From Halomonas sp. GT (lineage in GTDB: Bacteria > Pseudomonadota > Gammaproteobacteria > Pseudomonadales > Halomonadaceae), in contig NZ_CP020562.1 in the NCBI RefSeq assembly GCF_002082565.1, positions 992,001-1,056,000 of the forward strand: a stretch of 64,000 nucleotides of DNA, given 5' to 3'. Numbering within the stretch: position 1 is the stretch's first letter; every line of letters begins with the position of its first letter. Made by a program: the position numbers and the translations under genes. Under the pieces are notes generated by a model that ran no database searches, had not been told where the DNA came from, and worked only from the letters and a program-made list of their open reading frames with translations. Positions 1 through 64,000 of the stretch are shown piece by piece.

Positions 1-1146
1 GCGCGCTATACCGATTCCCGCACCGAGACCCGAGAGCACTGGGTGGATATCCCTAGTGTTCCTGATGTTAATGGCGATGTGGACCGTACGATCTTTACGG
101 CAGACGCAGAAACACGCATTTTGAATATGGATGCGCGTATGCAAGGGAAGTTTGAACTGGGCAGCACCCAGCATACGCTGATAGCCGGTATTGATCGTCA
201 GGATGCCCGCTGGTCTCAAGACAACTACAGCTCGGTGACCAGCGGTGGGGGGCGCTTTAATGTTTACAACCCCCAATATGGAAATCTACAGCTAGATTCG
301 CTCAACCCAACAGACCGCCCCGATAATGAAATTGAGCAGGTCGGGGTGTATCTTGCCGATCATATTGAAGTCGGGCCTGTCGTCGTATCCGCAGGCGTGC
401 GCCGAGACTGGGCTGAAAACCGTACCTTGGCGCTGTCAGGTCCCGATACGGTAAGCGATGAAGGTGAAACAACCGGGCGATTGGGATTGATGTATCGTTT
501 TGATAATGGCTTTTCGCCTTATGTAAGCTACGCGGAAGCATTTTCGATGAACCTGGGTAGCGACGGCACGGCGAACCCCAGCCCGTTGAAGCCCACCACC
601 GGCGACCAAGAGGAGATTGGCTTTAAGTACGTCTCGCCAGATCAGTCGTTGGCGATTAGCGCGGCTTACTTTGATATTACCCAGCATAACCGCATCAGCG
701 ACGGTGCAACGCCGGGCGGTGTAGAGCAAGTGGGTGCTGTGGTGGATGGCTGGGAGCTGCAGATCAATAAACGCTGGCAGCAATTCGAGACGCAGCTGGC
801 GTATACCAACATAAACGCGATCAACGATAGCACGGGTGCCCGGTTACCTTTTGTTGCTGAAGAGCAAGCGTCCTGGTGGAACCGTCTCTATGTCGGTAGC
901 AACTGGCGTATCGGTGCTGGGGTGCGTTATGTGGGGGATAATGTTGGATCTGGAGGTGCTCCCGTTGTGCCTTCTAATACGCTTTATGACGCCATGGTGG
1001 GTTATACGATGGGGGAGTGGGACTTCTCGGTTGATGTGAAAAATGCCACAGATGAAGAGACTATCTCTTGGTGCCGCTATGAAGGTGGTGATTGTGGATA
1101 TGGCGACCGCCGCAGTATCGTGGGTAATGTTCGATACCAGTTCTAA
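1..1146 (+). CDS. TonB-dependent siderophore receptor, C-terminal part (5' end outside window)
   Basis: Outer-membrane gated beta-barrel that imports ferric siderophores with energy from TonB. The frame is open to base 1, so signal peptide, TonB box and plug lie outside and 381 codons of barrel are visible. The barrel shows alternating amphipathic strands, a late two-cysteine loop (CRYEGGDCGYGDRR) typical of FhuA/FoxA-like receptors, and ends in VRYQF, the aromatic C-terminus recognised by the Bam machinery. Family assignment is firm; the siderophore cannot be told. No partner uptake genes are visible downstream. Confidence 0.9.
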   Translation, partial: ARYTDSRTETREHWVDIPSVPDVNGDVDRTIFTADAETRILNMDARMQGKFELGSTQHTLIAGIDRQDARWSQDNYSSVTSGGGRFNVYNPQYGNLQLDSLNPTDRPDNEIEQVGVYLADHIEVGPVVVSAGVRRDWAENRTLALSGPDTVSDEGETTGRLGLMYRFDNGFSPYVSYAEAFSMNLGSDGTANPSPLKPTTGDQEEIGFKYVSPDQSLAISAAYFDITQHNRISDGATPGGVEQVGAVVDGWELQINKRWQQFETQLAYTNINAINDSTGARLPFVAEEQASWWNRLYVGSNWRIGAGVRYVGDNVGSGGAPVVPSNTLYDAMVGYTMGEWDFSVDVKNATDEETISWCRYEGGDCGYGDRRSIVGNVRYQF

Positions 1147-1179
1147 GTAGCGTTATTACTACTGCACCTGTCTTAACAC

Positions 1180-1200
1180 CGGGCCTGAAAAATAGGCCCG
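1180..1200 (+). terminator. Hairpin after the TonB receptor gene
   Basis: Inverted repeat CGGGCCT / AGGCCCG with a 7-nt loop, 34 bp after the receptor stop. No clear T-run follows, so it is a weak terminator candidate. Confidence 0.45.
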
Positions 1201-1268
1201 ATGTTATCAATGGTGCTTAGCCTGGGAGTTTAGTATATAGGGTTAGTGTGAAAGGTTAATTTAGGCGG

Positions 1269-1514
1269 TTAGTGTGGGTGCTTAATAAGTACCTTAACCA
1301 ATCGCCGTACAATAGGCGACACTAGATTAATGACCGGTAGAGCAACCGCAAAAGCAAATAGCCATGCCTTCAACCAAACAAAGACAATGCCATCTATAAA
1401 GCCGACATTGTAGAGCGTAATCACCAGCGACATAATGCATGACATAAACAGTGCCATTAAGAAAGAAAATATCAGCTGGGCGTATTTTGGATCAAACATG
1501 ACTGCCTCTGTCAA
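1269..1514 (-). CDS. DUF2798-family small inner-membrane protein
   Basis: An 81-residue protein with two hydrophobic helices (about residues 13-34 and 44-68) and a basic C-terminal end containing VRRLVKVLIK. The FDPKYAQLIFSFLMALFMS start and LVxPIVRRLV end match the DUF2798 family of two-helix membrane proteins, whose function is unknown. Translation may start at the sixth codon (MFDPKYA). It stands alone, convergent with the TonB receptor gene. Confidence 0.75.
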   Translation of the reverse strand: MTEAVMFDPKYAQLIFSFLMALFMSCIMSLVITLYNVGFIDGIVFVWLKAWLFAFAVALPVINLVSPIVRRLVKVLIKHPH

Positions 1515-1634
1515 ACATGCTATGAATTACAAATTAAAAATCGATAGCTAAATCAGGGTCGATAATGCAGTAAAGAGCGATAATGAAACACAGTAAATCG
1601 CCATCCTTAGCGATCGTTAGCCAATCCGGCCGCC

Positions 1635-2498
1635 TTAACGTTTATCTTCTGTCTTGTGAATAAAGTCACTGGCATCGTGGCGTTCGTGGAGCTGTTCGTT
1701 AGGCTCACCCCAGGTGCGGTTAACTATTCGTCCACGTTGAACGGCAGGGCGTGCGTCAATCTCCTCAGTCCAGCGTAAAACGTTCTGATAGGTGTGGGCT
1801 TCTAAAAACTCAGCTGCTTCATACACGCGGTTTTTTACCAGTGCGCCGTACCACGGGTGAATCGCCATATCCGCGATGGTGTACTCATCGCCCGCCATAA
1901 AGCGGTTATCCGCTAAGTGGCGATCCAGTACATCCAACTGACGTTTCACTTCCATGGTATAGCGATCAATCGGGTACTGGTATTTTTCTGGTGCGTAAGC
2001 GTAAAAGTGACCAAAGCCGCCGCCAAGCATGGGCGCACTACCCATTTGCCAAAATAACCAGGATAGGCACTCGGTTCGCTTCGCCGGGTCATTGGGTAAG
2101 AACGCACCAAATTTCTCAGCTAAATAAAGCAGAATCGCTCCTGACTCAAAGACCCGCTGTGGCGGGGTGGTGCTGTGATCCATTAGCGCTGGAATTTTAG
2201 AGTTGGGGTTTACCTCAACAAAGCCGCTACCAAACTGATCACCTTCGCCAATTTGTATCAGGTGAGCATCGTATTCCGCTTGTTTAATACCCTGTTCCAG
2301 CAGCTCTTCAAGCATGACGGTAACTTTTACGCCGTTTGGGGTTGCAAGAGAGTAAAGCTGCAGTGGATGCTTACCCACGGGCAATACTTTATCGTGGGTC
2401 GCGCCAGCAATGGGGCGATTGATGTTAGCGAATTTTCCACCGTTACCAGGTTCCCATTTCCAAACCCGCGGTGGCGTATAAGTCGTGTTGTCGCTCAT
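1635..2498 (-). CDS. yghU: Glutathione S-transferase family protein, YghU-like
   Basis: Cytosolic Nu-class GST; family members act as glutathione/disulfide-bond oxidoreductases and organic-peroxide reductases. The 287-aa product has the thioredoxin-like N-domain with the YSLATPNGVKVTVMLEEL segment (YghU Thr-Pro-Asn motif), PALMD and ESGAILLYLAEKFG for glutathione binding, then the helical GST domain (MGSAPMLGGGFGHFYAYAPEK, YTIADMAIHPW). Length agrees with E. coli YghU. The start was placed at the ATG of MSDNTTY because GAGGA lies 4 bases upstream; the frame opens 16 codons earlier without a comparable site. Confidence 0.92.
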   Translation of the reverse strand: MSDNTTYTPPRVWKWEPGNGGKFANINRPIAGATHDKVLPVGKHPLQLYSLATPNGVKVTVMLEELLEQGIKQAEYDAHLIQIGEGDQFGSGFVEVNPNSKIPALMDHSTTPPQRVFESGAILLYLAEKFGAFLPNDPAKRTECLSWLFWQMGSAPMLGGGFGHFYAYAPEKYQYPIDRYTMEVKRQLDVLDRHLADNRFMAGDEYTIADMAIHPWYGALVKNRVYEAAEFLEAHTYQNVLRWTEEIDARPAVQRGRIVNRTWGEPNEQLHERHDASDFIHKTEDKR

Positions 2499-2652
2499 GA
2501 TGTCCTCGCTATTCCTAGAATTAAAAAGGGCGGTGCAGCGACTCACCCGAAATGTTGTGGCTACTAAGGCGTTATGGGGCCATAAAACGTGGGTACAAGG
2601 ATAGTGTGTTGTTAGCCTGATAATAAATAGTTATTTATCATGGAGAAATGTC

Positions 2653-3348
2653 ATGCGGACTATTGGCGTATTAGGCGGTATGAGTTGGGAGTCGACACAA
2701 AGTTATTATCAGGCGCTAAATCAGGGGGTTAATCAGGCTCTTGGCGGTTTTCACTCAGCGCAGATTGTGATGATAAGTGTTGATTTTGCTGAAATAGAAA
2801 CCCTGCAACAACGGGGGGATTGGCAAACTGCTGGCCAGTTGCTCGCAAGCGCTGCCAAACGTATTGAAGAGGCTGGGGCAGAATGTTTGCTATTGGCTAC
2901 CAATACTATGCATAACGTCGCGCCTGCGATTGAGTCTGCTATTCAGATTCCCTTTTTGCACATCGCCGATGCTACCGGGGAAACATGTCAGAGTGATGGC
3001 GTGACTCGGGTTGGGTTAATAGGTACCCGCTTCACGATGGAGCAGGACTTTTACAAGGCACGCTTAAAAGAGCGCTTTGGGATTGATGTCGTCATTCCGA
3101 ATGAGCAAGAACGTGCCGAGGTGCATCAGGTTATTTTCGACGAGCTATGCCATGGCGATATCCTCGCGTCATCGCGTGTGCGTTATCTGGATATTATTAC
3201 GTCGCTACACCAGCAGGGTGCCGAGGCCATCATTCTAGGTTGCACAGAGATAGCGCTATTGGTCGAGCAGAAACACACCCAGGTACCCCTTTATGACACC
3301 ACCGCTCTGCACGCAAGCAAAGCGGTGGAGTGGGCGCTAGGTAATTAA
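2653..3348 (+). CDS. Aspartate/glutamate racemase family, YgeA-like amino-acid racemase
   Basis: PLP-independent amino-acid racemase of the two-fold Asp/Glu racemase family, cytosolic. It starts [15 protein letters not shown] and carries LATNTMH with Thr83 where classical racemases have the first catalytic cysteine, and ILGCTEI with Cys197 as the second acid/base. This Thr/Cys pair at these positions is the arrangement in E. coli YgeA, a broad-specificity racemase. GGAGAAATG spans the start (GGAGA 6-7 bases upstream). Its stop overlaps the stop of the convergent ohr gene by 4 bp. Substrate is unknown. Confidence 0.88.
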
Positions 3349-3770
3349 ACCAGCGTCAGTGTGACATCGATATTTCCGCGGGTAGCGTTGGAGTAGGGGC
3401 AAACAATATGGGCTTTGTCGACCAGTGATTGGGCAACGTCTTTTTCCAAACCAGGCAAGCTGATTTTTAGCTCAACTTCAATACCGAAGCCAGTTGGAAT
3501 GGCGCCAATACCCACACTGCCATCAATCTGGGTTTCGTCGGGAAGTTTAACTTTTTCCTGGCTGGCGACGTGTTTAAGTGCGCCTAGGAAACAAGCGGAG
3601 TAGCCTGCAGCAAACAGCTGTTCGGGGTTAGTGCCTTCACCGCCTGCGCCACCTAGCTCTTTAGGTGTACTGAGCTGAACATTTAGCGCGCCGTCAGAGG
3701 ACTTAGCATGACCTTCGCGGCCGCCAGTGGCGTGAGCGTGTGCACGGTAAGCAACAGTTTCAATTGACAT
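3345..3770 (-). CDS. ohr: Organic hydroperoxide resistance protein Ohr
   Basis: Cytosolic thiol peroxidase of the OsmC/Ohr superfamily that reduces organic and fatty-acid hydroperoxides using lipoylated partners. The 141-aa length, the reactive cysteine in [10 protein letters not shown] (about residue 60) and the resolving cysteine in [16 protein letters not shown] (about residue 124) are diagnostic for the Ohr subfamily rather than OsmC. The gene for its likely regulator OhrR lies just upstream on the same strand, with a TTGCGCGCAA palindrome between them. Confidence 0.94.
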
Positions 3771-3855
3771 AGATTATTTCCTAAACTTGGTTGTTATGGA
3801 CATAGCTGTTATGAACCAAACGTGTGCTTGGGGGTTTAATTTAGTGCAGCTTTAT

Positions 3856-3867
3856 TTTGCGCGCAAG
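3856..3867. promoter_or_regulatory. Palindrome in the ohr upstream region, candidate OhrR operator
   Basis: The perfect palindrome TTGCGCGCAA (3857-3866) lies about 90 bp upstream of the ohr start and 46 bp beyond the ohrR stop, the only strong inverted repeat in the gap. MarR-type regulators bind short palindromes; assignment to OhrR is inferred from location. Confidence 0.4.
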
Positions 3868-3912
3868 TAAATGGCTGAAGAAATTACCTACCCTGCCACA
3901 ACGTTCAGCGGG

Positions 3913-4362
3913 TTACTTGACCTTAAGTAAGTTTTCGCGCAGCTGGACTAAATCTTCTTTCAGTTGGTTGAGTGCTTCAACCGACGTTTCGCTGGCGTTG
4001 ACGATACAGCTGGGAATATGGCGCGCCTGTTCACGAAGCGAGCGGCCTTTATCTGTCAGGAATAACTCGACAACACGTTCATCTTGAAGGCTACGCTGCC
4101 GGATAAGCAGCTGATCACTTTCAAGCCGTTTTAGTAGCGGCGTTAACGAGCCAGGATCTGTTAGTAAGCGTTTGCTTAGGGTACCTACTGTTAGGCCATC
4201 TTCTTGCCACAGTACCAGCATGGCGAGGTATTGCGGGTAAGTGAGCCCTAGCTCTTTGAGCAGAGGTTTATAAACTTTGGTCATCATCAGCGATGTTGAA
4301 TACAACGCAAAGCAGAGCTGGTGATCTAACTCTAATTCGCTACAAGGGTCTAGCGCTGGCAT
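3913..4362 (-). CDS. ohrR: MarR-family regulator, OhrR-type organic peroxide sensor
   Basis: A 149-aa winged-helix repressor. The N-terminal LDHQLCFALYSTSLMMTKVYKPLL carries the single conserved peroxide-sensing cysteine (Cys17) of OhrR; LGLTYPQYLAMLVLWQ, the recognition region LTVGTLSKRLLTDPGSLTPLLKRLE and wing residues around DERVVELFLTDKG follow. The family releases DNA when Cys is oxidised by organic hydroperoxide. Adjacent ohr is the expected target. The protein starts MPALDPCSELELDHQ, giving a second Cys at position 7. Confidence 0.9.
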   Translation of the reverse strand: MPALDPCSELELDHQLCFALYSTSLMMTKVYKPLLKELGLTYPQYLAMLVLWQEDGLTVGTLSKRLLTDPGSLTPLLKRLESDQLLIRQRSLQDERVVELFLTDKGRSLREQARHIPSCIVNASETSVEALNQLKEDLVQLRENLLKVK

Positions 4363-4496
4363 GTCGACTCCAGGACAGGGTGCATAACGCGTAATGTAGC
4401 GTGCGGGGAAGTGAGTAGCTATCCCTAGACGTTGGTCGTAAGTTGGTCGTTTTGTTTTGACACCGCGTGTTGCGATAGCTAGCCTTCACTTATCGG

Positions 4497-4512
4497 ATGT
4501 TACCGGTAACAA
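4497..4512. promoter_or_regulatory. GntR-type operator upstream of the TRAP/gluconokinase operon
   Basis: The 14-bp perfect palindrome TGTTACCGGTAACA (4498-4511), 100 bp upstream of the dctP start, matches the E. coli GntR/IdnR-type operator core. The LacI-family regulator encoded at 8328-9332 is the likely ligand-responsive repressor. Confidence 0.8.
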
Positions 4513-4611
4513 TTTGTTGGAACATAAACTGCAAACCTGATGGCCGATACGATTCGATAGCCTTTCGGTAAATAGCCAACCAACAACAACGACTATTCTG
4601 GAGATAACGTC

Positions 4612-5685
4612 ATGACAACGATTTGGCGCAGCACGCTTACTTTGGTCGGTGCGACCACTCTGACTTTTGGCATGGCACATGCTCAAAGCCCTGAACTTTC
4701 TGATCCGCCTGCGATTGAAGGCGACGTAGTGGCTGACCACGGAAGTCACACCCTGCGTATGGGCATTGGCCTGTCCGAAACATCGCCGCAGTTTCTCTCT
4801 AGCCAGTACTTCGGTGAAATTCTTGAGCAGCGTACCGATGGCCGTATTACGGTCAATGTTTTCCCCAACAGCCAGTTGGGCGACGATGTTCAAATGATGG
4901 AAATGCTGCAAACCGGCACGTTGGATATGACCTATCCTTCAAGCTCAGCTACGACCGGGTACGTGGAGGCACTGTCAGCATTTGATTTGCCATTCCTATT
5001 ACCAAGCCGAGAAGCCGCGATTGCTGTTATGCAGAGTGATGTGGCTCAGGGAATGCTGGATGCGTTTGAGGGCACGGGCTTAAAAGCACTGACGTTCTCA
5101 GAAAATGGCTACCGCCAGCTCTCTAATAGTGCACGGCCCATCGAATCACCTGAAGATGTTGCTGGCTTAGACGTTCGCGGACTCAGTGTTCGTACGATGG
5201 AAAACCCTGTGCACTTAGCCATTTGGGAAGCGTTAGGTGCCAACCCAACACCAATGGCCTTTGGCGAGCTATTTTCGGCGCTTGAGCAAGGTGTTGTGGA
5301 CGGCCAGGAAAACCCGTGGAGCACCATCCTTACTTCTAACTTCAATGAAGTGCAGGATTACGGCACCGAAACGCGTCACGTTTATACGCCATTTATCATG
5401 ATGCTCTCCGAGCGTACCTGGAACCGCATGGCGCCTGAGTATCAAGCGCTGGTGCAGGAAGCTGCCCGACAGTCTGCTGAGTACGAAATCCAACTTTCTG
5501 CCGAGTATGACGATTGGTCGCGTGATCAGTTAGAAGCACGCGGTATGCAAATTACCCGCTTAGATGATGAGCAGTTAGCCGCTTTCCAAGACGCCGTTCA
5601 GCCTGTTTATGAAGAGTGGGCACCGCGTATCGGTGAAGATCTGATCGCTGAAATTCAACAAATCGTGGAAGACAGCAGCAACTAA
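4612..5685 (+). CDS. dctP: TRAP transporter substrate-binding protein, DctP family (probably gluconate)
   Basis: Periplasmic solute receptor of a tripartite TRAP transporter. Residues 1-24 form a signal peptide ending AHA-Q. The mature part has the DctP core: LGDDVQMMEMLQTGTLDMTYPSS, the carboxylate-binding-Arg region DVRGLSVRTMENP, and FGELFSALEQGVVDGQENP. GGAGATAACGTC precedes the ATG. It is the first gene of an operon with small and large membrane subunits and gluconokinase, and a GntR operator lies upstream, so gluconate or a related sugar acid is the inferred substrate. Confidence 0.9.
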   Translation: MTTIWRSTLTLVGATTLTFGMAHAQSPELSDPPAIEGDVVADHGSHTLRMGIGLSETSPQFLSSQYFGEILEQRTDGRITVNVFPNSQLGDDVQMMEMLQTGTLDMTYPSSSATTGYVEALSAFDLPFLLPSREAAIAVMQSDVAQGMLDAFEGTGLKALTFSENGYRQLSNSARPIESPEDVAGLDVRGLSVRTMENPVHLAIWEALGANPTPMAFGELFSALEQGVVDGQENPWSTILTSNFNEVQDYGTETRHVYTPFIMMLSERTWNRMAPEYQALVQEAARQSAEYEIQLSAEYDDWSRDQLEARGMQITRLDDEQLAAFQDAVQPVYEEWAPRIGEDLIAEIQQIVEDSSN

Positions 5686-5706
5686 GCTGCTACGTATAGC
5701 GCGCCA

Positions 5707-5732
5707 TCGGGCAGGCCCACACGCCTGCCCGA
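5707..5732 (+). other. Strong intercistronic hairpin between dctP and dctQ
   Basis: Inverted repeat TCGGGCAGGC / GCCTGCCCGA with a 6-nt loop and no T-run. Its place after a binding-protein gene suggests mRNA stabilisation or partial termination that keeps the receptor in excess over the membrane subunits. Confidence 0.7.
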
Positions 5733-5757
5733 CTTGTCAGTGCCCCTCGGAGTTTTT

Positions 5758-6384
5758 ATGACTACCTCCTCTACTCCCCCAAACGCGGTGACCTCTACAG
5801 CACCAACGTTGGAAGATCCGTCGGTTTATTTGAACGACCCTAATCGCAAGCTGCTTGAGATTGATACTGAGACTCGCCAAGGTCCTGCGCTGTTCCGCTG
5901 GTTAACACTCGCTATGGAGTATTTGATTGGCGTTATTTTGGCGGCGCTGATTGTCGCGGTTTCCAGTAATGTCGTTGGCCGTTCTGTGTTCAACCATTCA
6001 CTGCCCTGGGTCGATGAGTTGGCACGCATGCTGTTTATTTGGCTGGTCTTTATCGGCGCAGCGGCGGCGTTTGCACGCTATGAGCATATTGCTGTCGATG
6101 CGCTGGTGAGGCGCTTGCCGTTGCGTGTCGCGCATATGCTCTATTTCTTACAACACCTGATTATTGCAGGGCTCATGCTGGTGATGATTTGGGGCGGCTA
6201 TCAAGTGCTCACGCGCTCAAGCGGACGCTCCGCGATCATGGGCGTACCGCTAAGCTTGGTCAGCCTGTCATTGGTGTTGTGCGTCATTTTTATCGCGGCG
6301 GTATCGCTTTGGCGTATGTGGGTAAGCGTGGGAGTTATCCGTCAACCACATCGCCAATCGGCTGACTTACCAGGGGAGCGTTAA
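5758..6384 (+). CDS. dctQ: TRAP transporter small permease subunit, DctQ family
   Basis: Small four-helix inner-membrane subunit that pairs with DctM. Hydrophobic segments lie near residues 49-70, 85-107, 127-150 and 165-190; VVGRSVFNHSLPWVDELARMLFIWLVFIGAA is the DctQ signature. The start is the ATG of MTTSSTPP, with CGGAG 6-7 bases upstream; the frame opens eight codons earlier at a GTG. The cytosolic N-terminal tail of about 45 residues is long for the family. The start of dctM follows the stop by 2 bp. Confidence 0.88.
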   Translation: MTTSSTPPNAVTSTAPTLEDPSVYLNDPNRKLLEIDTETRQGPALFRWLTLAMEYLIGVILAALIVAVSSNVVGRSVFNHSLPWVDELARMLFIWLVFIGAAAAFARYEHIAVDALVRRLPLRVAHMLYFLQHLIIAGLMLVMIWGGYQVLTRSSGRSAIMGVPLSLVSLSLVLCVIFIAAVSLWRMWVSVGVIRQPHRQSADLPGER

Positions 6385-6386
6385 TC

Positions 6387-7667
6387 ATGCTGTGGATTTT
6401 TCTAGCCATATTATTGGCATCTATTGTGATTGGTTTGCCGATTGCGTTTGGCCTAGGGGTAGCAGCCTTAGTCATGGCAGTGCTCTCTGATATCCCGCTA
6501 TCGATTATGATTGAGCAGTCAATTCGTGGCGTGAATAGCTTCCCGCTACTGGCGATTCCCTTCTTTATTCTCGTCGGCGAAGTGATGAGCAATGGTGGCA
6601 TTGCTCGACGCTTGATGGAGCTTGCAGGCGCGTTGGTGGGCTTTATGCGCGGTGGGCTTGGCCAGGTAGCCATTACCGGTTCGATGTTTTTTGGCGGGAT
6701 CAGCGGCTCGGCGGTTGCGGATACCGCAGCGACCGGCGCGATGATGATCCCCTCGATGAAACAGCAAGGTTACACCGCCGCAAATGCCACGGCGATAAAC
6801 ACCGTGTCATCGGTGATCGGCATTATTATTCCACCGTCAATACCGCTTATTTTATATGGCATTGTTACCGAGACGTCGATCAGTCGCCTGTTTATCGCGG
6901 GGATTGTGCCTGGCCTGTTAATTGGCGCGGCGCTAATGGTGACCACCTTTATTCTAGCGAGCAAGCAGGGTGGCGGCGTTCGCCAATTTCGCTGGGACCG
7001 GCTGTGGAAAGCGTTTAAGGATGCCTGGCTAGCCCTGGTGCTTCCTGTGATCGTTATAGGTGGCATTATTGGCGGCGTATTTACCGCTACAGAGGCTGCC
7101 GTTGCTGCGCTGCTCTATTCGCTGGCTATTTCTCTGCTGGTATACCGCGAATTTAAGCTCAGCGAGTTGGGCGGTATGTTAATTCGCACTGCAAGGCTTA
7201 CTGGCATGGTGATGATGCTGTTGGCATTTGCCACCGTTATTGCTTGGTTTTTGACTATTAACATGGTTCCACAAACCTTAGTACGCCAAGTACAGGCGAT
7301 TACCCAGGAGCCGTTTTTGCTGCTGCTAATTGTGGCGGGGCTACTGCTGTTGGTGGGGTTCGTGATGGACCTAACGCCGGCCATGGTGATTATGGCACCG
7401 ATGCTTGCGCCGATTGTGACATCGGTAGGCGTCGATGCCGCTTATTTTGGCGTTCTAATGGCCTTTATTTTAGGCATTGGGCTGTTGACCCCGCCGGTTG
7501 GCACCTGCCTGTACGTTGGGTGTGGCGTTGGCAAGGTGTCTATGGAATCTCTGGTAAAAGCCATGCTGCCTTACTACGCCGCCTTGATCGTTGTTCTGGT
7601 GGTGCTGATTGCGTTCCCTGGCATCGTTACTTGGCTGCCAGACCTAACCGCCGTGCGCGGCAATTGA
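6387..7667 (+). CDS. dctM: TRAP transporter large permease subunit, DctM family
   Basis: Inner-membrane channel subunit (426 aa, about 12 hydrophobic segments) that carries solute with Na+ in the TRAP system. Recognisable parts are FGLGVAALVMAV, SFPLLAIPFFILVGEVMSNGG, the GGISGSAVADTAATGAMMIPSMKQQGY signature, and LTPPVGTCLYVGCGVG near the C-terminus. GGGGAG lies ahead of the ATG, overlapping the end of dctQ. Gluconokinase follows after 12 bp. Confidence 0.92.
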   Translation: MLWIFLAILLASIVIGLPIAFGLGVAALVMAVLSDIPLSIMIEQSIRGVNSFPLLAIPFFILVGEVMSNGGIARRLMELAGALVGFMRGGLGQVAITGSMFFGGISGSAVADTAATGAMMIPSMKQQGYTAANATAINTVSSVIGIIIPPSIPLILYGIVTETSISRLFIAGIVPGLLIGAALMVTTFILASKQGGGVRQFRWDRLWKAFKDAWLALVLPVIVIGGIIGGVFTATEAAVAALLYSLAISLLVYREFKLSELGGMLIRTARLTGMVMMLLAFATVIAWFLTINMVPQTLVRQVQAITQEPFLLLLIVAGLLLLVGFVMDLTPAMVIMAPMLAPIVTSVGVDAAYFGVLMAFILGIGLLTPPVGTCLYVGCGVGKVSMESLVKAMLPYYAALIVVLVVLIAFPGIVTWLPDLTAVRGN

Positions 7668-7679
7668 TAGGAGCATCGA

Positions 7680-8204
7680 GTGAATAAATTATCACATCGT
7701 ATTCTTGTCATGGGCGTTTCTGGATCAGGGAAGTCTCATATTGGACAGCAGTTAGCAGCAGAACTGGGCGCAACGTTTATTGACGGTGACGACCATCATT
7801 CACCCGCCAATGTGGCGAAAATGGCCAGCGGTACGCCACTCAATGACAATGATCGTCGTGACTGGCTGGCAACACTTGCTGATCTGTTCGCGGCTCATAA
7901 AGCGCGCAATGCTTCTGTGGTCATCGCCTGTTCCGGCCTTAAAAAACGCTATCGGGATCGCCTGCGTGAAGGTGACCCCGCACTGCGTGTTTTGTATTTA
8001 GAAGGAACCCACGCACTTCTGCGTGAACGGTTAGAAACCAGGGCAGGGCACTTCTTTAAAGGTGATAACATGCTGGCAAGCCAGCTTGCCGATTTAGAGC
8101 CGCCAAGCAGTGATGAAGCGGTGACGGTCTCCATTGCGCTATCGCCTATCGAGATTGTCGAGCGCTTCACGGCGGCGCTAGCACCCACGCTACGCGTTCA
8201 TTAG
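7680..8204 (+). CDS. gntK: Gluconokinase (ATP:D-gluconate 6-phosphotransferase)
   Basis: Phosphorylates gluconate to 6-phosphogluconate for the Entner-Doudoroff or pentose-phosphate route. The 174-aa P-loop kinase has Walker A GVSGSGKS (residues 13-20), DGDDHHSPANVAKMASGTPLNDNDRRDWL, IACSGLKKRYRDRLR and the GHFFKGDNMLASQLADLEPP motif of GntK. GTG start with TAGGAG 8 bases upstream. Last gene of the TRAP operon, and the main reason for assigning gluconate to the transporter. Confidence 0.95.
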   Translation: MNKLSHRILVMGVSGSGKSHIGQQLAAELGATFIDGDDHHSPANVAKMASGTPLNDNDRRDWLATLADLFAAHKARNASVVIACSGLKKRYRDRLREGDPALRVLYLEGTHALLRERLETRAGHFFKGDNMLASQLADLEPPSSDEAVTVSIALSPIEIVERFTAALAPTLRVH

Positions 8205-8224
8205 GCTAAAGGATGGGATAGGCG

Positions 8225-8257
8225 AGGGGCCGTACTATTCGCTATGGTATGGCCCCT
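8225..8257 (+). terminator. Hairpin after gntK
   Basis: AGGGGCC (8225-8231) pairs with GGCCCCT (8251-8257) around a 19-nt loop, 20 bp after the gntK stop. No strong T-run, so only a possible terminator. Confidence 0.35.
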
Positions 8258-8327
8258 GCGCCTTCAACAGTCCTGTATTTAGCAGGTTTACGTAGTTAAC
8301 AGGCTTACGCATTTAACAGAACAGTCA

Positions 8328-9332
8328 GTGACGCCATTGAAGAAAAAACGCCCGACATTACAAGATATTGCTGATCGCGTTGACGCGACAAAAATGACCG
8401 TCAGTCGCTGCTTGCGGGACCCTGATACGGTATCGGAAGGGCTTCGCGAACGTATTTTTAGCGTTGCTGAGCAGATTGGCTATATTCCCAATCGGGCACC
8501 AGACCTGCTTTCTCGGGCTACCAGCCACTCTATCGGCGTGTTGGTGCCATCGCTGACCAACCAAGTATTTGCTGATGTCATTGTCGGTATCGAAGCGTAC
8601 ACCGAGCCTGCCGGTTATCACTTGATGCTCTCTCACTACGGTTACAGCCCTGAGCTTGAAGAGCGCAGTTTGGCCTCGCTGCTCTCTTATAATGTGGATG
8701 GCGTCATCTTGTCTGACCGCGATCACACGCCGCGTAGCCTGCGGATGTTGGAGACAGCCGGTATTCCTATTGTGGAAATTATGGATACCCGCCGCCCGCC
8801 ACTACAGCAGGCGGTGGGTTACGATAACGTACAGGCCGCTTACGATATGGTGAGTGAGATGATTCGCCGTGGCAGGCGCCAGGTGATTTATCTGGCTGTG
8901 CGTCTAGATGAACGGACACGCCAGCGCGAGCAAGGCTATCGCCAAGCCATGGAAGAGCAGGGGTTAACACCGATAACGCTTCAGAGCAGTCAGCGCTCTT
9001 CCTATAGTGTTGGGGCGGCGCTTATGCAGGAAATTCAGCGAGATCACCCTGGTGCCGATGGCATTTTCTGCACCAATGATGATGTTGCGGTGGGGGCTTA
9101 CTTTGAGTGTTTACGCCATGGCATTAATGTCCCCGGAAAAATGGCGATTGCCGGGTTTCATGGCCACGATGTTGGCCAGGCGATGACGCCGCGCCTTGCC
9201 AGTGTCATTACACCTCGGCAAGCCATTGGGGAAGTCGCTGCGAAAACGCTATTGTCGCGCATTCGTGGCGAGTTCTCTGAACACCAAGTGATGGATCTGG
9301 GGTATCGAATTGAGGCGGGCAAAACACTTTAG
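8328..9332 (+). CDS. gntR: LacI-family transcriptional regulator, GntR-type gluconate repressor
   Basis: DNA-binding repressor of gluconate genes. N-terminal LacI HTH PTLQDIADRVDATKMTVSRCLRDPDTVS (about residues 9-36) and hinge helix APDLLSRATSHSIGVLVPSL, followed by a periplasmic-binding-protein-like sensor with GIFCTNDDVAVGAYFECLRHGINVPGKMAIAGFHGHDVGQAMTPRLASV, close to E. coli GntR. GTG start. It is encoded just after gntK and has its own gap of 123 bp. The operator at 4497-4512 is the expected target; no second copy is seen upstream of this gene. Confidence 0.9.
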   Translation: MTPLKKKRPTLQDIADRVDATKMTVSRCLRDPDTVSEGLRERIFSVAEQIGYIPNRAPDLLSRATSHSIGVLVPSLTNQVFADVIVGIEAYTEPAGYHLMLSHYGYSPELEERSLASLLSYNVDGVILSDRDHTPRSLRMLETAGIPIVEIMDTRRPPLQQAVGYDNVQAAYDMVSEMIRRGRRQVIYLAVRLDERTRQREQGYRQAMEEQGLTPITLQSSQRSSYSVGAALMQEIQRDHPGADGIFCTNDDVAVGAYFECLRHGINVPGKMAIAGFHGHDVGQAMTPRLASVITPRQAIGEVAAKTLLSRIRGEFSEHQVMDLGYRIEAGKTL

Positions 9333-9438
9333 CCGCTAGGTAGCTGGCGGCGAACCGGCAAACTCGATAGGCTGTTAATTAAAGAGTGGATATTAACCAG
9401 CCATCAAAAAGAATCGCTATAGAAAGCATGAGGCCGCC

Positions 9439-10284
9439 GTGAAAATTACCCAACTCACTGTCTATCCGGTTAAATCCTTAAAGGGAATTAACGTTACTCA
9501 AAGTGAACTCCATGGCCATGGATTGACCTGGGATCGCCGGTGGATGTTAGTGGATACTCAGCAGCGTTTTGTCACCCAGCGCCAGCTACCAGAGCTTGCG
9601 ACCATCGCGGTTGAATTAACCGATCAAGCACTGGTGCTCTCTCACCCCAAGGTAGATCCGATCGCGATTCCCCTTGAAGACCCCCAAGGCAATTTGCGTC
9701 TTGTAAAAGTGTGGAACGACCACTGCAAAGCACTGCCAGAAAGCGACGATGTATCGCACTGGCTGGTGGCGGCGTTAGGTGAACAAGCACAAGGCATCAG
9801 TTTGGTGCGCTTTGCTACAGAGTTTACGCGTTCTGTTGAAGAGGATTTTCTGGCGGGAGGCGAGGCTCATACCTACTTTTCTGATGGCTACCCTTTCCTG
9901 ATAACCACCATCGGCTCTCTGGATGCTTTGAATCAAGCACTTGTTGCCAATGGGCAATCCCCTGTACCGATAAACCGTTTTCGGCCGAATATTGTGATCG
10001 ATTGTGATGATGCCTGGGCAGAGGACCAGTGGGCAACACTCGCGAGCCAGGGGGGCTATGAGCTGACGCTGCGTAAACCCTGTCAGCGCTGCAAAATTAC
10101 CACTGTTGACCAGCAAACGGGCACCGTACCGGAGCAGGCAGAACCACTGAAAACACTGCTTTCACTGAACACTCAGCCCCACCTTAAAGGTGCGCATTTT
10201 GGCCAAAACGCCACGCTAACCCAGGGGCAAGGCAGCATTATTCGTGTGGGGGACGAGGTGGTGTCAACGCGCCGCGAGACCTAA
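9439..10284 (+). CDS. MOSC-domain protein (YcbX/mARC-like molybdenum-cofactor enzyme without ferredoxin domain)
   Basis: A 281-aa protein with the N-terminal MOSC-barrel domain (YPVKSLKGINVTQSELHGHGLTWDRRWMLVD) and the MOSC domain with NRFRPNIVIDCDDAWAEDQW and RKPCQRCKITTVDQQTG; the first Cys of CQRC is the probable molybdenum ligand. Relatives reduce N-hydroxylated compounds such as 6-hydroxylaminopurine. E. coli YcbX has an additional C-terminal 2Fe-2S domain of roughly 90 residues that is missing here, so an external electron donor is expected. GTG start with GAGG upstream. Its 3' end overlaps the convergent EamA gene by 47 bp. Confidence 0.85.
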   Translation: MKITQLTVYPVKSLKGINVTQSELHGHGLTWDRRWMLVDTQQRFVTQRQLPELATIAVELTDQALVLSHPKVDPIAIPLEDPQGNLRLVKVWNDHCKALPESDDVSHWLVAALGEQAQGISLVRFATEFTRSVEEDFLAGGEAHTYFSDGYPFLITTIGSLDALNQALVANGQSPVPINRFRPNIVIDCDDAWAEDQWATLASQGGYELTLRKPCQRCKITTVDQQTGTVPEQAEPLKTLLSLNTQPHLKGAHFGQNATLTQGQGSIIRVGDEVVSTRRET

Positions 10285-11143
10285 ACCTTAATAGCCGGGT
10301 GGCAATGGCGGTACCTGCTAGGGTAATTACCATGCCAGTCACCACTTGAAGGCTAAGCGTCTCATTAAGCAGTAAATACCCCCACAGTAGCGCGCTGACA
10401 GGAATCAAAAAGGTAACGGTTGACGTTGCGGTAGCGCCTGCGCTGGCTAAAAGTCCGAAGTAAAGCAGGAACGCTAGTGTTGTGCTTAGCATCGCCAGCG
10501 CCAGAGCGTTGCCCCACGCGAGCATGCTGACAGGCTCGCTAGGCCAGAGCAGCAGACCAGGTACGAGTAATACCAATGCTGACATCGCGCTGCTACCAGC
10601 CGCCAACACGCGGCTGGGCAGGTGACTCAAGCGGGTTTTCGAGTAGTTACCAGCCAGCCCGTAGCAAAACGTGGCACCGAGTACAGCAACAATAAACCAG
10701 CCGTCACCACCTAGAGTGAAGTCTAGTCGATCAGCAGAAAGTACATACACACCAAACAACGCCAATGCTAACCCTAGATATTGTTGGCGTTGTATGGGCG
10801 TGGCAAAAAAAGCAGCGCCCAATAACGCGGTAAAGATTGGCGTAGTGGCGTTAATAAGTGACGTAAAACCTGCTTCTAAGCGCGTCGTTGCTAAGGCCAG
10901 TAATGAAAAAGGCAGCACATGGTTAATGATGCCTAAAATCAATAACGCCCCTTTATGCTGCCAAATGAGCCTTAGATAGCGCAGGCTCATTAGCAACGGT
11001 ACTAAGAGCAATGCGCCGATGCCCATTCTTATTAGCACGAGCGGGACTGGACCAAACTCCGGTACTGCGACGCGCATAAAAATAAAAGATAGCCCCCATA
11101 GCGAAGACAGCAGTAATAAACGCAGCGCATCAGCCGATGACAT
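10238..11143 (-). CDS. EamA-family (drug/metabolite transporter) inner-membrane permease
   Basis: A 301-aa protein with ten predicted helices in two EamA repeats: LLLLSSLWGLSFIFMRVAVPEFGPVPLVLIRM starts the first and LGATFCYGLAGNYSKTRLSHLP the second. It ends in a basic tail. Members export metabolites or toxic compounds; substrate unknown. The stop region overlaps the MOSC gene on the other strand by 47 bp. Confidence 0.88.
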   Translation of the reverse strand: MSSADALRLLLLSSLWGLSFIFMRVAVPEFGPVPLVLIRMGIGALLLVPLLMSLRYLRLIWQHKGALLILGIINHVLPFSLLALATTRLEAGFTSLINATTPIFTALLGAAFFATPIQRQQYLGLALALFGVYVLSADRLDFTLGGDGWFIVAVLGATFCYGLAGNYSKTRLSHLPSRVLAAGSSAMSALVLLVPGLLLWPSEPVSMLAWGNALALAMLSTTLAFLLYFGLLASAGATATSTVTFLIPVSALLWGYLLLNETLSLQVVTGMVITLAGTAIATRLLRFRSRGALTPPRPPHE

Positions 11144-11390
11144 GAAATGTCCTTAGATTCATTGTGGCAATCATAAGCATAGTGGATGCCATAGTAATGC
11201 TCAGCTTAGCGATAAAGCGTTGGAAAGCGAATACTCTAGATTGCCCGTGCATCAGCATTTGCTAAAAATAGATAATATGTTTGTTAATCTTTGTATCTTT
11301 ACTGATTTGGCGTTGACGCTGTTGCAAGGAAACTCTACTGTCTCGGCCAATTGTGCAGTTAGCATTTTTTTACATTCTTGAGGGAAGGCC

Positions 11391-12179
11391 GTGGATCTCG
11401 CAACGCTAATAGGTTTGGTAGGGGCTGCTGTGTTAGTGGGTGCCTCTGTAATCATGGGCACTTCGCCTGAGGTGTTTATGAACCCGACGGGATTGTTACT
11501 AGTGGTCGGGGGAAGCCTATTTGTTGTGCTGGCAAAGTTTAGTATCACCCAATTTAAATTTGCCTTCAAAGCGGCGGCACGGGCATTTAAATTCCAACTG
11601 CCAAGTGTTCAGGCAAGTATCGATGAGTTAGTTGAGCTAGCGAAAGTTGCCCGCCGTGAAGGAATGATTGCGTTAGAAAATCGAGAGGTAAACTCTCCAT
11701 TTCTTAAAAAAGGCCTGCAAATGTTGGCTGACGGCTACAGTGCCGAAATGATTAAAGACATGATGGAAAAAGAGCGCCTGCTGACGTTGGAGCGAAACGA
11801 AGCCGGTGGCCAAGTATTTTCAGCATTAGGGGAAGTGTCACCTGCGATGGGAATGATCGGCACTTTGGTTGGCTTGGTACAAATGCTCTCTAATATGGGT
11901 GACCCATCTTTAATTGGGCCTGCTATGGCCGTCGCTCTGTTAACGACCTTATATGGGGCAATGATTGCCACCATGATCGCTAATCCGATTGCTCAAAAGC
12001 TGTGGGTACGGATGAATCAGGAAGCCAAAATGCAGGAGCTGTGGATCGACGCGCTGATAGCCATTAAGAGTGATAAAAATCCGCGGGTTCTTGAACAAAT
12101 GCTAACGATCTATTTGCCCCCTGAACATCGTGGCTTAAAAGGTTCAGATGAAACTAGCCCTGCTGGTGAGCGTACGTAA
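11391..12179 (+). CDS. pomA: Flagellar motor stator protein, PomA/MotA type
   Basis: Cytoplasmic-membrane stator subunit that couples ion flow to flagellar rotation. The 262-aa length, four hydrophobic segments (MDLATLIGLVGAAVLVGASVIMG, GLLLVVGGSLFVVLAKF, the pair around EVSPAMGMIGTLVGLVQMLSNM and AVALLTTLYGAMIATMIANPIAQKL) and charged cytoplasmic loop match PomA rather than the longer MotA. GTG start with GAGGGAAG 4-11 bases upstream. The pomB start is 3 bp downstream. No other flagellar genes are in the window. Confidence 0.92.
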   Translation: MDLATLIGLVGAAVLVGASVIMGTSPEVFMNPTGLLLVVGGSLFVVLAKFSITQFKFAFKAAARAFKFQLPSVQASIDELVELAKVARREGMIALENREVNSPFLKKGLQMLADGYSAEMIKDMMEKERLLTLERNEAGGQVFSALGEVSPAMGMIGTLVGLVQMLSNMGDPSLIGPAMAVALLTTLYGAMIATMIANPIAQKLWVRMNQEAKMQELWIDALIAIKSDKNPRVLEQMLTIYLPPEHRGLKGSDETSPAGERT

Positions 12180-12182
12180 TCC

Positions 12183-13019
12183 ATGGCACAAAAACAGACC
12201 AATATTCCTGCCTGGATGGTGACATACGCGGATTTAATGTCGCTGTTGTTATGCTTTTTTGTGTTGCTGTTGTCGTTCGCAGAAATTGATGCTGAAAAGT
12301 TTCGTCGTGTGGCGGAGGAGCTATCAAAAGCCTTCGGCGTTCAGCGCGATGTTGAGGCTACTCAAATCCCGATGGGGACCAGTGCGGTGCTCCAACAGTT
12401 TTCTCCAGCAGTGCCCGACCGAACGCTGTTAGACGAAGTACGCCAACGGACCACGCAGCAGCAGCCACAGCTTGAGTCCATGCGCAGCATGCTTGAAGCA
12501 CAACGGCAGCAGAGAACTCTTCAAGTGGCCGCTAGTCTCGCGGAATTGCTCAAAACATCGTCGTTAGAAGGTGTTGCCGACATTGAGGTGGACCAGTTTC
12601 GTGTGGTTGTTAGGATTTCAGAGCAGGGCACATTCGGCTCCGGTAACGCAGATGTTATGCCCGCGTTTGCTGATTTGTTAGGGGAGCTAGCGGCGGTATT
12701 AGCCGCTGTCACTGGAACGATTTCAATTGAAGGGCATACAGACAACGTGCCTATTCAAACATCTCGGTTTCGAAGCAACTGGGATTTATCCGCGTTACGT
12801 GCGTCTTCTGTTGCGAATGTGCTTGTTGCCACTGAAGAGCTAACGCCTGAGCGCCTGATGATACAAGGCTTCGCTGATACTAGGCCGTTGGCTTCCAATA
12901 ACACGCATGAAGGGCGAGCGAACAATCGTCGTGTTGAAATAAGGATCGATCTTAACGACTCGCTTGAAGAGCGGGGAGAGCGTTCAATTCGTGATCTGGC
13001 TGCGCAATCTGCTCTGTAG
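12183..13019 (+). CDS. pomB: Flagellar motor stator protein, PomB/MotB type with OmpA-like domain
   Basis: Partner of PomA that anchors the stator to peptidoglycan. Short N-terminus, then a single membrane helix PAWMVTYADLMSLLLCFFVLLLSF with the ion-binding aspartate Asp17, a plug/linker region, and a C-terminal OmpA domain (SIEGHTDNVPIQTSRFRSNWDLSALRASSVANVL, GFADTRPLASNNTHEGRANNRRVEIRI). The helix is of the Na+-type YADLMSLLLCFFVLL pattern seen in PomB, so sodium drive is inferred. Confidence 0.92.
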   Translation: MAQKQTNIPAWMVTYADLMSLLLCFFVLLLSFAEIDAEKFRRVAEELSKAFGVQRDVEATQIPMGTSAVLQQFSPAVPDRTLLDEVRQRTTQQQPQLESMRSMLEAQRQQRTLQVAASLAELLKTSSLEGVADIEVDQFRVVVRISEQGTFGSGNADVMPAFADLLGELAAVLAAVTGTISIEGHTDNVPIQTSRFRSNWDLSALRASSVANVLVATEELTPERLMIQGFADTRPLASNNTHEGRANNRRVEIRIDLNDSLEERGERSIRDLAAQSAL

Positions 13020-13143
13020 ACAGTATGCCTACCTAGTAAATTCGGCAGCAGCGATAGAATCAGCTACGCTGATTGAGTTGACGGGCGTAGTGACTGCGTC
13101 CTAAAACGAGATGACGCTAACTATCAGAGGAAAGGAGAACGGA

Positions 13144-13566
13144 ATGGATAGTAAAGCAAGCGCACGTTGGGAAGGTGGACTTAAAGATGGTCAAGGCAAT
13201 GTGGCGACGGAAAGTGGAGCATTGGATGCTGGCTATTCGTTCAAACAGCGCTTTGAAGGGGCTCCCGGCACCAACCCAGAAGAGTTAATTGGCGCTGCCC
13301 ATGCAAGCTGTTTCTCAATGGCGCTCTCCATGATTCTTGGAGAGAAAGGTTTTACCGCTGATGCTATTGATACTAATGCTCGTGTCACGCTTTCACAAAG
13401 TGCTGAAGGCTTCGATATTTCCAGTATTCATTTGGACGTTGTTGCCAGCGTAAGCGGTGCCGATGACGCTGCTTTCCAAGAAGCTGCTGAAACGGCTAAA
13501 GCGAACTGCCCTGTTTCCAAAGTGTTAAATGCTGACATAACAATGGAAGCAACCTTAAAGGGGTGA
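13144..13566 (+). CDS. osmC: Osmotically inducible peroxidase OsmC
   Basis: OsmC-subfamily thiol peroxidase for organic hydroperoxides, cytosolic. KASARWEGGLKDGQGNVATESGALD, FEGAPGTNPEELIGAAHASCFSMALSMIL (first reactive Cys) and KANCPVSKVLNADITMEATL (second Cys) align throughout with E. coli OsmC. The start was set at the ATG preceded by AAAGGAGA at 13131-13138; the frame opens 11 codons earlier at an ATG without a good site. A strong terminator follows. It is the second OsmC-superfamily gene here, after ohr. Confidence 0.93.
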   Translation: MDSKASARWEGGLKDGQGNVATESGALDAGYSFKQRFEGAPGTNPEELIGAAHASCFSMALSMILGEKGFTADAIDTNARVTLSQSAEGFDISSIHLDVVASVSGADDAAFQEAAETAKANCPVSKVLNADITMEATLKG

Positions 13567-13587
13567 TTCGAACGCCAGGTCATGCCG

Positions 13588-13617
13588 AAAAGCGCTGCAG
13601 ACATGCAGCGCTTTTTT
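13588..13617 (+). terminator. Rho-independent terminator of osmC
   Basis: Stem AAAGCGCTGCA / TGCAGCGCTTT with a 4-nt loop ending in a run of T, 22 bp after the osmC stop. Confidence 0.9.
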
Positions 13618-13676
13618 ATGATCTTTTACGAGGAAGCGCAATAGCCGCTTCAGGCACTTATGAAAAGGCGCTTATG

Positions 13677-13704
13677 AAAAGGGCCTTGCGGCTAAGCAAG
13701 GCCC
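13677..13704 (-). terminator. Rho-independent terminator of the PRC-barrel gene
   Basis: On the minus strand GGGCCTTGC / GCAAGGCCC with loop TTAGCC is followed by TTTTC. It lies 54 bp past the stop of the gene at 13758-14219. Confidence 0.85.
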
Positions 13705-13757
13705 TATAGCAGTCGAGTTGAACTTATGTTGGCGAAAGCCACTAGTTAAAACGCGCG

Positions 13758-14219
13758 TTACTCGTCGTCATTTTCGCTGTTATTTAGCTCAGTGTCGCGT
13801 TCTGTTTCATGGTCACTGTCACGATTGTACTCTTCAGCGTTTTTAAGAGCATCTTCGGAAGCGTTTACTGATATGACGTAATCTTCGCTATCTTCGTCCT
13901 TAGTAAGTTCAAGCGAATCCCATTCGATAGCGACATCTTTTTCGCCCATACCAAGGAAGCCACCAACGCCTACAACAACAGCATTAATTTGCCCATCCTC
14001 ATCAATGATTAAATCATTGATGGTGCCAATGTCTTCGTCGTTTTCAACGCTGCTTTTTACTTGATTACCCGTTAGAGAATCTGAGTGGAAAGTTCCTTGC
14101 GGCGCATGGGTCAAATAAGAGGCTTCCATGCCGGTCTGGTTGTCATCACTTGCGTGGGCAACGCCAGCGACTGCAATAAACGTAGGAATAACCAGCGTGC
14201 TGAGAAAAGTCGTTTTCAT
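13758..14219 (-). CDS. Exported PRC-barrel domain protein
   Basis: A 153-aa periplasmic protein: signal peptide residues 1-23 ending VAHA-SDD, then a PRC-barrel (LTGNQVKSSVENDEDIGTINDLIIDEDGQINAVVVGVGGFLGMGEKDVAIEWDSLEL), a VISVNASEDALKNAEEY link and a very acidic tail rich in D, E and N. The GVGGFLGMGEKDVAI run is typical of the bacterial PRC-barrel stress proteins. Exact role unknown. It has its own terminator and a divergent gap of 481 bp to the L,D-transpeptidase gene. Confidence 0.85.
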   Translation of the reverse strand: MKTTFLSTLVIPTFIAVAGVAHASDDNQTGMEASYLTHAPQGTFHSDSLTGNQVKSSVENDEDIGTINDLIIDEDGQINAVVVGVGGFLGMGEKDVAIEWDSLELTKDEDSEDYVISVNASEDALKNAEEYNRDSDHETERDTELNNSENDDE

Positions 14220-14700
14220 CGTTTTGCTCCTTGCATTTTTATAAAGGTATTAACAACTGAGCTGTTAATCCCTAAGTAACGTCGTAGCGATAGACTGATC
14301 GGCGACTTGCTTGCTCCTTGCTAGCCAACTCTACCCGGTAGGTTCCTTGTGCCGGGCGCGCTACTGTTCCTGTTGGTGATGAGTAAAGCCCGGCACGTTG
14401 CTGTGCACAGGCACTTCTAAAGGTAGGTGCTATGCGCTGTATTGCAACGCTAATGAAGAACTCTTAACTAAGATCAATTCAAATCTACATCAGCGTTAAA
14501 CCAGGACGTGTTAGATTTATTAATAAACGTTAAAATCACTCTCAATGAGACGTCTCACCCACATTGGTCGTTGAGGTTGCTGCGACAGTCTGTCGAATTG
14601 ACCCATCTAAACCACTTGTTCATATTCGCACGCAAATTGCCCCACAGCAGCCTGCCCAACAGCAGATAGTGCCTTGGGGTTTTATAATAAAGGAGACCCC
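14220..14700. other. 481-bp intergenic region with two inverted repeats
   Basis: No convincing reading frame. It holds a 9-bp perfect inverted repeat GTGCCGGGC (14349-14357) / GCCCGGCAC (14388-14396) separated by 30 nt, and a 12-bp perfect palindrome TGAGACGTCTCA (14546-14557) about 145 bp ahead of the L,D-transpeptidase start that could be an operator. AAAGGAG at the end is the ribosome site of that gene. Confidence 0.5.
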
Positions 14701-15666
14701 ATGACGTTAACTGAACGGTATCAAACGCTTCGACAGGTTAAAAAATTGTGGGCTAGCAGTGTAGCCCTGGGAGCTTGGCTGTTTGCTTCCAGTGCCGTTG
14801 CCAGTGAAAGTGAGTTACCTAAAGGCCACTTCGTGCTCCCTGATCAAGGGAATATGGTAGGCGAGATGTATACCGTTACGGCAAAAAAAGAGGACACCTT
14901 GCTCGACATTGCCCGTGAGCACAATGTTGGCTATGAAGAGATTCGTATGGCGAATCCGGATACCAGTATTTGGATACCAGGTGAAGGTACCGAGGTGACA
15001 ATTCCCGGCCAATATATTCTGCCAGACGAGCCGCGGACTGGCATTGTGATTAATGTTGCTGAGCTACGGCTCTATTATTATCCAGAGGTGGAAGAGGGCG
15101 AGGCGCCTCGGGTAGAGACGTATCCTATTGGCATTGGTCGTGATGCGTTCAATACGCCGCTGGGCATTACTAAGACCACTATGCGTCTTGAGAACCCTGC
15201 ATGGTATCCACCTGAATCTATTCGCCAAGAAGCTGCTGAGCGCGGTGATCCTGCGCCCGCGGTTGTTCCACCAGGTGAAGATAATCCGTTAGGGCAATAC
15301 GCTATTTTGCTGGATATCCCAGGCTACTTAATTCACGGCACTAATCAGCCAGACGGTATTGGCATGCGCGCTAGCCGGGGCTGTATTCGGATGCACCCAG
15401 AAGACATTGAGTCTGTATTCTGGCGTGTTCCAGTAGGCACGCAGGTCAATATTATCGACTCCCCCATCAAGGTAGGTTGGGGGAGTAACGACAATGCCTA
15501 TGTTCAAGCTTTTACGCCCACGGATGAGCAAAGTTTTGGTATGGAAACGCTGTTAGAAGTGGTTAGCTTAATTGAGGCTCATGAAGGTAATGAGCGCGGC
15601 ATTGATTACGAGCAGGTGCGTAATGTGCTGGAAAAAGCCAATGGCCAAGTTGTTCCACTTAGCTAG
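14701..15666 (+). CDS. L,D-transpeptidase (YkuD) with LysM-like module
   Basis: Periplasmic enzyme that forms 3-3 peptidoglycan cross-links or attaches protein to peptidoglycan. Signal peptide to about residue 33, then a LysM-like fold (YTVTAKKEDTLLDIAREHNVGYEEIRMANPDTSIWIPGEGTEVTIP), then the YkuD domain with conserved HGTNQPDGIGMRASRGCIRM, carrying catalytic His and Cys. This is the ErfK/YbiS/YcfS/YnhG layout. Start at ATG with AAAGGAG 5 bases upstream. Its stop overlaps the convergent response-regulator gene by 8 bp. Confidence 0.92.
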   Translation: MTLTERYQTLRQVKKLWASSVALGAWLFASSAVASESELPKGHFVLPDQGNMVGEMYTVTAKKEDTLLDIAREHNVGYEEIRMANPDTSIWIPGEGTEVTIPGQYILPDEPRTGIVINVAELRLYYYPEVEEGEAPRVETYPIGIGRDAFNTPLGITKTTMRLENPAWYPPESIRQEAAERGDPAPAVVPPGEDNPLGQYAILLDIPGYLIHGTNQPDGIGMRASRGCIRMHPEDIESVFWRVPVGTQVNIIDSPIKVGWGSNDNAYVQAFTPTDEQSFGMETLLEVVSLIEAHEGNERGIDYEQVRNVLEKANGQVVPLS

Positions 15667-16327
15667 GTCGTTCGCTATCAACATGGGGGGCGCTGAGCGA
15701 GGAAACGAGCTCCAGCGCCACCGCTTGTCGCACCAGCTCTGCCAAGTTTGCGGCGTGCATGGCCTTCATGGCTCTTAGTCGATAGACCTCGACGGTTTTA
15801 CCGCTAATCTCCATGTGTTCAGCAATTTCACGACTGGTCATTCCCTCTGCTACATGAGTCACAATGCGCTGCTCTTTTGGGCGTAAGGATTGGTAACGTG
15901 TTCGCAGCATTGCTAACTGCTGCTTAGCGCGTTGCTGTTGATGAGCGTTGCCCAACGCTTGTTGCACGCTGTCAATCAGCTGCTGGTGGTTAAACGGCTT
16001 TTCAATAAAATCAAATGCGCCGTTCTTTAGTGCTGCCACTGCCATGGGTACATCGCCATGCCCCGTCATCATAATGACCGGCAGGGTAGCGCCTTGATCA
16101 ACCAACTGCTGCTGCACTTGAAGACCACTCATTCCTGGCATGCGAACATCAAGCAGCAGTGCGCCGAACTTATCGTGCTGACTCCCTAAGAATTGCTCGC
16201 CGTCATGAAACGCTTGAGCGGTTAATCCGACGGATTCAAGTAACCAAACCAGCGATTCGCGCAATGCTTGATCATCATCAACAACCGCGATGGTGGCGGT
16301 AGACTGTCGTTCAACACTGCTGGTCAT
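15659..16327 (-). CDS. FixJ/NarL-class response regulator
   Basis: A 222-aa two-component regulator. Receiver domain residues 12-125 with acidic pocket VVDDDQ, phospho-acceptor Asp60 in LLLDVRMPGMSG, conserved Thr in MMTGHGD and Lys in IEKPF; C-terminal LuxR-type HTH (LRPKEQRIVTHVAEGMTSREIAEHMEISGKTVEVYRLRAMKAM). This is the FixJ/TtrR/DctR architecture. It follows the sensor kinase by 32 bp on the same strand, so the two form a pair. Target genes are not evident. Confidence 0.92.
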   Translation of the reverse strand: MTSSVERQSTATIAVVDDDQALRESLVWLLESVGLTAQAFHDGEQFLGSQHDKFGALLLDVRMPGMSGLQVQQQLVDQGATLPVIMMTGHGDVPMAVAALKNGAFDFIEKPFNHQQLIDSVQQALGNAHQQQRAKQQLAMLRTRYQSLRPKEQRIVTHVAEGMTSREIAEHMEISGKTVEVYRLRAMKAMHAANLAELVRQAVALELVSSLSAPHVDSERPS

Positions 16328-16359
16328 TACTGGCCCCTGTTAATGCACTGATTGCGCAT

Positions 16360-17892
16360 TCATATTGTTTCTGTGCGAAGCGTGATGTCAAAGCAGGCGC
16401 CTTTCGCGCTTTGTTGGGGGCGAAGAGTAAGCGCCCCGCCCATGCTCTCAATTAGCGAACGGCTAATTGCCAAGCCCATTCCCAGTCCTTCATCGCGGGT
16501 GGTGAAGAAGGCATCAAAAATGGTGTCTTGATGTGCTGGCGCTACACCTGGGCCCTGGTCTTCAACGCTAAGGGTCAGTTGCCGATTGCCGCTTTTTTGC
16601 GCCGAAACGATGACCTGATCGGCACCAGGGGTGTCACGGCTCGCAGTTAGCGCGTTGAGCAATAGGTTAACGATTACTTGCTCAAGGGCAATAGGGTCTG
16701 CATAAATACGTGGCAATCCATGGGGCAATTGTTGAGTAAGCTGAACTGAGGCCTGTTTATATTGCCAGTCGCACAGTTGAAAGGCGGCGGCAATGACGTG
16801 TTCAAGTATCAGTGGCCTGACGCAGTGACTGCGTTTACGCACAAAGCTGCGCATATGTCGGAGTCGCTCGGCAAGACGCTGTACTTGCTCATCAATGCGG
16901 GCCAGTGGCAGCTGAAGTTCGCTGGCGGGTAAGTTGGGCGTGTGCGTTGTTTTCAAAAGGGCGCCACTGGTGTAATTGGCGATTGCACCAAGAGGCTGAT
17001 TGAGTTCATGGGCAATATTAGACGCAAGCTCTCCGGCGGCGGCTAACCGATTGGCATGGGCAATTTGTTCTTGGTGCCGACGTGCCTGGGCTTCGGCAAC
17101 TTTACGCACGCTAATATCGCGATTAATTAATGCAAAATGCCCAGGTTCCGCCCCTCGGCTGCGGTGGGTAAGCACGACACTAAGTACGGGAACTGAACCG
17201 TTCGTGCTGAGCATTTCCAGCTCGCCGCTCCAGGAGCCATAGCGTTCAACGGCGGGGAATACCACCTGCTCCAGTAGTGCCAATGAGTCAGTAGGGTAAA
17301 GCGCTGACAGGGCAACTTGCATGGCATCTCGCGGGAGTGAAAAACAGCGCCGAGCTGCTTCGTTGGCACTAAAAATATGTTGGTTAGGCCCTAAAAAAAG
17401 CACGTAGTCAGTGGTGGATTCGACCACCTGCGCTAAGCGCTCTCTTGTGGCTTCTGCATGGACTCGGCGGCTTACATCCCGAGAGACGCATAAAATATCA
17501 ATTAGCTCGCCTGTGGCATCATCTCGGCGGGTTCGGCTGGTGGTTTCAAACCATATGTAGTGACCTGCTTTAGCCCGAAACCGATACGTTTGCTGATAAA
17601 AACCGTCGTGATAGTAGACTCGAGGTGATTTGTTAAGCAGGTCACTTAAATCGGCGGGATGAAACAGCTGATAGGCAGACACGCCAATCAGCTCTTCCGG
17701 TTCGTATCCTAATAAGTCTCTCGCTGCTTGAGAGGCATATAAAAAAGTACCGTCGCGGGCATGGCGAGATATCAAATCAGTGGTGCTTTCTGCTAGCCAC
17801 TGATAATGACGCTTCTCTTCTTCTAGCACTGCGTTTTGCGCTTCTAGTGCTTTGATTCTGGCAATTAATGTGGCTTCGTTATTGGTGTCCAT
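16360..17892 (-). CDS. PAS-PAS sensor histidine kinase, FixL-like
   Basis: A 510-aa cytosolic kinase with no membrane segment. Order: short coiled coil (1-30), PAS/PAC 1 (about 30-148), PAS 2 (about 152-265), HisKA with His295 in ELASNIAHELNQPLGAIANY, then HATPase_c with NLLLNALTAS, VEDQGPGV and GLGMGLAISRSLIESMGG. No heme-binding His pattern of true FixL is obvious, so the signal is unknown. The stop of the oxygenase gene is 6 bp upstream, giving an operon oxygenase, kinase, regulator. Confidence 0.9.
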   Translation of the reverse strand: MDTNNEATLIARIKALEAQNAVLEEEKRHYQWLAESTTDLISRHARDGTFLYASQAARDLLGYEPEELIGVSAYQLFHPADLSDLLNKSPRVYYHDGFYQQTYRFRAKAGHYIWFETTSRTRRDDATGELIDILCVSRDVSRRVHAEATRERLAQVVESTTDYVLFLGPNQHIFSANEAARRCFSLPRDAMQVALSALYPTDSLALLEQVVFPAVERYGSWSGELEMLSTNGSVPVLSVVLTHRSRGAEPGHFALINRDISVRKVAEAQARRHQEQIAHANRLAAAGELASNIAHELNQPLGAIANYTSGALLKTTHTPNLPASELQLPLARIDEQVQRLAERLRHMRSFVRKRSHCVRPLILEHVIAAAFQLCDWQYKQASVQLTQQLPHGLPRIYADPIALEQVIVNLLLNALTASRDTPGADQVIVSAQKSGNRQLTLSVEDQGPGVAPAHQDTIFDAFFTTRDEGLGMGLAISRSLIESMGGALTLRPQQSAKGACFDITLRTETI

Positions 17893-17898
17893 ACTGTT

Positions 17899-18594
17899 TC
17901 AGCGCGCCGGGTCGAGCACGCCACCCAGCGAGGCGTTACGCCTAAACCAGCCAGCGATGCTAGCGCGCGGATGCTGGGTTGGCAGCACCTCGTGGGGAAT
18001 GGTTTCGGATAAAAAGCAGGCAAACGTACCTGCTTCAGGCACTACGCGGGCGACTTCCTGAGAAGGGGTGTCGGGGTGATAAATGACCATTTCTCCGCCG
18101 CCATCTAAGGGCCACTGAGGGTTTAAGTAACCGACAGTTGAAATAACTCGGTTCGCTCGCCCTCGAAAACTGTCTAAGTGGCGTTGATAAAACGCGCCGG
18201 GCGGGTAGTGGGCAAAGTGGGCCTCATACTCAAACAATCCTAGGAAGAGCGCTTGATTGAGAGATAGCTGGAGTTCTGCCATGGCATCTAGGTAGCGGCG
18301 CTGGGCTACGCTTTCTCTATCCAACCAATGAATGGCATCGCCGCGAATATCTTTGCGAAGATGATGCTCTTTGCCACGGCCAATGCCAGCCTCATCAAGT
18401 ACATCGTGTGCGGCCATGTGGAGCAGCTCTTTGTGCAGTGCTTGGCAAAGATCAAGGTCTATCACGTTGTTACCCACGTACCAGCCTTGCTCAACAAGCG
18501 CATCAACCAGTGCAATATGGGCGACGGGGTTGATCGCTGGTGGGCTATTACTATTGCTATTGGGTAAGGCGTTTGGCGCTGCAGAGGCAATCAT
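17899..18594 (-). CDS. 2-oxoglutarate/Fe(II)-dependent dioxygenase (SM-20/prolyl-hydroxylase-like)
   Basis: A 231-aa double-stranded beta-helix oxygenase. Fe(II) ligands are the HxD of FYQRHLDSFRG and the distal His of SETIPHEVLPT; the Arg of HPRASIAGWFRRN binds 2-oxoglutarate. It is close to the SM-20-related proteins that hydroxylate protein prolines, but the substrate is unknown. ATGA overlap (18591-18594) with the upstream Nudix gene indicates translational coupling. Confidence 0.87.
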   Translation of the reverse strand: MIASAAPNALPNSNSNSPPAINPVAHIALVDALVEQGWYVGNNVIDLDLCQALHKELLHMAAHDVLDEAGIGRGKEHHLRKDIRGDAIHWLDRESVAQRRYLDAMAELQLSLNQALFLGLFEYEAHFAHYPPGAFYQRHLDSFRGRANRVISTVGYLNPQWPLDGGGEMVIYHPDTPSQEVARVVPEAGTFACFLSETIPHEVLPTQHPRASIAGWFRRNASLGGVLDPAR

Positions 18595-19250
18595 TTCATG
18601 GTTCTCTTAGTCGGCATGCGAGTTGCTTTTGGTAGGCGACTGCTTCTCTCTGGATAGTGACGTAATGCTCCTGGTGGGCGCTGGTAAAGGTCAATTGCCA
18701 TGCCAAATCCTTCCGCCAGAAGTTCTACCAGCATCATGGCAGAAAGCCCCCAAATCACGTGGCCGTCGACATGGTAGCTGGGTACATAGTGGGCAACGCC
18801 ATCTACCGTGATCACATCGGTATGGGTGCGCTTATCATCTAGAAAATGGCTGATAGGTACTTCAAAAATGGTGTCTAATTCAGATGGATCTGCCACCAAG
18901 GGTAAATCTGGCGGAATGATACCGACCCACGGGGTTACTCGGATGCCATGCAGTGAAATAACGTCTGATAACCTTCCCAAGGGTTGTACAAAGGTGGGCG
19001 CTAGCGCAATCTCTTCTTCTGCCTCGCGAAGAGCCGTCGCATAGAGGTCGGCATCACAAGCCTCGCGTTTGCCACCGGGAAATGCCACTTGTCCACTGTG
19101 AGTGCTGAGATGGCTCGCTCGCCGTGTAAACAGCAGCGTGGGCGATGGACGCTCAACAATAGGCATGAGCACGGCAGCCTCAGGCATTACAACGTGGTCT
19201 AGCCGTTGAGGAGAGTGCTGTTGCAGCTGTTTGCGCAGTTTCTCTAACAT
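18591..19250 (-). CDS. nudL: Nudix hydrolase, CoA pyrophosphatase (NudL/YeaB family)
   Basis: Hydrolyses CoA and acyl-CoA to 3'-phosphoadenosine phosphate and phosphopantetheine. The UPF0035 signature TRRASHLSTHSGQVAFPGGKREACDADLYATALREAEEEIAL combines the CoA-specific motif with the Nudix box. Start placed at the ATG of MLEKLRKQ, preceded by GGAAG; the frame opens 25 codons earlier, overlapping the divergent Nudix gene region. The C-terminal 25 residues are basic (PERSSRLPKATRMPTKRTMK) and unusual. It heads the oxygenase/kinase/regulator operon. Confidence 0.88.
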   Translation of the reverse strand: MLEKLRKQLQQHSPQRLDHVVMPEAAVLMPIVERPSPTLLFTRRASHLSTHSGQVAFPGGKREACDADLYATALREAEEEIALAPTFVQPLGRLSDVISLHGIRVTPWVGIIPPDLPLVADPSELDTIFEVPISHFLDDKRTHTDVITVDGVAHYVPSYHVDGHVIWGLSAMMLVELLAEGFGMAIDLYQRPPGALRHYPERSSRLPKATRMPTKRTMK

Positions 19251-19344
19251 AGAGCTTCCATTTGCTTTGTTCTCTTTTACCCAGCAGCGGTGTTTGACGT
19301 CAAGTACGTTAAAGCCTTGCCCCATCAGCCGTAGAGAAAACGCG

Positions 19345-19902
19345 ATGAATTTTTGTAGTCAGTGTGGTGAAAAAGTCCGTTTTGCTGTTCCTGAAGGCGA
19401 TGACCGTTCGCGCTATTTATGCGATGCCTGTGGCACTATTCATTACCAGAATCCGCGTATTGTCGCGGGTACGCTGCCGGTGATTGGCGATAAAATATTG
19501 CTGTGTAAACGGGCGATTTCTCCGCGCAAAGGGTATTGGACGCTACCCGCGGGCTATATGGAAAACGCCGAAACCACTCAGCAGGCCGCCGCACGCGAGA
19601 CCTGGGAGGAGGCCGTTGCCGAGGTCAAACTGGAGGGGTTATACACGCTCATTGATCTGCCTCATATCAATCAAGTGTATATGATTTTCCGTGCAGAGCT
19701 TCTCGGTGGTTTTAGTGCGGGCCCTGAAAGCTTGGAGGTAGCGCTGTTCGAAGAGCATGAAATTCCTTGGGACGAGCTTGCTTTCCCAACGATTGAACGC
19801 ACGTTACAGCACTTTTATGAAGACCGTAAAAGTTCGCACTACCCGCTGCACATCAGCTCAATTACCCCTGAAGATAGGGAGCGATATTTTGGCAGTGCCT
19901 AA
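19345..19902 (+). CDS. Nudix hydrolase with N-terminal zinc ribbon (ADP-ribose pyrophosphatase-like)
   Basis: A 185-aa protein: CxxC-CxxC zinc ribbon (FCSQCGEKV, YLCDACGTIHYQNPR) followed by Nudix fold with box GYMENAETTQQAAARETWEEA. This Nudix_N_2 arrangement is common in proteobacteria and acts on ADP-ribose-type or nucleotide-sugar diphosphates; substrate not known here. The start ATG of MNFCSQCG was preferred because the protein family begins there; the frame is open 38 codons upstream. It is divergent from nudL, giving two Nudix genes back to back. Confidence 0.88.
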   Translation: MNFCSQCGEKVRFAVPEGDDRSRYLCDACGTIHYQNPRIVAGTLPVIGDKILLCKRAISPRKGYWTLPAGYMENAETTQQAAARETWEEAVAEVKLEGLYTLIDLPHINQVYMIFRAELLGGFSAGPESLEVALFEEHEIPWDELAFPTIERTLQHFYEDRKSSHYPLHISSITPEDRERYFGSA

Positions 19903-19962
19903 GTTTTATTGCTGTTTAGGCGTTGCTAGCAACGTGGTCTATTAAAGCCTGGTAACGCTGAA

Positions 19963-20280
19963 TTACAGGTCGGCCAATTGCCAAACATCATAGGCCACCT
20001 CTTCATAGGGGTGGGCTAATTTCAGTGCTGCAATCGCTGCCCGTATATGCTCATCGCGGCAAACAAGTTCAACCTTCACTTCTTCGACAATTTCGAGCGA
20101 CCCTACGTGTCCAATGTGGGGGTGCGAGCCCTCCAGCGGGCGGAATTGGCCGGTGCCGTGGGTTTGAAAACAGCAGGCCTCGTAATCACCAAGTCGGCCA
20201 GCCCCTGTTTCAAAAACCGCTTCTTTAACACTCTCGGCATCATCAACGGGAACAAAAAAAGCAAGCTTGTACATAGTCAT
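19963..20280 (-). CDS. NIF3-insert-like (YqfO/COG3323) small protein
   Basis: A 105-aa protein matching the small PII-like domain inserted in NIF3/YqfO proteins and also found alone: YKLAFFVPVDDAESVKEAVFETGAGRLGDYEACCFQTHGTGQFRPLEGSHPHIG, VEEVKVELVC and AHPYEEVAYDVW. Role unknown, possibly metal or nucleotide sensing. The start is the first of two near ATGs (MTMYK), with AAGGAT 5 bases upstream; the frame continues 76 codons further without a good site. Confidence 0.88.
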   Translation of the reverse strand: MTMYKLAFFVPVDDAESVKEAVFETGAGRLGDYEACCFQTHGTGQFRPLEGSHPHIGHVGSLEIVEEVKVELVCRDEHIRAAIAALKLAHPYEEVAYDVWQLADL

Positions 20281-20369
20281 GTATATCCTTATTAATAAAC
20301 CATGGCGCAAGAGCCCTACGGAAGGCGTTGTGCGACAATATTTCAAATTATAGGGCAGTGAGTGTGTCA

Positions 20370-21326
20370 ATGGATAAGTTTGAGGTGAAGCTTGATCAGG
20401 CGGCCAGAGCCGCTTGGATGTCTTATGTCGGCGGCATGACTCAGGATGAAATTGCCAACCAGTTAGGGGTTTCTCGACCCGGTGTCCAACGCCTGTTAGC
20501 ACTCGCAAGGCAAGAAGGGTTGGTAAAGGTCCATATTGACCATCCTATTTCTACCTGTATGACATTAGGCAGCGTGCTTCGCGATCATTTCGGCTTAGCG
20601 TATTGCGATGTTGTGCCCGCCGATAGCCAGGCACCTGAAAGCGCTGCGTATTACTTAGCTGTTGCAGCTGCTGAACGGATGGCTCGCTTGGTGGAGCGCA
20701 GCGATCCATTAACGCTGTCTTTAGGAACTGGGCGCTCGGTACGGGCTGCGGTAGAGGCTCTTAGTCGTATTGAGCGGCCCCAACATCGCTTTGTTTCTCT
20801 GGTAGGGAATGTTGCCAGGGATGGGTCGGCTAACCGCTACGACGCGGTCATGCTGCTGGCGGATAAAACGGGTGGCGAGCGCTTTTTACTACCTGCTCCC
20901 GTGGTTGCTGAGTCGTTAGTCGAGAAAGAGGCCATGTTGACACAGCGCCTGTTTAAAGCGATTGCCGATGTGGCGAGAGAGTCTGAAGCTGCCTTTATTG
21001 GAGTCGGCAGAATTGATCGACAAGCCACGTTATTTCAAGACCACTTCATCAGCGAAAGTGAGCTAGATGAGCTATTAAGCCTTAAAGCAGTAGGTGAGTT
21101 GCTGGGCTGGCCGCTTAACGAACGGGGAGAGGTGATTAATTGCTCAATAACACGGCGAGTGACCAGTTTGCCTCTAGAGCGATTCGGTAAGCATCATATG
21201 GTGGCAATAGCGGGTGGGCACGATAAAGCACCCGCCATACGGGCAGCATTGCGAGGAGGCTGGTTAAAAGGATTGATAACGGATGAAATCGCGGCAAGAC
21301 ATATCGTTAACACCATTACGCAATGA
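20370..21326 (+). CDS. SorC/DeoR-family sugar-binding transcriptional regulator of the polyol operon
   Basis: A 318-aa regulator: N-terminal HTH (AAWMSYVGGMTQDEIANQLGVSRPGVQRLLALARQEGLV) and a SorC-type phosphosugar-binding domain (LSLGTGRSVRAAVEALSRIE, SLVGNVARDGSANRYDAVMLLADKTGG, AFIGVGRID). Position directly upstream of the smo genes makes it their regulator (SmoR/MtlR-like). The ATG of MDKFEVK was chosen; an in-frame GTG lies four codons upstream and cannot be excluded. A cluster of GATC half-sites in the gap downstream may be its operator. Confidence 0.88.
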   Translation: MDKFEVKLDQAARAAWMSYVGGMTQDEIANQLGVSRPGVQRLLALARQEGLVKVHIDHPISTCMTLGSVLRDHFGLAYCDVVPADSQAPESAAYYLAVAAAERMARLVERSDPLTLSLGTGRSVRAAVEALSRIERPQHRFVSLVGNVARDGSANRYDAVMLLADKTGGERFLLPAPVVAESLVEKEAMLTQRLFKAIADVARESEAAFIGVGRIDRQATLFQDHFISESELDELLSLKAVGELLGWPLNERGEVINCSITRRVTSLPLERFGKHHMVAIAGGHDKAPAIRAALRGGWLKGLITDEIAARHIVNTITQ

Positions 21327-21412
21327 TTTTAGCGCAGTGCAACATGCAAATAGCTGAATGAATTAGCATAAAGTCTAAAAGAGTTGGCTTTGCTTTTTTT
21401 TGGCTTTCGTAC

Positions 21413-21444
21413 GATCATTTGATCGATGATTGATCAATGTGATC
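21413..21444. promoter_or_regulatory. GATC-rich imperfect inverted repeat, candidate operator of the smo operon
   Basis: Four GATC half-sites within 32 bp form approximate inverted arms GATCATTTGATC and GATCAATGTGATC, about 150 bp upstream of smoE. Candidate binding site of the SorC regulator. GATC is also the Dam methylation site, so methylation could affect binding if Dam is present. Confidence 0.5.
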
Positions 21445-21476
21445 ATTTTGGCTGCGGTGCCAATAGCTACATTTCC

Positions 21477-21517
21477 AATAACCACCGTCTTTAATAACCA
21501 CCGTCTTTAATAACCAC
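21477..21517. repeat. Direct repeats of 16 bp upstream of smoE
   Basis: Two perfect copies of AATAACCACCGTCTTT (21477-21492, 21493-21508) and a partial third (21509-21517), lying between the GATC cluster and the smoE start. They may be activator sites or slippage products. Confidence 0.75.
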
Positions 21518-21592
21518 AGCCCTAATAAAGACCGTTCCAGTAACAGCTGTGCCGATAAAAACAATGCCAATATTTGCCAAGAGGAAAGCTGT

Positions 21593-22915
21593 ATGCGTCT
21601 CGCACGTCATTTGCCCGTCACGACCCTAGCGGCCGCTATTGCGGTAGCTGGCCAAGCCCACGCTCAAACAGAAATCACGGTTGCCACGGTAAACAATAAC
21701 GACATGGTCATCATGCAGAGCCTGACCGATGCCTTTGAGCAAGCGCACCCAGATATCACTCTGGACTGGGTGGTGCTTGAGGAGAATGTGCTGCGTCAGC
21801 GTATGACCACAGATATTGCCACCGGTGGAGGGCAGTTCGATGTGATGACCATCGGTACTTATGAAGTGCCTATCTGGGCAGAGCGCGGTTGGCTTGAGCC
21901 GCTGGAAAACTTGCCCGATGACTACAATGAAGATGATTTGCTGGCATCGGTTCGCGATGGCCTAAGCCTAGATGGCACGCTGCACGCCCTGCCGTTCTAT
22001 GCGGAAAGCTCTATGATGTACTACCGCACTGATCTGTTTGAGCAGGCTGGCATCGAGATGCCAGAGCAGCCCACCTGGGAGCAGGTGCGCGACTGGGCTG
22101 AGCAGTTACACGGTACCGAAGAGAACCTGGCAGGTATTTGCTTGCGCGGTAAGCCGGGCTGGGGCGAGAACATGGCTTTTGTCTCGACGCTGGTGAACAC
22201 CTTTGGCGGCCGCTGGTTTGATGAGCAGTGGAATCCGGAGCTTAACTCCGAGGCCTGGAACAATGCGATTGCGTTCTATGTTGACCTGCTAAGCAATTAC
22301 GGTCCGCCTGGTGCCAGCTCCAACGGTTTCAACGAAAACCTAGCACTCTTTTCTCGTGGGAACTGCGCCATGTGGGTTGATGCCACCTCGGCAGCAGGCA
22401 AGCTCTACGATGAAAACGAATCGGACGTAGCAAATACACTAGGCTTTGCGCCAGCACCCATCGCGGAAACCCCTAAAGGCTCTCATTGGCTTTGGTCCTG
22501 GGCGCTGGCGATTCCCGCTTCCTCGGAGCACAAAGAAGCAGCACAGCAATTCATTACCTGGGCGACTTCACAGGAGTACATCAAGCTTGTTGGTGAAACG
22601 AACGGCTGGACCAGCGTACCGCCGGGTACTCGTGAGTCCACCTATGCCAACGAGCAGTACGTTGATGCCGCGCCATTTGCCGATTTTGTGCTTAACGCCA
22701 TACAAGAAGCTGATCCTACTGACTCCAGCCTAGAGCCAAACCCCTATGTCGGCGTTCAGTTTGTAGGTATTCCAGAGTTTCAGTCGATTGGTACGCAAGT
22801 GGGCCAAACGATTGCCGCCGCTCTGACCGGTGACACCTCAGTAACGCAGGCGCTTGATAGCGCTCAGCGAGCCACCGAGCGCACCATGCAACGGGCTGGC
22901 TACATCGAACGTTAA
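21593..22915 (+). CDS. smoE: Sorbitol/mannitol ABC transporter substrate-binding protein
   Basis: Periplasmic receptor of a CUT1-type polyol importer (440 aa). Signal peptide 1-24 ending AHA-QT; mature protein begins EITVATVNNNDMVIMQSLTDAFEQAHPDITLDWVVLEENVLRQRMTTDIATGGGQFDVMTIGTYEVPIWAERGWLEPL, the conserved start of SmoE/MtlE proteins. GAGGAAAG lies 5-12 bases upstream of the ATG. First gene of the polyol operon; a strong hairpin separates it from the permease genes. Confidence 0.92.
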   Translation: MRLARHLPVTTLAAAIAVAGQAHAQTEITVATVNNNDMVIMQSLTDAFEQAHPDITLDWVVLEENVLRQRMTTDIATGGGQFDVMTIGTYEVPIWAERGWLEPLENLPDDYNEDDLLASVRDGLSLDGTLHALPFYAESSMMYYRTDLFEQAGIEMPEQPTWEQVRDWAEQLHGTEENLAGICLRGKPGWGENMAFVSTLVNTFGGRWFDEQWNPELNSEAWNNAIAFYVDLLSNYGPPGASSNGFNENLALFSRGNCAMWVDATSAAGKLYDENESDVANTLGFAPAPIAETPKGSHWLWSWALAIPASSEHKEAAQQFITWATSQEYIKLVGETNGWTSVPPGTRESTYANEQYVDAAPFADFVLNAIQEADPTDSSLEPNPYVGVQFVGIPEFQSIGTQVGQTIAAALTGDTSVTQALDSAQRATERTMQRAGYIER

Positions 22916-22925
22916 TGTACTCTTG

Positions 22926-22949
22926 CGTCTGCCCAGTCATGGGCAGACG
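22926..22949 (+). other. Strong intercistronic hairpin between smoE and smoF
   Basis: Perfect 10-bp stem CGTCTGCCCA / TGGGCAGACG with loop GTCA and only TATTTC after it. Likely stabilises the smoE message or partly terminates, keeping the binding protein in excess. Confidence 0.75.
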
Positions 22950-22993
22950 TATTTCAGTGGTTCTAGCAGGTCTGTTTTCTTGCAGGTATTTCC

Positions 22994-23884
22994 ATGAATA
23001 GAACACGTGCTTCCGGCCGTACGGTCGGCGGGCTAAGAACGCTTTCGCTTCAAGCGCCCGCGGTATCGCTGCTGCTGCTCTGGATGATCGTACCCCTGGG
23101 TATGACGATCTGGTTTTCTTTTCAACGCTATAACTTACTCATGCCAGGGATGACCGGCTTCGCTGGGCTGGAAAACTATGAGTATCTGCTGACTGATCCA
23201 GCGCTATGGTCGGCGATGGGCACCACCCTATTACTGGTAGGTTCGGTGCTGGTGATTACCGTGGTGGGAGGCACCCTGCTTGCAGTGCTGTTCCAGCAGG
23301 AGTTTGCTGGGCGTGGCATTGCTCGCGTGCTGGCGATTTCTCCCTTCTTTGTCATGCCAACAGTGAGTGCACTGGTATGGAAAAACATGATGATGCACCC
23401 CTCTAACGGGGTCTTAGCGTGGCTGGCGCAGTCGCTAGGGCTGCCTGCATTGGACTGGTTCTCATCGTTACCACTAACGTCCATCATCATTATTGTGTCG
23501 TGGCAGTGGCTGCCGTTTGCGCTACTGATCCTGCTCACCGCCATGCAGTCGCTGGATGAAGACCAAGTGGAAGCGGCGCGTATGGATGGTGCTGGGCCAC
23601 TAGCGATTTTCTTCTTCATTACGCTGCCGCACTTAAAGCGTGCCATTAGCGTGGTGATCATGATCGAAATGATATTTTTGCTGACGATTTTTGCTGAGAT
23701 TTTTGTCACCACCTCCGGTGGGCCGGGGCTTGCGACCACTAACTTAGCCTATTTGATCTATATCCAAGCGCTACTGGATTTCGATGTGGGCATGGCCTCT
23801 GCGGGTGGGGTGATCGCCATCATTCTTGCCAATATCGTCGCGATTTTCCTTGTCCGTATGGTCGCTAAGAATTTAGAAGACTAA
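22994..23884 (+). CDS. smoF: Polyol ABC transporter permease 1
   Basis: Inner-membrane MalF-type subunit (296 aa, six helices) of the sorbitol/mannitol importer. The EAA loop is EDQVEAARMDGAGPLAIFFFITLPHLKRA. The N-terminus is basic (NRTRASGRTVGG). Pairs with the next gene product to form the channel; energised by SmoK. Confidence 0.92.
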   Translation: MNRTRASGRTVGGLRTLSLQAPAVSLLLLWMIVPLGMTIWFSFQRYNLLMPGMTGFAGLENYEYLLTDPALWSAMGTTLLLVGSVLVITVVGGTLLAVLFQQEFAGRGIARVLAISPFFVMPTVSALVWKNMMMHPSNGVLAWLAQSLGLPALDWFSSLPLTSIIIIVSWQWLPFALLILLTAMQSLDEDQVEAARMDGAGPLAIFFFITLPHLKRAISVVIMIEMIFLLTIFAEIFVTTSGGPGLATTNLAYLIYIQALLDFDVGMASAGGVIAIILANIVAIFLVRMVAKNLED

Positions 23885-23916
23885 CCCCGGTGCCAGGGCG
23901 TCTTGGGAGCATTTCA

Positions 23917-24771
23917 ATGACACTTCATCGTAATAGCATCGCGCCAGCTAACGCTCGCTCGTTGCCCATTAGGCAACTGGTTTTAACCCTAGTAGGCTGG
24001 TCGATTGCCCTGATTATCTTTTTTCCCATCCTGTGGATGGTGTTGACCGGGTTTAAAACTGAAACGGCAGCCATTGCAGATCCAAGTTTTATCTTTTCCC
24101 CCACACTTGAGAGCTATCAAGCTGTTCAGGCACGCTCGGGCTATGCGCGTTTTGCGCTAAATAGCGTAGTCGTAGCGTTTGGCTCCACTTTTTTAGCACT
24201 GCTGATTGCCATTCCATCGGCGTATGCCATGGCCTTTTTGCCCACTAAGCGCACCAAGGGCACGCTGCTCTGGATGCTTTCTACCAAAATGCTGCCACCT
24301 GTCGGTGTCTTGGTACCTATCTATTTGATTTTCCGCGATGTGGGGCTGTTGGATACCCGTACCGGGCTAATCATTATTTACACCCTGATGAACCTGCCCA
24401 TTGTGGTGTGGATGCTCTACACCTTCTTCAAAGATATGCCCAAAGACATCTTGGAAGCCGGCAGGATGGACGGCGCGTCTACTCTGCAGGAGGTGTTTTT
24501 CCTGCTGCTGCCGCTAACGTTGCCGGGCATCGCCTCTACTGGGCTGCTCTCAGTGATTTTGAGCTGGAACGAAGCGTTCTGGAGTCTCAACTTAACCTCG
24601 TCGAAAGCGGCACCGTTGACCGCGTATATTGCCTCCTTCTCAAGCCCTGAAGGGCTGTTCTGGGCCAAGCTTTCAGCGGCTTCCACCATGGCAATCGCCC
24701 CCATCCTGATCCTCGGCTGGATGACCCAAAAACAAATGGTGCGCGGCCTGACCTTTGGCGCCGTCAAGTAA
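23917..24771 (+). CDS. smoG: Polyol ABC transporter permease 2
   Basis: MalG-type subunit (284 aa, six helices) with EAA loop KDILEAGRMDGASTLQEVFFLLLPLTLPGI. The start was placed at MTLHRNS, preceded by GGGAG; the frame opens nine codons earlier. Ends LTFGAVK, as in SmoG homologues. Next gene follows after 11 bp. Confidence 0.92.
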   Translation: MTLHRNSIAPANARSLPIRQLVLTLVGWSIALIIFFPILWMVLTGFKTETAAIADPSFIFSPTLESYQAVQARSGYARFALNSVVVAFGSTFLALLIAIPSAYAMAFLPTKRTKGTLLWMLSTKMLPPVGVLVPIYLIFRDVGLLDTRTGLIIIYTLMNLPIVVWMLYTFFKDMPKDILEAGRMDGASTLQEVFFLLLPLTLPGIASTGLLSVILSWNEAFWSLNLTSSKAAPLTAYIASFSSPEGLFWAKLSAASTMAIAPILILGWMTQKQMVRGLTFGAVK

Positions 24772-24782
24772 AGGAGTTCCCC

Positions 24783-25940
24783 ATGGCAACCTTACAACTG
24801 AAGAACATTATCAAACAGTTTGGCGACACCAAGGTCATCAAAGGTATTGATCTCGAGGTGAATGACCGCGAGTTCGTGGTGTTTGTTGGCCCGTCGGGCT
24901 GTGGCAAATCCACGCTGATGCGCATGATCGCGGGCTTGGAGAGTGCAAGCGACGGCGACATTCTGATCGATGGTAAGCGAATAAACGATGTGGGCCCCGC
25001 CGACCGGGGCTTGGCCATGGTGTTTCAGAGTTATGCGCTATATCCGCACATGACCGTTGAGGGCAACATGGGCTTCAGCATGCGCTTGGCCGGAGTGCCC
25101 AAGGAGGAGCGGCGTGCCAAAGTGTTGGAGGCGGCCAAAATTCTGCAACTGGAGCCGCTATTAGATCGCAAGCCTAAAGCGCTTTCAGGCGGCCAGCGCC
25201 AGCGAGTGGCGATTGGGCGAGCGATTGTGCGCAATCCGAGTATCTTCTTGTTTGACGAGCCGCTCTCCAATTTGGATGCGGCGCTGCGGGTGCAGATGCG
25301 TATTGAGCTGGCACGGCTGCATGAAGAACTAGATGCCACGATGATTTACGTCACCCACGATCAGGTAGAAGCCATGACCATGGCCGATAAAATCGTTGTG
25401 CTACACGATGGCGTGGTGGAGCAGGTGGGCTCGCCAATGGCGCTCTACCACCATCCGCGCAATCGCTTTGTGGCGGGCTTTATTGGCTCACCGAAAATGA
25501 ACTTTCTACCGGTGACGTTGACCGGCGTAACGCCTGAAGGCGTAGCGATTCGTTTGCCCGGCGGCGGTGAGCGCAGCGTGCCGGTCGATGGTGCACATTT
25601 GGATGCTAACGCCACCCTTGAGCTGGGTGTTCGCCCAGAACACTTAGTACTTGATAAGCAGGGGCCGCTGAGTGGGCAGATCAAAGTGCTTGAGCGCCTC
25701 GGCGGTCAAACCTCGCTCTACGTTCAAATGGACGATGAGCTGATCACTATTATGGCTGATGGCGATGTGGCCTACCGGGTCAACGATACCGTGCGCTTTG
25801 GTTTTGCCCCCGAGCGTGCCCATCTGTTTGACGCAGGCGGGCTAGCCCTACCTAGCCTGCAGCAGCATCCGCTGGCAAGCCTGACCCGTCAAGATAACCG
25901 CGTGGCTACGGAATCAGCCTCTCCAGGGGAGCAGGTATGA
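24783..25940 (+). CDS. smoK: Polyol ABC transporter ATP-binding protein
   Basis: MalK/UgpC-type ATPase, 385 aa. Walker A GPSGCGKST, Q-loop MVFQSYALYPHMTV, signature LSGGQRQRVAIGRA, Walker B IFLFDEPLSNLD, H-loop VTHDQVEAM, then regulatory OB domains (VGVRPEHL in the form LGVRPEHLVL). The C-terminal tail after about residue 350 is longer than usual. AAAGGAG lies 6 bases upstream of the start. The stop overlaps the HAD gene start (ATGA). Confidence 0.95.
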   Translation: MATLQLKNIIKQFGDTKVIKGIDLEVNDREFVVFVGPSGCGKSTLMRMIAGLESASDGDILIDGKRINDVGPADRGLAMVFQSYALYPHMTVEGNMGFSMRLAGVPKEERRAKVLEAAKILQLEPLLDRKPKALSGGQRQRVAIGRAIVRNPSIFLFDEPLSNLDAALRVQMRIELARLHEELDATMIYVTHDQVEAMTMADKIVVLHDGVVEQVGSPMALYHHPRNRFVAGFIGSPKMNFLPVTLTGVTPEGVAIRLPGGGERSVPVDGAHLDANATLELGVRPEHLVLDKQGPLSGQIKVLERLGGQTSLYVQMDDELITIMADGDVAYRVNDTVRFGFAPERAHLFDAGGLALPSLQQHPLASLTRQDNRVATESASPGEQV

Positions 25941-26635
25941 AAGCGCTGATTTTTGATTGTGACGGCGTCTTGGTGGATAGCGAAGCACTTGCTGAAGAGA
26001 CCCTGGAAACCCACCTTGGGCAGTGGCTGCCGGATCTGGATATCCCGACGTTGCTTAGCCAAGCCTTGGGGATGACGACGGCCAACATCCTCCAGCATCT
26101 GGAACAGCTAAGCCGCCATTTATTGCCGCCCAATGCCGCTGAACTGGTTGATAACGCCATAGAGGCGCGCTTGGCGAGGGAGTTAACCGCCATTGCAGGG
26201 GTGCATGCAGCCGTCAGCGGGATCGATTTACCCAAGGCTGTCGTGTCGAACAGCCGCCGTTGCCGCGTGCTGGCATCGCTCGCCACTACCCAACTGAACG
26301 GCGTGCTAGGCGATGTGCCGATTTTCACCGCCGAGCAGGTCGAAAACCCTAAACCGGACCCCGCTATTTATCACTTGGCGGCCCGTTCTCTTGGCTGCCC
26401 ACCCAGCTGCTGTCTGGTGGTAGAAGATAGCGTGGCAGGGGTAACCGCTGCTTATGCTGCAGGCATGCGAGTGATTGGTTTTGTGGGAGCGAGTCATATA
26501 GATGAACAACAGTCCTCACGGTTATTAGCGGCGGGCGCTTGGCGAATTTTGCCCCATATGCGCGGACTTCACGCTTTAGTAGACGAGTGGCAATCCCATT
26601 TGCAAGGACAAGATAACAATGAAACTGCTCAATAA
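25937..26635 (+). CDS. HAD-superfamily phosphatase/phosphoglucomutase-like hydrolase
   Basis: A 232-aa haloacid-dehalogenase fold enzyme of the beta-phosphoglucomutase/GPP subgroup. Motif I FDCDGVLVDSEA (residues 6-17), motif II VVSNSRR, motif III with NPKPDPAIYHLAARSLG and motif IV VVEDSVAGVTAAYAAGM. A small helical cap lies between. It is in the polyol operon with 4-bp overlap upstream and 17-bp overlap downstream, so it probably dephosphorylates a polyol or sugar phosphate made in or misrouted from this pathway; that is inference. Confidence 0.88.
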   Translation: MKALIFDCDGVLVDSEALAEETLETHLGQWLPDLDIPTLLSQALGMTTANILQHLEQLSRHLLPPNAAELVDNAIEARLARELTAIAGVHAAVSGIDLPKAVVSNSRRCRVLASLATTQLNGVLGDVPIFTAEQVENPKPDPAIYHLAARSLGCPPSCCLVVEDSVAGVTAAYAAGMRVIGFVGASHIDEQQSSRLLAAGAWRILPHMRGLHALVDEWQSHLQGQDNNETAQ

Positions 26636-27404
26636 ACGCGCCGTCATCACAGGCGGTGCTCGTGGTATCGGGCTAGCCATTGCTCAGCGCTACCTCGCCG
26701 AAGGGGCGAATGTCATTGTGGCCGATATCGATGCCAATGCCATTGACGATGCGCTCGCCACGCTGCAACAAGACGCTAGTGCCGAGCGTGTGATGGGTGT
26801 CGTGCTGAACGTGTGCGACCAAGCTTCTATCAACGCCATGGTGGAGCGCGTTACCGAGCGATTTGACGGGATTGATATTTTAGTCAATAACGCCGCGGTG
26901 TTTGATATGGCACCGGTGCTCGAGGTGACAGAGGCCAGCTTTGACAAGCAGTTTGCGGTGAATACCAAGGGGCTGTTTTTTACGCTACAGACCGTGGCTC
27001 GCGCCATGGTGGCACAAGGCCAAGGGGGTAAAATTATTAATATGTCGTCTCAGGCAGGCCGACGAGGCGAACCACTCGTCAGCGTTTACTGCGCTAGTAA
27101 AGCCGCTGTTATTAGCCTCACCCAGTCCTGCGGGCTGGATTTGATTAAGCACCGTATCAACGTGAACGGCATTGCACCAGGCGTAGTGGATACGCCGATG
27201 TGGGAAGAAGTCGATGCATTGTTTGCACGCTATGAGAATCGCCCGCTGGGCGAGAAAAAGCGTTTGGTTGGCGAATCTGTCCCCTTTGGACGTATGGGGT
27301 TGCCGGAAGACCACACGGGGGCCGCCGTGTTTCTTGCTAGTCAGGATAGTGACTATGTCGTTGCCCAGACGCTCAACGTCGATGGTGGGAACTGGATGAG
27401 TTGA
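26619..27404 (+). CDS. smoS: Sorbitol (polyol) dehydrogenase, short-chain dehydrogenase family
   Basis: NAD-dependent oxidation of sorbitol to fructose. The 261-aa classic SDR has TGGARGIG (cofactor loop), NNAA, the catalytic Ser in MSSQAGRRGE and YCASK (Tyr/Lys), and ends LNVDGGNWMS as in R. sphaeroides SmoS. Starts inside the end of the HAD gene with CAAGGACAAG upstream. Confidence 0.93.
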   Translation: MKLLNKRAVITGGARGIGLAIAQRYLAEGANVIVADIDANAIDDALATLQQDASAERVMGVVLNVCDQASINAMVERVTERFDGIDILVNNAAVFDMAPVLEVTEASFDKQFAVNTKGLFFTLQTVARAMVAQGQGGKIINMSSQAGRRGEPLVSVYCASKAAVISLTQSCGLDLIKHRINVNGIAPGVVDTPMWEEVDALFARYENRPLGEKKRLVGESVPFGRMGLPEDHTGAAVFLASQDSDYVVAQTLNVDGGNWMS

Positions 27405-27411
27405 TACGCCT

Positions 27412-28032
27412 ATGACCCCTGATCTTGTTTCGTTAAGCCACCAACTGTTGGATGCCGCCGAAGGCAAAGCGCGCTTTATGGTTGCTCTGGTGGGGCCACC
27501 CGGGGCAGGAAAGTCTTATCGCAGTGCGCTGTTATGCGATGCGATTAATCAGCAGCAGCCAGGGCAGGCAGCCGTGGTTCCGATGGATGGCTATCACTTC
27601 GATAACGCCGTGTTGGGTGATGAGCAACTGCCGTTGAAAGGTGCGCCGCACACTTTCGATGTTGATGGCTTGCATCATGATTTAGTGCGCATTCGTCGCG
27701 GTGATCAAGCGGTAGCGGTGCCTGTGTTTGACCGACCGTTGGATCTCGCTCGAGCCGGAGGGCGGTTGATTACTCCAGCGCACCGCATTGTGATTGTAGA
27801 AGGTAATTACTTGCTACTGGATCAAGAACCCTGGCGGGCGCTGCACAAGCTGTTCGACTGGACGCTGTTTATCGATGTGGACGATGCCGTACTGGTTGAG
27901 CGGTTGGTGAATCGCTGGCTGTGCATGGGCCAAGATCATATCGGCGCCCTCGAGCGTGCTCATCAAAAAGACATGCTTAACGCTGAACTTGTAAAAAGCA
28001 CCAGCGTGCCACCTGACCAGCGCTGGCGCTAG
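27412..28032 (+). CDS. P-loop kinase, FrcK/uridine-kinase-like (probable fructose or sugar kinase)
   Basis: A 206-aa nucleoside/pantothenate-kinase-like protein. Walker A GPPGAGKS (residues 28-35), MDGYHFDN, GAPHTFDVDGL, PVFDRPLDLAR and VEGNYLLLDQEPW are shared with rhizobial FrcK. Since SmoS produces fructose and no classical fructokinase is seen in the operon, it may phosphorylate fructose; the biochemical assignment is inference. Lies 7 bp after smoS. Confidence 0.75.
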   Translation: MTPDLVSLSHQLLDAAEGKARFMVALVGPPGAGKSYRSALLCDAINQQQPGQAAVVPMDGYHFDNAVLGDEQLPLKGAPHTFDVDGLHHDLVRIRRGDQAVAVPVFDRPLDLARAGGRLITPAHRIVIVEGNYLLLDQEPWRALHKLFDWTLFIDVDDAVLVERLVNRWLCMGQDHIGALERAHQKDMLNAELVKSTSVPPDQRWR

Positions 28033-28069
28033 GGCGCGGCGTGCCTAACAAATGACCCGGAGAGTGACG

Positions 28070-29557
28070 ATGACCCAGCTTAATAATCACAACATGGGTG
28101 CCCTCAGCGCGGCGGTTGAGACGCCTTCTTATGATCGGCAGTCCGTGACGCCAGGCATCGTGCATATTGGCGTCGGTGGTTTTCATCGTGCCCATCAAGC
28201 GATGTACCTTGACGCGCTAATGAACCAGGGGGAGGCGTTTGAATGGGGCATTGTAGGAGTGGGAGTAATGCCTGGCGATAAGCGTATGCAGAAGGCCCTG
28301 GCTGCGCAAGACTACCTTTATACGCTCGTGGTGAAGCACCCCGACGGCGAGTATCAGCCCCGTGTGATCGGCAGTATGGTGGATTATCTGTTTGCGCCAG
28401 AAGACCCCGAAGCAGTAATCGAAAAAATGGCCGATCCCGCCATCAAGATTGTATCGCTCACCGTGACGGAGGGGGGCTACAACCTCCATCCGGTGACCGG
28501 AGAGTTCAATCTGGATTCTCCGCAGGTGCGTGATGATCTCACCCATCCAGAGCAGCCTTCCACCAGCTTTGGCTTAGTGGTGGAAGCCCTGGTTCGTCGC
28601 CGGGCGCGGGGCATTGCACCTTTTACGGTGATGTCCTGCGACAATATTCAAGGTAACGGTGACGTGGCTAAACGTATGTTCAGTGCCTACGCACGTGCCC
28701 GTAGCGCAGGGCTTGGTGACTGGCTAGCTGCCGAAGTGGCGTTTCCCAATGCCATGGTGGATCGCATCACGCCAGTGACAGCGCCCGTGGATATCGACGA
28801 GCTGGCCCAGCGGTTTGATGTTGAGGATGCTTGGCCAGTGGTATGTGAGCCATTTACTCAATGGGTGTTGGAAGATCACTTTCCTTTGGGTCGCCCAGCG
28901 CTTGAGAAAGTAGGCGTTCAACTTGTCGCTGATGTAGAGCCTTATGAGCTGATGAAGCTACGACTGCTCAATGCCAGCCATCAGGCGCTTGCTTATTTCG
29001 GCTACTTAGCAGGCTACCGTTACGCCCATGAAGTGTGCCAAGACCCGCTGTTTGTTGAGTTTTTGCTGAGCTACATGCGTGAAGAGGGCACGCCTACGCT
29101 GGCACCAGTGCCAGGGGTGGATTTAGAAACCTATCGGCTGACCCTGATTGAACGCTTCGCCAACCCGCAAATTAAAGACACTCTGGTACGACTATGTGCT
29201 GAAAGCTCTGATCGCATTCCCAAATGGCTCGTGCCTGTCATTCGCCAGCAACTTGCCCAGGGAGGTGAGATTAAGCGCAGCGCCGCCGTGGTCGCCAGCT
29301 GGGCACGTTACGCTGAAGGCGTCGATGAGCAGGGAGAGGCTATCGATATTGTTGACCGTCTGCGTGAGCCATTGATGGCTATTGCCACTAACAACCGCAC
29401 GTACCCCGCTGCGTTTGTCGAGAACCGCGAGCTGTTTGGCGACTTGGCTGACCAACCTCGCTTTCTACATGCTTATCTAAAGATATTGACGTCGCTGCAT
29501 GAACGGGGAGCACGGGCTACTCTTGAGACTCTGGTCACGTCCAAAGGAACGTTGTGA
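28070..29557 (+). CDS. mtlK: Mannitol 2-dehydrogenase
   Basis: NAD-dependent long-chain polyol dehydrogenase converting mannitol to fructose (also arabinitol to xylulose). 495 aa. N-terminal Rossmann region IVHIGVGGFHRAHQAMYLDAL, SLTVTEGGY, MSCDNIQGNG, and the catalytic region with MKLRLLNASHQALAYFGYLAGY (Lys/Asn/His). Start at MTQLNN with CGGAGAG 6 bases upstream. One-base overlap with xylB (TGATG). Confidence 0.94.
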   Translation: MTQLNNHNMGALSAAVETPSYDRQSVTPGIVHIGVGGFHRAHQAMYLDALMNQGEAFEWGIVGVGVMPGDKRMQKALAAQDYLYTLVVKHPDGEYQPRVIGSMVDYLFAPEDPEAVIEKMADPAIKIVSLTVTEGGYNLHPVTGEFNLDSPQVRDDLTHPEQPSTSFGLVVEALVRRRARGIAPFTVMSCDNIQGNGDVAKRMFSAYARARSAGLGDWLAAEVAFPNAMVDRITPVTAPVDIDELAQRFDVEDAWPVVCEPFTQWVLEDHFPLGRPALEKVGVQLVADVEPYELMKLRLLNASHQALAYFGYLAGYRYAHEVCQDPLFVEFLLSYMREEGTPTLAPVPGVDLETYRLTLIERFANPQIKDTLVRLCAESSDRIPKWLVPVIRQQLAQGGEIKRSAAVVASWARYAEGVDEQGEAIDIVDRLREPLMAIATNNRTYPAAFVENRELFGDLADQPRFLHAYLKILTSLHERGARATLETLVTSKGTL

Positions 29558-31041
29558 TGTATATCGGGGTAGATTGCGGTACGCAGAGTACTAAAGTCGT
29601 GGTAGTCGATGTGGAGCGCGGTGTGATCCTGGGTGAAGGCAGTCGTTCTCATGGTCTAGACGAGGGAGAGCATGGCCGCCGGGAGCAGGCACCAGCAGAG
29701 TGGCTGGCAGCGCTCAAAGGGGCTTTTATTCAAGCGATTGAGCGTTCTGGTATTGATACCAAGCAGGTGCGGGGGATAGGCGTTTCCGGACAGCAGCACG
29801 GCATGGTGGCACTGGATGCAGATGGCGTGCCGGTGTATCCCGCAAAACTGTGGTGCGATACCGAAACTAGTACTCAAAATAACGATTTAGTGGCTCGGCT
29901 TGGAGGCGAAGCGGGCTGCCTGGAGAAGCTTGGTCTGGTATTACAAACCGGCTATACCGCGTCTAAAGTGGCGTGGCTGCGCGAAAACCACCCTGATGCC
30001 TACCAGCGTATAGCCACGCTGCTACTGCCCCACGACTACCTCAACTTCTGGCTGACTGGTGAGCGAGTCACTGAGGCGGGAGATGCGTCGGGCACCGGTT
30101 ATTTCGATACGCGTGCCCAATGCTGGCAGAAAGAGGTATTTGCAGCCATTGCGCCGGAACTTGACCCTGATCGTGTGCTGCCTCGCCTTATCCAGGCGCA
30201 TGAGCCAGCAGGGCGAGTACGCCCGCTAGTGGCGCAAGAGCTAGGGCTTCATGATGATGTGTTGGTGTCTTCTGGCGGCGGCGACAACATGATGGGCGCA
30301 ATTGGCACCGGTAATATTACTCAGGGGCTGGTGACGCTTAGTTTAGGTACGTCCGGCACGGTGTGCGCCTACTCACCTGATTCGGTGGTGTGCGACAGTG
30401 CCATGGTGGCCAACTTCTGTGCCAGCCACGGTGGCTGGCTGCCGTTAATCTGTACTATGAACGTTACTTCTGCGACTACTCGCGTGCGTGAGTTGTTTGG
30501 GCTGGACTTAGCTACCTTCAGCGAGCAGGTGGCAAGCGCCCCGATTGGGGCCGAGGGGGTGATTGTACTGCCGTTTTTTAACGGCGAACGGGTGCCGATG
30601 CTGCCCATTGCAACTGGCGACTTCCTTGGCTTGACCAGCCTTAATATGACTCAAGCTAACCTCTGCCGAGGGGTGATGGAAGGCGCTACCTTTGGCCTGC
30701 GCTATGGTTTGGAACTATTAGGTGAGCTAGCTGCAGGCACTAGCCAGATTAGGCTGATTGGCGGCGGTGCAAAGAGCCCAGTTTGGCGGCAAATGGTGGC
30801 TGACATTACTAATACCCAGGTAATTTGCCCAGAAATCACCGACGCTGCTGCACTAGGTGCTGCCATTCAGGCGGCTTGGTGCGACTTACATCAGGAGAGT
30901 GTGACCTTGGCATCGCTTTGTGAGCGCTTGGTGCACCTTAATACCGCTTCACTTGCGGATCCTGATGCTAAGCGTGTTACTGCTTATGAAGTGATTTATC
31001 AGCGTTATCGCGAGGCACTTGCTCAGCGTCATAGCGTTTAA
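29557..31041 (+). CDS. xylB: Xylulokinase
   Basis: FGGY-family kinase phosphorylating D-xylulose, linking arabinitol/xylitol breakdown to the pentose phosphate pathway. 494 aa. YIGVDCGTQSTKVVVVD (ATP phosphate-1), GIGVSGQQHGMVALD, LPHDYLNFWLTGERVTEAGDASGTGYFD and RLIGGGAKSPVWRQMVADI are the family motifs. AAGGAACG precedes the ATG, which overlaps the mtlK stop; a GTG one codon earlier is also possible. Confidence 0.94.
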   Translation: MYIGVDCGTQSTKVVVVDVERGVILGEGSRSHGLDEGEHGRREQAPAEWLAALKGAFIQAIERSGIDTKQVRGIGVSGQQHGMVALDADGVPVYPAKLWCDTETSTQNNDLVARLGGEAGCLEKLGLVLQTGYTASKVAWLRENHPDAYQRIATLLLPHDYLNFWLTGERVTEAGDASGTGYFDTRAQCWQKEVFAAIAPELDPDRVLPRLIQAHEPAGRVRPLVAQELGLHDDVLVSSGGGDNMMGAIGTGNITQGLVTLSLGTSGTVCAYSPDSVVCDSAMVANFCASHGGWLPLICTMNVTSATTRVRELFGLDLATFSEQVASAPIGAEGVIVLPFFNGERVPMLPIATGDFLGLTSLNMTQANLCRGVMEGATFGLRYGLELLGELAAGTSQIRLIGGGAKSPVWRQMVADITNTQVICPEITDAAALGAAIQAAWCDLHQESVTLASLCERLVHLNTASLADPDAKRVTAYEVIYQRYREALAQRHSV

Positions 31042-31131
31042 TAATGCGGATTGCCTAGAAAGGTATTGCTGTGCCTTGTAACGTTAAGGAGAGATACAGA
31101 GAGTATACGCGATGCTCAAGCGGAGAGAGTC

Positions 31132-31977
31132 ATGGATGCCATCTTGCGCGATCTGCTAGATACGCTGGGATTAATCCCCATTGATAAACTTCAGCCACTC
31201 AGTGGTGGTGATATAGCGGCTGTTTACGCCTTGACTACCCGCCAAGGGCAAGTCGTTATTAAGCACGATGATTCAGCGCGACTACTTGGAGAAGCAGAAG
31301 GACTTCGCACACTAAAAGGGGCGGGTACTTCATTAGTGATACCTGAGGTTCTAGGAGAGGCGATGGGGTGGCTGGTGATAGAGTCGCTCGATACCAAACC
31401 CGCAAATGCCCAAAGCAGCGTCGCTTTGGGCGAGGGGCTGCGTGAGTTGCATGGTGTGATAGGTGAGGCCCATGGCTGGCATCAGGATAATGCGTGTGGG
31501 CGTACGCCCCAACCCAACTCCCCACTGACAGATGGCCGTGCGTTTCAGCGCGAACGGCGTCTACTGCCTCTTACTCAAGCTTGTTATCAGCAGGGCCTGC
31601 TGGATGACACGTTATGCCGCCGTATTGAACATCAAGCAGGCCAGCTAGAAACATGGTTGCCAGATTCCCCTGCCAGCCTTATTCATGGGGATCTATGGTC
31701 GGGCAATGTGCTGACGACCACTAAAGGGCCAGCACTGATCGATCCTGCTGTTTATCGCCATTATCCCGATGTTGATTTGGCCATGCTGACCCTGTTTGAG
31801 ACACCAGGCGCACCTTTTTTTGATGCTTACTGGGACGGCAATAAGCCAACCGATTGGCCAAGGCGTGAAGCGCTGTTTCAGCTTTATCCCCTGCTTAATC
31901 ATTTGCTGTTATTTGGTTCGGGGTATCGCGGTGCCGTTGAACGTGGTGTGGCAGTGTTGGAAGCTTTTGAGACTTAA
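31132..31977 (+). CDS. Fructosamine kinase family protein
   Basis: A 281-aa kinase of the aminoglycoside-phosphotransferase fold that phosphorylates ketosamine adducts on glycated proteins (deglycation). ATP-binding Lys in VVIKHDD, catalytic loop SLIHGDLWSGNVL, metal loop LIDPAVYRHYPDVDLAM, LFGSGYRGAVE. Start at MDAILRD with GGAGAGAG upstream. Placed 90 bp after xylB, it may protect against glycation from fructose made by the operon; this link is inference. Confidence 0.85.
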   Translation: MDAILRDLLDTLGLIPIDKLQPLSGGDIAAVYALTTRQGQVVIKHDDSARLLGEAEGLRTLKGAGTSLVIPEVLGEAMGWLVIESLDTKPANAQSSVALGEGLRELHGVIGEAHGWHQDNACGRTPQPNSPLTDGRAFQRERRLLPLTQACYQQGLLDDTLCRRIEHQAGQLETWLPDSPASLIHGDLWSGNVLTTTKGPALIDPAVYRHYPDVDLAMLTLFETPGAPFFDAYWDGNKPTDWPRREALFQLYPLLNHLLLFGSGYRGAVERGVAVLEAFET

Positions 31978-32377
31978 TAAGTCAGCATTTGACGCAGCAA
32001 AAATGGCGTTAGCGCTATTTTTCTCGCTTGAATAACCATCAGTTTGTTTTGCCAATTACTTGTTTGATAAGCCAATTACCATTTCATTTTTTTGAGAAAT
32101 TCAAATGCTCACTTCATGCAGCATGTTATTACATTAGCTGTAACACTGTTTACTTAACATTCGCGTGGGGAAATGTAGTGCTAAAAAACTGCAAGCTCAT
32201 AGGGCTTTGAACTAAGGTAAAAGAGAGTCTTATGCAGTGCGGCTATTTATAAGTGACGCTGTCCATATATTTAGGTTAAGTTCAAGCCTAGCATACATAC
32301 ATGAATGTAACTATAATGCCCCCTTTCAGAATGGCTATCAGACTCGCCAACCTACGTTGACACCTAGAGGCAATCCC
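31978..32377. other. 400-bp AT-rich upstream region of tolC
   Basis: No reading frame with support. The first 250 bp are visibly more AT-rich than flanking genes. The last 90 bp hold the AcrR-like operator and a TATAAT box (see next entry). Confidence 0.5.
32292..32317 (+). promoter_or_regulatory. AcrR-like operator and -10 box of the tolC-acrAB operon
   Basis: CATACA-N4-TGAATGTA at 32292-32309 contains the near-palindrome TACATACATGAATGTA. A TATAAT -10 box follows at 32312-32317, so a bound repressor would block the promoter. The same CATACA-N4-TGAATGTA pattern occurs upstream of the TetR gene (43259-43276) and within the known E. coli AcrR operator. Confidence 0.75.
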
Positions 32378-33853
32378 ATGCGACTGGCACACTGGGCAGT
32401 CAATGCCCCTTTTCGTCCCCTGCTATTAGCAGTGCTTACATCGTCTTTCATCCTGCCTGCTCAAGCGGCAGATTTGATCAATATCACCCGTGATGCGCTT
32501 AACAACAATGCTGCCTTGGCCTCTGCACGTGCTGAGTTTTCAAGTGTTGAAGCGGCAAGTGACGTGGCAAGTGGTGCATTGCTACCCCAGGTAAATGCTT
32601 CTGGTAACGTCGTACATAACCAGCAGTACGAAAGTCAGTCCTCCTCAAGAGGCGGGCAGAGTGGTGGTGCTGCTTCTAATGCAGGTGGAGGAGGTGTTGG
32701 CGATGATCGTTACAATACGGTGTCGTTAACGCTTGAAGCGACCCAGGCACTATTTAATGCCGTCACGCGTCAGGAAGTGAATCAGGCTGAGCGCCAGATT
32801 GATCAACAAGTGTACCTATTGGCCGCTACTGAGCAGCAATTGTTGATTGATGTTGCTACCGCTTATTTCGATATTTTACGTGCCCATGAAGTGCTCGAAG
32901 CGCGCTTAGCCCAAGAACGCGCGATTGGCCGCCAGTTAGAACAGGCTCAAGAGCAGTTTGAAGTTGGCCTCATTGCAATTACTGAAGTGGAGGAAGCGCG
33001 GGCAAGTTTTGATCAATCCCGCGCTGATCGCATCGCTGGAGAAAGTAATCTTCAGGTGGCATTTGAGGTGCTTGAACAGCTGACGGGGCAGCGTTATGCC
33101 AATATCGATGCACTTGGCGACAGCATGCCGATTGCCCTGCCGAGCCCCACGGATCGTAACTATTGGGTAGAGCAAGCAATAGAGCGTAATCCGCAGGTAT
33201 TAGCGCAGCAGGCGGGTATTGAGCTTTCTCGCGTAGGCGTCGAGCTCGCGCGTGCCGGACGTATGCCGACGGTGCAGGCATTTGCTAACTACCAGTACTC
33301 GGATAGCGATAGTGATTTGGTGAGTGGCTACAACACATCAAGCCAAGTGGGTGTCTCAGCTAACTTGCCTATTTATACCGGTGGCAGCACCAGCGCTCGT
33401 ATTCGCCAAGGTACCTTCCAGTTAGAAAGTAGCCAGTATGACTTCGAGTCCCAGCGCCGTACTACTATCCAGCAGGTGCGCTCGCTCTATACCCAGGTCA
33501 GCAACAACGTCGACACCGTTGAGGCTCGTCAGCAGGCAATCGTCTCTAACCGCAGTGCGTTGGAAGCTACCCGTGCCGGTTATGAAGTGGGCACACGCAA
33601 TATTGTTGACGTGTTAAACGCGGAACAAAGCCTTTACAACGCCATCGCTAACTATGCTGAAGCGCGCTATGACTATGTGGTGAATCTCCTGTCACTGCGG
33701 CAGCAGGCTGGTTTGCTAGACGTTGCTGCAATTGAAGAAGTGAATGGGTGGCTAACGGGTGATGAGGTGAACTTCACGCTACCTGAGGGCGGCGACCCCG
33801 ACGCCTATCAGCGAGCTATGGATATTGGCGCCCCACCCACGCCGGGCGCGTAA
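32378..33853 (+). CDS. tolC: TolC-family outer-membrane efflux channel
   Basis: Outer-membrane/periplasmic tunnel protein of a tripartite RND pump, 491 aa. Signal peptide of about 30 residues ending AQAAD; then duplicated TolC repeat with long coiled coils (FDILRAHEVLEARLAQERAIGRQLEQAQEQFEVGLIAITEVEEARASFDQS and the second repeat RSALEATRAGYEVGTRNIVDVLNAEQSLYNA). A Gly/Ser-rich insert lies near residues 85-110. Start at MRLAHWAV with AGAGGC upstream. Confidence 0.92.
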   Translation: MRLAHWAVNAPFRPLLLAVLTSSFILPAQAADLINITRDALNNNAALASARAEFSSVEAASDVASGALLPQVNASGNVVHNQQYESQSSSRGGQSGGAASNAGGGGVGDDRYNTVSLTLEATQALFNAVTRQEVNQAERQIDQQVYLLAATEQQLLIDVATAYFDILRAHEVLEARLAQERAIGRQLEQAQEQFEVGLIAITEVEEARASFDQSRADRIAGESNLQVAFEVLEQLTGQRYANIDALGDSMPIALPSPTDRNYWVEQAIERNPQVLAQQAGIELSRVGVELARAGRMPTVQAFANYQYSDSDSDLVSGYNTSSQVGVSANLPIYTGGSTSARIRQGTFQLESSQYDFESQRRTTIQQVRSLYTQVSNNVDTVEARQQAIVSNRSALEATRAGYEVGTRNIVDVLNAEQSLYNAIANYAEARYDYVVNLLSLRQQAGLLDVAAIEEVNGWLTGDEVNFTLPEGGDPDAYQRAMDIGAPPTPGA

Positions 33854-33950
33854 GTCAGCGAGTTGTTAGCTTAGTTTTCTAACATATTAAACAAAACACG
33901 CGCTGTGCTGCTATCCGTCAATGTTGAAAAGATTAATGGGAAACCGACGT

Positions 33951-35219
33951 ATGAAGAAGACGATTCACTCAGGTCGAGCGAGTCTAGTGACGCTGATAGC
34001 TGCATTGGCGCTAGCCGCATGCGGCCAGGAGCAGCCTCAGGAACAGCAGGCCGAACAGCAGGAAGCTCCACCGCATGCGGTAGAAGTAGCTGAAATAGCT
34101 CGTCAGGATATTCCTCTTGATAAATCCTATCCATCCCTGCTGCGCAGCGACAGTGAGGTCACACTTGTAGCGCGGGTAAACGGGTTTCTTGAAGAGCGCC
34201 ATTTTGAGCCAGGTCAACTGGTAGAGCAGGGTGATCGCCTTTACACCATTGAGCCAGACCTTTACCAAGCAACGGTCAACCAGCGTGAGGCTGACTTGCA
34301 AAGTGCGCGCGCTGAACTAGCCCGAGCTCAGCGCGATGCGCAGCGTTTTGAGCAATTGTTAAGCCAAAATTCGGTGAGTCGTCAGCAATATGATCAGGCA
34401 CTGGCTGACCAGCGTGTTGCCCAAGCTAATGTTGCTCAAGCAGACGCTGCGTTATCCAGCGCTAACCTTGATTTAGGGTACTCAAACGTTACGGCACCCG
34501 TGTCTGGCATGATCAGCTTAAGCCAGATAAACGTTGGTAATTTGGTGACGCCAGGAACTGAGTTAGCCACTATTACGCCGCTTGATCCTCTTGAAGTTCG
34601 TTTTCAACTACCTCAGCGCGATGCCTTTGAGTTGCGTCGACAACTGGGTGAGAGCGGTAACGCATCAGACATTACCGCGCGTTTAAGCGTGCCAGGACAG
34701 TATGGTGGTGACAGCACTGAGCTTGAAGGTCGTTTAAACTTCCTGGGTTCTCGTGTTGATACCGGTACTAGTACGGTTCAAGCGTCAGCAACGTTTGCGA
34801 ATCCTGATGGTGCTGTGTTGCCTGGTCAGTTCGTACGGGTTCGTATTGAAGGCTTGAAGCGTTTTGATGTGCTGGCGGTGCCGGAAATTGCTGTTACTCA
34901 GGGGCTGATGGGGCCGCAGGTCTTTATTGTTGATGATGAAAATAAAGCTCGCGAGCGTACGGTTCAACTCGGTGAAGTGGCTGGCCCATGGCAAATCATT
35001 CGTGATGGCCTTACCGCTGGTGAGCGTGTCATCGTAGGCGACCCCGCTGGTTTGGAGCCAGGAATGGCAATTGATCCTCAACCGTTTGAGGGTAGTGCTG
35101 CCGATATCGTTGAAGAGGCTGAGCAGGAAGACGCCCAGCAAGAAGCTGAGCAGGCAGAGGCAATGCAGGAAGGGGCAGCGGACGCACAGCCCGCTGAAGG
35201 GGAAGAGGGCGCGCAATAA
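33951..35219 (+). CDS. acrA: RND efflux periplasmic adaptor, AcrA/MexA family lipoprotein
   Basis: Membrane-fusion protein, 422 aa. Lipobox LAAC gives a lipidated Cys24. Lipoyl half-motifs around RVNGFLEERHFEPGQLVEQGDRLYTIEPDLYQA and SNVTAPVSGMISLSQINVGNLV flank an alpha-hairpin; beta-barrel and membrane-proximal domains follow. The last 35 residues are an unusual Glu/Gln/Ala-rich acidic tail. The start MKKTIHSGRA was taken as the lipoprotein start. The acrB ATG overlaps the stop (TAATG). Confidence 0.92.
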   Translation: MKKTIHSGRASLVTLIAALALAACGQEQPQEQQAEQQEAPPHAVEVAEIARQDIPLDKSYPSLLRSDSEVTLVARVNGFLEERHFEPGQLVEQGDRLYTIEPDLYQATVNQREADLQSARAELARAQRDAQRFEQLLSQNSVSRQQYDQALADQRVAQANVAQADAALSSANLDLGYSNVTAPVSGMISLSQINVGNLVTPGTELATITPLDPLEVRFQLPQRDAFELRRQLGESGNASDITARLSVPGQYGGDSTELEGRLNFLGSRVDTGTSTVQASATFANPDGAVLPGQFVRVRIEGLKRFDVLAVPEIAVTQGLMGPQVFIVDDENKARERTVQLGEVAGPWQIIRDGLTAGERVIVGDPAGLEPGMAIDPQPFEGSAADIVEEAEQEDAQQEAEQAEAMQEGAADAQPAEGEEGAQ

Positions 35220-38200
35220 TGAACTTTTCCAACTTCTTTATCAGCCGACCGATTTTCGCCACCGTTTTGGCGATTATCTTGACGCTGGTAGGTACGATGG
35301 CGATGCGAATACTGCCGATTGAGCAGTATCCCAGCGTTGTTCCCCCCACAGTGTCAGTGCAGGCCCAGTTCCCCGGTGCAGATGCTGAAACGGTTGCGCA
35401 AACTGTAGCTGCTCCGCTTGCTGAGGCTATCAATGGTGTTGAGGACATGCTTTACATGACCTCTAACAGCGCTGATAACGGTACCATGAGCCTGAGCGTG
35501 GCATTCAATATCGGCACGGATGGTGATATCAATACCATTAACGTGAACAACCGGGTGCAGGGCGCACTTTCGCAGTTACCCGAGGCAGTTCAGTCTCAAG
35601 GAGTGACGGTCGAATTACGCTCTGACTCTATTTTGATGCTTGTTGCCTTGACGTCACCCAGCGGTGACTACAACAAGATCTACATGCAGAACTATGCCAC
35701 GCTTAATATCTTGGATGAATTACGCCAAGTGCCAGGTGTAGGTAATGCCGAAGTACTGGGCGGCGGTGAGTTTGCGATGCGGGTATGGATGGACCCCGAT
35801 AAGCTGGCTCAGTACAACCTTACGCCAAGCGAAGTGGCCAGTGCTATTCGCGCGCAGAACACCGAGATTCCCGCGGGTAACTTAGCGGCAACGCCACAAA
35901 GCGAACCGCGCGCTTATACCTATACGATTACCGCCGGTGGGCGTTTGTCGGGCACTGATGATTTTCGCAATATCTTTCTACGCACCAATCCGGACGGTTC
36001 TTCGCTACGTTTAGAAGATGTGGCGCGTATTGAGCTGGGTGCCTCGTTTTATGGCGTGGATGCTCGTTTAAACGGCGCCACCATGACGCCCATTATTATT
36101 AACCAGCAGCCTGGTGCCAACGCATTGGAAACCGCTGATGCGGTACGCACCACCATGGAAGAGCTTTCCGGGCGTTTCCCGCCAGGGCTTGAGTATGTAA
36201 CGCCTTACGACACCACTCTGTTTATTGATGCATCTGTAGAAACCGTATTAAAGACCTTCATCGAAGCGTTCCTGATCGTTATCGTTATTCTGTTTATCTT
36301 CTTGCAGAACTGGCGTTTTACGGTCATTGCTATGTCGGTCGTGCCGGTGTCGGTTATCGGCACCTTTGCGGGCTTCTACTTATTTGGCTTCTCAATCAAC
36401 CTGCTAACGCTTTTCGCCCTGGTGTTATCGATAGGCATCGTGGTGGATGATGCGATTCTGGTGGTCGAGAACGTCGAGCGGGTACTGAGCGAAGAAGACG
36501 ATATCTCGGTACGTGATGCGACTATTCGCGCGATGAAAGAGGTGGGTGGTCCGGTTATTGCCACATCGCTGATTATGGCGGCGGTATTTGTGCCGGTGGC
36601 CTTCCTGGGTGGTTTTACCGGGCAAATTTATCAGCAGTTTGCGATTACTGTGGCAATATCGGTGGCGCTGTCAGCGTTGATGGCACTGACGTTCACCCCC
36701 GCGTTGTCAGCTATTTTCATTAAGCATAACCTGCATAAAACGAAACAGTCCGCGTTCCGGCGTGCTATTACCACGCCGCTGCGTCTGTTTGATCGCTTCT
36801 TCGCCGGTTTTACCGCCGTTTATATGTGGTTCGTGAAAAAATTGGTGCGCTTCTGGGTGTTAGCGCTCGCGCTAACCGTGGCGGTCGGTGCTGGTTCTTA
36901 CTGGCTCTACGCGAATACGCCTTCCACGCTAGTGCCGGAAACTGACCAAGGTATCGTGCTGGTCAGCGTTTCCTTGCCAGATGCTGCGTCACTTAGCCGA
37001 ACGCAAGCCTACATGGCCGAGCTCAGTTCACAGATAGAAGCCATTCCAGGCGTTGAGTACTCCTCTGCGGTCGCAGGTTATGACATTTTATCGAGTGCCG
37101 TTAATACGGCGCGTGGCATCATGTTTATCAACATGAAAACCTGGGCTGAACGAGACCTAACGGCAAATGAGTTAGTAGGCCGTATCATGCAGCTGGGTGC
37201 GAGTATTGATGGTGGTTCGGCAATGGCATTTAACGTGCCGCCGATAATGGGCCTCTCTACAACGGGCGGTTTCACTGGCTATTTGCAATCTTTTGAGGGC
37301 GCTTCCACACGTGAACTTTATGAAGCGTCATTACAAATTATGCAGGCAGCTAACCAACACCCGGCGCTGAGCCGAGTATTCTCGACATTTAATGTCAACG
37401 TGCCTTCTTACCGTGCGGAAATAGACCAGCAAAAAGCACTCAGTTACGGCGTTGCTCTTGAGAATATCAACTCTGCACTCGCCAATACCTTTGGTAATGG
37501 TTTTGTTAACTTCTTTAGCTATCAAAACCGCAATTTCCAGGTCTATCTACAGAACGAAGATGAATTCCGTAAAACACCGGATGATGTCAGCAGCGTTTAT
37601 GTGCGCGGCGGCAATGGTGAGCGCATTCCTCTTTCCGAGTTTGTAACGCTTGAACGCCAAACTGGTCCATCGGTAGTCTCCCGTTTCGGGGTTTATGCGG
37701 GTGCACAGTTCCAAGGCAACCCTGCGCCAGGTTACAGCTCTGCCCAGGCTATCGAAGCCATGGAGGAAGTGGTTCAAGAAACGTTAGGTAGAAACTGGGG
37801 CATGGGCTGGACAGGTACGGCGTACCAAGAGTCTAACCTTGGTAATACCGCCACGCTTGCCATCGTGTTTGGTATCTTGATGGTGTTCTTGATCCTTGCG
37901 GCACAGTATGAGAGTTGGTCGCTTCCTCTCGCGGTACTGACCGCAACGCCGTTCGCCTTCCTAGGAGGGATTGGTGGCATTGTGTTGCGCGGCCTGGACA
38001 CCAGTGTTTATGTCCAGATTGGGATGCTGGTGGTCGTTGGTTTGGCTGCTAAGAACGCGATATTAATTGTCGAGTTTGCTGAGATGCAGCGCAAAGAGCA
38101 GGGTAAATCGATTCGTGAAGCAGCGATTACCGCCGCGGAGCTTCGTTTCCGTCCTATCGTTATGACCTCGCTGGCCTTTATCTTCGGCACCTTGCCGTTG

Positions 38201-38410
38201 GCACTGGCCTCTGGCGCAAGTGATGTGAGCAGTCACCACATAGGTACCACCGTTGCGGTCGGTATGGCATCTGTTGCCGTGCTAGGAAGCCTGTTTATTC
38301 CAAGCTTCTACGCAATGATTGCCACGGTCTCCGATTGGCTCTATCGCAAACGCCACCCTGACCGGGATGGTAACAACGAGCAGGCAGCGCTAAGTCACGA
38401 CCAACCGTAA
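35219..38410 (+). CDS. acrB: RND multidrug efflux pump, AcrB/MexB (HAE-1) family
   Basis: Proton-driven inner-membrane transporter of 1063 aa with 12 helices and two large periplasmic loops. Starts MNFSNFFISRPIFATVLAIILTLVGTMAM; the proton-relay Asp pair is in VLSIGIVVDDAILVVENVERVL in TM4; GRPIAM-like loop LRFRPIVMTSLAFIFGTLPLALASGA and Lys in VVGLAAKNAILIVEFA (TM10) are conserved. Translationally coupled to acrA. Substrates likely hydrophobic drugs or dyes, by family. Confidence 0.95.
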   Translation: MNFSNFFISRPIFATVLAIILTLVGTMAMRILPIEQYPSVVPPTVSVQAQFPGADAETVAQTVAAPLAEAINGVEDMLYMTSNSADNGTMSLSVAFNIGTDGDINTINVNNRVQGALSQLPEAVQSQGVTVELRSDSILMLVALTSPSGDYNKIYMQNYATLNILDELRQVPGVGNAEVLGGGEFAMRVWMDPDKLAQYNLTPSEVASAIRAQNTEIPAGNLAATPQSEPRAYTYTITAGGRLSGTDDFRNIFLRTNPDGSSLRLEDVARIELGASFYGVDARLNGATMTPIIINQQPGANALETADAVRTTMEELSGRFPPGLEYVTPYDTTLFIDASVETVLKTFIEAFLIVIVILFIFLQNWRFTVIAMSVVPVSVIGTFAGFYLFGFSINLLTLFALVLSIGIVVDDAILVVENVERVLSEEDDISVRDATIRAMKEVGGPVIATSLIMAAVFVPVAFLGGFTGQIYQQFAITVAISVALSALMALTFTPALSAIFIKHNLHKTKQSAFRRAITTPLRLFDRFFAGFTAVYMWFVKKLVRFWVLALALTVAVGAGSYWLYANTPSTLVPETDQGIVLVSVSLPDAASLSRTQAYMAELSSQIEAIPGVEYSSAVAGYDILSSAVNTARGIMFINMKTWAERDLTANELVGRIMQLGASIDGGSAMAFNVPPIMGLSTTGGFTGYLQSFEGASTRELYEASLQIMQAANQHPALSRVFSTFNVNVPSYRAEIDQQKALSYGVALENINSALANTFGNGFVNFFSYQNRNFQVYLQNEDEFRKTPDDVSSVYVRGGNGERIPLSEFVTLERQTGPSVVSRFGVYAGAQFQGNPAPGYSSAQAIEAMEEVVQETLGRNWGMGWTGTAYQESNLGNTATLAIVFGILMVFLILAAQYESWSLPLAVLTATPFAFLGGIGGIVLRGLDTSVYVQIGMLVVVGLAAKNAILIVEFAEMQRKEQGKSIREAAITAAELRFRPIVMTSLAFIFGTLPLALASGASDVSSHHIGTTVAVGMASVAVLGSLFIPSFYAMIATVSDWLYRKRHPDRDGNNEQAALSHDQP

Positions 38411-38431
38411 CGCTGTTTAGCGACTTGCTAG

Positions 38432-38464
38432 CGGGCACCCTGTTTTCAGGGTGCCCGTTTTTTT
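38432..38464 (+). terminator. Rho-independent terminator of tolC-acrAB
   Basis: Perfect stem CGGGCACCCTG / CAGGGTGCCCG, 4-nt loop and a run of seven T, 21 bp after the acrB stop. Confidence 0.95.
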
Positions 38465-38614
38465 GAATGTGTTATCTCTGTTATTTCCGATGCTTGTAAT
38501 AAATACTGCTGCTTAGGCGGATTTTTATATTAATTATTTATGGTTTTAAGCGTTTAGTGAGTTTTTTAAACTACACTTAATTGATAGTGGCTACCCAGAA
38601 AAGGATATCTATCA

Positions 38615-40636
38615 ATGAGTAAATCTAACGCCTCAACAGCATCTGGTTCAACGCTAAAAGCCCATATTGATGCACTAGAGAGGCAGCCTCTCGATATTGC
38701 GCCAGACGCCTCATCAAGACACTTACACAACGGTGTCGACACGCCATTTCCACCCGCCGATCTGCATGGCAGCTACACCAACAATCGCCCGCTTCCAACC
38801 GACGGTATTGAGGGGCGTCATGCCTGGATCGTTGGCGGCGGCATTGCAGGGTTGTCTGCTGCCTTCTTCCTTATTCGTGACGGCCACATGCCGGCTGGCA
38901 ATATCACTTTCCTAGAGGAGCAGAGCATAGAAGGTGGCTCGCTGGATGGTGCTGGCAACGCGGAAGAAGGCTATATCGTGCGTGGAGGTCGTGAAATGGA
39001 GATGACCTACCAGAATTTCTGGGACGTCTTCTCGGAAATACCGGCTCTGGAGTTACCGCCACCATTTACGGTGCTAGATGAGTACCGCATCGTGAATGAC
39101 GCCGACAAAAACTGGTCAAAAGCGCGCCTGTTGGAAAAGCAGGGTCAGATCAAAGACTTTTCCACCATGAACCTCTCCAAACGCCAGCAGTTGGAAGTCG
39201 TCAAGCTTCTGCTAGCGCGCAAAGAGGATCTGGATGATGTCACGGTAGAGCAGTGGTTCAGTGAGGGATTCCTGGAAACTAATTTCTATACCTTCTGGCG
39301 CACGATGTTTGCCTTTCAAAACTGGCATTCAGTACTCGAAATGAAGCTTTACATGCATCGCTTTTTGCACTTGATGGATGGGCTTAACGACATGACGTCA
39401 CTGGTGTTTCCAAAGTACAACCAGTACGACAGTTTTGTTCGACCACTGATGAGTTGGCTGAAGAATCAGGGGGTGAAGGTTGAGTACGACACGGTTGTCG
39501 AAAATTTAGACATGGAGACTCTGGAAGGCGGCAGGAGAACCGTCACCACGATTCAGTGCCATGGCAGTAACGGCGGTAAAACTATCCCGATCGGCCCCCG
39601 CGACTTGGTGTTTGTCACCACTGGTTCGATGACCGAAGATACTGCTTATGGCGATGATGACACCGTTCCACAGTTGAAAGACAACGTGCAGACTGGCGAG
39701 GGATCAGGCTGGCAACTGTGGAAGAATCTCGCAGAAAAATCCGATATCTTCGGGAAGCCAGAAAAGTTCTGCGGAGACGTTCCACGCTCTACCTGGGAGT
39801 CAGTAACGCTTACCTGTAAGCCTTCGCCTCTGATGGATAAACTTAAAGAACTGTCGGTTAATGATCCTTATTCAGGATTCACGGCTACAGGCGGGATTAT
39901 CACCTTTACAGACTCTTCCTGGTTAATGAGCTTTACCTGTAATCGCCAGCCACACTTCCCCGACCAGCCCGATGATGTGATTGTGCTATGGACATACGCA
40001 TTGTTGATGGACAAGCCCGGCGATTATGTCAAAAAGCCAATGCCTGAGTGCACTGGGAAAGAAGTGCTGACCGAGATGTGCTATCACCTTGGCTTGATTG
40101 ATCAGCTCGACACCATACTGGCTGCCACCAAAACACGTATCGCGCTAATGCCTTATATCACCGCTCAATTCATGCCAAGAGCCAAGGGGGATCGCCCCCG
40201 CGTAGTGCCTGAAGGTTGCACCAACCTTGCCTGCATGGGGCAGTTTGTAGAAACTCATAACGATGTCGTGTTCACACTGGAAAGCTCGGTAAGGACTGCC
40301 CGTATGGGTGTTTATAGCTTACTAGGGCTAAAGAAGCAGGTGCCTGACATTTATCCTGGTCAATACGATGTGCGTCGCTTGCTGCGGGCAACTCGCACTT
40401 TGAACAGTGACGAAGCATTTTTGGGTGAAGGCGTTTTACGGCGTATTCTGGGGGGAACCTACTTCGAGAATATCCTGCCGCTTGGCCGAGAAGAAATCCC
40501 TGACGATCTTCGCAATCATGGGCTGTTTGAGCATCAGCTTCAGGCTGTTCGTAGTTTGTTGGGCGAAAACCATACCCTTGATGAAGTTAAAAGCCAGTTG
40601 CAAGCATTAAGGGATAAGTTGCGAGGGCGTCGCTGA
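38615..40636 (+). CDS. ohyA: Oleate hydratase
   Basis: FAD-dependent enzyme adding water to the cis-9 double bond of oleate to give 10-hydroxystearate. 673 aa, slightly longer than the usual 570-650. FAD Rossmann motif [23 protein letters not shown] (71-93), the RGGREME motif (123-129) that carries the catalytic Glu region, [14 protein letters not shown], and C-terminal [28 protein letters not shown]. The protein may detoxify unsaturated fatty acids at the membrane. It stands alone between efflux genes and a membrane protein gene. Confidence 0.94.
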
Positions 40637-40883
40637 TTTAAAATAATTCATTTCAGTTAATGAGCTGCCTCAGCCTGTCGTCACATACGCGCGGTTAAGT
40701 TGAGGCAGTTTTCGTACAATGCGCAGTCTTAGCTTTTTGTCGATAAGTGATGAGAGTCAAGTTAGATAAACACATAAACGCGTAAGGTGGTCTACGCTAA
40801 AAGAGACCCTGTTTTTAGCTTGTGCTAATAAATATAACGTCAAGCGAAAACATCACCAGGCTTTGTCTGGAGGAGAACACGCC

Positions 40884-41561
40884 ATGATGCAATCACTTGT
40901 TTCCGCCGTACTGCAATTTCCAACAGTTGTTTTTACCTTCTTGTTGGCTTTGATAGCGCTCTACTGGTTACTGGTGCTGGTCAGGCTTGCGCCGTTGGAG
41001 CTATTTGAGCGCGATAGTCTACGCGACGATCATATGGCCAGTACACTGGTATCACTCGGCTTTGCAGGTGTGCCTGCCACGCTTGCATTAAGCTTCTTGG
41101 TACTGTTTGCGGGTGCTATTTCGTTGGCTATTGAGTTATTAGTCCTCCGCTGGTTATCGCTGGGTATGTTGAGGGTGCCTGTCGGTGTGCTCGTGCTGTG
41201 GATCTCATTTGCGGTTGCGTCCCCAGTTGCGGCAGCCGTGTGCCATTCATTACAACGCGCGCTTCATCGCTATCAGCCGTTCAAACGTCGCTGTTTATTA
41301 GGCGCTACTGTCGTTGTTTCAGAACGTCAAAATGATGAATATGCATCTGCTCAGCTGGAAAACGAACCCAGCAGCGCAGTCAAATTGCATTGCAAAGCGG
41401 GAGACTGTCCGCAAGCTGGCGAGCGGCGGGTGCTTGTGAAGTATCTTGCTAGCGAAGGCGCGTATCGCAGTGTGCTTGAGCAACAATATCTTGATACGCG
41501 CGTTCGCGTAAATAAGCTTCGCTTGCATCGCAAGCATCATTCGAACGGCTATTCCACCTAG
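40884..41561 (+). CDS. Hypothetical membrane protein, YqiJ-like layout
   Basis: A 225-aa protein not firmly recognised. Three or four hydrophobic segments (about 9-31, 53-83, 96-125) are followed by a soluble C-terminal part of about 95 residues. The layout of an N-terminal helix, a paired membrane block and a small C-terminal beta domain resembles E. coli YqiJ (often next to flotillin YqiK), but sequence similarity cannot be shown by eye and no flotillin gene is adjacent. Start at ATGATG with GGAGGAG 9 bases upstream. Two Cys occur in CKAGDCPQAGE. Confidence 0.55.
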   Translation: MMQSLVSAVLQFPTVVFTFLLALIALYWLLVLVRLAPLELFERDSLRDDHMASTLVSLGFAGVPATLALSFLVLFAGAISLAIELLVLRWLSLGMLRVPVGVLVLWISFAVASPVAAAVCHSLQRALHRYQPFKRRCLLGATVVVSERQNDEYASAQLENEPSSAVKLHCKAGDCPQAGERRVLVKYLASEGAYRSVLEQQYLDTRVRVNKLRLHRKHHSNGYST

Positions 41562-41587
41562 CGAATGTTGTCTAGCCAACGTATTGT

Positions 41588-42520
41588 CTAGCCAAATAGG
41601 CGCCGCCACTGCTTAATGAACCACTGGCCAATAGGATGCGAAGGAGAGGAGGCGCTTGTTGGGTTGCTGTGGGGGAAAGCGCTTAGTGGCGTGTCGAGAA
41701 ACTGACGAAGCGGTGTTACTTGTTCGGAATGATTGAGCATAGGAGCATGGCCACAGCCTGGTGCGGTGAAAGTGACTAAGCCGGGTTGCACCTCTTTCAT
41801 ACGTGGCAGCGTTTCGGCATCCAGTAACGTTGATTCGGCACCTCGAATCACCATCACTGGGCAGTGAATATTTGCCCAATCTGCCCATGTGTCTCGCGGT
41901 GTGTCATGGATGAATTGCTCGCCAATACGAGGGTCGAAGTGATAGGTCCAGCTACCATCAGGGAGGCGTCGTGCGCTTCCTAATGCCAGTGCTCGCCATT
42001 CATCATCGGTGGTAATTCCAAAGCTTGCGTAGTGCTGTGTCAGCTCTTTTTGTAGGTCTACAAAGCTCGTAAAGCGGTGGGTTAGGCTGAAATAACTGGA
42101 GAGCGCGATTAGGCCGTCTTTATTCAACTCAGGCCCAACATCGTTCAGAATAAGCCTAGAAATCCGATGTTGATGTGTTTTGTCAGCAGCCAGCAGCATG
42201 CCTAATAGCCCGCCCATGGAAGTGCCCAGCCAGTCGACCTGCTTTAATTGAAAATGATCTAGTACGCCTATCGCCACGGTCATGTAGTGGCTGTAGAGAT
42301 AATCGTGGGCAGGAAACAGTGACCAACTGGAAAGGCCGCGCCCGGGCGTATCTGGTGCAAGAATACGCCATTCGCTGCCCAGTTGATGGGCTAGGGCTTC
42401 GAAATCACCGCCGTGGCGCGCAAGGCCATGCCATGCCATCAGCGTGCGGGGGGCGTCGGGATTCCAAATGCGCACAGCGATATCAAGTTCGCGGATACGA
42501 ACAAATTCCAATGCATCCAT
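41588..42520 (-). CDS. Alpha/beta-hydrolase fold protein
   Basis: A 310-aa hydrolase: oxyanion HG in MAWHGLARHGGDFEALA, nucleophile elbow GTSMGG (Ser), acid in the VMVIRGAESTLLDAETL region and His in TAPGCGHAPMLNHSEQV. The C-terminus is a basic tail after residue 280. Substrate unknown. It ends just before the 3' end of the membrane protein gene (convergent) and starts 62 bp from the TetR gene stop on the same strand. Confidence 0.87.
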   Translation of the reverse strand: MDALEFVRIRELDIAVRIWNPDAPRTLMAWHGLARHGGDFEALAHQLGSEWRILAPDTPGRGLSSWSLFPAHDYLYSHYMTVAIGVLDHFQLKQVDWLGTSMGGLLGMLLAADKTHQHRISRLILNDVGPELNKDGLIALSSYFSLTHRFTSFVDLQKELTQHYASFGITTDDEWRALALGSARRLPDGSWTYHFDPRIGEQFIHDTPRDTWADWANIHCPVMVIRGAESTLLDAETLPRMKEVQPGLVTFTAPGCGHAPMLNHSEQVTPLRQFLDTPLSAFPHSNPTSASSPSHPIGQWFIKQWRRLFG

Positions 42521-42582
42521 AAAATTATCCTATGCTGACAATCCGCTCAGTATAGGTGTATTGCTGCATTGCAGCGAGATGG

Positions 42583-43194
42583 TTAGCGCTTCATCATGGT
42601 GATTAATGTATCGATGAGCTCACCGCCGCGTTCGCGCAATGAAAAAGATTCTGGATTTCGCAGCCAGTCATGAAACAAGCCACCCAGTGCTGCCTGCATA
42701 AGCCGCGTTGCCACCTCAGGGGTTAAATCAGCGCGTAGCAACTGCTGCTGTTGGGCCAGTTGAAATACCGACAGCATTTCATCAAAACACTCGTCTGCAA
42801 TCTCGTCCTGCATCTGAATCGGGTTGATATCGCTAAAGAATTCACAGCGGTGTAAAAGAATCGATAAAATTCGCTGATGGGATGGCTGCTCCATGCGGTT
42901 TAGGCCAGCATGGCAGGCAAGTTGTATGGCAGTGAGTGGTGAGATAGTCGGGTCGGCGTTATTTACCTCTTCCATTAGCGACTGGAAGGGCATGCGCACA
43001 CGCTCCACTAGCGCCATAAAGAGGTCGCCTTTATTTTTAAAATGCCAATATACGGCACCGCGCGTTAGGTCAGCATGACGAGCAATTTGCTCCAGCGATG
43101 TGCGAGCTACGCCTTTTGCGAAAAACACCTCTTCAGCCGCATCCAACAGCGCTTCGCGAGTTGCAGCAGCTTCCGCTTTGGTTTTTCTTGCCAT
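42583..43194 (-). CDS. acrR: TetR-family repressor, AcrR-like
   Basis: A 203-aa repressor: HTH (REALLDAAEEVFFAKGVARTSLEQIARHADLTRGAVYWHFKNKGDLFMALVERV), matching AcrR/TtgR of RND pumps, and a ligand-binding helical domain. Upstream is CATACA-N4-TGAATGTA (43259-43276, read on the minus strand), shared with the tolC promoter, so it probably represses both itself and tolC-acrAB 9 kb away. The symbol is by inferred function. Confidence 0.85.
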   Translation of the reverse strand: MARKTKAEAAATREALLDAAEEVFFAKGVARTSLEQIARHADLTRGAVYWHFKNKGDLFMALVERVRMPFQSLMEEVNNADPTISPLTAIQLACHAGLNRMEQPSHQRILSILLHRCEFFSDINPIQMQDEIADECFDEMLSVFQLAQQQQLLRADLTPEVATRLMQAALGGLFHDWLRNPESFSLRERGGELIDTLITMMKR

Positions 43195-43258
43195 ATAAAA
43201 ACGTAACCTCAGTAAGCGACACGTGATAAGCCCATTTTATCTTATGTGCACCACTTTT

Positions 43259-43276
43259 TACATTCAAAACTGTATG
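43259..43276 (-). promoter_or_regulatory. AcrR-like operator upstream of the TetR gene
   Basis: Minus-strand CATACAGTTTTGAATGTA, 14 of 18 positions equal to the tolC site at 32292-32309, and sharing CATACA and TGAATGTA with the E. coli acrAB operator. It is 65 bp upstream of the tetR start. Confidence 0.75.
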
Positions 43277-43403
43277 GTTAATTGCTTTAGCTCATAACGT
43301 GGGTTAACAAATTCGTCATTTGTCGGTAAAAAGCGTATAAGATTTATTTGGAAACGCCGTTTCGAAACGAAACCGTCATTACGCACGCTATAGGAATTTC
43401 AGC

Positions 43404-44435
43404 ATGGCGCGAGCTCCTTTTACCCTGGCCGGGCACACTGTGATGCCCGGCCAGCGCTTACAAATTGATGTGCCCGTGGCACGTTTATATACCCATACTC
43501 AGCTTCATATTCCGGTTGAAGTCGTGCATGGGCGTAAAGACGGCCCGGTCATGCTGGTGTGTGGTGGAATTCATGGCGATGAAATTAATGGGGTCGAAAT
43601 TGTTCGTCGCTTGCTGCGTTCTAAAGCAATCAATAGCTTGCGTGGCACGTTAATCGCTGTGCCCGTCGTCAATGTCTTCGGTTTTTTACAGCAAACGCGC
43701 TATTTACCAGACCGCCGCGACTTGAACCGCTGTTTTCCGGGCAGTGAAAAGGGCTCGTTAGGTGGGCGGATTGCCGCGCTATTCCGCGATGAAATTGTCG
43801 ATCACGCCACGCATATTATCGATTTGCATACCGGTGCTATTCACCGTACCAACCTTCCGCAAATTCGTGCTCAGTTGCAGCCTGGCAGTGAAACTGAGCG
43901 CATGGCTGATGCGTTTGGTGCTCCCGTGGTGCTCAATGCAGAGCTTCGTGAAGGTAGCCTGCGCCACTATGCTCAAAATCGTGGCATTCCGGTGCTTACT
44001 TATGAAGCCGGTGAGGCGCTACGTTTTGATGAGTGGGCAATTGCCCCCGGCGTGCGTGGTGTTTTACGAGTGATGCGACGTTTAGGCATGCTAGCGGGCG
44101 AGCAGCGTCGCCGCTCGCCAATGCCTGCGGAACTTGCCAATGGTTCTAGCTGGGCGAGGGCACCTATCGACGGCATCTTACGACCCAAAGTGCGTCTAGG
44201 CGCTCGGGTAGCAAAAGGCGAGGTGCTCGGTAAAGTAGCAGACCCCTTCGGTAATGATGAAGGTGAAGTGCTTTCTATGGCCGACGGCATTGTTATTGGT
44301 ATGAGCCGTCTACCGCTAGCGAACGAAGGTGAAGCGCTTTATCACATTGCCCGTTTTGATGAGATTGAAGAAGCTGAGACGGCGATTGAGAATTTTCAAT
44401 CAAGCCTGACGCCTCAGCCTGATGCGATGTATTGA
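43404..44435 (+). CDS. Succinylglutamate desuccinylase/aspartoacylase family protein
   Basis: Zinc carboxypeptidase-fold amidohydrolase of 343 aa. Zinc ligands His and Glu lie in GGIHGDEINGVEIVRRLL and His in HIIDLHTG; RDLNRCFPG and TYEAGEALRFDE are conserved. Relatives remove acyl groups from acyl-amino acids. A C-terminal barrel-sandwich-like part (APIDGILRPKVRLGARVAKGEVLGKVADPFG) resembles the family's AstE-associated extension. Substrate unknown. Seven tandem 13-bp repeats start directly after the stop codon. Confidence 0.88.
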   Translation: MARAPFTLAGHTVMPGQRLQIDVPVARLYTHTQLHIPVEVVHGRKDGPVMLVCGGIHGDEINGVEIVRRLLRSKAINSLRGTLIAVPVVNVFGFLQQTRYLPDRRDLNRCFPGSEKGSLGGRIAALFRDEIVDHATHIIDLHTGAIHRTNLPQIRAQLQPGSETERMADAFGAPVVLNAELREGSLRHYAQNRGIPVLTYEAGEALRFDEWAIAPGVRGVLRVMRRLGMLAGEQRRRSPMPAELANGSSWARAPIDGILRPKVRLGARVAKGEVLGKVADPFGNDEGEVLSMADGIVIGMSRLPLANEGEALYHIARFDEIEEAETAIENFQSSLTPQPDAMY

Positions 44436-44526
44436 TACTGGGCTTTGGTACTGGGCTTTGGTACTGGGCTTTGGTACTGGGCTTTGGTACTGGGCTTTGG
44501 TACTGGGCTTTGGTACTGGGCTTTGG
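44436..44526 (+). repeat. Seven perfect tandem copies of a 13-bp unit
   Basis: The unit TACTGGGCTTTGG is repeated seven times without a mismatch (91 bp), starting at the base after the TGA of the preceding gene, then degenerates to TATTTGG. Because 13 is not a multiple of 3, any reading frame through it is an artefact. A likely variable-number repeat. Confidence 0.97.
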
Positions 44527-44831
44527 TATTTGGTAGTCGGTACTAATGATGTGCACTGTTACTAAGTAACGGTGCTCTACAAAGAGACCTTTGAACATCT
44601 GCTCACAAGCCGTTGTTGAAAATTATTGTTAAAGGCTTTTCATTAAAAAATTATAGCTAAAAACTATTGGCCTAATAGCAAAAGAGACCGAGTCACAGAT
44701 GGCGTGATGCACGTGAGTTGGCTATACCTGTGGGGTGGCCGCTTTAGCTTAGATTAATATAGCCTGTTAAAGGCGGCCTTTTTCCAGTGGTACGGATCGT
44801 GCCATGTCGAATGTGACAAGGAGGAAGTGTT
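44527..44831. other. Upstream region of the catalase gene
   Basis: No supported gene. The stretch holds an AT-rich segment (44600-44690), the terminator-like hairpin listed next, and the GGAGG ribosome site of the catalase gene at 44820-44824. No OxyR-type site was recognised by eye. Confidence 0.5.
44737..44785 (+). terminator. Terminator-like hairpin between the aspartoacylase-family gene and catalase
   Basis: GGCCGCTTTA (44737-44746) pairs, with one bulged base, with TAAAGGCGGCC ending at 44778, then a T-run. It is 300 bp past the upstream gene and 50 bp ahead of the catalase start, so it could be a distal terminator or an attenuator. Confidence 0.55.
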
Positions 44832-46286
44832 ATGAGCAGTGATAGCCAGCATCCCACTACGAATGAGTCAGGTATTCCGGTTTCAAGCGACGAGCATGCG
44901 CTGTCAGTAGGGCCTGATGGCCCCATTGTTATGCACGATCACTATTTGATGGAACAAATGGCGGCGTTTAACCGCGAGATGATTCCTGACCGCCAACCTC
45001 ATGCAAAGGGGAGTGGTGCCTTTGGGCATTTTGAAGTAACCCACGATGTTAGCCACTATACCAAAGCCAAGTTTCTACAACCGGGCACTAAGACTGACGT
45101 GCTGATTCGCTTTTCGACCGTCGCCGGCGAGAGCGGCAGCCCTGACACATGGCGCGACCCCCGCGGTTTCTCGATTAAGTTTTATACCGAAGAAGGCAAC
45201 TTCGACATGGTGGGCAACAATACCCCCGTGTTTTTTGTTCGCGACCCGATGAAATTCCAACACTTTATTCACTCGCAAAAACGCCGAGCGGATAATGGCC
45301 TGCGTGACCACGATATGCAGTGGGATTTTTGGACACTGGCACCTGAGTCAGCTCACCAAGTGGCATGGTTGATGGGCGATCGAGGCGTGCCAGCTACGTG
45401 GCGGCACATGAACGGTTACTCCAGTCACACCTATATGTGGGTAAATGCTGAAGGAGAACGGTTTTGGGTGAAGTATCACTTCAAAACTGATCAAGGGATT
45501 AAATGCATGACCCAAGAGCAGGCCGATCAGATGGCCGGCAGTGATGCTGATTATCATCGTCGTGACCTGTTCGAGGCCATTAAGCGGGGCGACTATCCTA
45601 CGTGGACGCTCAACATGCAGATTATGCCGTTTGATGATGCCAAGACCTACCGAGTGAATCCTTTTGACTTGACCAAAGTGTGGTCTCATAAAGACTACCC
45701 GTTAATCGAAGTTGGTAAGCTGACGCTCGACCGTAATCCCACGGATTTTCATAGCGAAATTGAGCAAGCAGCGTTTGAACCTAATAACATGGTGCCGGGG
45801 ACCGGATTATCACCGGACAAAATGCTATTGGCACGCTCTATCTCTTATGCTGACGCTCACCGTGCCCGCTTGGGTGTGAACTACAAGCATATCCCAGTGA
45901 ATACCCCAAAATGCCCCGTGCACAGCTATAGCCAAGGTGGCGCGATGCGTATTCGGCACGCCACCGATCCTGTGTATACGCCCAATAGCAAAGGCGGGCC
46001 GAAAGCCGATGCTCAGCGTTACCCAGAAGATGCGGTTTGGTCGACAGACGGAAAGTTTGTACGCGCGGCCTATACGCTCAGAAAAGACGATGACGACTGG
46101 AGTCAAGCCCATGCGTTAGTGCGTGAAGTAATGGATGATGCCCAGCGTGATCGCTTAGTGTCGAATGTGGTAGGACACTTATCCGGTGGCGTTACCGAGC
46201 CTGTATTAGCACGTGCTTTTGAGTACTGGCGCAATATTGATCAAGAGGTCGGCGAGCGGATTGAGCAGGGCGTTCGCAATCCATAG
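44832..46286 (+). CDS. katA: Monofunctional heme catalase (clade 3, small subunit)
   Basis: Degrades hydrogen peroxide; 484 aa, the usual length for small-subunit catalases. Distal His57 in [17 protein letters not shown], Asn130 in [14 protein letters not shown] and proximal Tyr in [15 protein letters not shown] (heme ligand) are present. The stretch RQPHAKGSG departs from the common RVVHAKG, and ARSISY from GRLFSY, so it is a somewhat divergent member. GGAGG lies 7 bases upstream of the ATG. Convergent with dusA. Confidence 0.95.
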
Positions 46287-46362
46287 CGGTGCGTTTTTGC
46301 GCTTAACGCACTCAAGCCGCTAGGCAAGTTTCGACTGTAGCTAATGGCAGCCCGCAGTCCAA

Positions 46363-47424
46363 CTAGGATGCGGGCTGTAGTGCTTCCTGAGTCTCTGTTT
46401 CGGGTTCGCGAACTAAGCTAAGCGCTTCATCGAAAAGCCGCAGGCCCGCGTCCTCTTTGTGCGCGTGCTCAGACAGGTGGCGACGGAAACGCCTGCCACC
46501 GGGACAGCCCTGAAATAACCCCAGCAAATGGCGGGTAATGTGATTCAGTTTGGCCCCTTCATCCAGCCGCTGCTGAATATAGGGGCGAAACGCGTTAGCC
46601 GCTTCCAAGCGCGTGCGTGCAGGCCCCGCTTCACCAAACAGCTGCTCATCCACCCCAGCGAGTAGCCACGGGTTCTGATACGCCTCACGGCCCACCATCA
46701 CACTGTCTACGTGCTCAAGCTGGGCTTTGCACTCGGCAAGGGTTTTGATCCCCCCATTAATGCCAATATGCAGCTCAGGATGGCTTTGCTTCAAACGATG
46801 CACGCGGGGATAGTTAAGTGGGGGGACATCCCGGTTCTGCTTAGGTGACAAACCCTGCAGCCATGCCTTGCGCGCGTGAACGGTAAAGACGTTGCAACCT
46901 GCCGCTGCCACAATCTCAATAAATCGCGCCAAGTCAGCATCTTCATCTTGATCGTCAATCCCAATACGGCACTTAACCGTGACCGGAATTGACACTGCCG
47001 CCTGCATAGCTTTCACCGCCGCTGCCACTTTTTCAGGGTAGCCCATCAAGCAAGCGCCAATCATATTGTTCTGCACTCGGTCGCTGGGGCAGCCGACATT
47101 CAGATTGACCTCGTCGTAACCCCAGGCCTCGGCAATGGCTGCACACTCGGCCAGCTCTCCCGCATCGCTGCCACCCAGCTGCAATGCAATCGGATGCTCA
47201 ACATCGCTATAGCCTAAAAAGCGCTCACGGGGCGTTCCATGCAAAATGGCACCAGTGGTCACCATCTCGGTGTACAGCAATGTCCGCTTGGTTAACGTGC
47301 GTGCAAACGCGCGGTAATCGCTAGTTGTCCAATCCATCATAGGTGCGACGGAGAAAGTTCTATCCAGCACAGGTCGGGCAGTGCCAGACTTCATGCAGGT
47401 TTGCGGGATTGTGTTATCATTCAT
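46363..47424 (-). CDS. dusA: tRNA-dihydrouridine synthase A
   Basis: FMN enzyme that reduces U20/U20a of tRNA to dihydrouridine. 353 aa: FSVAPMMDWTTSDYRAFARTLTKRTLLYTEMVTTGAILHG, catalytic-Cys motif NVGCPSDRVQ, KCRIGIDD, FTVHARKAWLQGLSPKQNR and GINGGIKT. The first ATG is used; an ATG at codon 11 is possible. The 5' end abuts the integrase region, and dusA 5' ends are a known integration site for a class of tyrosine integrases, so its first codons and promoter may be partly element-derived. Confidence 0.94.
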   Translation of the reverse strand: MNDNTIPQTCMKSGTARPVLDRTFSVAPMMDWTTSDYRAFARTLTKRTLLYTEMVTTGAILHGTPRERFLGYSDVEHPIALQLGGSDAGELAECAAIAEAWGYDEVNLNVGCPSDRVQNNMIGACLMGYPEKVAAAVKAMQAAVSIPVTVKCRIGIDDQDEDADLARFIEIVAAAGCNVFTVHARKAWLQGLSPKQNRDVPPLNYPRVHRLKQSHPELHIGINGGIKTLAECKAQLEHVDSVMVGREAYQNPWLLAGVDEQLFGEAGPARTRLEAANAFRPYIQQRLDEGAKLNHITRHLLGLFQGCPGGRRFRRHLSEHAHKEDAGLRLFDEALSLVREPETETQEALQPAS

Positions 47425-47466
47425 AACTGTTCATATTTACAGTGGTTAAGCGGCGTTTTACATGGT

Positions 47467-47512
47467 TCGTTGGTACATATCTGGTACTTGAGCCGCTTTG
47501 GATTTGGTACAT
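47467..47512. promoter_or_regulatory. Three TGGTAC direct repeats between dusA and int (candidate integrase/Xis arm sites)
   Basis: TTGGTACATATC, CTGGTACTTGAG and TTGGTACATCGG occur within 46 bp immediately upstream of the integrase start. Repeated short sites next to an attachment core are usual arm-type sites; they may also autoregulate int. The core site itself was not identified. Confidence 0.5.
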
Positions 47513-47525
47513 CGGAGAGGCAAGT

Positions 47526-48581
47526 ATGGCAACGATTCGTAAGCGCCGTAAGAAGGACGGCAGTTTCTCATATTTAGTGCAAATACGCATCGCAAGACGT
47601 GGTCAACCTGACCACGCAGAAACAAAAACATTCCCTAGAAAAGCTATGGCTGAAGAGTGGGCAAAGCGCCGTGAACTTGAGTTGGCTGCTCCAGGTGGCG
47701 TGCTAGCTGCTAAATGGAAGGGCGTTACTCTAAACGATGCCATTGAACGCTACCTGCATGAATTTGCGAATGGGGCAGGGCGCAGCAAACGGGCCACTAT
47801 TGAGCAGTTGCAGCGGTTTCCCATTGCCCGCGTCAAAATTACTGAGTTGAGTAGTGAGCAGATTATTGACCATGCCCAAATGCGGCGCCGTAGTGGCGTT
47901 AAGCCTTCAACCACGGCTCAAGATATCACCTGGCTGGGTATCATTCTGAAAACTGCAGTTGCCGCTTGGCGTATGCCGGTGGATCTCAATGAATTTGAAT
48001 CGGCGAAGCTGCTTTTACGTAGCAAGGGCCTGATTAGTCGCCCTGGTTCGCGGGACCGCCGGCCAACGCTAGAAGAGATCGAGCAAGTACGCGCTTACTT
48101 CCAGCGCTCTCAGAAAATACGGCCAAGTGCGATTATTCCTATGGAAGACATCATGGATTTTGCAATTGCTTCGGCGCGGCGCCAAGAAGAGATTACACGT
48201 ATTACCTGGGATGATCTGAATGAAGATGACATGACATGCTGGGTACGCGATGCCAAGCATCCACGTCAAAAGTGGGGCAATCACAAACGCTTTAAACTTA
48301 CCCATGAAGCGATGGCTATCATCCAGCGGCAGCCGCGTAAGCAAGATGAACCGCGGATATTTCCCTATAGCGGTAAATCAATAGGTACTCGCTGGCGAGC
48401 AGCAACTGCGGCTAAAGGTATCGAAGATCTACGATTTCATGACCTGCGCCATGAAGCCACTTCACGACTGTTTGAGGCAGGATATGAGATCGTGGAAGTG
48501 CAACAGTTCACACTCCACGAAAGTTGGGATGTATTGAAGCGGTACACACATTTGAGGCCAGAAACGTTGCAACTTAGGTAG
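47526..48581 (+). CDS. int: Tyrosine-type site-specific integrase (dusA-associated)
   Basis: Phage recombinase for integration/excision, 351 aa. AP2-like N-terminus (MATIRKRRKKDGSFSYLVQIRIARRGQ), SAM-like core-binding domain, catalytic domain with first Arg in SARRQEEITRI, HxxR in FHDLRHEATSRLFEAG, second His in LHESWD and nucleophile Tyr in LKRYTHLRPE. Start at the ATG preceded by GGAGAGG; the frame opens 28 codons upstream across the repeats. It points away from dusA and its end overlaps the convergent HNH gene by 8 bp. Confidence 0.94.
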   Translation: MATIRKRRKKDGSFSYLVQIRIARRGQPDHAETKTFPRKAMAEEWAKRRELELAAPGGVLAAKWKGVTLNDAIERYLHEFANGAGRSKRATIEQLQRFPIARVKITELSSEQIIDHAQMRRRSGVKPSTTAQDITWLGIILKTAVAAWRMPVDLNEFESAKLLLRSKGLISRPGSRDRRPTLEEIEQVRAYFQRSQKIRPSAIIPMEDIMDFAIASARRQEEITRITWDDLNEDDMTCWVRDAKHPRQKWGNHKRFKLTHEAMAIIQRQPRKQDEPRIFPYSGKSIGTRWRAATAAKGIEDLRFHDLRHEATSRLFEAGYEIVEVQQFTLHESWDVLKRYTHLRPETLQLR

Positions 48582-49404
48582 TCGGCATGGCGTTAGCAAT
48601 ATTTTTTAGTGCTATTAAGTCAGTGGAAAGGTTCAACGCATGCATCTTCCGGTGACAGTTGGGGCATAGTGCAACAGTGTTCTCGATAGAATCATCACCA
48701 CCTTTGGCTAGCCACTCAATGTGGTGGCACTCCAGGTAACGCTCGCCCTTTTTGGTTTCAAAAGGGGCTGGTTGCTGACAGAGCTCACAATGCCCATTGG
48801 CACGTCGCTTAGCGTAGGCAGCAATATAGGGCGATCGAGGTATGACGGTAGTTTGACCTGTTCGACTTCCTACTTGAGCGGGGGCATTCTCAGCGCGTTT
48901 TCTTAGCTCGGTATCAGATAGCTTGCGAGCTTTTCGCTCTTTCTGCTCGAATAACTCACGTGCGGCCGTTTCATCCATTATCACGGCTTCGGCGTCCTTC
49001 AGCTTTAACGGAAAGAGCCAAACGCTGCGAAGGGCGCCTTGGGAGTCGGGTTGTGTTGCCTGATAAGGAGGGGCGACGCGGACGACCTCGCCTGTGTAGG
49101 TATATTGCTTATCCTTAAAAACTTCAAAAAGGTGCACTGAAACGCCATTTTCGGGGCTTTCACTGAGCGTTTTGTTCTGGTTGAAGCTCAGGCTCATGTC
49201 ACCGGTTTGGCCCATTCCTGTGTAATGGATGGTATCGCCATGCCATTGGTCATCATATATCGATGCAACATGGTTAGTGACTATCACCAGGGTGTTCGTC
49301 TTATGAGATCGGCGCATGCCCCCTTGTGGGCTGCACTGGAATATTTCACATAGTTCTTGATTATTGAGAACTGTGCCGGGCTTAAGCGAGTTAATCGAGT
49401 TCAT
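48574..49404 (-). CDS. SRA-like/HNH endonuclease, probable modification-dependent (type IV) restriction enzyme
   Basis: A 276-aa protein. Residues about 5-135 resemble the SRA-like domain of ScoMcrA-type enzymes (SPQGGMRRSHKTNTLVIVTN, HYTGMGQTGDMSLSFNQNKTL, VHLFEVFKDKQYTYTGEVVRV), which reads modified bases. The C-terminal HNH nuclease (CELCQQPAPF, LECHHIEWLAKGGDDSIENTVALCPNCHRKMH) has two CxxC zinc pairs and catalytic His. The gene overlaps the Nudix gene upstream by 14 bp, so they are co-translated. Inferred role is cutting modified phage DNA. Confidence 0.82.
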   Translation of the reverse strand: MNSINSLKPGTVLNNQELCEIFQCSPQGGMRRSHKTNTLVIVTNHVASIYDDQWHGDTIHYTGMGQTGDMSLSFNQNKTLSESPENGVSVHLFEVFKDKQYTYTGEVVRVAPPYQATQPDSQGALRSVWLFPLKLKDAEAVIMDETAARELFEQKERKARKLSDTELRKRAENAPAQVGSRTGQTTVIPRSPYIAAYAKRRANGHCELCQQPAPFETKKGERYLECHHIEWLAKGGDDSIENTVALCPNCHRKMHALNLSTDLIALKNIANAMPTT

Positions 49405-49780
49405 AAGTGCTTATCAATTCCTTGGCGATTGGGATGTCAGCGGGGGCCAGTTTGTAGTTAAGCAGGTCGGTGAGCGGCGCCCATGTGAGACAGTCGTGTA
49501 CCTGTAGTTCAGGCTCTCCAGTGACGGTCACGAGAACGCCTATGAGGTTAATCACACCGCCTGGGTACTCGTACACGCTTTCCTGAAAAATGCGCTCAGC
49601 CACACATGTTAGATTGAGCTCTTCTTTGATTTCCCGCTCGATGCACTGGTGAACGGTCTCACCTGGCTCCACCTTACCACCGGGGAATTCCCAGAAACCT
49701 TCGAGCTGCTGCCCAGGCGCTCTTCGCGTCAGCATGATTTTACCGTTTGCGATTGCAAGCGCCGCGGCAACGTTCTTCAA
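49391..49780 (-). CDS. Nudix hydrolase, MutT/CtxA-like nucleoside triphosphate pyrophosphohydrolase
   Basis: A 129-aa single-domain Nudix enzyme: ALAIANGKIMLTRRAPGQQLEGFWEFPGGKVEPGETVHQCIEREIKEELNL contains a canonical Nudix box and the MutT-like WEFPGGK. Substrate is probably an oxidised or modified (d)NTP. It uses a TTG start with AAGGTG upstream. Coupled by 14-bp overlap to the SRA-HNH endonuclease gene; the pairing suggests a joint function on modified nucleotides or DNA. Confidence 0.87.
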   Translation of the reverse strand: MKNVAAALAIANGKIMLTRRAPGQQLEGFWEFPGGKVEPGETVHQCIEREIKEELNLTCVAERIFQESVYEYPGGVINLIGVLVTVTGEPELQVHDCLTWAPLTDLLNYKLAPADIPIAKELISTYELD

Positions 49781-49838
49781 AGCACACCTTCCTATCTCAA
49801 AATGGTTAGCTTACCTTAGCTTTTCAGCAGCCCGCTAT

Positions 49839-50096
49839 CTACTCATTAACCATCTTCCACTGCTCCCTAGCCTCAGCACGCTTCTCATCAATGTATTGAG
49901 CCAAATCGATTGCACTGATCAGCCATGGGCTTTTTTGTGAATCTCCAGCGCGATAAGCGGGTACCGGTAGTGCTTGGGCTCCAGCACGAAAGCCCGCCGT
50001 TCGCGCAGTAATTCCGAAGAAGCGTGGCGCGACTTCTTCCAGCGGTAGTTCTGTACGGCCGTTAAATTCTGCGAGTAATCCGAAGTATGTATTCAT
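49839..50096 (-). CDS. PrtN-family (pyocin activator-like) regulator
   Basis: An 85-aa protein starting MNTYFGLLAEFNGRTELPLEEVAPRFFGI and containing LPVPAYRAGDSQKSPWLISAIDLAQYIDEKRAEA, the pattern of the pyocin activator PrtN family, DNA-binding proteins common in Pseudomonas-type prophages and pyocins. Last gene of the early operon; overlaps the previous gene by 4 bp (ATGA). Confidence 0.82.
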   Translation of the reverse strand: MNTYFGLLAEFNGRTELPLEEVAPRFFGITARTAGFRAGAQALPVPAYRAGDSQKSPWLISAIDLAQYIDEKRAEAREQWKMVNE

Positions 50097-50401
50097 TGTT
50101 GGTTATCTCCTTTTTGTTTAACTCGCCAGTGGTTGAAGCGGTTGCGAATCATACGAAACGATTGGCGCGCGGCGGGATTGCTATCCAGCTCCGCGCGGCT
50201 GGTAATTTTGCAGGCAGCACATAACCAGTCGCGTGCGTCCTGTTCGTTGTGGGTACCGTCGGGTAAGGCGCTGGGCTCAATGCCAAACTTGGCGCGGCGG
50301 CGACGGTCCAGGTAGAGCTGGAAGGCGCGATCCTGACAGAGCATGGCGGCTTGCCTTGCTACGGTGCCGCCCTTAGGTGGCGATGCGTTTGGTGTCCCCA
50401 T
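50093..50401 (-). CDS. Hypothetical phage protein, 102 aa
   Basis: Basic, soluble protein with MLCQDRAFQLYLDRRRRAKFGIEPSALPDGTHNEQDARDWLCAACKITSRAELDSNPAARQSFRMI segments typical of uncharacterised early genes of P2-like phages of Halomonas and Pseudomonas. No assigned domain. Four-base overlap with the PrtN-like gene supports it as real. Confidence 0.75.
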   Translation of the reverse strand: MGTPNASPPKGGTVARQAAMLCQDRAFQLYLDRRRRAKFGIEPSALPDGTHNEQDARDWLCAACKITSRAELDSNPAARQSFRMIRNRFNHWRVKQKGDNQQ

Positions 50402-50478
50402 AGTTCTGCTCCCTGCTTATTGTTTGAGACATCTAGCTCGTTAACTGTGTCGGGTTTCTTGTATCTTTATTGCGTAGT

Positions 50479-50631
50479 TTACTGCTCATTTTTGGCCATT
50501 TTGTGATTTTTTGAGCATTTTGTTGCACATATTGCCCGCTTTTCATCTTGGTACTTGCCCCCGCTTAAAAGTGCGATAGCGGCTAGCGTGCCTAACGTGA
50601 TGAGCGCGAGCGCCGTTAGTAAGTAGTTCAT
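50479..50631 (-). CDS. Small membrane protein, 50 aa
   Basis: One N-terminal hydrophobic helix (MNYLLTALALITLGTLAAIALLSGG) then a short charged tail with two Cys (CATKCSKN). AGGT lies 7 bases upstream of the ATG. The frame is open 49 codons upstream but overlaps the zinc-finger gene there. Supported by position in the operon and spacing of 7 bp. Confidence 0.6.
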   Translation of the reverse strand: MNYLLTALALITLGTLAAIALLSGGKYQDEKRAICATKCSKNHKMAKNEQ

Positions 50632-50638
50632 TTTTGAC

Positions 50639-50854
50639 CTATCGGCCCTGTCGGGCTTTCTGTTCGCGGATGCCCTGACACTCAATACAAGTGGCAGCCC
50701 ATGGCGCGGCTTGTCGGCGCTGTGCGGGGATCTCATAACCGCAATCAATGCATTCATCGCTAGCGGCTTGCTGTGCAAGGTTCGCTTTACGAGCCAGGGC
50801 GGCCTCCAGGCTTTGTTGGATAGTGATCGCGGCGCGGTCGGCGTTATCTGCCAT
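50639..50854 (-). CDS. TraR/DksA-type C4 zinc-finger protein
   Basis: A 71-aa protein with CIDCGYEIPAQRRQAAPWAATCIECQ, the four-cysteine zinc finger of TraR/DksA proteins (P2 Orf82-like). Family members bind the RNA polymerase secondary channel and alter promoter choice. Lies 14 bp downstream of the gpA gene. Confidence 0.88.
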   Translation of the reverse strand: MADNADRAAITIQQSLEAALARKANLAQQAASDECIDCGYEIPAQRRQAAPWAATCIECQGIREQKARQGR

Positions 50855-50868
50855 CGTTCTTCCTTGGG

Positions 50869-53136
50869 TTAAGTGATTGGCGGCGTGGCGAATAAACGGC
50901 GCGCGGCTTCTATGGCTTCTTGGCCTTCTCGGAAGGCGTCTTCTGCTTCAGTCCGGTAAATTTCTGAGCGCTTCCACTCTGCGAGGCGTTCGCGCTGGGC
51001 TTTTAGCTCTGCTGGTGATGGCTCGCGGGGCTGAATATCTGGCCCCTGCGTACAGTTAGTGACACGAGTCCAAGGGGACGCGGCTTCGCCGCCTCCCGAA
51101 ACCCCCTGGTGGCCGCGCGACTTACTGCGCACTTGCCAGCGGTAAAAGCGGGTCAGGTATTCGTGTTCGTTACCCCGGCCATCGGAAACCACAATGCCGA
51201 AGGTGCCCAACTTGCTTTCGCCGTGGCGGCCTTTGGCTTCCACGCCTTCATGCACTTCGCCGGTGGCGTGGCTAAATTCAAGGCGGTCGAGGTCTACGCG
51301 GGGCATCGTCCACGGCTTAATCGGGCGCTGTTTGCGGGGCAGGTTAGGGCCACCCATCAAGCGTAAGAATTGATCCCACTGGCCGGAGTTAGCCGCCGCG
51401 CGGATCTTCTCCAAGCGCCCAGCAATGCGTTTTTCTGGTCGGGTGGCGGCTTCCCAAGCGGTTAGCTCATCAATGTGTTTTTCATTCAGGCGGCGCACTT
51501 CACGCCACACGGTGACGCTAGGTAGGCCAACGAACTGAAACTGGCGAATGCCCCACACCGCCGCCCACGACTCAATGCGCGGTGCGCTGCTGTTGAGGTC
51601 ATGGCCATAGCGGTCTTTGTCATCGTCTTGCACACCATCGCGGGTGAACTGTTCGCCGTTAATGTTCTTTGAGATGTACTTGGCCACGTACCCCGCAGCG
51701 GTACCGCGTCGATAGTCGATTTTTTCCACCTTGAACCGAGCGGTGGTTTTCTCGCCACGGCGGTCGTAAAGCTCTTCGGGGGTATCCGCTTCGGCGTGGC
51801 AGCGTAGAATTTCGTTAACGGTGTCGGCGTGCTCAGGGGCAGTCCATATCAACAAATGCCAATGGGGCGTGCCATCGTGGTGGGGTTCCACCACACGGAT
51901 GCCATAAACACCGATGTTTTCGCGGGCAAGCTTGGCGCGGGTGCGCGCCCATACTTGCTGCAAGTAGGCCTGTGCTTCACGCGGGGTGCTGCCGTCATAC
52001 TTCGGGTTACGGGCGCTACTGCGAGAAAGCACCGGGTGAAAGCGGCTGGGGGCGGTGATGGTGTAGAACATGCCCACATGCCCTAAGCGACGGGATTCCA
52101 CTTCCGTATCGCGGATGCGCAGCATCAACTCCGCCCGGCGGTGGTCAGGGTTCGATAAGCCCAGCTCAGCCAGTTCTGCCAGGGTGTAGACCTGACCTTC
52201 CTGGTTGATGGCTTCCAACGCTTCCAGCAAAGCGCGGGTGCGGTTCTTCTGGGAGCGGCGGCGGTCGAGTGTGACGTTGCTGCAGTAAATGCCTGCGCGT
52301 TTGTGTACGCGGTGGGCTTCGCGCTGCACTTGTTCCAACCGGCGGCCACCTAAACGGCGCAGTTGCCGACGCCACCAAATAGGGTCAGTTAGCTTGGCCA
52401 GTTGCACGCTGCTTTTCAGCTTCAGGCTAGGCGGGTTAATGCCATGCAGGCGCGCCCGGTGGCGTGCCTTTTCGAGCGCCATTTCATTGACGACGGATAG
52501 GCTCATAACTGGTGCGCGGTACCAGTTGAACACTGCCATCAATGGAATGACGCCCAATGGCGGGCTTAACGGATTGCGGGAATCGGCTATCTGCAACGCG
52601 ATTTCACGCGCTTGGCCGGAAAGGGTGCGCGCCTTGGGCGTTTTCAGGTTTAGCGGGGGCGGCAGCAAACCCAAGCGAAGGCGGCGGTTATGTTCAGCAA
52701 TGCCGCCGATCAACTTGCTACGTTCGCGCTCGATTGCCGTGGCCTGTGCGTCTGCATGATTGATGACCGCTTCATCGTCGTGGGTCACGTTCAGGCCATG
52801 AACTACCAAGCGATCTTGCACGCTGGCCAACCACTGGCACGCCTGCTGTAACCCTTCGATGGTCGTGGGCGCACGCTTCACCATGGCGTTATAGCCACGC
52901 TCTAAATCGGTTCCCATCGATTCAAAGCGGCGGTAGATGCTGGCAGGGTCGACCAGTTCGGCCGCGTTGCGCGCTAACCACCGGTTGCCCGCTGCATTAC
53001 CGTGGCGCTTGGCCACGTGCACAAAGCCGCCCGCCAGTGTTTCAGCGATGCTAGGCAGCGGCGCCCAAAAGTTAGCCTCACGCCATACGCGGCATTCGCG
53101 GGTGCCAAAGCGCTGGCTCTGTTCCAGCGCGCTCAT
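50869..53136 (-). CDS. A: Phage replication initiation endonuclease, P2 gpA family
   Basis: Rolling-circle replication initiator (755 aa) that nicks the phage origin and stays covalently bound. The HUH metal motif is His425-Trp-His427 in TPHWHLLIW and the two nucleophilic tyrosines are Tyr483 and Tyr487 in YVAKYISKN. This HUH-Y2 pattern is that of P2 gpA. In P2 the nick site lies inside the A gene. Four-base overlap with the preceding gene. Confidence 0.95.
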   Translation of the reverse strand: MSALEQSQRFGTRECRVWREANFWAPLPSIAETLAGGFVHVAKRHGNAAGNRWLARNAAELVDPASIYRRFESMGTDLERGYNAMVKRAPTTIEGLQQACQWLASVQDRLVVHGLNVTHDDEAVINHADAQATAIERERSKLIGGIAEHNRRLRLGLLPPPLNLKTPKARTLSGQAREIALQIADSRNPLSPPLGVIPLMAVFNWYRAPVMSLSVVNEMALEKARHRARLHGINPPSLKLKSSVQLAKLTDPIWWRRQLRRLGGRRLEQVQREAHRVHKRAGIYCSNVTLDRRRSQKNRTRALLEALEAINQEGQVYTLAELAELGLSNPDHRRAELMLRIRDTEVESRRLGHVGMFYTITAPSRFHPVLSRSSARNPKYDGSTPREAQAYLQQVWARTRAKLARENIGVYGIRVVEPHHDGTPHWHLLIWTAPEHADTVNEILRCHAEADTPEELYDRRGEKTTARFKVEKIDYRRGTAAGYVAKYISKNINGEQFTRDGVQDDDKDRYGHDLNSSAPRIESWAAVWGIRQFQFVGLPSVTVWREVRRLNEKHIDELTAWEAATRPEKRIAGRLEKIRAAANSGQWDQFLRLMGGPNLPRKQRPIKPWTMPRVDLDRLEFSHATGEVHEGVEAKGRHGESKLGTFGIVVSDGRGNEHEYLTRFYRWQVRSKSRGHQGVSGGGEAASPWTRVTNCTQGPDIQPREPSPAELKAQRERLAEWKRSEIYRTEAEDAFREGQEAIEAARRLFATPPIT

Positions 53137-53342
53137 TTAGCACCCATCTGTGTAGCGGCAATATCGACTTGATACGCTTTTAATACATGCTCTAACTGCA
53201 TTAACTGCTCGCTGATTTTGTCCAGTTCGCGCTGCAGTTCTGCCGCAGCCATCTGATGCCCGCGTTCGGCTAATGCGATGGCTAGCTTGTCAAAGCGCAC
53301 CTTGGTGATGAACAGGTTGTCCATGGTGGTTTGGATATTCAT
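53133..53342 (-). CDS. Hypothetical phage protein, 69 aa
   Basis: Helical protein, probably a coiled coil (RFDKLAIALAERGHQMAAAELQRELDKISEQLMQLEHVLKAY). Overlaps gpA and the preceding gene by 4 bp each, which supports translation. Function not known. Confidence 0.7.
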   Translation of the reverse strand: MNIQTTMDNLFITKVRFDKLAIALAERGHQMAAAELQRELDKISEQLMQLEHVLKAYQVDIAATQMGAK

Positions 53343-53758
53343 GCCACCCCCTTTTCGATCAGGCTGAGCCAGTGCAGTGCCGCTTTGGTGTTGCCTTCTA
53401 CGATGGCTTGGCGGGCGTGGCTGGCCAGTTCACAGCTGGGGTGCTGGGTGCGGTTGCGCAGCTGGTCACGCAGGCCGTTGGCGTAACTGCTCATACGGTG
53501 GATGGCGGCACGCACTGCATCGCGCTCGGGCTTGTTCAGTTGGCTGATTTGCTGGGTAGCATCGGCCTCTAACCCTGCGCTTTTCAGTACCAAGCGGCGC
53601 TCAGGAAAAGGCAGTTCCGCCCAAACGGCTACTAAGTCTTGGTCGGCTACGCGGCTGTGTAGCTCGGCGCGAAGTTCGCCGAAGCCCGCACGGTCGTGTT
53701 GAACGACCGCCGCGCGTTGGCGTGAGGGAAGTGGGGTCACATTATTCATGGTGGCCAC
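53339..53758 (-). CDS. Hypothetical phage early protein, 139 aa
   Basis: Soluble helical protein with no recognised domain. It contains WAELPFPERRLVLKSAGL and LNKPERDAVRAAIHRMSSYA, seen in early operons of P2-like prophages. Starts 1 bp after the stop of the upstream gene and overlaps the downstream one by 4 bp. Confidence 0.75.
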   Translation of the reverse strand: MATMNNVTPLPSRQRAAVVQHDRAGFGELRAELHSRVADQDLVAVWAELPFPERRLVLKSAGLEADATQQISQLNKPERDAVRAAIHRMSSYANGLRDQLRNRTQHPSCELASHARQAIVEGNTKAALHWLSLIEKGVA

Positions 53759-53759
53759 C

Positions 53760-54137
53760 TCAGTGCTCTAACACGATGGGGCGGCGGGTATCGGCATCAA
53801 CGACTTGAGCGAGGCCAGCATCGCGGGCTTGTTGAATCATGCGGTCGAGATCCCGCGCGGTGAACATGACCGGGCAACCGTTGCGGGTACGTAACACCAC
53901 CACATGAGATGTGCTGGCATTCATATCGATGCTTGAATCCAAGTTCACGCTATCCAGATCGGCGAAGGCCTGAATGGCCGCCACTTCGGCAGTCGCTTCA
54001 CTGATGTCGTAATCGTTGACCAGCGTGCCGATGGTGATGCGTAAGGCCTCGGCGCGGTTTTCCCAGCGATGTTGCCACAGCACTTCGGTAGCGATATCGA
54101 AGGGGGCTTTTGCGGTGTTAATGGATGTGACGTTCAT
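53760..54137 (-). CDS. Hypothetical phage early protein, 125 aa
   Basis: Unrecognised soluble protein (ATEVLWQHRWENRAEALRITIGTLVNDYDISEATAEVAAIQAF... then a beta-rich C-terminal half). Four-base overlap with the Ogr-like gene upstream supports it as part of the operon. Confidence 0.72.
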   Translation of the reverse strand: MNVTSINTAKAPFDIATEVLWQHRWENRAEALRITIGTLVNDYDISEATAEVAAIQAFADLDSVNLDSSIDMNASTSHVVVLRTRNGCPVMFTARDLDRMIQQARDAGLAQVVDADTRRPIVLEH

Positions 54138-54442
54138 TTTTTCGCTTCCTTTCTTGCGTCTAAAATCAGGCGGATTTGGCCTTCGCTCTCTAAAATTTCT
54201 TGATGCATCTTTCGCATTACCCAGGGCGACATCTTGATATTTACGCTTGGGTTTGGGCGGTAGCTTGGTGCTAGGGTCTCACTCAGGGTTACTCTTCCTT
54301 TGCAGCGGTAACCGCACTTAAATTCATTGGTGCAGTGCAAATACAGCTCGCGGTATTCAGGTAAGTGCGTCTTCGAAGTCCGCACTTTCATGTAGCTACC
54401 GCAGTGGGGGCAGTCGAACCGGAGTCGACTAACCTCCTGCAT
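54134..54442 (-). CDS. Ogr/Delta-like zinc-finger transcription activator
   Basis: Protein of 102 aa with FDCPHCGSYMKVRTSKTHLPEYRELYLHCTNEFKCGYRC, the CxxC / CxxxxC zinc finger of P2 Ogr and P4 Delta, which bind RNA polymerase alpha and switch on late genes. The start MQEVSRLRF was chosen because Ogr proteins begin shortly before the finger; the frame is open 26 codons upstream. Finding it in the early operon rather than after gene D differs from P2. Confidence 0.85.
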   Translation of the reverse strand: MQEVSRLRFDCPHCGSYMKVRTSKTHLPEYRELYLHCTNEFKCGYRCKGRVTLSETLAPSYRPNPSVNIKMSPWVMRKMHQEILESEGQIRLILDARKEAKK

Positions 54443-54461
54443 ATCGCTCTCTTCAATTGGC

Positions 54462-54650
54462 TCAGTCACTTCGCCCCCTGACGTCGTAAAGAGCGCGGCC
54501 GCGGCCGGTGAGGTTGCCAACGCCTTTGCGCAAGCGGCGGCGGGCGAGCCATTCGGCGGCTTGGTCTATCGTTTCTAAGCCTTGCTGTTGCCGCACCGCC
54601 TCCAGCTGGCGTTCGAGTTCGTCATCCAGCGCTAGGTGGTTCTGGGGCAT
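54462..54650 (-). CDS. Small hypothetical phage protein, 62 aa
   Basis: Acidic-basic helical protein MPQNHLALDDELERQLEAVRQ..., with DQAAEWLARRRLRKG. Resembles short ribbon-helix-helix-like or coiled proteins but no clear domain. AGGAGC lies 8 bases upstream of this ATG, so the longer frame beginning at 54698 is not used. Confidence 0.65.
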   Translation of the reverse strand: MPQNHLALDDELERQLEAVRQQQGLETIDQAAEWLARRRLRKGVGNLTGRGRALYDVRGRSD

Positions 54651-54687
54651 TTTGGGTGCTCCTTTTAGGCCTTTTTTGTGCCTGCTT

Positions 54688-54891
54688 TTACGACGCACGC
54701 TGGCCCATACTGGTGCTCACGATGTCGCTAACGCCGAGTGTTTCGAGCGCTTCTTTCAACACCAATTGGCGTAGCAAGGTGGCTTTCGACATGCCGGTGT
54801 AGTCGACCAGGGCGTCAATCAACTTGGCTTCGTAGTCGTCCAAATTGATGGCGGCATAGCGCTGACGGATGCGACGGGTGTCTTGATGCAT
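54688..54891 (-). CDS. Small ribbon-helix-helix-like phage protein, 67 aa
   Basis: INLDDYEAKLIDALVDYTGMSKATLLRQLVLKEALETLG has the strand-helix-helix pattern of CopG/MetJ-type DNA-binding proteins. Possible regulator in the early operon. Start at MHQDTRR. Confidence 0.65.
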   Translation of the reverse strand: MHQDTRRIRQRYAAINLDDYEAKLIDALVDYTGMSKATLLRQLVLKEALETLGVSDIVSTSMGQRAS

Positions 54892-54926
54892 GACGGCATT
54901 CCTTATGCAGAGGCACGAATAACGGG

Positions 54927-55133
54927 TTATTCGGCAGAAAGGGTGTCCTGGTCGTATTGGGCAATACCGCGCAGCATGAGCATGCGAGCAGTGGCCGACA
55001 TTGAGCGCATTTCCAGTTGGGTAATGCGTTCCAGGCTGGTTCGCTCTCTATCGGTGAGGTAGGTCATGATGGGTTTATTGCACCCCTTGGGGGCATAAAT
55101 TGGCTTTGGGCCAATGGTGTTAGCGGTGGCCAT
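54927..55133 (-). CDS. Small hypothetical phage protein, 68 aa
   Basis: MTYLTDRERTSLERITQLEMRSMSATARMLMLRGI looks like a ribbon-helix-helix segment after a basic N-terminus. GGAAGCCTAACCC precedes the ATG, a leader similar to those of the genes at 55244 and 55675. Confidence 0.65.
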   Translation of the reverse strand: MATANTIGPKPIYAPKGCNKPIMTYLTDRERTSLERITQLEMRSMSATARMLMLRGIAQYDQDTLSAE

Positions 55134-55178
55134 GGGTTAGGCTTCCTTAATAGAGTGAAATACTTTGAAAGAGATGGG

Positions 55179-55244
55179 TTAGTGCAGCGGCTTGCCGCTG
55201 GCGGCCTGGGTAGTAATGGCATTGTGGGTAACAGGTGTGGCCAT
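55179..55244 (-). CDS. Possible 21-aa leader peptide
   Basis: A 21-codon frame beginning ATG GCC ACA CCT, preceded by GGGAGCCTCTGCC, almost the same leader as the 77-aa gene at 55442-55675. It may be a short real peptide or the remnant of a duplicated 5' gene end. Confidence 0.4.
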   Translation of the reverse strand: MATPVTHNAITTQAASGKPLH

Positions 55245-55293
55245 GGCAGAGGCTCCCTAATGTTTTGGTTATTGCCCGAGGAGGGCTTTGGTT

Positions 55294-55488
55294 ATGTCTG
55301 AACGTGTAGTGCATCCGAAAACTTCGCCTGAGAAGGCAGCTCAAGAAGTCGTCTTGGCACTTTGTGAAACCGGCGCTTTTGATCTCGGTGGTGAGTACAA
55401 GGCGATGGGTACCGGTGACGGCGAAGCGCTTGCTGATGCCATCATTGCGGTTCATAAGAAGCTGACGGCGTACTACAAGGAGCTTTAG
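55294..55488 (+). CDS. Small phage protein, 64 aa, plus strand within the early region
   Basis: MSERVVHPKTSPEKAAQEVVLALCETGAF then GDGEALADAIIAVHKKLTAYYKEL. GAGGAGGG lies 7 bases upstream of the ATG, strong support. It runs against the early operon and its 3' 47 bp overlap the 77-aa gene on the minus strand. Function unknown. Confidence 0.7.
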   Translation: MSERVVHPKTSPEKAAQEVVLALCETGAFDLGGEYKAMGTGDGEALADAIIAVHKKLTAYYKEL

Positions 55489-55675
55489 CGCCAACGTGGT
55501 GGATACCCGCGCAAAGGGCGGTGGCCAGGTCGATTGCCCGCTCGCGTAGTTCTTCACCTGTGAAATGACCGCGCTTTGCGAGTTCGCCTATAGTTTCGAC
55601 GACGACCTTGTTGGCCATCACTTGTTGGTGGCCTTCCAGGGGAATGTGGTAGTGAGATTCAGCAGGTGTGGCCAT
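55442..55675 (-). CDS. First gene of the early operon, 77 aa, unknown
   Basis: Soluble protein with NKVVVETIGELAKRGHFTGEELRERAIDLATALCAGIHHV. GGGAGCCACTGCC precedes the ATG. It is the first gene after the early promoter, the usual position of Cox/Apl excisionase, but no HTH of Cox type is visible. Overlaps antisense with the 64-aa gene. Confidence 0.65.
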   Translation of the reverse strand: MATPAESHYHIPLEGHQQVMANKVVVETIGELAKRGHFTGEELRERAIDLATALCAGIHHVGAKAPCSTPSASYEPQ

Positions 55676-55725
55676 GGCAGTGGCTCCCTTGCAAAGTGTT
55701 ATGAAGTAAAAGACATGAATAGAAT

Positions 55726-55749
55726 GGTTCAGAAAAATGAACCTGTCAA
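55726..55749 (-). promoter_or_regulatory. Early promoter with repressor operator between -35 and -10
   Basis: On the minus strand TTGACA (55744-55749) is followed by a 17-bp spacer and CATTCT (55721-55726). The spacer holds the palindrome GGTTCA-N6-TGAACC (55726-55743). A third GGTTCA half-site lies at 55757-55762, six bases before the repressor start codon, suggesting autoregulation. Confidence 0.75.
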
Positions 55750-55767
55750 TAAGGATGGTTCATAAAA

Positions 55768-56433
55768 ATGGTCATCGGTGAGCGTCTGAGAAAAGAGCGA
55801 GAACGACTTGGGCTTAGCCAGACGGCTTTGGCTGAGGTCGGTGGAGTCGGTAAAACGACGCAAATTAAGTACGAAAAAGGCACAAGTCGTCCCGATACTG
55901 CTTACTTATCTGCAGTTTCTGATAGAGGCGTTGACGTTCTCTATGTGCTCAAAGGGAAAAGATCAGATACCGCACAAGCCGATGCCTTAAAGGTTTCGTT
56001 TGGTGAACCTTCGGCTGATCATTCGCCGGTCAAGATGTACGACATTGAAGCGGCCGCCGGGGCAGGGCGAAGCTTTGAAGGCGAGCCGGTGAAAACCACG
56101 CTGTACTTTTCCACTGCCGAACTCACCGAGCAGGGGCTAAACCCCGCCCAGGTAGTGGGCATCAAAGTGCGCGGCGATTCGATGGACGGCACCCTAGCGG
56201 ATGGGGACTGGGTGCTAGTGGATCGCAGTAACCGCGACCCGAAACAGGAAGGTGTGTTTTTGCTGCTGGTCAGCGGTGAGCGCCGTATCAAACGGGTGCA
56301 GCGCCTAGCAGGGGGCGCGCTGTACTTGATTAGTGACAACGACCATTACCAGCCGGAAATGATCAAGCCGCAGGATATGCACGACGTGGAGATTCTGGGG
56401 CGGTGTGAAATTCGGATTGGGCGGGTTTTGTAA
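55768..56433 (+). CDS. Prophage CI-like repressor: XRE HTH plus S24 (LexA-type) autopeptidase
   Basis: A 221-aa repressor keeping the prophage silent. HTH_XRE residues 3-60 (IGERLRKERERLGLSQTALAEVGGVGKTTQIKYEKGTSRPD); S24 peptidase domain with catalytic Ser138 in VRGDSMDGTLADGDWVLVD and Lys175 in GERRIKRVQ; probable Ala-Gly cleavage site in EAAAGAGRSF (about 97-100). RecA-dependent self-cleavage is expected, so the prophage should be SOS-inducible. Divergent from the early operon. Confidence 0.93.
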   Translation: MVIGERLRKERERLGLSQTALAEVGGVGKTTQIKYEKGTSRPDTAYLSAVSDRGVDVLYVLKGKRSDTAQADALKVSFGEPSADHSPVKMYDIEAAAGAGRSFEGEPVKTTLYFSTAELTEQGLNPAQVVGIKVRGDSMDGTLADGDWVLVDRSNRDPKQEGVFLLLVSGERRIKRVQRLAGGALYLISDNDHYQPEMIKPQDMHDVEILGRCEIRIGRVL

Positions 56434-56498
56434 CTGTAAAACCATGGATGCATAAAGGCGGTTTTGAGGCTGCTAGATAATGATAAGAGAGGTGGGGA

Positions 56499-57089
56499 AT
56501 GCCTGTTTTTACTGTTACAGATTTTTCATACATAGCAACGTCTGATGCAAAATTAAAACAAGGCCGTGAACGGAGTCTAAAGAATAGACCTTCTTACGCT
56601 CATTACCGTGATTACTATCTGAGTCTGAGGCAAGCCATTAAAGGTCTATTCAAACACCAGCGCAGTTTTGATCATCTACACGATGTTGCCAAAAAATCAC
56701 ATAAAGACAAGCAAGATAACTATTCAAAAATTGCCGAGAATTTTATTAGTTGGGCAAAGGGGAAAAATATTTATCACTATGATCCCCCTAAAGCGAGTTA
56801 TCAGTATAGAGATACAGAAGTTCTATGTAATCCTGAGCTTTACTATAAAGTTGATGGTGAGGATCGTTTGCTAAAGCTGCATTTCAATAGTAGTAAGAAA
56901 ATGAATCAACAGAGGGCAAATATAATTTGCTTTCTTATTAGTGAATCATGCGATGTCCCTCTCTCAGAATGCCGTGTTCTTGATCTGAGCATGAGAAAAA
57001 TCTATAGCTTTAAAGGTTCTCCTGATACTCAGCTTGAAATGGTGGAAAGTGAAATAAGGCGTATAGAAAGTGAGTGGGATGAGCTCTAA
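56499..57089 (+). CDS. Unrecognised 196-aa protein in AT-rich cargo block
   Basis: Soluble protein, rich in Lys, Ser and Tyr, with no domain recognised. Notable segments are RPSYAHYRDYYLSLRQAIKGLFKHQRSFDHLHDVAKKSHKDKQDNYSKIAENFISWAKG near the N-terminus and a C-terminal half containing ELYYKVDGEDRLLKLHFNSSKKMNQQRANIICFLI. AGGTGGGG lies 3-10 bases upstream of the ATG. Base composition drops to roughly 35-40% G+C from here, unlike the phage genes before it, so it is probably acquired cargo. Confidence 0.7.
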   Translation: MPVFTVTDFSYIATSDAKLKQGRERSLKNRPSYAHYRDYYLSLRQAIKGLFKHQRSFDHLHDVAKKSHKDKQDNYSKIAENFISWAKGKNIYHYDPPKASYQYRDTEVLCNPELYYKVDGEDRLLKLHFNSSKKMNQQRANIICFLISESCDVPLSECRVLDLSMRKIYSFKGSPDTQLEMVESEIRRIESEWDEL

Positions 57090-57138
57090 TGAGGCTTGAG
57101 TTTTAAGTCTTTGATAGGGTTTTGTTATTAATAATAAA

Positions 57139-57393
57139 ATGCTTGGATCGCTCATGCTTATATTGATTTCTTTGTTATCTAGTGTGTTTTGTTTAATTTG
57201 GGTTATTTTGGATATTTCATTCTCAAGTGTTGCTGCTTTTCTGGCCTCCGTAGTTGTTGTTTTAACTTTTGTTTATCAAAAAAAATCTTCTTCTAGCAAG
57301 CAGGTGCAGAAGATCAAAAAAGGGTTTGGTATCCAGGCTGGTCGAGATGTAAATATAAGTGGGAAGCAAGGGAGGGATGAAAGTGTTAGATAA
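57139..57393 (+). CDS. Small membrane protein with C-terminal QAGRD motif, 84 aa
   Basis: Two hydrophobic helices (about residues 5-27 and 29-47), a Lys/Ser linker and GFGIQAGRDVNISGK. QAGRD/QAGGD beta-turn motifs are found in several phage- and defence-linked proteins of unknown role. No clear ribosome site; an in-frame ATG at 57154 is an alternative start. The 3' end overlaps the next gene by 17 bp. AT-rich. Confidence 0.6.
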   Translation: MLGSLMLILISLLSSVFCLIWVILDISFSSVAAFLASVVVVLTFVYQKKSSSSKQVQKIKKGFGIQAGRDVNISGKQGRDESVR

Positions 57394-58261
57394 AGACATA
57401 CAAACACAAAAAGCTTCTGGCAGTGCTCTTGCTGTTCAATCAGGAAGAGATACATATGTTGGGATGCAGTATGGTGACGTGAAAGACTTGGTTGTCTTGC
57501 TACTTGAAAATAATTTTCCTCGCCTCAGAGCTGAAGCAGTGGAAGAATCTAGAAAATATGTTGATGAGTTTGGAGAAAAAATAATCGAAAAGTTGGCGGA
57601 TAAGTTTGAAGGCGACGATTATTCATTTTTATCTAAACCAAGTTTTCAAGCTTCTGTAAATGATGGAGTGATGTATGCTGCTCGTAAAACGAGTGAGGCA
57701 GATATAGACTTGGTTAGTGATCTTATAATTGAAAAAATAAATAATAAAAACGATTCGATAGTTGACATAATTTCTACTGAAGCAATTGCAGTTTTGCCTA
57801 AAATAAATAAAAGCATAATAGCTTTTCTAGCTTTTCATCATTTTATAAGACATTGCAGTGTTTTGCCTGCAAGGTATAGAGATCTAAAGTCAAAGTTTTT
57901 TTATAACTATATGTCTACTAAAGTTATAGCTTATGATGATATTGAAGCTATAGATAAAGATTATATTGAATACTTAGGCTTGGTCATGAGTGGGAAGCAT
58001 TATACAAAAAAACTTTATGAACTTATGGAGTCAAATTCTGGATTAAAACATCCTAAAGATGACTATGATAAAAAGTTAAAGGCTGGGAATTATTATTATG
58101 ATAATTATGAATTAATGTCTAAGTATATGCTGAAGTTTGGTGTTGAAAGCTTAAAGGAGTGGGATGATATGCCTATAAATAAAATTGCTAGTAAAATAGC
58201 TATGTCATATTTAAATGTTAATAATTTATATTGTGTTGAAAGATTGATCTTGAAAAAATAG
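57377..58261 (+). CDS. LPO_1073/Vpar_1526-like protein, 294 aa
   Basis: Begins with SGSALAVQSGRDTYVGMQYGDVKDLVVLLLENNFPRLRAEAVEESRKYVDEFGEKIIEKL and continues as an all-helical protein with PSFQASVNDGVMYAARKTSEADIDLVSDLIIEKI and FLAFHHFIRH. This pattern fits the LPO_1073/Vpar_1526 family, which has no assigned function. The N-terminal QSGRD echoes the QAGRD of the membrane protein upstream, suggesting they interact. The start is either ATG 57377 or GTG 57383, the latter 6 bases after GGAGG. About one third G+C. Confidence 0.68.
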   Translation: MKVLDKDIQTQKASGSALAVQSGRDTYVGMQYGDVKDLVVLLLENNFPRLRAEAVEESRKYVDEFGEKIIEKLADKFEGDDYSFLSKPSFQASVNDGVMYAARKTSEADIDLVSDLIIEKINNKNDSIVDIISTEAIAVLPKINKSIIAFLAFHHFIRHCSVLPARYRDLKSKFFYNYMSTKVIAYDDIEAIDKDYIEYLGLVMSGKHYTKKLYELMESNSGLKHPKDDYDKKLKAGNYYYDNYELMSKYMLKFGVESLKEWDDMPINKIASKIAMSYLNVNNLYCVERLILKK

Positions 58262-58411
58262 AACGTAACTCTTCTTCTTAAAACGAGCACCTTCATCCGT
58301 ATACGCCACCATCAACTCATCACAATTCGTCCTATAGCGCGGGCTTCGGTTCGCGCGGTGTAGGTGCCAGGGGAGGCGTTCTTTTCGGGCAGCCCTATGC
58401 GTTGATTCCAT
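58226..58411 (-). CDS. Possible 61-aa protein, doubtful
   Basis: Minus-strand frame MESTHRAARKERLPWHLHR... with DELMVAYTDEGARFKKKSYV; its last codons overlap the end of the preceding gene. AAGGG lies very close to the start. The N-terminal part looks protein-like, but it lacks any recognised relative I can name; could also be a broken gene end. Confidence 0.3.
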   Translation of the reverse strand: MESTHRAARKERLPWHLHRANRSPRYRTNCDELMVAYTDEGARFKKKSYVLFFQDQSFNTI

Positions 58412-58424
58412 AACCCTTGCTATG

Positions 58425-58444
58425 CACTGTTAATTTTTACAGTA
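58425..58444. promoter_or_regulatory. LexA (SOS) box upstream of the UmuD-like gene
   Basis: CACTGTTAATTTTTACAGTA fits CTGT-N8-ACAG with correct flanks, 60 bp ahead of the start codon of the UmuD-like gene. It indicates DNA-damage induction by host LexA. Confidence 0.8.
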
Positions 58445-58504
58445 TTGTACTTAGGGACGCGATGCATTGCATCGCTGTAGGGGAGCTAGCACAGGGCATG
58501 GATT

Positions 58505-58855
58505 ATGCGCGTGAATTACTTGGGGCCTGCGGTGATGGGTGTGGAGCACCCCGCGATAGCAGAGATGGACAAGCGACGGTTTCCGCCTAGTTGCTTTCTG
58601 GTGGAGATCAGTGACGAGGCGCACTCAGGTGGGTTATGGATGGAAGGCGATGTGCTGGTAGTGGATGAAGCACGCTCGTTTGGCCATGCGGATCTGGTGG
58701 TGGCTGAGGTAGAAGGGGAATACCGGCTATTTAAATCTCATCGCGTGGGTAGTCGTTGCCGTTTGTTGCCTGCCAACGGTGGTGAAGGGTGTTTTATCAC
58801 CCCCAAGCAGTATAAAGGCGTGGTGGTTCGGCAAGCGCGATGCTGGGCGGTGTAG
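58505..58855 (+). CDS. UmuD/S24-like protein lacking the canonical catalytic serine, 116 aa
   Basis: The C-terminal half follows the S24 fold of UmuD/LexA: GGLWMEGDVLVVDEARSFGHADLVVAEVEGEYRLFKSHRVGSRCRLLPANG and KGVVVRQARCW. In UmuD the catalytic Ser sits in GDSM; the equivalent here reads SDEAHSGG, so the Ser is missing or shifted, while a Lys is kept in YRLFKS. No UmuC gene follows. Expressed from an SOS box and ended by a hairpin terminator. Role unknown, possibly modulating repressor cleavage or polymerase V. Confidence 0.78.
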   Translation: MRVNYLGPAVMGVEHPAIAEMDKRRFPPSCFLVEISDEAHSGGLWMEGDVLVVDEARSFGHADLVVAEVEGEYRLFKSHRVGSRCRLLPANGGEGCFITPKQYKGVVVRQARCWAV

Positions 58856-58872
58856 TCTGTATTCAGTATTAA

Positions 58873-58906
58873 GCCCTTAGTCAGTGGCGATGACTAAGGG
58901 CTTCTT
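58873..58906 (+). terminator. Bidirectional terminator after the UmuD-like gene
   Basis: Perfect 11-bp stem GCCCTTAGTCA / TGACTAAGGGC with a 7-nt loop and TTCTTTG on the plus strand; it also lies at the 3' end of the 44-aa gene on the minus strand. Confidence 0.85.
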
Positions 58907-58910
58907 TGTG

Positions 58911-59045
58911 TTAGCGCTTCTTGCCTTTCCCTCCACTCGGTTTGCTAACCGTTTGAACAAACGTTGTGCTCGGCTTCGCCTTCACTTCCTTATCTGAAAC
59001 AAAGCGGCCAGTTTTAGCGCTCTTGTTAACGGTAGTTTTCGTCAT
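58911..59045 (-). CDS. Small basic protein, 44 aa (KTGRFV type)
   Basis: MTKTTVNKSAKTGRFVSDKE then a Thr/Val/Lys-rich tail ending GGKGKKR. The SAKTGRFV motif recurs in small proteins of many proteobacterial plasmids and islands, function unknown. It has its own palindromic promoter region and shares the terminator at 58873-58906, which supports expression. Confidence 0.7.
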   Translation of the reverse strand: MTKTTVNKSAKTGRFVSDKEVKAKPSTTFVQTVSKPSGGKGKKR

Positions 59046-59068
59046 GCTTTACGCTCTCTTTGGCTATA

Positions 59069-59109
59069 TATTGTACTCCGGTGTAGAGTACAATACTCTA
59101 TATAGTATT
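59069..59109. promoter_or_regulatory. Double palindrome over the promoter of the 44-aa gene
   Basis: ATTGTACTC-N7-GAGTACAAT (59070-59094) is followed by AATACT-N6-AGTATT (59092-59109). On the minus strand TTGTAC, a 17-bp spacer and TATATA form a promoter embedded in the first palindrome. The TATTGTACT core also occurs at 58443-58451 next to the SOS box. Confidence 0.65.
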
Positions 59110-59133
59110 AGTTGTGGTTTTGGTCAAGGTTAG

Positions 59134-59289
59134 ATGTCGCTTATGCTTGGCGACTACTCGTTGGGGCGAAACGGTGGCGTAAAGCTGCTTTTGCCGCCTA
59201 GTGGCGGTAACGGGCTGATGGCCACGGCGAGGATGGTGCGAGGGGTGGTGGTGCATCAAGCGCGGTGCCAGTTGGATGAAATGGCGTGA
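59134..59289 (+). pseudogene. Truncated UmuD/S24-like gene (51 codons)
   Basis: Its product contains LGDYSLGRNGGVKLLLPPSG and VRGVVVHQARCQ, aligning with the last 45 residues of the UmuD-like protein at 58505-58855 (EGEYRLF, RLLPANGG, KGVVVRQARCW). The N-terminal two thirds are absent, so it is a remnant of a paralogue. Confidence 0.75.
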
Positions 59290-59318
59290 CTGTATAGGGC
59301 TTACGATTGGGGGCAAGA

Positions 59319-60326
59319 ATGGCTTATCGGGTAAACGGCACGATGAAAGATGGGAAGTTAGTTTTAGAGCCTTCCCAGCTTCTACCGCCTTCTGAAAGAG
59401 TAGCAAGCTTGGCGCGTAAGCCCAATGAGACTGAGCTAATCCCGCTTTCAACTCCCTTTTGGGAAATGGATTTTTTTAAGGGGGTTTTTAATCGAAAGTA
59501 CGAAGAAGCCCATTACTTGGAAAAGGCCTTGGTTAGTCAACATGTTTCTTTTTTGATGAAGAGCCACGCCTTGGCTCCTTATGCCACCAGTATTTCGGCA
59601 GGGCTAAGCTCGCCTGACTTCTTAACTGATCATATGAAGCTTCCTGATTGGGCTGAGCGATCAGCTAGCATTGCCAGTGAATATCAAGACCCTCTGGAGG
59701 CCGCTCGTAAAGCTGCATTGGGAGATAGTTCATATTACTTGGATCAGCATTTGGCTTCTTCTAACTTAGCGGGGCAAGTAGCAAATGGCTTTTCGAGCAG
59801 CACCATTGAAAGTTTTACCCGAGATTTAACAAGCTCCGAGGCTGCATATAAAGCCGCTACGGGTACCAGCTTAAGCTCTGCTAGCGAAGCTGTGGCGGGA
59901 CTAACGAAGAACTATACTTCACTACTTGACGATGACGTACGTGAATCTCTGAAAGGCCATCATGCTTCTATTCGAGATGCTATAGCGCCTCAGTATGCCG
60001 ATATTCCAGAGTCAGAGAGTAGGTTACCTTCAGTAGATATTGCTCCCTTTAAATATATTGATGAGCAAAACGCACGACTCAGGAAAGAGCAAAATGAACG
60101 TGACGAGTGGTTAAAGAAACAAGCCGAAAATAGTGATAAGCAGTTGCACATCCTAGCGGCCCAGGTGGAAGAGGGAAAGCGTTCACAGTCAGCACAGAGT
60201 CGAAGTAACGTCTTTGCACTGCTGCTTGCGGGAGCTGCTTTATTAGTCTCAATCCTGACTGGATTTTGGGACGCGGAGGAGCTGCGGGCGATGGTAATGG
60301 GTGTTTTTGAAGATCGTTCTGAGTGA
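59319..60326 (+). CDS. Unrecognised 335-aa protein with C-terminal membrane anchor
   Basis: Start ATG of MAYRVNGTMKDGKLVLEPSQLLPP with GGGGG upstream. The long N-terminal part is helical and Ser/Ala-rich; a charged coiled coil (YIDEQNARLRKEQNERDEWLKKQAENSDKQLHILAAQVEEGKRSQ, about 240-285) precedes one C-terminal hydrophobic helix (FALLLAGAALLVSILTGFW) and a short acidic tail. Tail-anchored proteins of this shape occur in phage exclusion and abortive-infection modules, but no homology is claimed. Confidence 0.7.
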   Translation: MAYRVNGTMKDGKLVLEPSQLLPPSERVASLARKPNETELIPLSTPFWEMDFFKGVFNRKYEEAHYLEKALVSQHVSFLMKSHALAPYATSISAGLSSPDFLTDHMKLPDWAERSASIASEYQDPLEAARKAALGDSSYYLDQHLASSNLAGQVANGFSSSTIESFTRDLTSSEAAYKAATGTSLSSASEAVAGLTKNYTSLLDDDVRESLKGHHASIRDAIAPQYADIPESESRLPSVDIAPFKYIDEQNARLRKEQNERDEWLKKQAENSDKQLHILAAQVEEGKRSQSAQSRSNVFALLLAGAALLVSILTGFWDAEELRAMVMGVFEDRSE

Positions 60327-60388
60327 GGGCTGATTGTTGTTGCTAACTCAATAAGCAATTCCCCCAGCATAGCCGGGGGAATTAAAGC

Positions 60389-60820
60389 CTAATTCAGCTC
60401 GACACCTTCGAGCGCCACTAACCACTCAGACGCCTTTGCTAATGCATTTTTCTGGCCTTTGCTGAAACGATTTGGCTTAGTTCCTTTGTTCCAAACCTCA
60501 CCATGATAAGGGTTAGCAGCTATCGGGTCATAACCAATTATTAGGCCTGCACCGCGAGCAGCAACTGATTTAAAAACCACGGAGCCAGTGAATACAGGAG
60601 TGGTCACAAATTCCTTAACATCCGTTTCATCAGCTTCCATGAGCCTGGGAATATCAACAGACATGCCATCGTTAGGGCCTGATGATGCTGAAAAAAGCTT
60701 CGACGATACACGTTCTCTTTTCAGGTTCTCATCAAAAATCACATGCTGCTCGCGGCATACTCTTCTAATGATGTCATCTTCATTTGCAATCTGTGCCTCA
60801 TCATAAGGTTGTACTGACAT
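60389..60820 (-). CDS. TIGR04255-operon small protein 2, 143 aa
   Basis: Soluble protein of a common but uncharacterised family: EDDIIRRVCREQHVIFDENLKRERVSSKLFSASSGPNDGMSVDIPRLM then VFKSVAARGAGLIIGYDPIAANPYHGEVWNKGTK. The pattern I-RV-----v-DEN---R-SS--F and the NPxHxEV motif recur in proteins sporadically found in many bacteria. Third gene of the trio, 18 bp after the second. AGGAGAG upstream. Confidence 0.78.
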   Translation of the reverse strand: MSVQPYDEAQIANEDDIIRRVCREQHVIFDENLKRERVSSKLFSASSGPNDGMSVDIPRLMEADETDVKEFVTTPVFTGSVVFKSVAARGAGLIIGYDPIAANPYHGEVWNKGTKPNRFSKGQKNALAKASEWLVALEGVELN

Positions 60821-60838
60821 AACAGAGCTTGCTCTCCT

Positions 60839-61336
60839 CTATGCCAATTCGTTGGCATCTGCTAGAGAGCGTATCCAATCAACTACTCCTGCGAAGTCGT
60901 TTTGGATCTCCAATAAGTCTTCTTCATCAGTCAGAATGTTGTAACGAGTGGCTACCACATTTTGAGGACCTAATACATCGAGCTCAACATCATAATTGTT
61001 GCGGTGCCACTCTACCTGTAAGCTGCCATCACTACCTGGTACAAGGTAAGGTGCGGGCACACCATCTTGGCATAAACGCTCTAACATGTTGATAACAAAG
61101 TGAGCTGTTTGGCAAGACACTGGCCGACCGTTGTACCCATCCCAACCAACGGACAGAGATGTAAGTTCATCAAGCCTTTCTCTTAGAGCTATGCTCCAAT
61201 CAGACTGATAACCGTGGACATTCAATCTGAAAGCTGAAAAAGCACTATGCGCAGCAGAAATATCCCGTGACCGACGTTCAGGGGTAGTTTTATAAGCCCT
61301 GTAAGGTGACTCTTTTCTGATAGCTTCAGCAATCAT
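60839..61336 (-). CDS. TIGR04255-operon small protein 1, 165 aa (GWDGYNG motif)
   Basis: Soluble protein with LTSLSVGWDGYNGRPVSCQTAHFVINMLERLC and PYLVPGSDGSLQVEWHRNNYDVELDVLGPQ, a layout seen in a widespread uncharacterised family (L-xGWDGY-xAxP ... DGxxxxEW). The ATG overlaps the TGA of the TIGR04255 gene (ATGA) with GGGGAG 7 bases upstream; the longer frame starting with TTG is less likely. Confidence 0.8.
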   Translation of the reverse strand: MIAEAIRKESPYRAYKTTPERRSRDISAAHSAFSAFRLNVHGYQSDWSIALRERLDELTSLSVGWDGYNGRPVSCQTAHFVINMLERLCQDGVPAPYLVPGSDGSLQVEWHRNNYDVELDVLGPQNVVATRYNILTDEEDLLEIQNDFAGVVDWIRSLADANELA

Positions 61337-62139
61337 AGTATTTCTCCCCAAACCTTATGTGCTTCCTTGGTAGTCATTTCGCTAAAGCGATTGACAATTT
61401 TTTCTCTTCCCTGCCGGATAAAATTCATTGCATATGCAACACTGTTTCCGGCTGGTTGACCTCTATACGTTAAGATTAGCCTTACAGCTTTCACCTTTCC
61501 GTTTTTTGTCACTACGGGCTGCAACTCATGGAAAAGACGTGCAACTGGTTTTTTGTTAATGTCATTGACTACCTCGGTGAAATTAATGTTCATGCTTTCT
61601 ACATTAATTCCTGAAAAATCAAGTGTTTTTATCCAGCTATTTATTTTTGAATAGTCTTCAGCCTGAATAAAATTAATATAAGATACTTCTGCTTGATTTA
61701 TGTCGAGTGCGTTTTTCTGTCCATTGAACGAAAGTGCTTCAAGCTTTAGTAAATTGCTTTCAAAATTTTCAGATACACCCTCGAAGCGTGGGTATTGATT
61801 ACCGTTAGCCTGTTTTCTCCAGTTCAAAAGAAAGCGATCTTCTTGGAACTGGATTAGATGGTTCTGATCCTGTGATATGAACCAAAGCCTAGGATTTAAT
61901 TGGGAAGGGCCAAATCTAAACTGAACGCTTTGCTGAGGCCCCATGCCCCCGAATGTTTCAAAAGTTGGCTCAATAGGAGGATGCTCTTGGATAAGAGGAA
62001 AGTCATCCTTGTATAAGCCCCATACATCTTTTGCCAGCACCGATGAGTAGCCAGGAAGAGCTGAAAACTGAACACCAATAACCACTTCATCTAACGGTGG
62101 GTTAGAGAATTCTGGCAGATTTTTTGGCCTATCTTTCAA
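61333..62139 (-). CDS. TIGR04255-family protein, 268 aa
   Basis: Begins LPEFSNPPLDEVVIGVQFSALPGYSSVLAKDVWGLYKDDFPLIQEHPPIEPTFE, the signature of the TIGR04255 family (sporadic, function unknown). The middle has RLWFISQDQNHLIQFQEDRFLLNWRK; the C-terminal part is alpha/beta. TTG start with GAGG/GGAG about 8 bases upstream. First gene of a coupled three-gene operon on the minus strand. Confidence 0.85.
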   Translation of the reverse strand: MKDRPKNLPEFSNPPLDEVVIGVQFSALPGYSSVLAKDVWGLYKDDFPLIQEHPPIEPTFETFGGMGPQQSVQFRFGPSQLNPRLWFISQDQNHLIQFQEDRFLLNWRKQANGNQYPRFEGVSENFESNLLKLEALSFNGQKNALDINQAEVSYINFIQAEDYSKINSWIKTLDFSGINVESMNINFTEVVNDINKKPVARLFHELQPVVTKNGKVKAVRLILTYRGQPAGNSVAYAMNFIRQGREKIVNRFSEMTTKEAHKVWGEIL

Positions 62140-62371
62140 GTAATCGCTCCTCTAATTATTAGGCTTCTCTTGCCACACAAAGCCCAGCTTCTCATCCATG
62201 ACGGCTCATTTCTCGCTACCAGCCATGCGAAAACCGCCTCTACGGTTTCGTGGGCGGTGTTTTCTGCTCAAACAGCCTAATAGAGCAGCCAATACAATTT
62301 TTCATTGGGTTCATTCTTGCAGGATGGTGCGGATATGACAAGGTGTATAAACATTCAGACGGAACCAGTGC
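62140..62371. other. Upstream region of the TIGR04255 operon
   Basis: No gene seen. On the minus strand a hairpin ACCGCC / GGCGGT with TTTTC (around 62224-62255) resembles a terminator that would stop transcripts entering from the right. An AT-rich stretch at 62285-62320 may be the promoter. Confidence 0.4.
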
Positions 62372-62510
62372 CTAACTTTTGTTGCGAATTTCTAGTTGCA
62401 AGGCGGTGGTGTCGGTGAGGTTGTGGGTTACCTCGGTGATGATCCATGGGGTGGCGTCGATTTGGGGCTCGCCGCTCAATACTTTGAGGGTGTGGATACC
62501 AGGATAGTCG
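62372..62510 (-). pseudogene. Fragment of a second late-control gene D
   Basis: The minus-strand frame ends GEPQIDATPWIITEVTHNL then TTALQLEIRNKS and stop. This matches the end of gene D at the window edge (PQIDATAWIITEVTHNL, TTALQLETRSEQ) but is clearly diverged. Only about 45 codons remain, so it is a remnant, from another P2-like phage or an old duplication. Confidence 0.85.
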
Positions 62511-62548
62511 TAACCAGTGTCAACGCTAACTCAGGCTTTGCCTGACTT

Positions 62549-62568
62549 CGCGATGCTGGGCGGTGTAG
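62549..62568. repeat. 20-bp copy of the 3' end of the UmuD-like gene
   Basis: CGCGATGCTGGGCGGTGTAG is identical to 58836-58855, the last codons and stop of the UmuD-like gene. It directly precedes the 22-23-bp repeat array, marking a recombination or insertion junction. Confidence 0.75.
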
Positions 62569-62671
62569 ATGATGGCTTACACGCTTGTCAGCAATTTCTT
62601 ACACGTTACCCGCCAATTTCCTACACGCGTTAGTGGCAATGGCTTACATGGTTTGGCGGTAATAGCTTACA
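62569..62671 (-). repeat. Degenerate 22-23-bp tandem repeats, IS21-like transposon end remnant
   Basis: Read on the minus strand, units begin at 62671, 62648, 62625 and 62603, each starting TGTAAG or TGTAGG followed by a block like CTATTACCGCC, CCATTGCCACT, AAATTGGCGGG or AAATTGCTGAC, plus a partial fifth unit starting at 62581. Arrays of TGT-starting repeats like this are typical transposase-binding ends of IS21-family elements. No transposase gene is near. Confidence 0.6.
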
Positions 62672-62762
62672 TCGCTGCTGCTTTATTTCTGAGACCATGA
62701 CACTGTCGCCTTGTAGCACGCGTGGTGGTTTCCGCTTCGCCAGAAGATTGCGACAGCAGTAG

Positions 62763-62792
62763 CCCCCGGCCATTGGATGGCCGGGGGTTTTT
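62763..62792 (+). terminator. Strong Rho-independent terminator near hicB
   Basis: Stem CCCCCGGCCAT / ATGGCCGGGGG with a 3-nt loop followed by TTTTTGTTG on the plus strand, just past the 3' end of hicB. Confidence 0.85.
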
Positions 62793-62803
62793 GTTGTGCG
62801 TGG

Positions 62804-63223
62804 TTATGCGCTTTTACGTGCTTTGGCCAGTTCTGCCATGGCAACCCGCGAGAGGAATCCGCTACGCGTTTTATCCCCTGGGTGGCTGGCCACAAAGTCG
62901 TCAATCTGTTTCACCAGTAGGTCTGGCAACGTGACGTTGATTTTGTGGCTTTTGCCCAGGTAGGGGGTTAGGTCAATATCGATCACGGCCCAGATCCAGC
63001 CTTCAAAATCGGGGTTATCCATGTGGTGTTCGATAGACGTTGCTTCAGGAATCGGGTCGCCGTAGTCCACGGCGACTTCTAGCCAGCCTTCAATGGCTTC
63101 CTTGGCGTTGACCATCGCTTCTTCAAAGGTATCGCCTGCTGAATGGCAGCCGGGCAAATCAGGCACCGCCACGCCGTAGGCGTGTTGTTCGTCGCCGCGT
63201 TCAATTGCAATGGGAAACAACAT
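62804..63223 (-). CDS. hicB: HicB-family antitoxin
   Basis: A 139-aa antitoxin and autorepressor. N-terminal HicB fold (MLFPIAIERGDEQHAYGVAVPDLPGCHSAGDTFEEAMVNAKEAIEGWL) occludes HicA; C-terminal ribbon-helix-helix (KINVTLPDLLVKQIDDFVASHPGDKTRSGFLSRVAMAELAKA) binds the operator. Follows hicA by 42 bp on the same strand. Confidence 0.93.
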   Translation of the reverse strand: MLFPIAIERGDEQHAYGVAVPDLPGCHSAGDTFEEAMVNAKEAIEGWLEVAVDYGDPIPEATSIEHHMDNPDFEGWIWAVIDIDLTPYLGKSHKINVTLPDLLVKQIDDFVASHPGDKTRSGFLSRVAMAELAKARKSA

Positions 63224-63265
63224 GCGTTGATCTCCTGTTGTGGTGCGGGGCAGCAGTGGCCAGCC

Positions 63266-63448
63266 TCATAAGAGGCCGGCGCTTTTTCTGATTCCCTTTA
63301 CTAGCCCTGTTTTCAAATCCTTTTTGGGATGTGGCACGGTCACTGTGCCTGGCTTAGTAGGGTGCCTGAAATGGTGGTGGCTGCCTTTGACTCTCACTAA
63401 CTCCCAGCCATCCGCTTCCAGTTCCTTGATCAGTGCTCTGCTATTCAC
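63266..63448 (-). CDS. hicA: HicA-family mRNA interferase toxin
   Basis: A 60-aa double-stranded-RNA-binding-fold toxin that degrades mRNA. NSRALIKELEADGWELVRVKGSHHHFRHPTKPGTVTVPHPKKDLKTGLVKGI is the full HicA pattern; catalytic His is in KGSHHHF. The start is a GTG placed where HicA proteins begin; AGGGG lies about 8 bases before it. The frame extends far upstream without stops, which is not coding. Promoter and operator lie directly upstream. Confidence 0.9.
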   Translation of the reverse strand: MNSRALIKELEADGWELVRVKGSHHHFRHPTKPGTVTVPHPKKDLKTGLVKGIRKSAGLL

Positions 63449-63474
63449 CTCCTGCCCCTGTGTTTTTGAATGTA

Positions 63475-63508
63475 GGGTTACTATAACCCCGCATTTTGTG
63501 GCGGTCAA
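63475..63508 (-). promoter_or_regulatory. hicAB promoter with palindromic operator over the -10
   Basis: Minus-strand TTGACC (63503-63508), 17-bp spacer, TATAGT (63480-63485). The palindrome GGGTTA-CTA-TAACCC (63475-63489) covers the -10 box, and further TAACCC copies lie at 63515-63530. This is the expected layout for HicB or HicAB autoregulation. Confidence 0.8.
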
Positions 63509-63534
63509 ATTAAATAACCCCAATAACCCTGTTT

Positions 63535-64000
63535 CTATTGTTCTGAGCGGGTTTCGAGCTGCAACGCAGTGGTATAACTGGATTCGGTGAGGTTGTGGGT
63601 GACTTCTGTGATGATCCAGGCGGTGGCGTCGATTTGGGGTTTCCAGCCAATGCATTGGGCGGGCGTTTCGGGGAAGACGTTGGGGTCGCCTACCGCCTGG
63701 GTAATGCTGAAAAAGGCGACGCCGCGTTGCAGGCGTTGCCATTCTGCTTGGGCGGCTTCCAGCGCTTCGGTTTCGCTGGCGTAGGTGTGGCGTAGCTGCT
63801 GGGTGTTGTCGGGCTCGCCGACGGTGACCGTGAGGCGTTCAGCTTGGTCTTTTTCATACCATAGGGCGGTGACGCCGGTGTAGGCGTCGCGCTCGGCAAC
63901 TAAGTATCGGTGTTGGTCACCGGTTTCGCGCCGTAGCTGGATGGGTGGGATTTCTAGCCCGCTGGCGGTGGTGGCTTGGCCCATGGGGACGAAGATCAGG
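63535..64000 (-). CDS. D: Phage late-control protein D (gpD), C-terminal part, cut by window edge
   Basis: Tail-spike-hub/late-control protein of P2-like phages. The frame is open to base 64000, with about 154 codons visible. MGQATTASGLEIPPIQLRRETGDQHRYLVAERDAYTGVTALWYEKDQAERLTVTVGEPDNTQQLRHTY, QAEWQRLQRGVAFFSI, GDPNVFPETPAQCIGWKPQIDATAWIITEVTHNL are the gpD C-terminal pattern. The rest of the tail operon should lie to the right, transcribed leftward. Confidence 0.9.
   Translation of the reverse strand, partial: LIFVPMGQATTASGLEIPPIQLRRETGDQHRYLVAERDAYTGVTALWYEKDQAERLTVTVGEPDNTQQLRHTYASETEALEAAQAEWQRLQRGVAFFSITQAVGDPNVFPETPAQCIGWKPQIDATAWIITEVTHNLTESSYTTALQLETRSEQ

Follow-up and report, generated by a model that had tools for sequence, protein, structure and literature searches.

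A conserved three-gene operon in Halomonas prophage cargo looks like one version of a TIGR04255-centred module with a swapped toxin-like gene

The three genes described here, which encode a TIGR04255 protein (gene 1), a partner protein (gene 2) and a third protein modelled with an ADP-ribosyltransferase (ART)-type fold (gene 3), form a conserved, mostly overlapping operon that is a real unit. Moreover, they look like one form of a widespread type of module, apparently not described before, that combines a constant protein with a toxin-like gene that is swapped. At TIGR04255 loci in other genomes, the third gene belongs to one of several exchangeable classes, some of which are known toxins or nucleases. 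As a whole, the trio probably represents a tripartite toxin-antitoxin-like module, present here as prophage cargo and belonging to a larger TIGR04255-centred class. No description of such a TIGR04255-centred, effector-swapping class was found in the literature and databases searched, and it is apparently undescribed.

Organization of the locus and prophage setting

The window, that is, the whole stretch of 64,000 nucleotides of Halomonas sp. GT that was analysed, carries the trio on its minus strand (Table 1). The three reading frames, the TTG start, the ATGA overlap and the 18-bp spacing between genes 2 and 3, as reported in a preliminary description of this DNA, were all confirmed. A purine-rich stretch is found 5' of each of the three genes, and AGAGGAG precedes the TTG of gene 1. 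The N-terminus of gene 1 agrees with the consensus of its homologues, which supports this start. A promoter scan at the locus gave fewer sites than were found in shuffled sequence. The G+C content is 43% in the trio and 42% in the cargo ahead of it, against 52% for the 64-kb window.

Table 1. Coordinates of the trio and of neighbouring features in the window
Feature	Position	Strand	Remarks
HNH-type protein and NUDIX-like ORF (by eye)	48574-49780	-	near the presumed prophage edge
S24-type repressor ORF	55768-56433		395 bp match a Halomonas phage repressor at 86%
LPO_1073/Vpar_1526 family protein	57139-58261	+	118 bits
Short UmuD/S24-like protein	58505-58855	+	Pfam 24.1 bits (cut-off 23.3); phrog_811
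339-aa ORF	59307-60326	+	faces the trio; hydrophobic stretch near its end
Gene 3, 143 aa	60389-60820	-	proposed toxin
Gene 2, 165 aa	60839-61336	-	proposed antitoxin
ATGA	61333-61336	-	gene 1 stop overlapping the gene 2 start (translational coupling)
Gene 1, TIGR04255 protein, 268 aa	61333-62139	-	TTG start
Second copy of the gene D 3' end, 56 bp	62412-62467	-	91% to 63584-63639
HicB antitoxin gene	62804-63463	-	Pfam, 172 bits
Gene D (phrog_52)	63535 onwards		extends past the window edge

The trio does lie where it had been placed, in prophage cargo between the repressor and gene D, and further phage-type ORFs can be read by eye around it. The copy of the gene D 3' end separates the trio from the HicB gene, a layout that would fit repeated insertion of cargo beside gene D. 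The HicB gene and a HicA-like frame, read by eye behind gene D, would form another toxin-antitoxin pair within this cargo. Ahead of the LPO_1073/Vpar_1526 gene lies a small ORF in which a hydrophobic stretch can be read by eye, and together they are a possible second cargo module. Profile searches, including Pfam, gave no convincing family match for the 339-aa ORF.

Gene 1 is a TIGR04255 protein with a TBP-like model

Gene 1 matches the NCBIfam model TIGR04255 with 80.8 bits (cut-off 30) over model positions 2-252 of 252, and has no significant Pfam match. The family had been described as having no known function, which agrees with our finding no paper naming TIGR04255 in the literature searched, a collection that lacks subscription papers and preprints. 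The structural model of gene 1 has a duplicated TBP-like / phosphagen-kinase-like fold, and TBP and phosphagen kinases headed the fold search. Comparison with the PDB by sequence returned three weak matches at chance level. A SecB fold, guessed from how strands and helices follow one another, was considered and set aside: TBP/phosphagen-kinase-like entries came first, no SecB entry appeared among the fold matches, a list that is unable to exclude SecB, and Pfam gave no SecB match for gene 1.

Only M1, Y116 and F252 come close to invariance in a set of 86 TIGR04255 proteins, and for this reason we do not claim kinase activity for gene 1. The family retains almost no invariant polar residue. We propose that TIGR04255 is non-catalytic and that gene 1 acts as a regulator or sensor.

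Gene 2 resembles part of the defence candidate PDC-M32

Gene 2 consists of a variable N-terminal stretch followed by a conserved GWDGY ... EW domain; in 50 homologues, G64, W65, G67 and Y68 are invariant and D66 is nearly so. Neither gene 2 nor gene 3 matches any NCBIfam model, or any Pfam model above its cut-off, and gene 2 gave two weak, chance-level matches in the PDB by sequence. The earlier view that both partners belong to uncharacterised families stands only in part, since gene 3 models as an ART-type fold and residues 52-156 of gene 2 match positions 262-367 of the 375 positions of PDC-M32A in PADLOC (E 3.6e-13). We regard gene 2 as related to the C-terminal portion of PDC-M32A and propose that it has the role of an antitoxin.

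The PADLOC phage-defence candidate PDC-M32, made up of PDC-M32A and PDC-M32B, is the nearest catalogue entry to the trio. It should be noted that PDC-M32 has two genes, whereas the system of the window has three. Moreover, the trio contains no full-length (375-position) PDC-M32A, the N-terminal ~255 positions being absent, and gene 3 of the window has no match to PDC-M32B up to an E-value of 1. Of 29 ART-type third-position proteins, 9, 3 and 2 matched three PDC-M32B models (best E 4.9e-8), indicating that gene 3 of the window is a divergent relative. As gene 2 resembles the C-terminal portion of PDC-M32A and some relatives of gene 3 match PDC-M32B, we regard the trio as a relative of PDC-M32. 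In the parts of the literature open to our search, this candidate is named in one paper, which lists it in prophages (PMC12429752), and we found no experimental test of it there.

We also considered TIGR04255 as the missing N-terminal part of PDC-M32A, an idea that was rejected as 0 of the 86 TIGR04255 proteins match PDC-M32A; their PADLOC matches are four weak single ones, all to other models. We looked for full-length PDC-M32A in 190 and in 249 genomes and obtained three and two matches (G873 and G1243 matched in both), all confined to its C-terminal part and lying in ORFs of 167-181 aa. One of these C-terminal matches (L136) sits directly after the place of TIGR04255. Phages and plasmids searched with genes 2 and 3 or their relatives contained no annotated PDC-M32 pair. 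An Acetobacter plasmid (L071:5944-7249) encodes a protein in which two stretches resembling gene 2 can be read by eye; the next gene is annotated as SspB, and no TIGR04255 gene is annotated within 6 kb.

Gene 3 has a predicted ADP-ribosyltransferase-type fold

The model of gene 3 reached a pLDDT of 96, and its best 12 structural matches are all ADP-ribosyltransferase-fold proteins, with modest Z-scores of at most 6.8; Tse2 and KptA are the ART-fold proteins among the closest known systems. R19, S54 and H106 are each conserved in 27 of 29 divergent relatives. The predicted ADP-ribosyltransferase-type fold with a conserved R-S-H set is thus supported but not proved; with such a fold and such residues, gene 3 would act through NAD+. 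By sequence, neither gene 3 nor the ART-type third-position set has any match in the PDB, and Pfam was uninformative for the ART-type group. In a 236-aa metagenome protein (P0278), a TIGR04255 start is joined to a gene 3 end, perhaps through a deletion or an assembly fault.

The trio recurs as a unit, and TIGR04255 is sporadic

Thirty loci were identified in genomes by gene 3 alone (alignment A1) and were scored with our own profiles. Genes 1, 2 and 3 follow one another in the same order and on one strand at 27 of these loci, including one at which gene 1 is split across two ORFs (L005). The exceptions are two loci with genes 2 and 3 without gene 1 (L020 and L029) and one at which just the final ~60 aa of gene 2 accompany gene 3 (L004). 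At the 27 trio loci, gene 1 ends in ATGA (21 loci), GTGA (3), TTGA (1) or other bases (2), and these last four bases are able to start gene 2 at 25 of them. A lack of conserved association among the three families, which had been named as the outcome that would speak against one functional unit, failed to appear in this neighbourhood survey: the partners recur at 27 of 30 loci, and an effector-type gene is found downstream at 89 of the 98 TIGR04255 loci considered below.

The distribution of TIGR04255 is sporadic. Carriers make up 8 of 145 sampled genomes in the order, 35 of 369 in the class and 30 of 398 in the phylum, these three samples sharing some genomes, and 29 of 301 sampled genomes in the phylum of the L020 genome. 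Among the genomes listed in the phylum sample, the three of the same genus and the five of the same family all lack TIGR04255. None of 50,697 phage records matched the TIGR04255 protein of the window; plasmids yielded one match, and a single locus was confirmed in IMG/VR. The contig of this IMG/VR locus also holds one of the two loci obtained there with gene 3, the second of which has the match pattern of L004. On a Mycobacterium plasmid, a trio adjoins the relaxase gene.

The neighbours at the 30 gene-3 loci look, by eye, mostly like ordinary chromosomal genes. For profile scans, 172 neighbours were called and 146 scanned, 26 having been dropped for length, and the best 25 of 117 and best 25 of 84 matched families were considered. 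Among the matches listed, the integrase profiles phrog_1 and phrog_216 match three neighbour proteins each, type I restriction profiles one each (seemingly genes of L014, by eye), a Mads profile two and PbeA profiles two. Enrichment in prophages or defence islands was not seen among these matches, counted at the 30 gene-3 loci alone. The prophage setting holds for this window, and we do not extend it to the TIGR04255 family.

The third gene is swapped at TIGR04255 loci

We assembled 98 loci from the window, four genome samples, the Mycobacterium plasmid and the IMG/VR contig, a set that is a subset of the TIGR04255 matches and includes near-copies. The recurring order is TIGR04255, partner, third gene. 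According to mechanical gene calls at the classified loci, the gap between genes 1 and 2 lies within 30 bases of zero in 80 of 85 cases, and that separating gene 2 from gene 3 in 77 of 83. With 58 loci as seeds, we constructed profiles for the third position and searched every downstream ORF with them. In this way, the 89 downstream genes mentioned above were assigned to a class: CD (35), ART-type (34), HEPN-like (11), NlpC/P60-like (4), PIN (2, with L058 placed by hand), YhaV (1), MazF/PemK (1) and HNH (1). The names HEPN-like, NlpC/P60-like and CD were given by eye in this analysis. Since seeds match their own profiles, the fair figure is that of the held-out loci (non-seed, L058 excluded), of which 30 of 39 were classified.

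At contig ends, L096 is ART-type, and L106 and L122 are HEPN-like. The unclassified loci are L050, L079, L087, L091, L112, L120, L121, L126 and L127; L050 and L127 appear ART-type by eye. As a control, the same profiles matched at no locus upstream on the same strand or downstream in antisense, and upstream in antisense they matched at L095 alone (CD profile), once L096 and L106 had been correctly read.

Pfam identified Toxin_YhaV (156 bits), PIN (35.8 and 28.6), HNH (29.6) and PemK_toxin (E 1.1e-18) among the third genes, as well as one weak HEPN match (0.003); NCBIfam was uninformative on the mixed third-position list. Profile-profile comparison linked the ART-type subgroups to one another, directly or stepwise, and the CD subgroups likewise, with no ART-CD pair at 1% probability. 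Most ART-type loci have a partner with a WD-Y ... EW domain, many CD loci a partner with an HTH-like stretch (by eye; L041 has weak HTH matches below the cut-off), and several of the other loci shorter partners with a hydrophobic stretch (by eye).

CD is the commonest third-position class among the 98 loci examined, and has no convincing Pfam or NCBIfam match; W-QG ... SH-CD(L/I) motifs can be read in it by eye (L032, L034, L036, L041, L045 and others). The NlpC/P60-like third genes, also read by eye, are those of L042, L044, L073 and L074; at L044 and L073, the called partner starts about 106-109 bases past TIGR04255, with no overlap.

In a tree of 88 of the 98 TIGR04255 proteins, obtained by a short search and with 37 of 85 inner branches weak and eleven long end branches, the classes need 16 changes, compared with a minimum of 7 and a shuffled mean of 37.3. 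The HEPN-like class alone accounts for 6 changes, of which the starred branches force 5. The labels used predate the re-reading of the contig-end loci L087, L096, L106, L122 and L126. These counts indicate that an effector stays with TIGR04255 for a time and is then swapped.

Proposed mechanism and alternative explanations

We infer toxicity, an antitoxin role, a trigger and a part in phage defence or superinfection immunity for the trio, gene 3 being the putative toxin by analogy with YhaV, PemK and PIN at other loci. At rest, gene 2 would bind and silence gene 3, and TIGR04255 would bind gene 2, or the pair of genes 2 and 3, as a stabiliser or sensor. A trigger, perhaps a phage product or a stress signal, would disturb this complex. 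Freed gene 3 would then split NAD+ or ADP-ribosylate a target, so that growth would stop and the infection would be aborted. More tentatively, TIGR04255 may be the constant hub of a tripartite toxin-control or abortive-infection class, a duplicated, TBP-like and non-catalytic protein that, jointly with a class-specific adaptor, silences the effector and senses the trigger, with at least eight effector classes including the new R-S-H ART-type and CD.

The same tripartite set could instead be an addiction module that retains prophages, plasmids and islands by killing the cells that lose them, with no anti-phage role. This is somewhat unlikely, but it would fit the classic type II toxins YhaV, PemK and PIN among third-position relatives, the relaxase gene beside the Mycobacterium plasmid trio and the lack of a clear tie to defence genes among the matches listed. 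However, stabilisation explains little at most of the 30 gene-3 loci, which lie among ordinary chromosomal genes (by eye), and gene 2 and some third-position proteins resemble PDC-M32, a phage-defence candidate that is itself only a candidate. We judge it improbable that gene 3 is a non-toxin ART-fold enzyme, for instance in KptA-like RNA or nucleotide processing, regulated by genes 1 and 2, given its tight coupling to both genes, the sporadic distribution and the occupation of the third slot by YhaV, PemK, PIN and HNH in related loci. A housekeeping or metabolic operon without a role in conflict, for which there is room as none of the three families has a known function and no paper naming TIGR04255 was found, is highly improbable in view of the sporadic carriage of TIGR04255 in all four samples, its absence from the listed genomes of the same genus and family, the low-G+C prophage cargo and the occurrence of nuclease and toxin families at the third position.

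Significance and comparison with known systems

Should TIGR04255 prove to be the regulator common to a modular toxin system, its function could be tested straight away and many hypothetical neighbours would gain a likely role. The R-S-H ART-type and CD groups would then be candidates for new toxin chemistry, sense would be given to the untested defence candidate PDC-M32, and the system would offer a comparison case for TAC and Panacea.

In the parts of the TAC report available to us (PMC11618068), toxins vary among systems while the type of chaperone is constant, and in CmdTAC the capsid protein draws off the chaperone, the antitoxin is degraded and the ADP-ribosyltransferase is freed. The trio resembles CmdTAC in having three co-encoded genes and, by predicted fold only, an ADP-ribosyltransferase toxin. 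The best reading, by analogy, is that the trio would work like CmdTAC, TIGR04255 standing in for the SecB-like chaperone; no relation to SecB was detected. TAC chaperones are SecB-like, whereas the TIGR04255 model matches TBP and phosphagen kinases first, and CmdT is described in the same source with an HY-[E,D,Q] triad, in contrast to the conserved R-S-H set of gene 3.

Panacea (PanA), as far as the accessible text goes (PMC10440598), combines a constant domain, proposed to be a sensor, with many unrelated toxin domains. The likeness, one of description and not of sequence, lies in one constant part serving many toxins. Panacea systems are, in that description, two-gene antitoxin-toxin pairs, whereas TIGR04255 loci have an extra gene between the constant protein and the effector.
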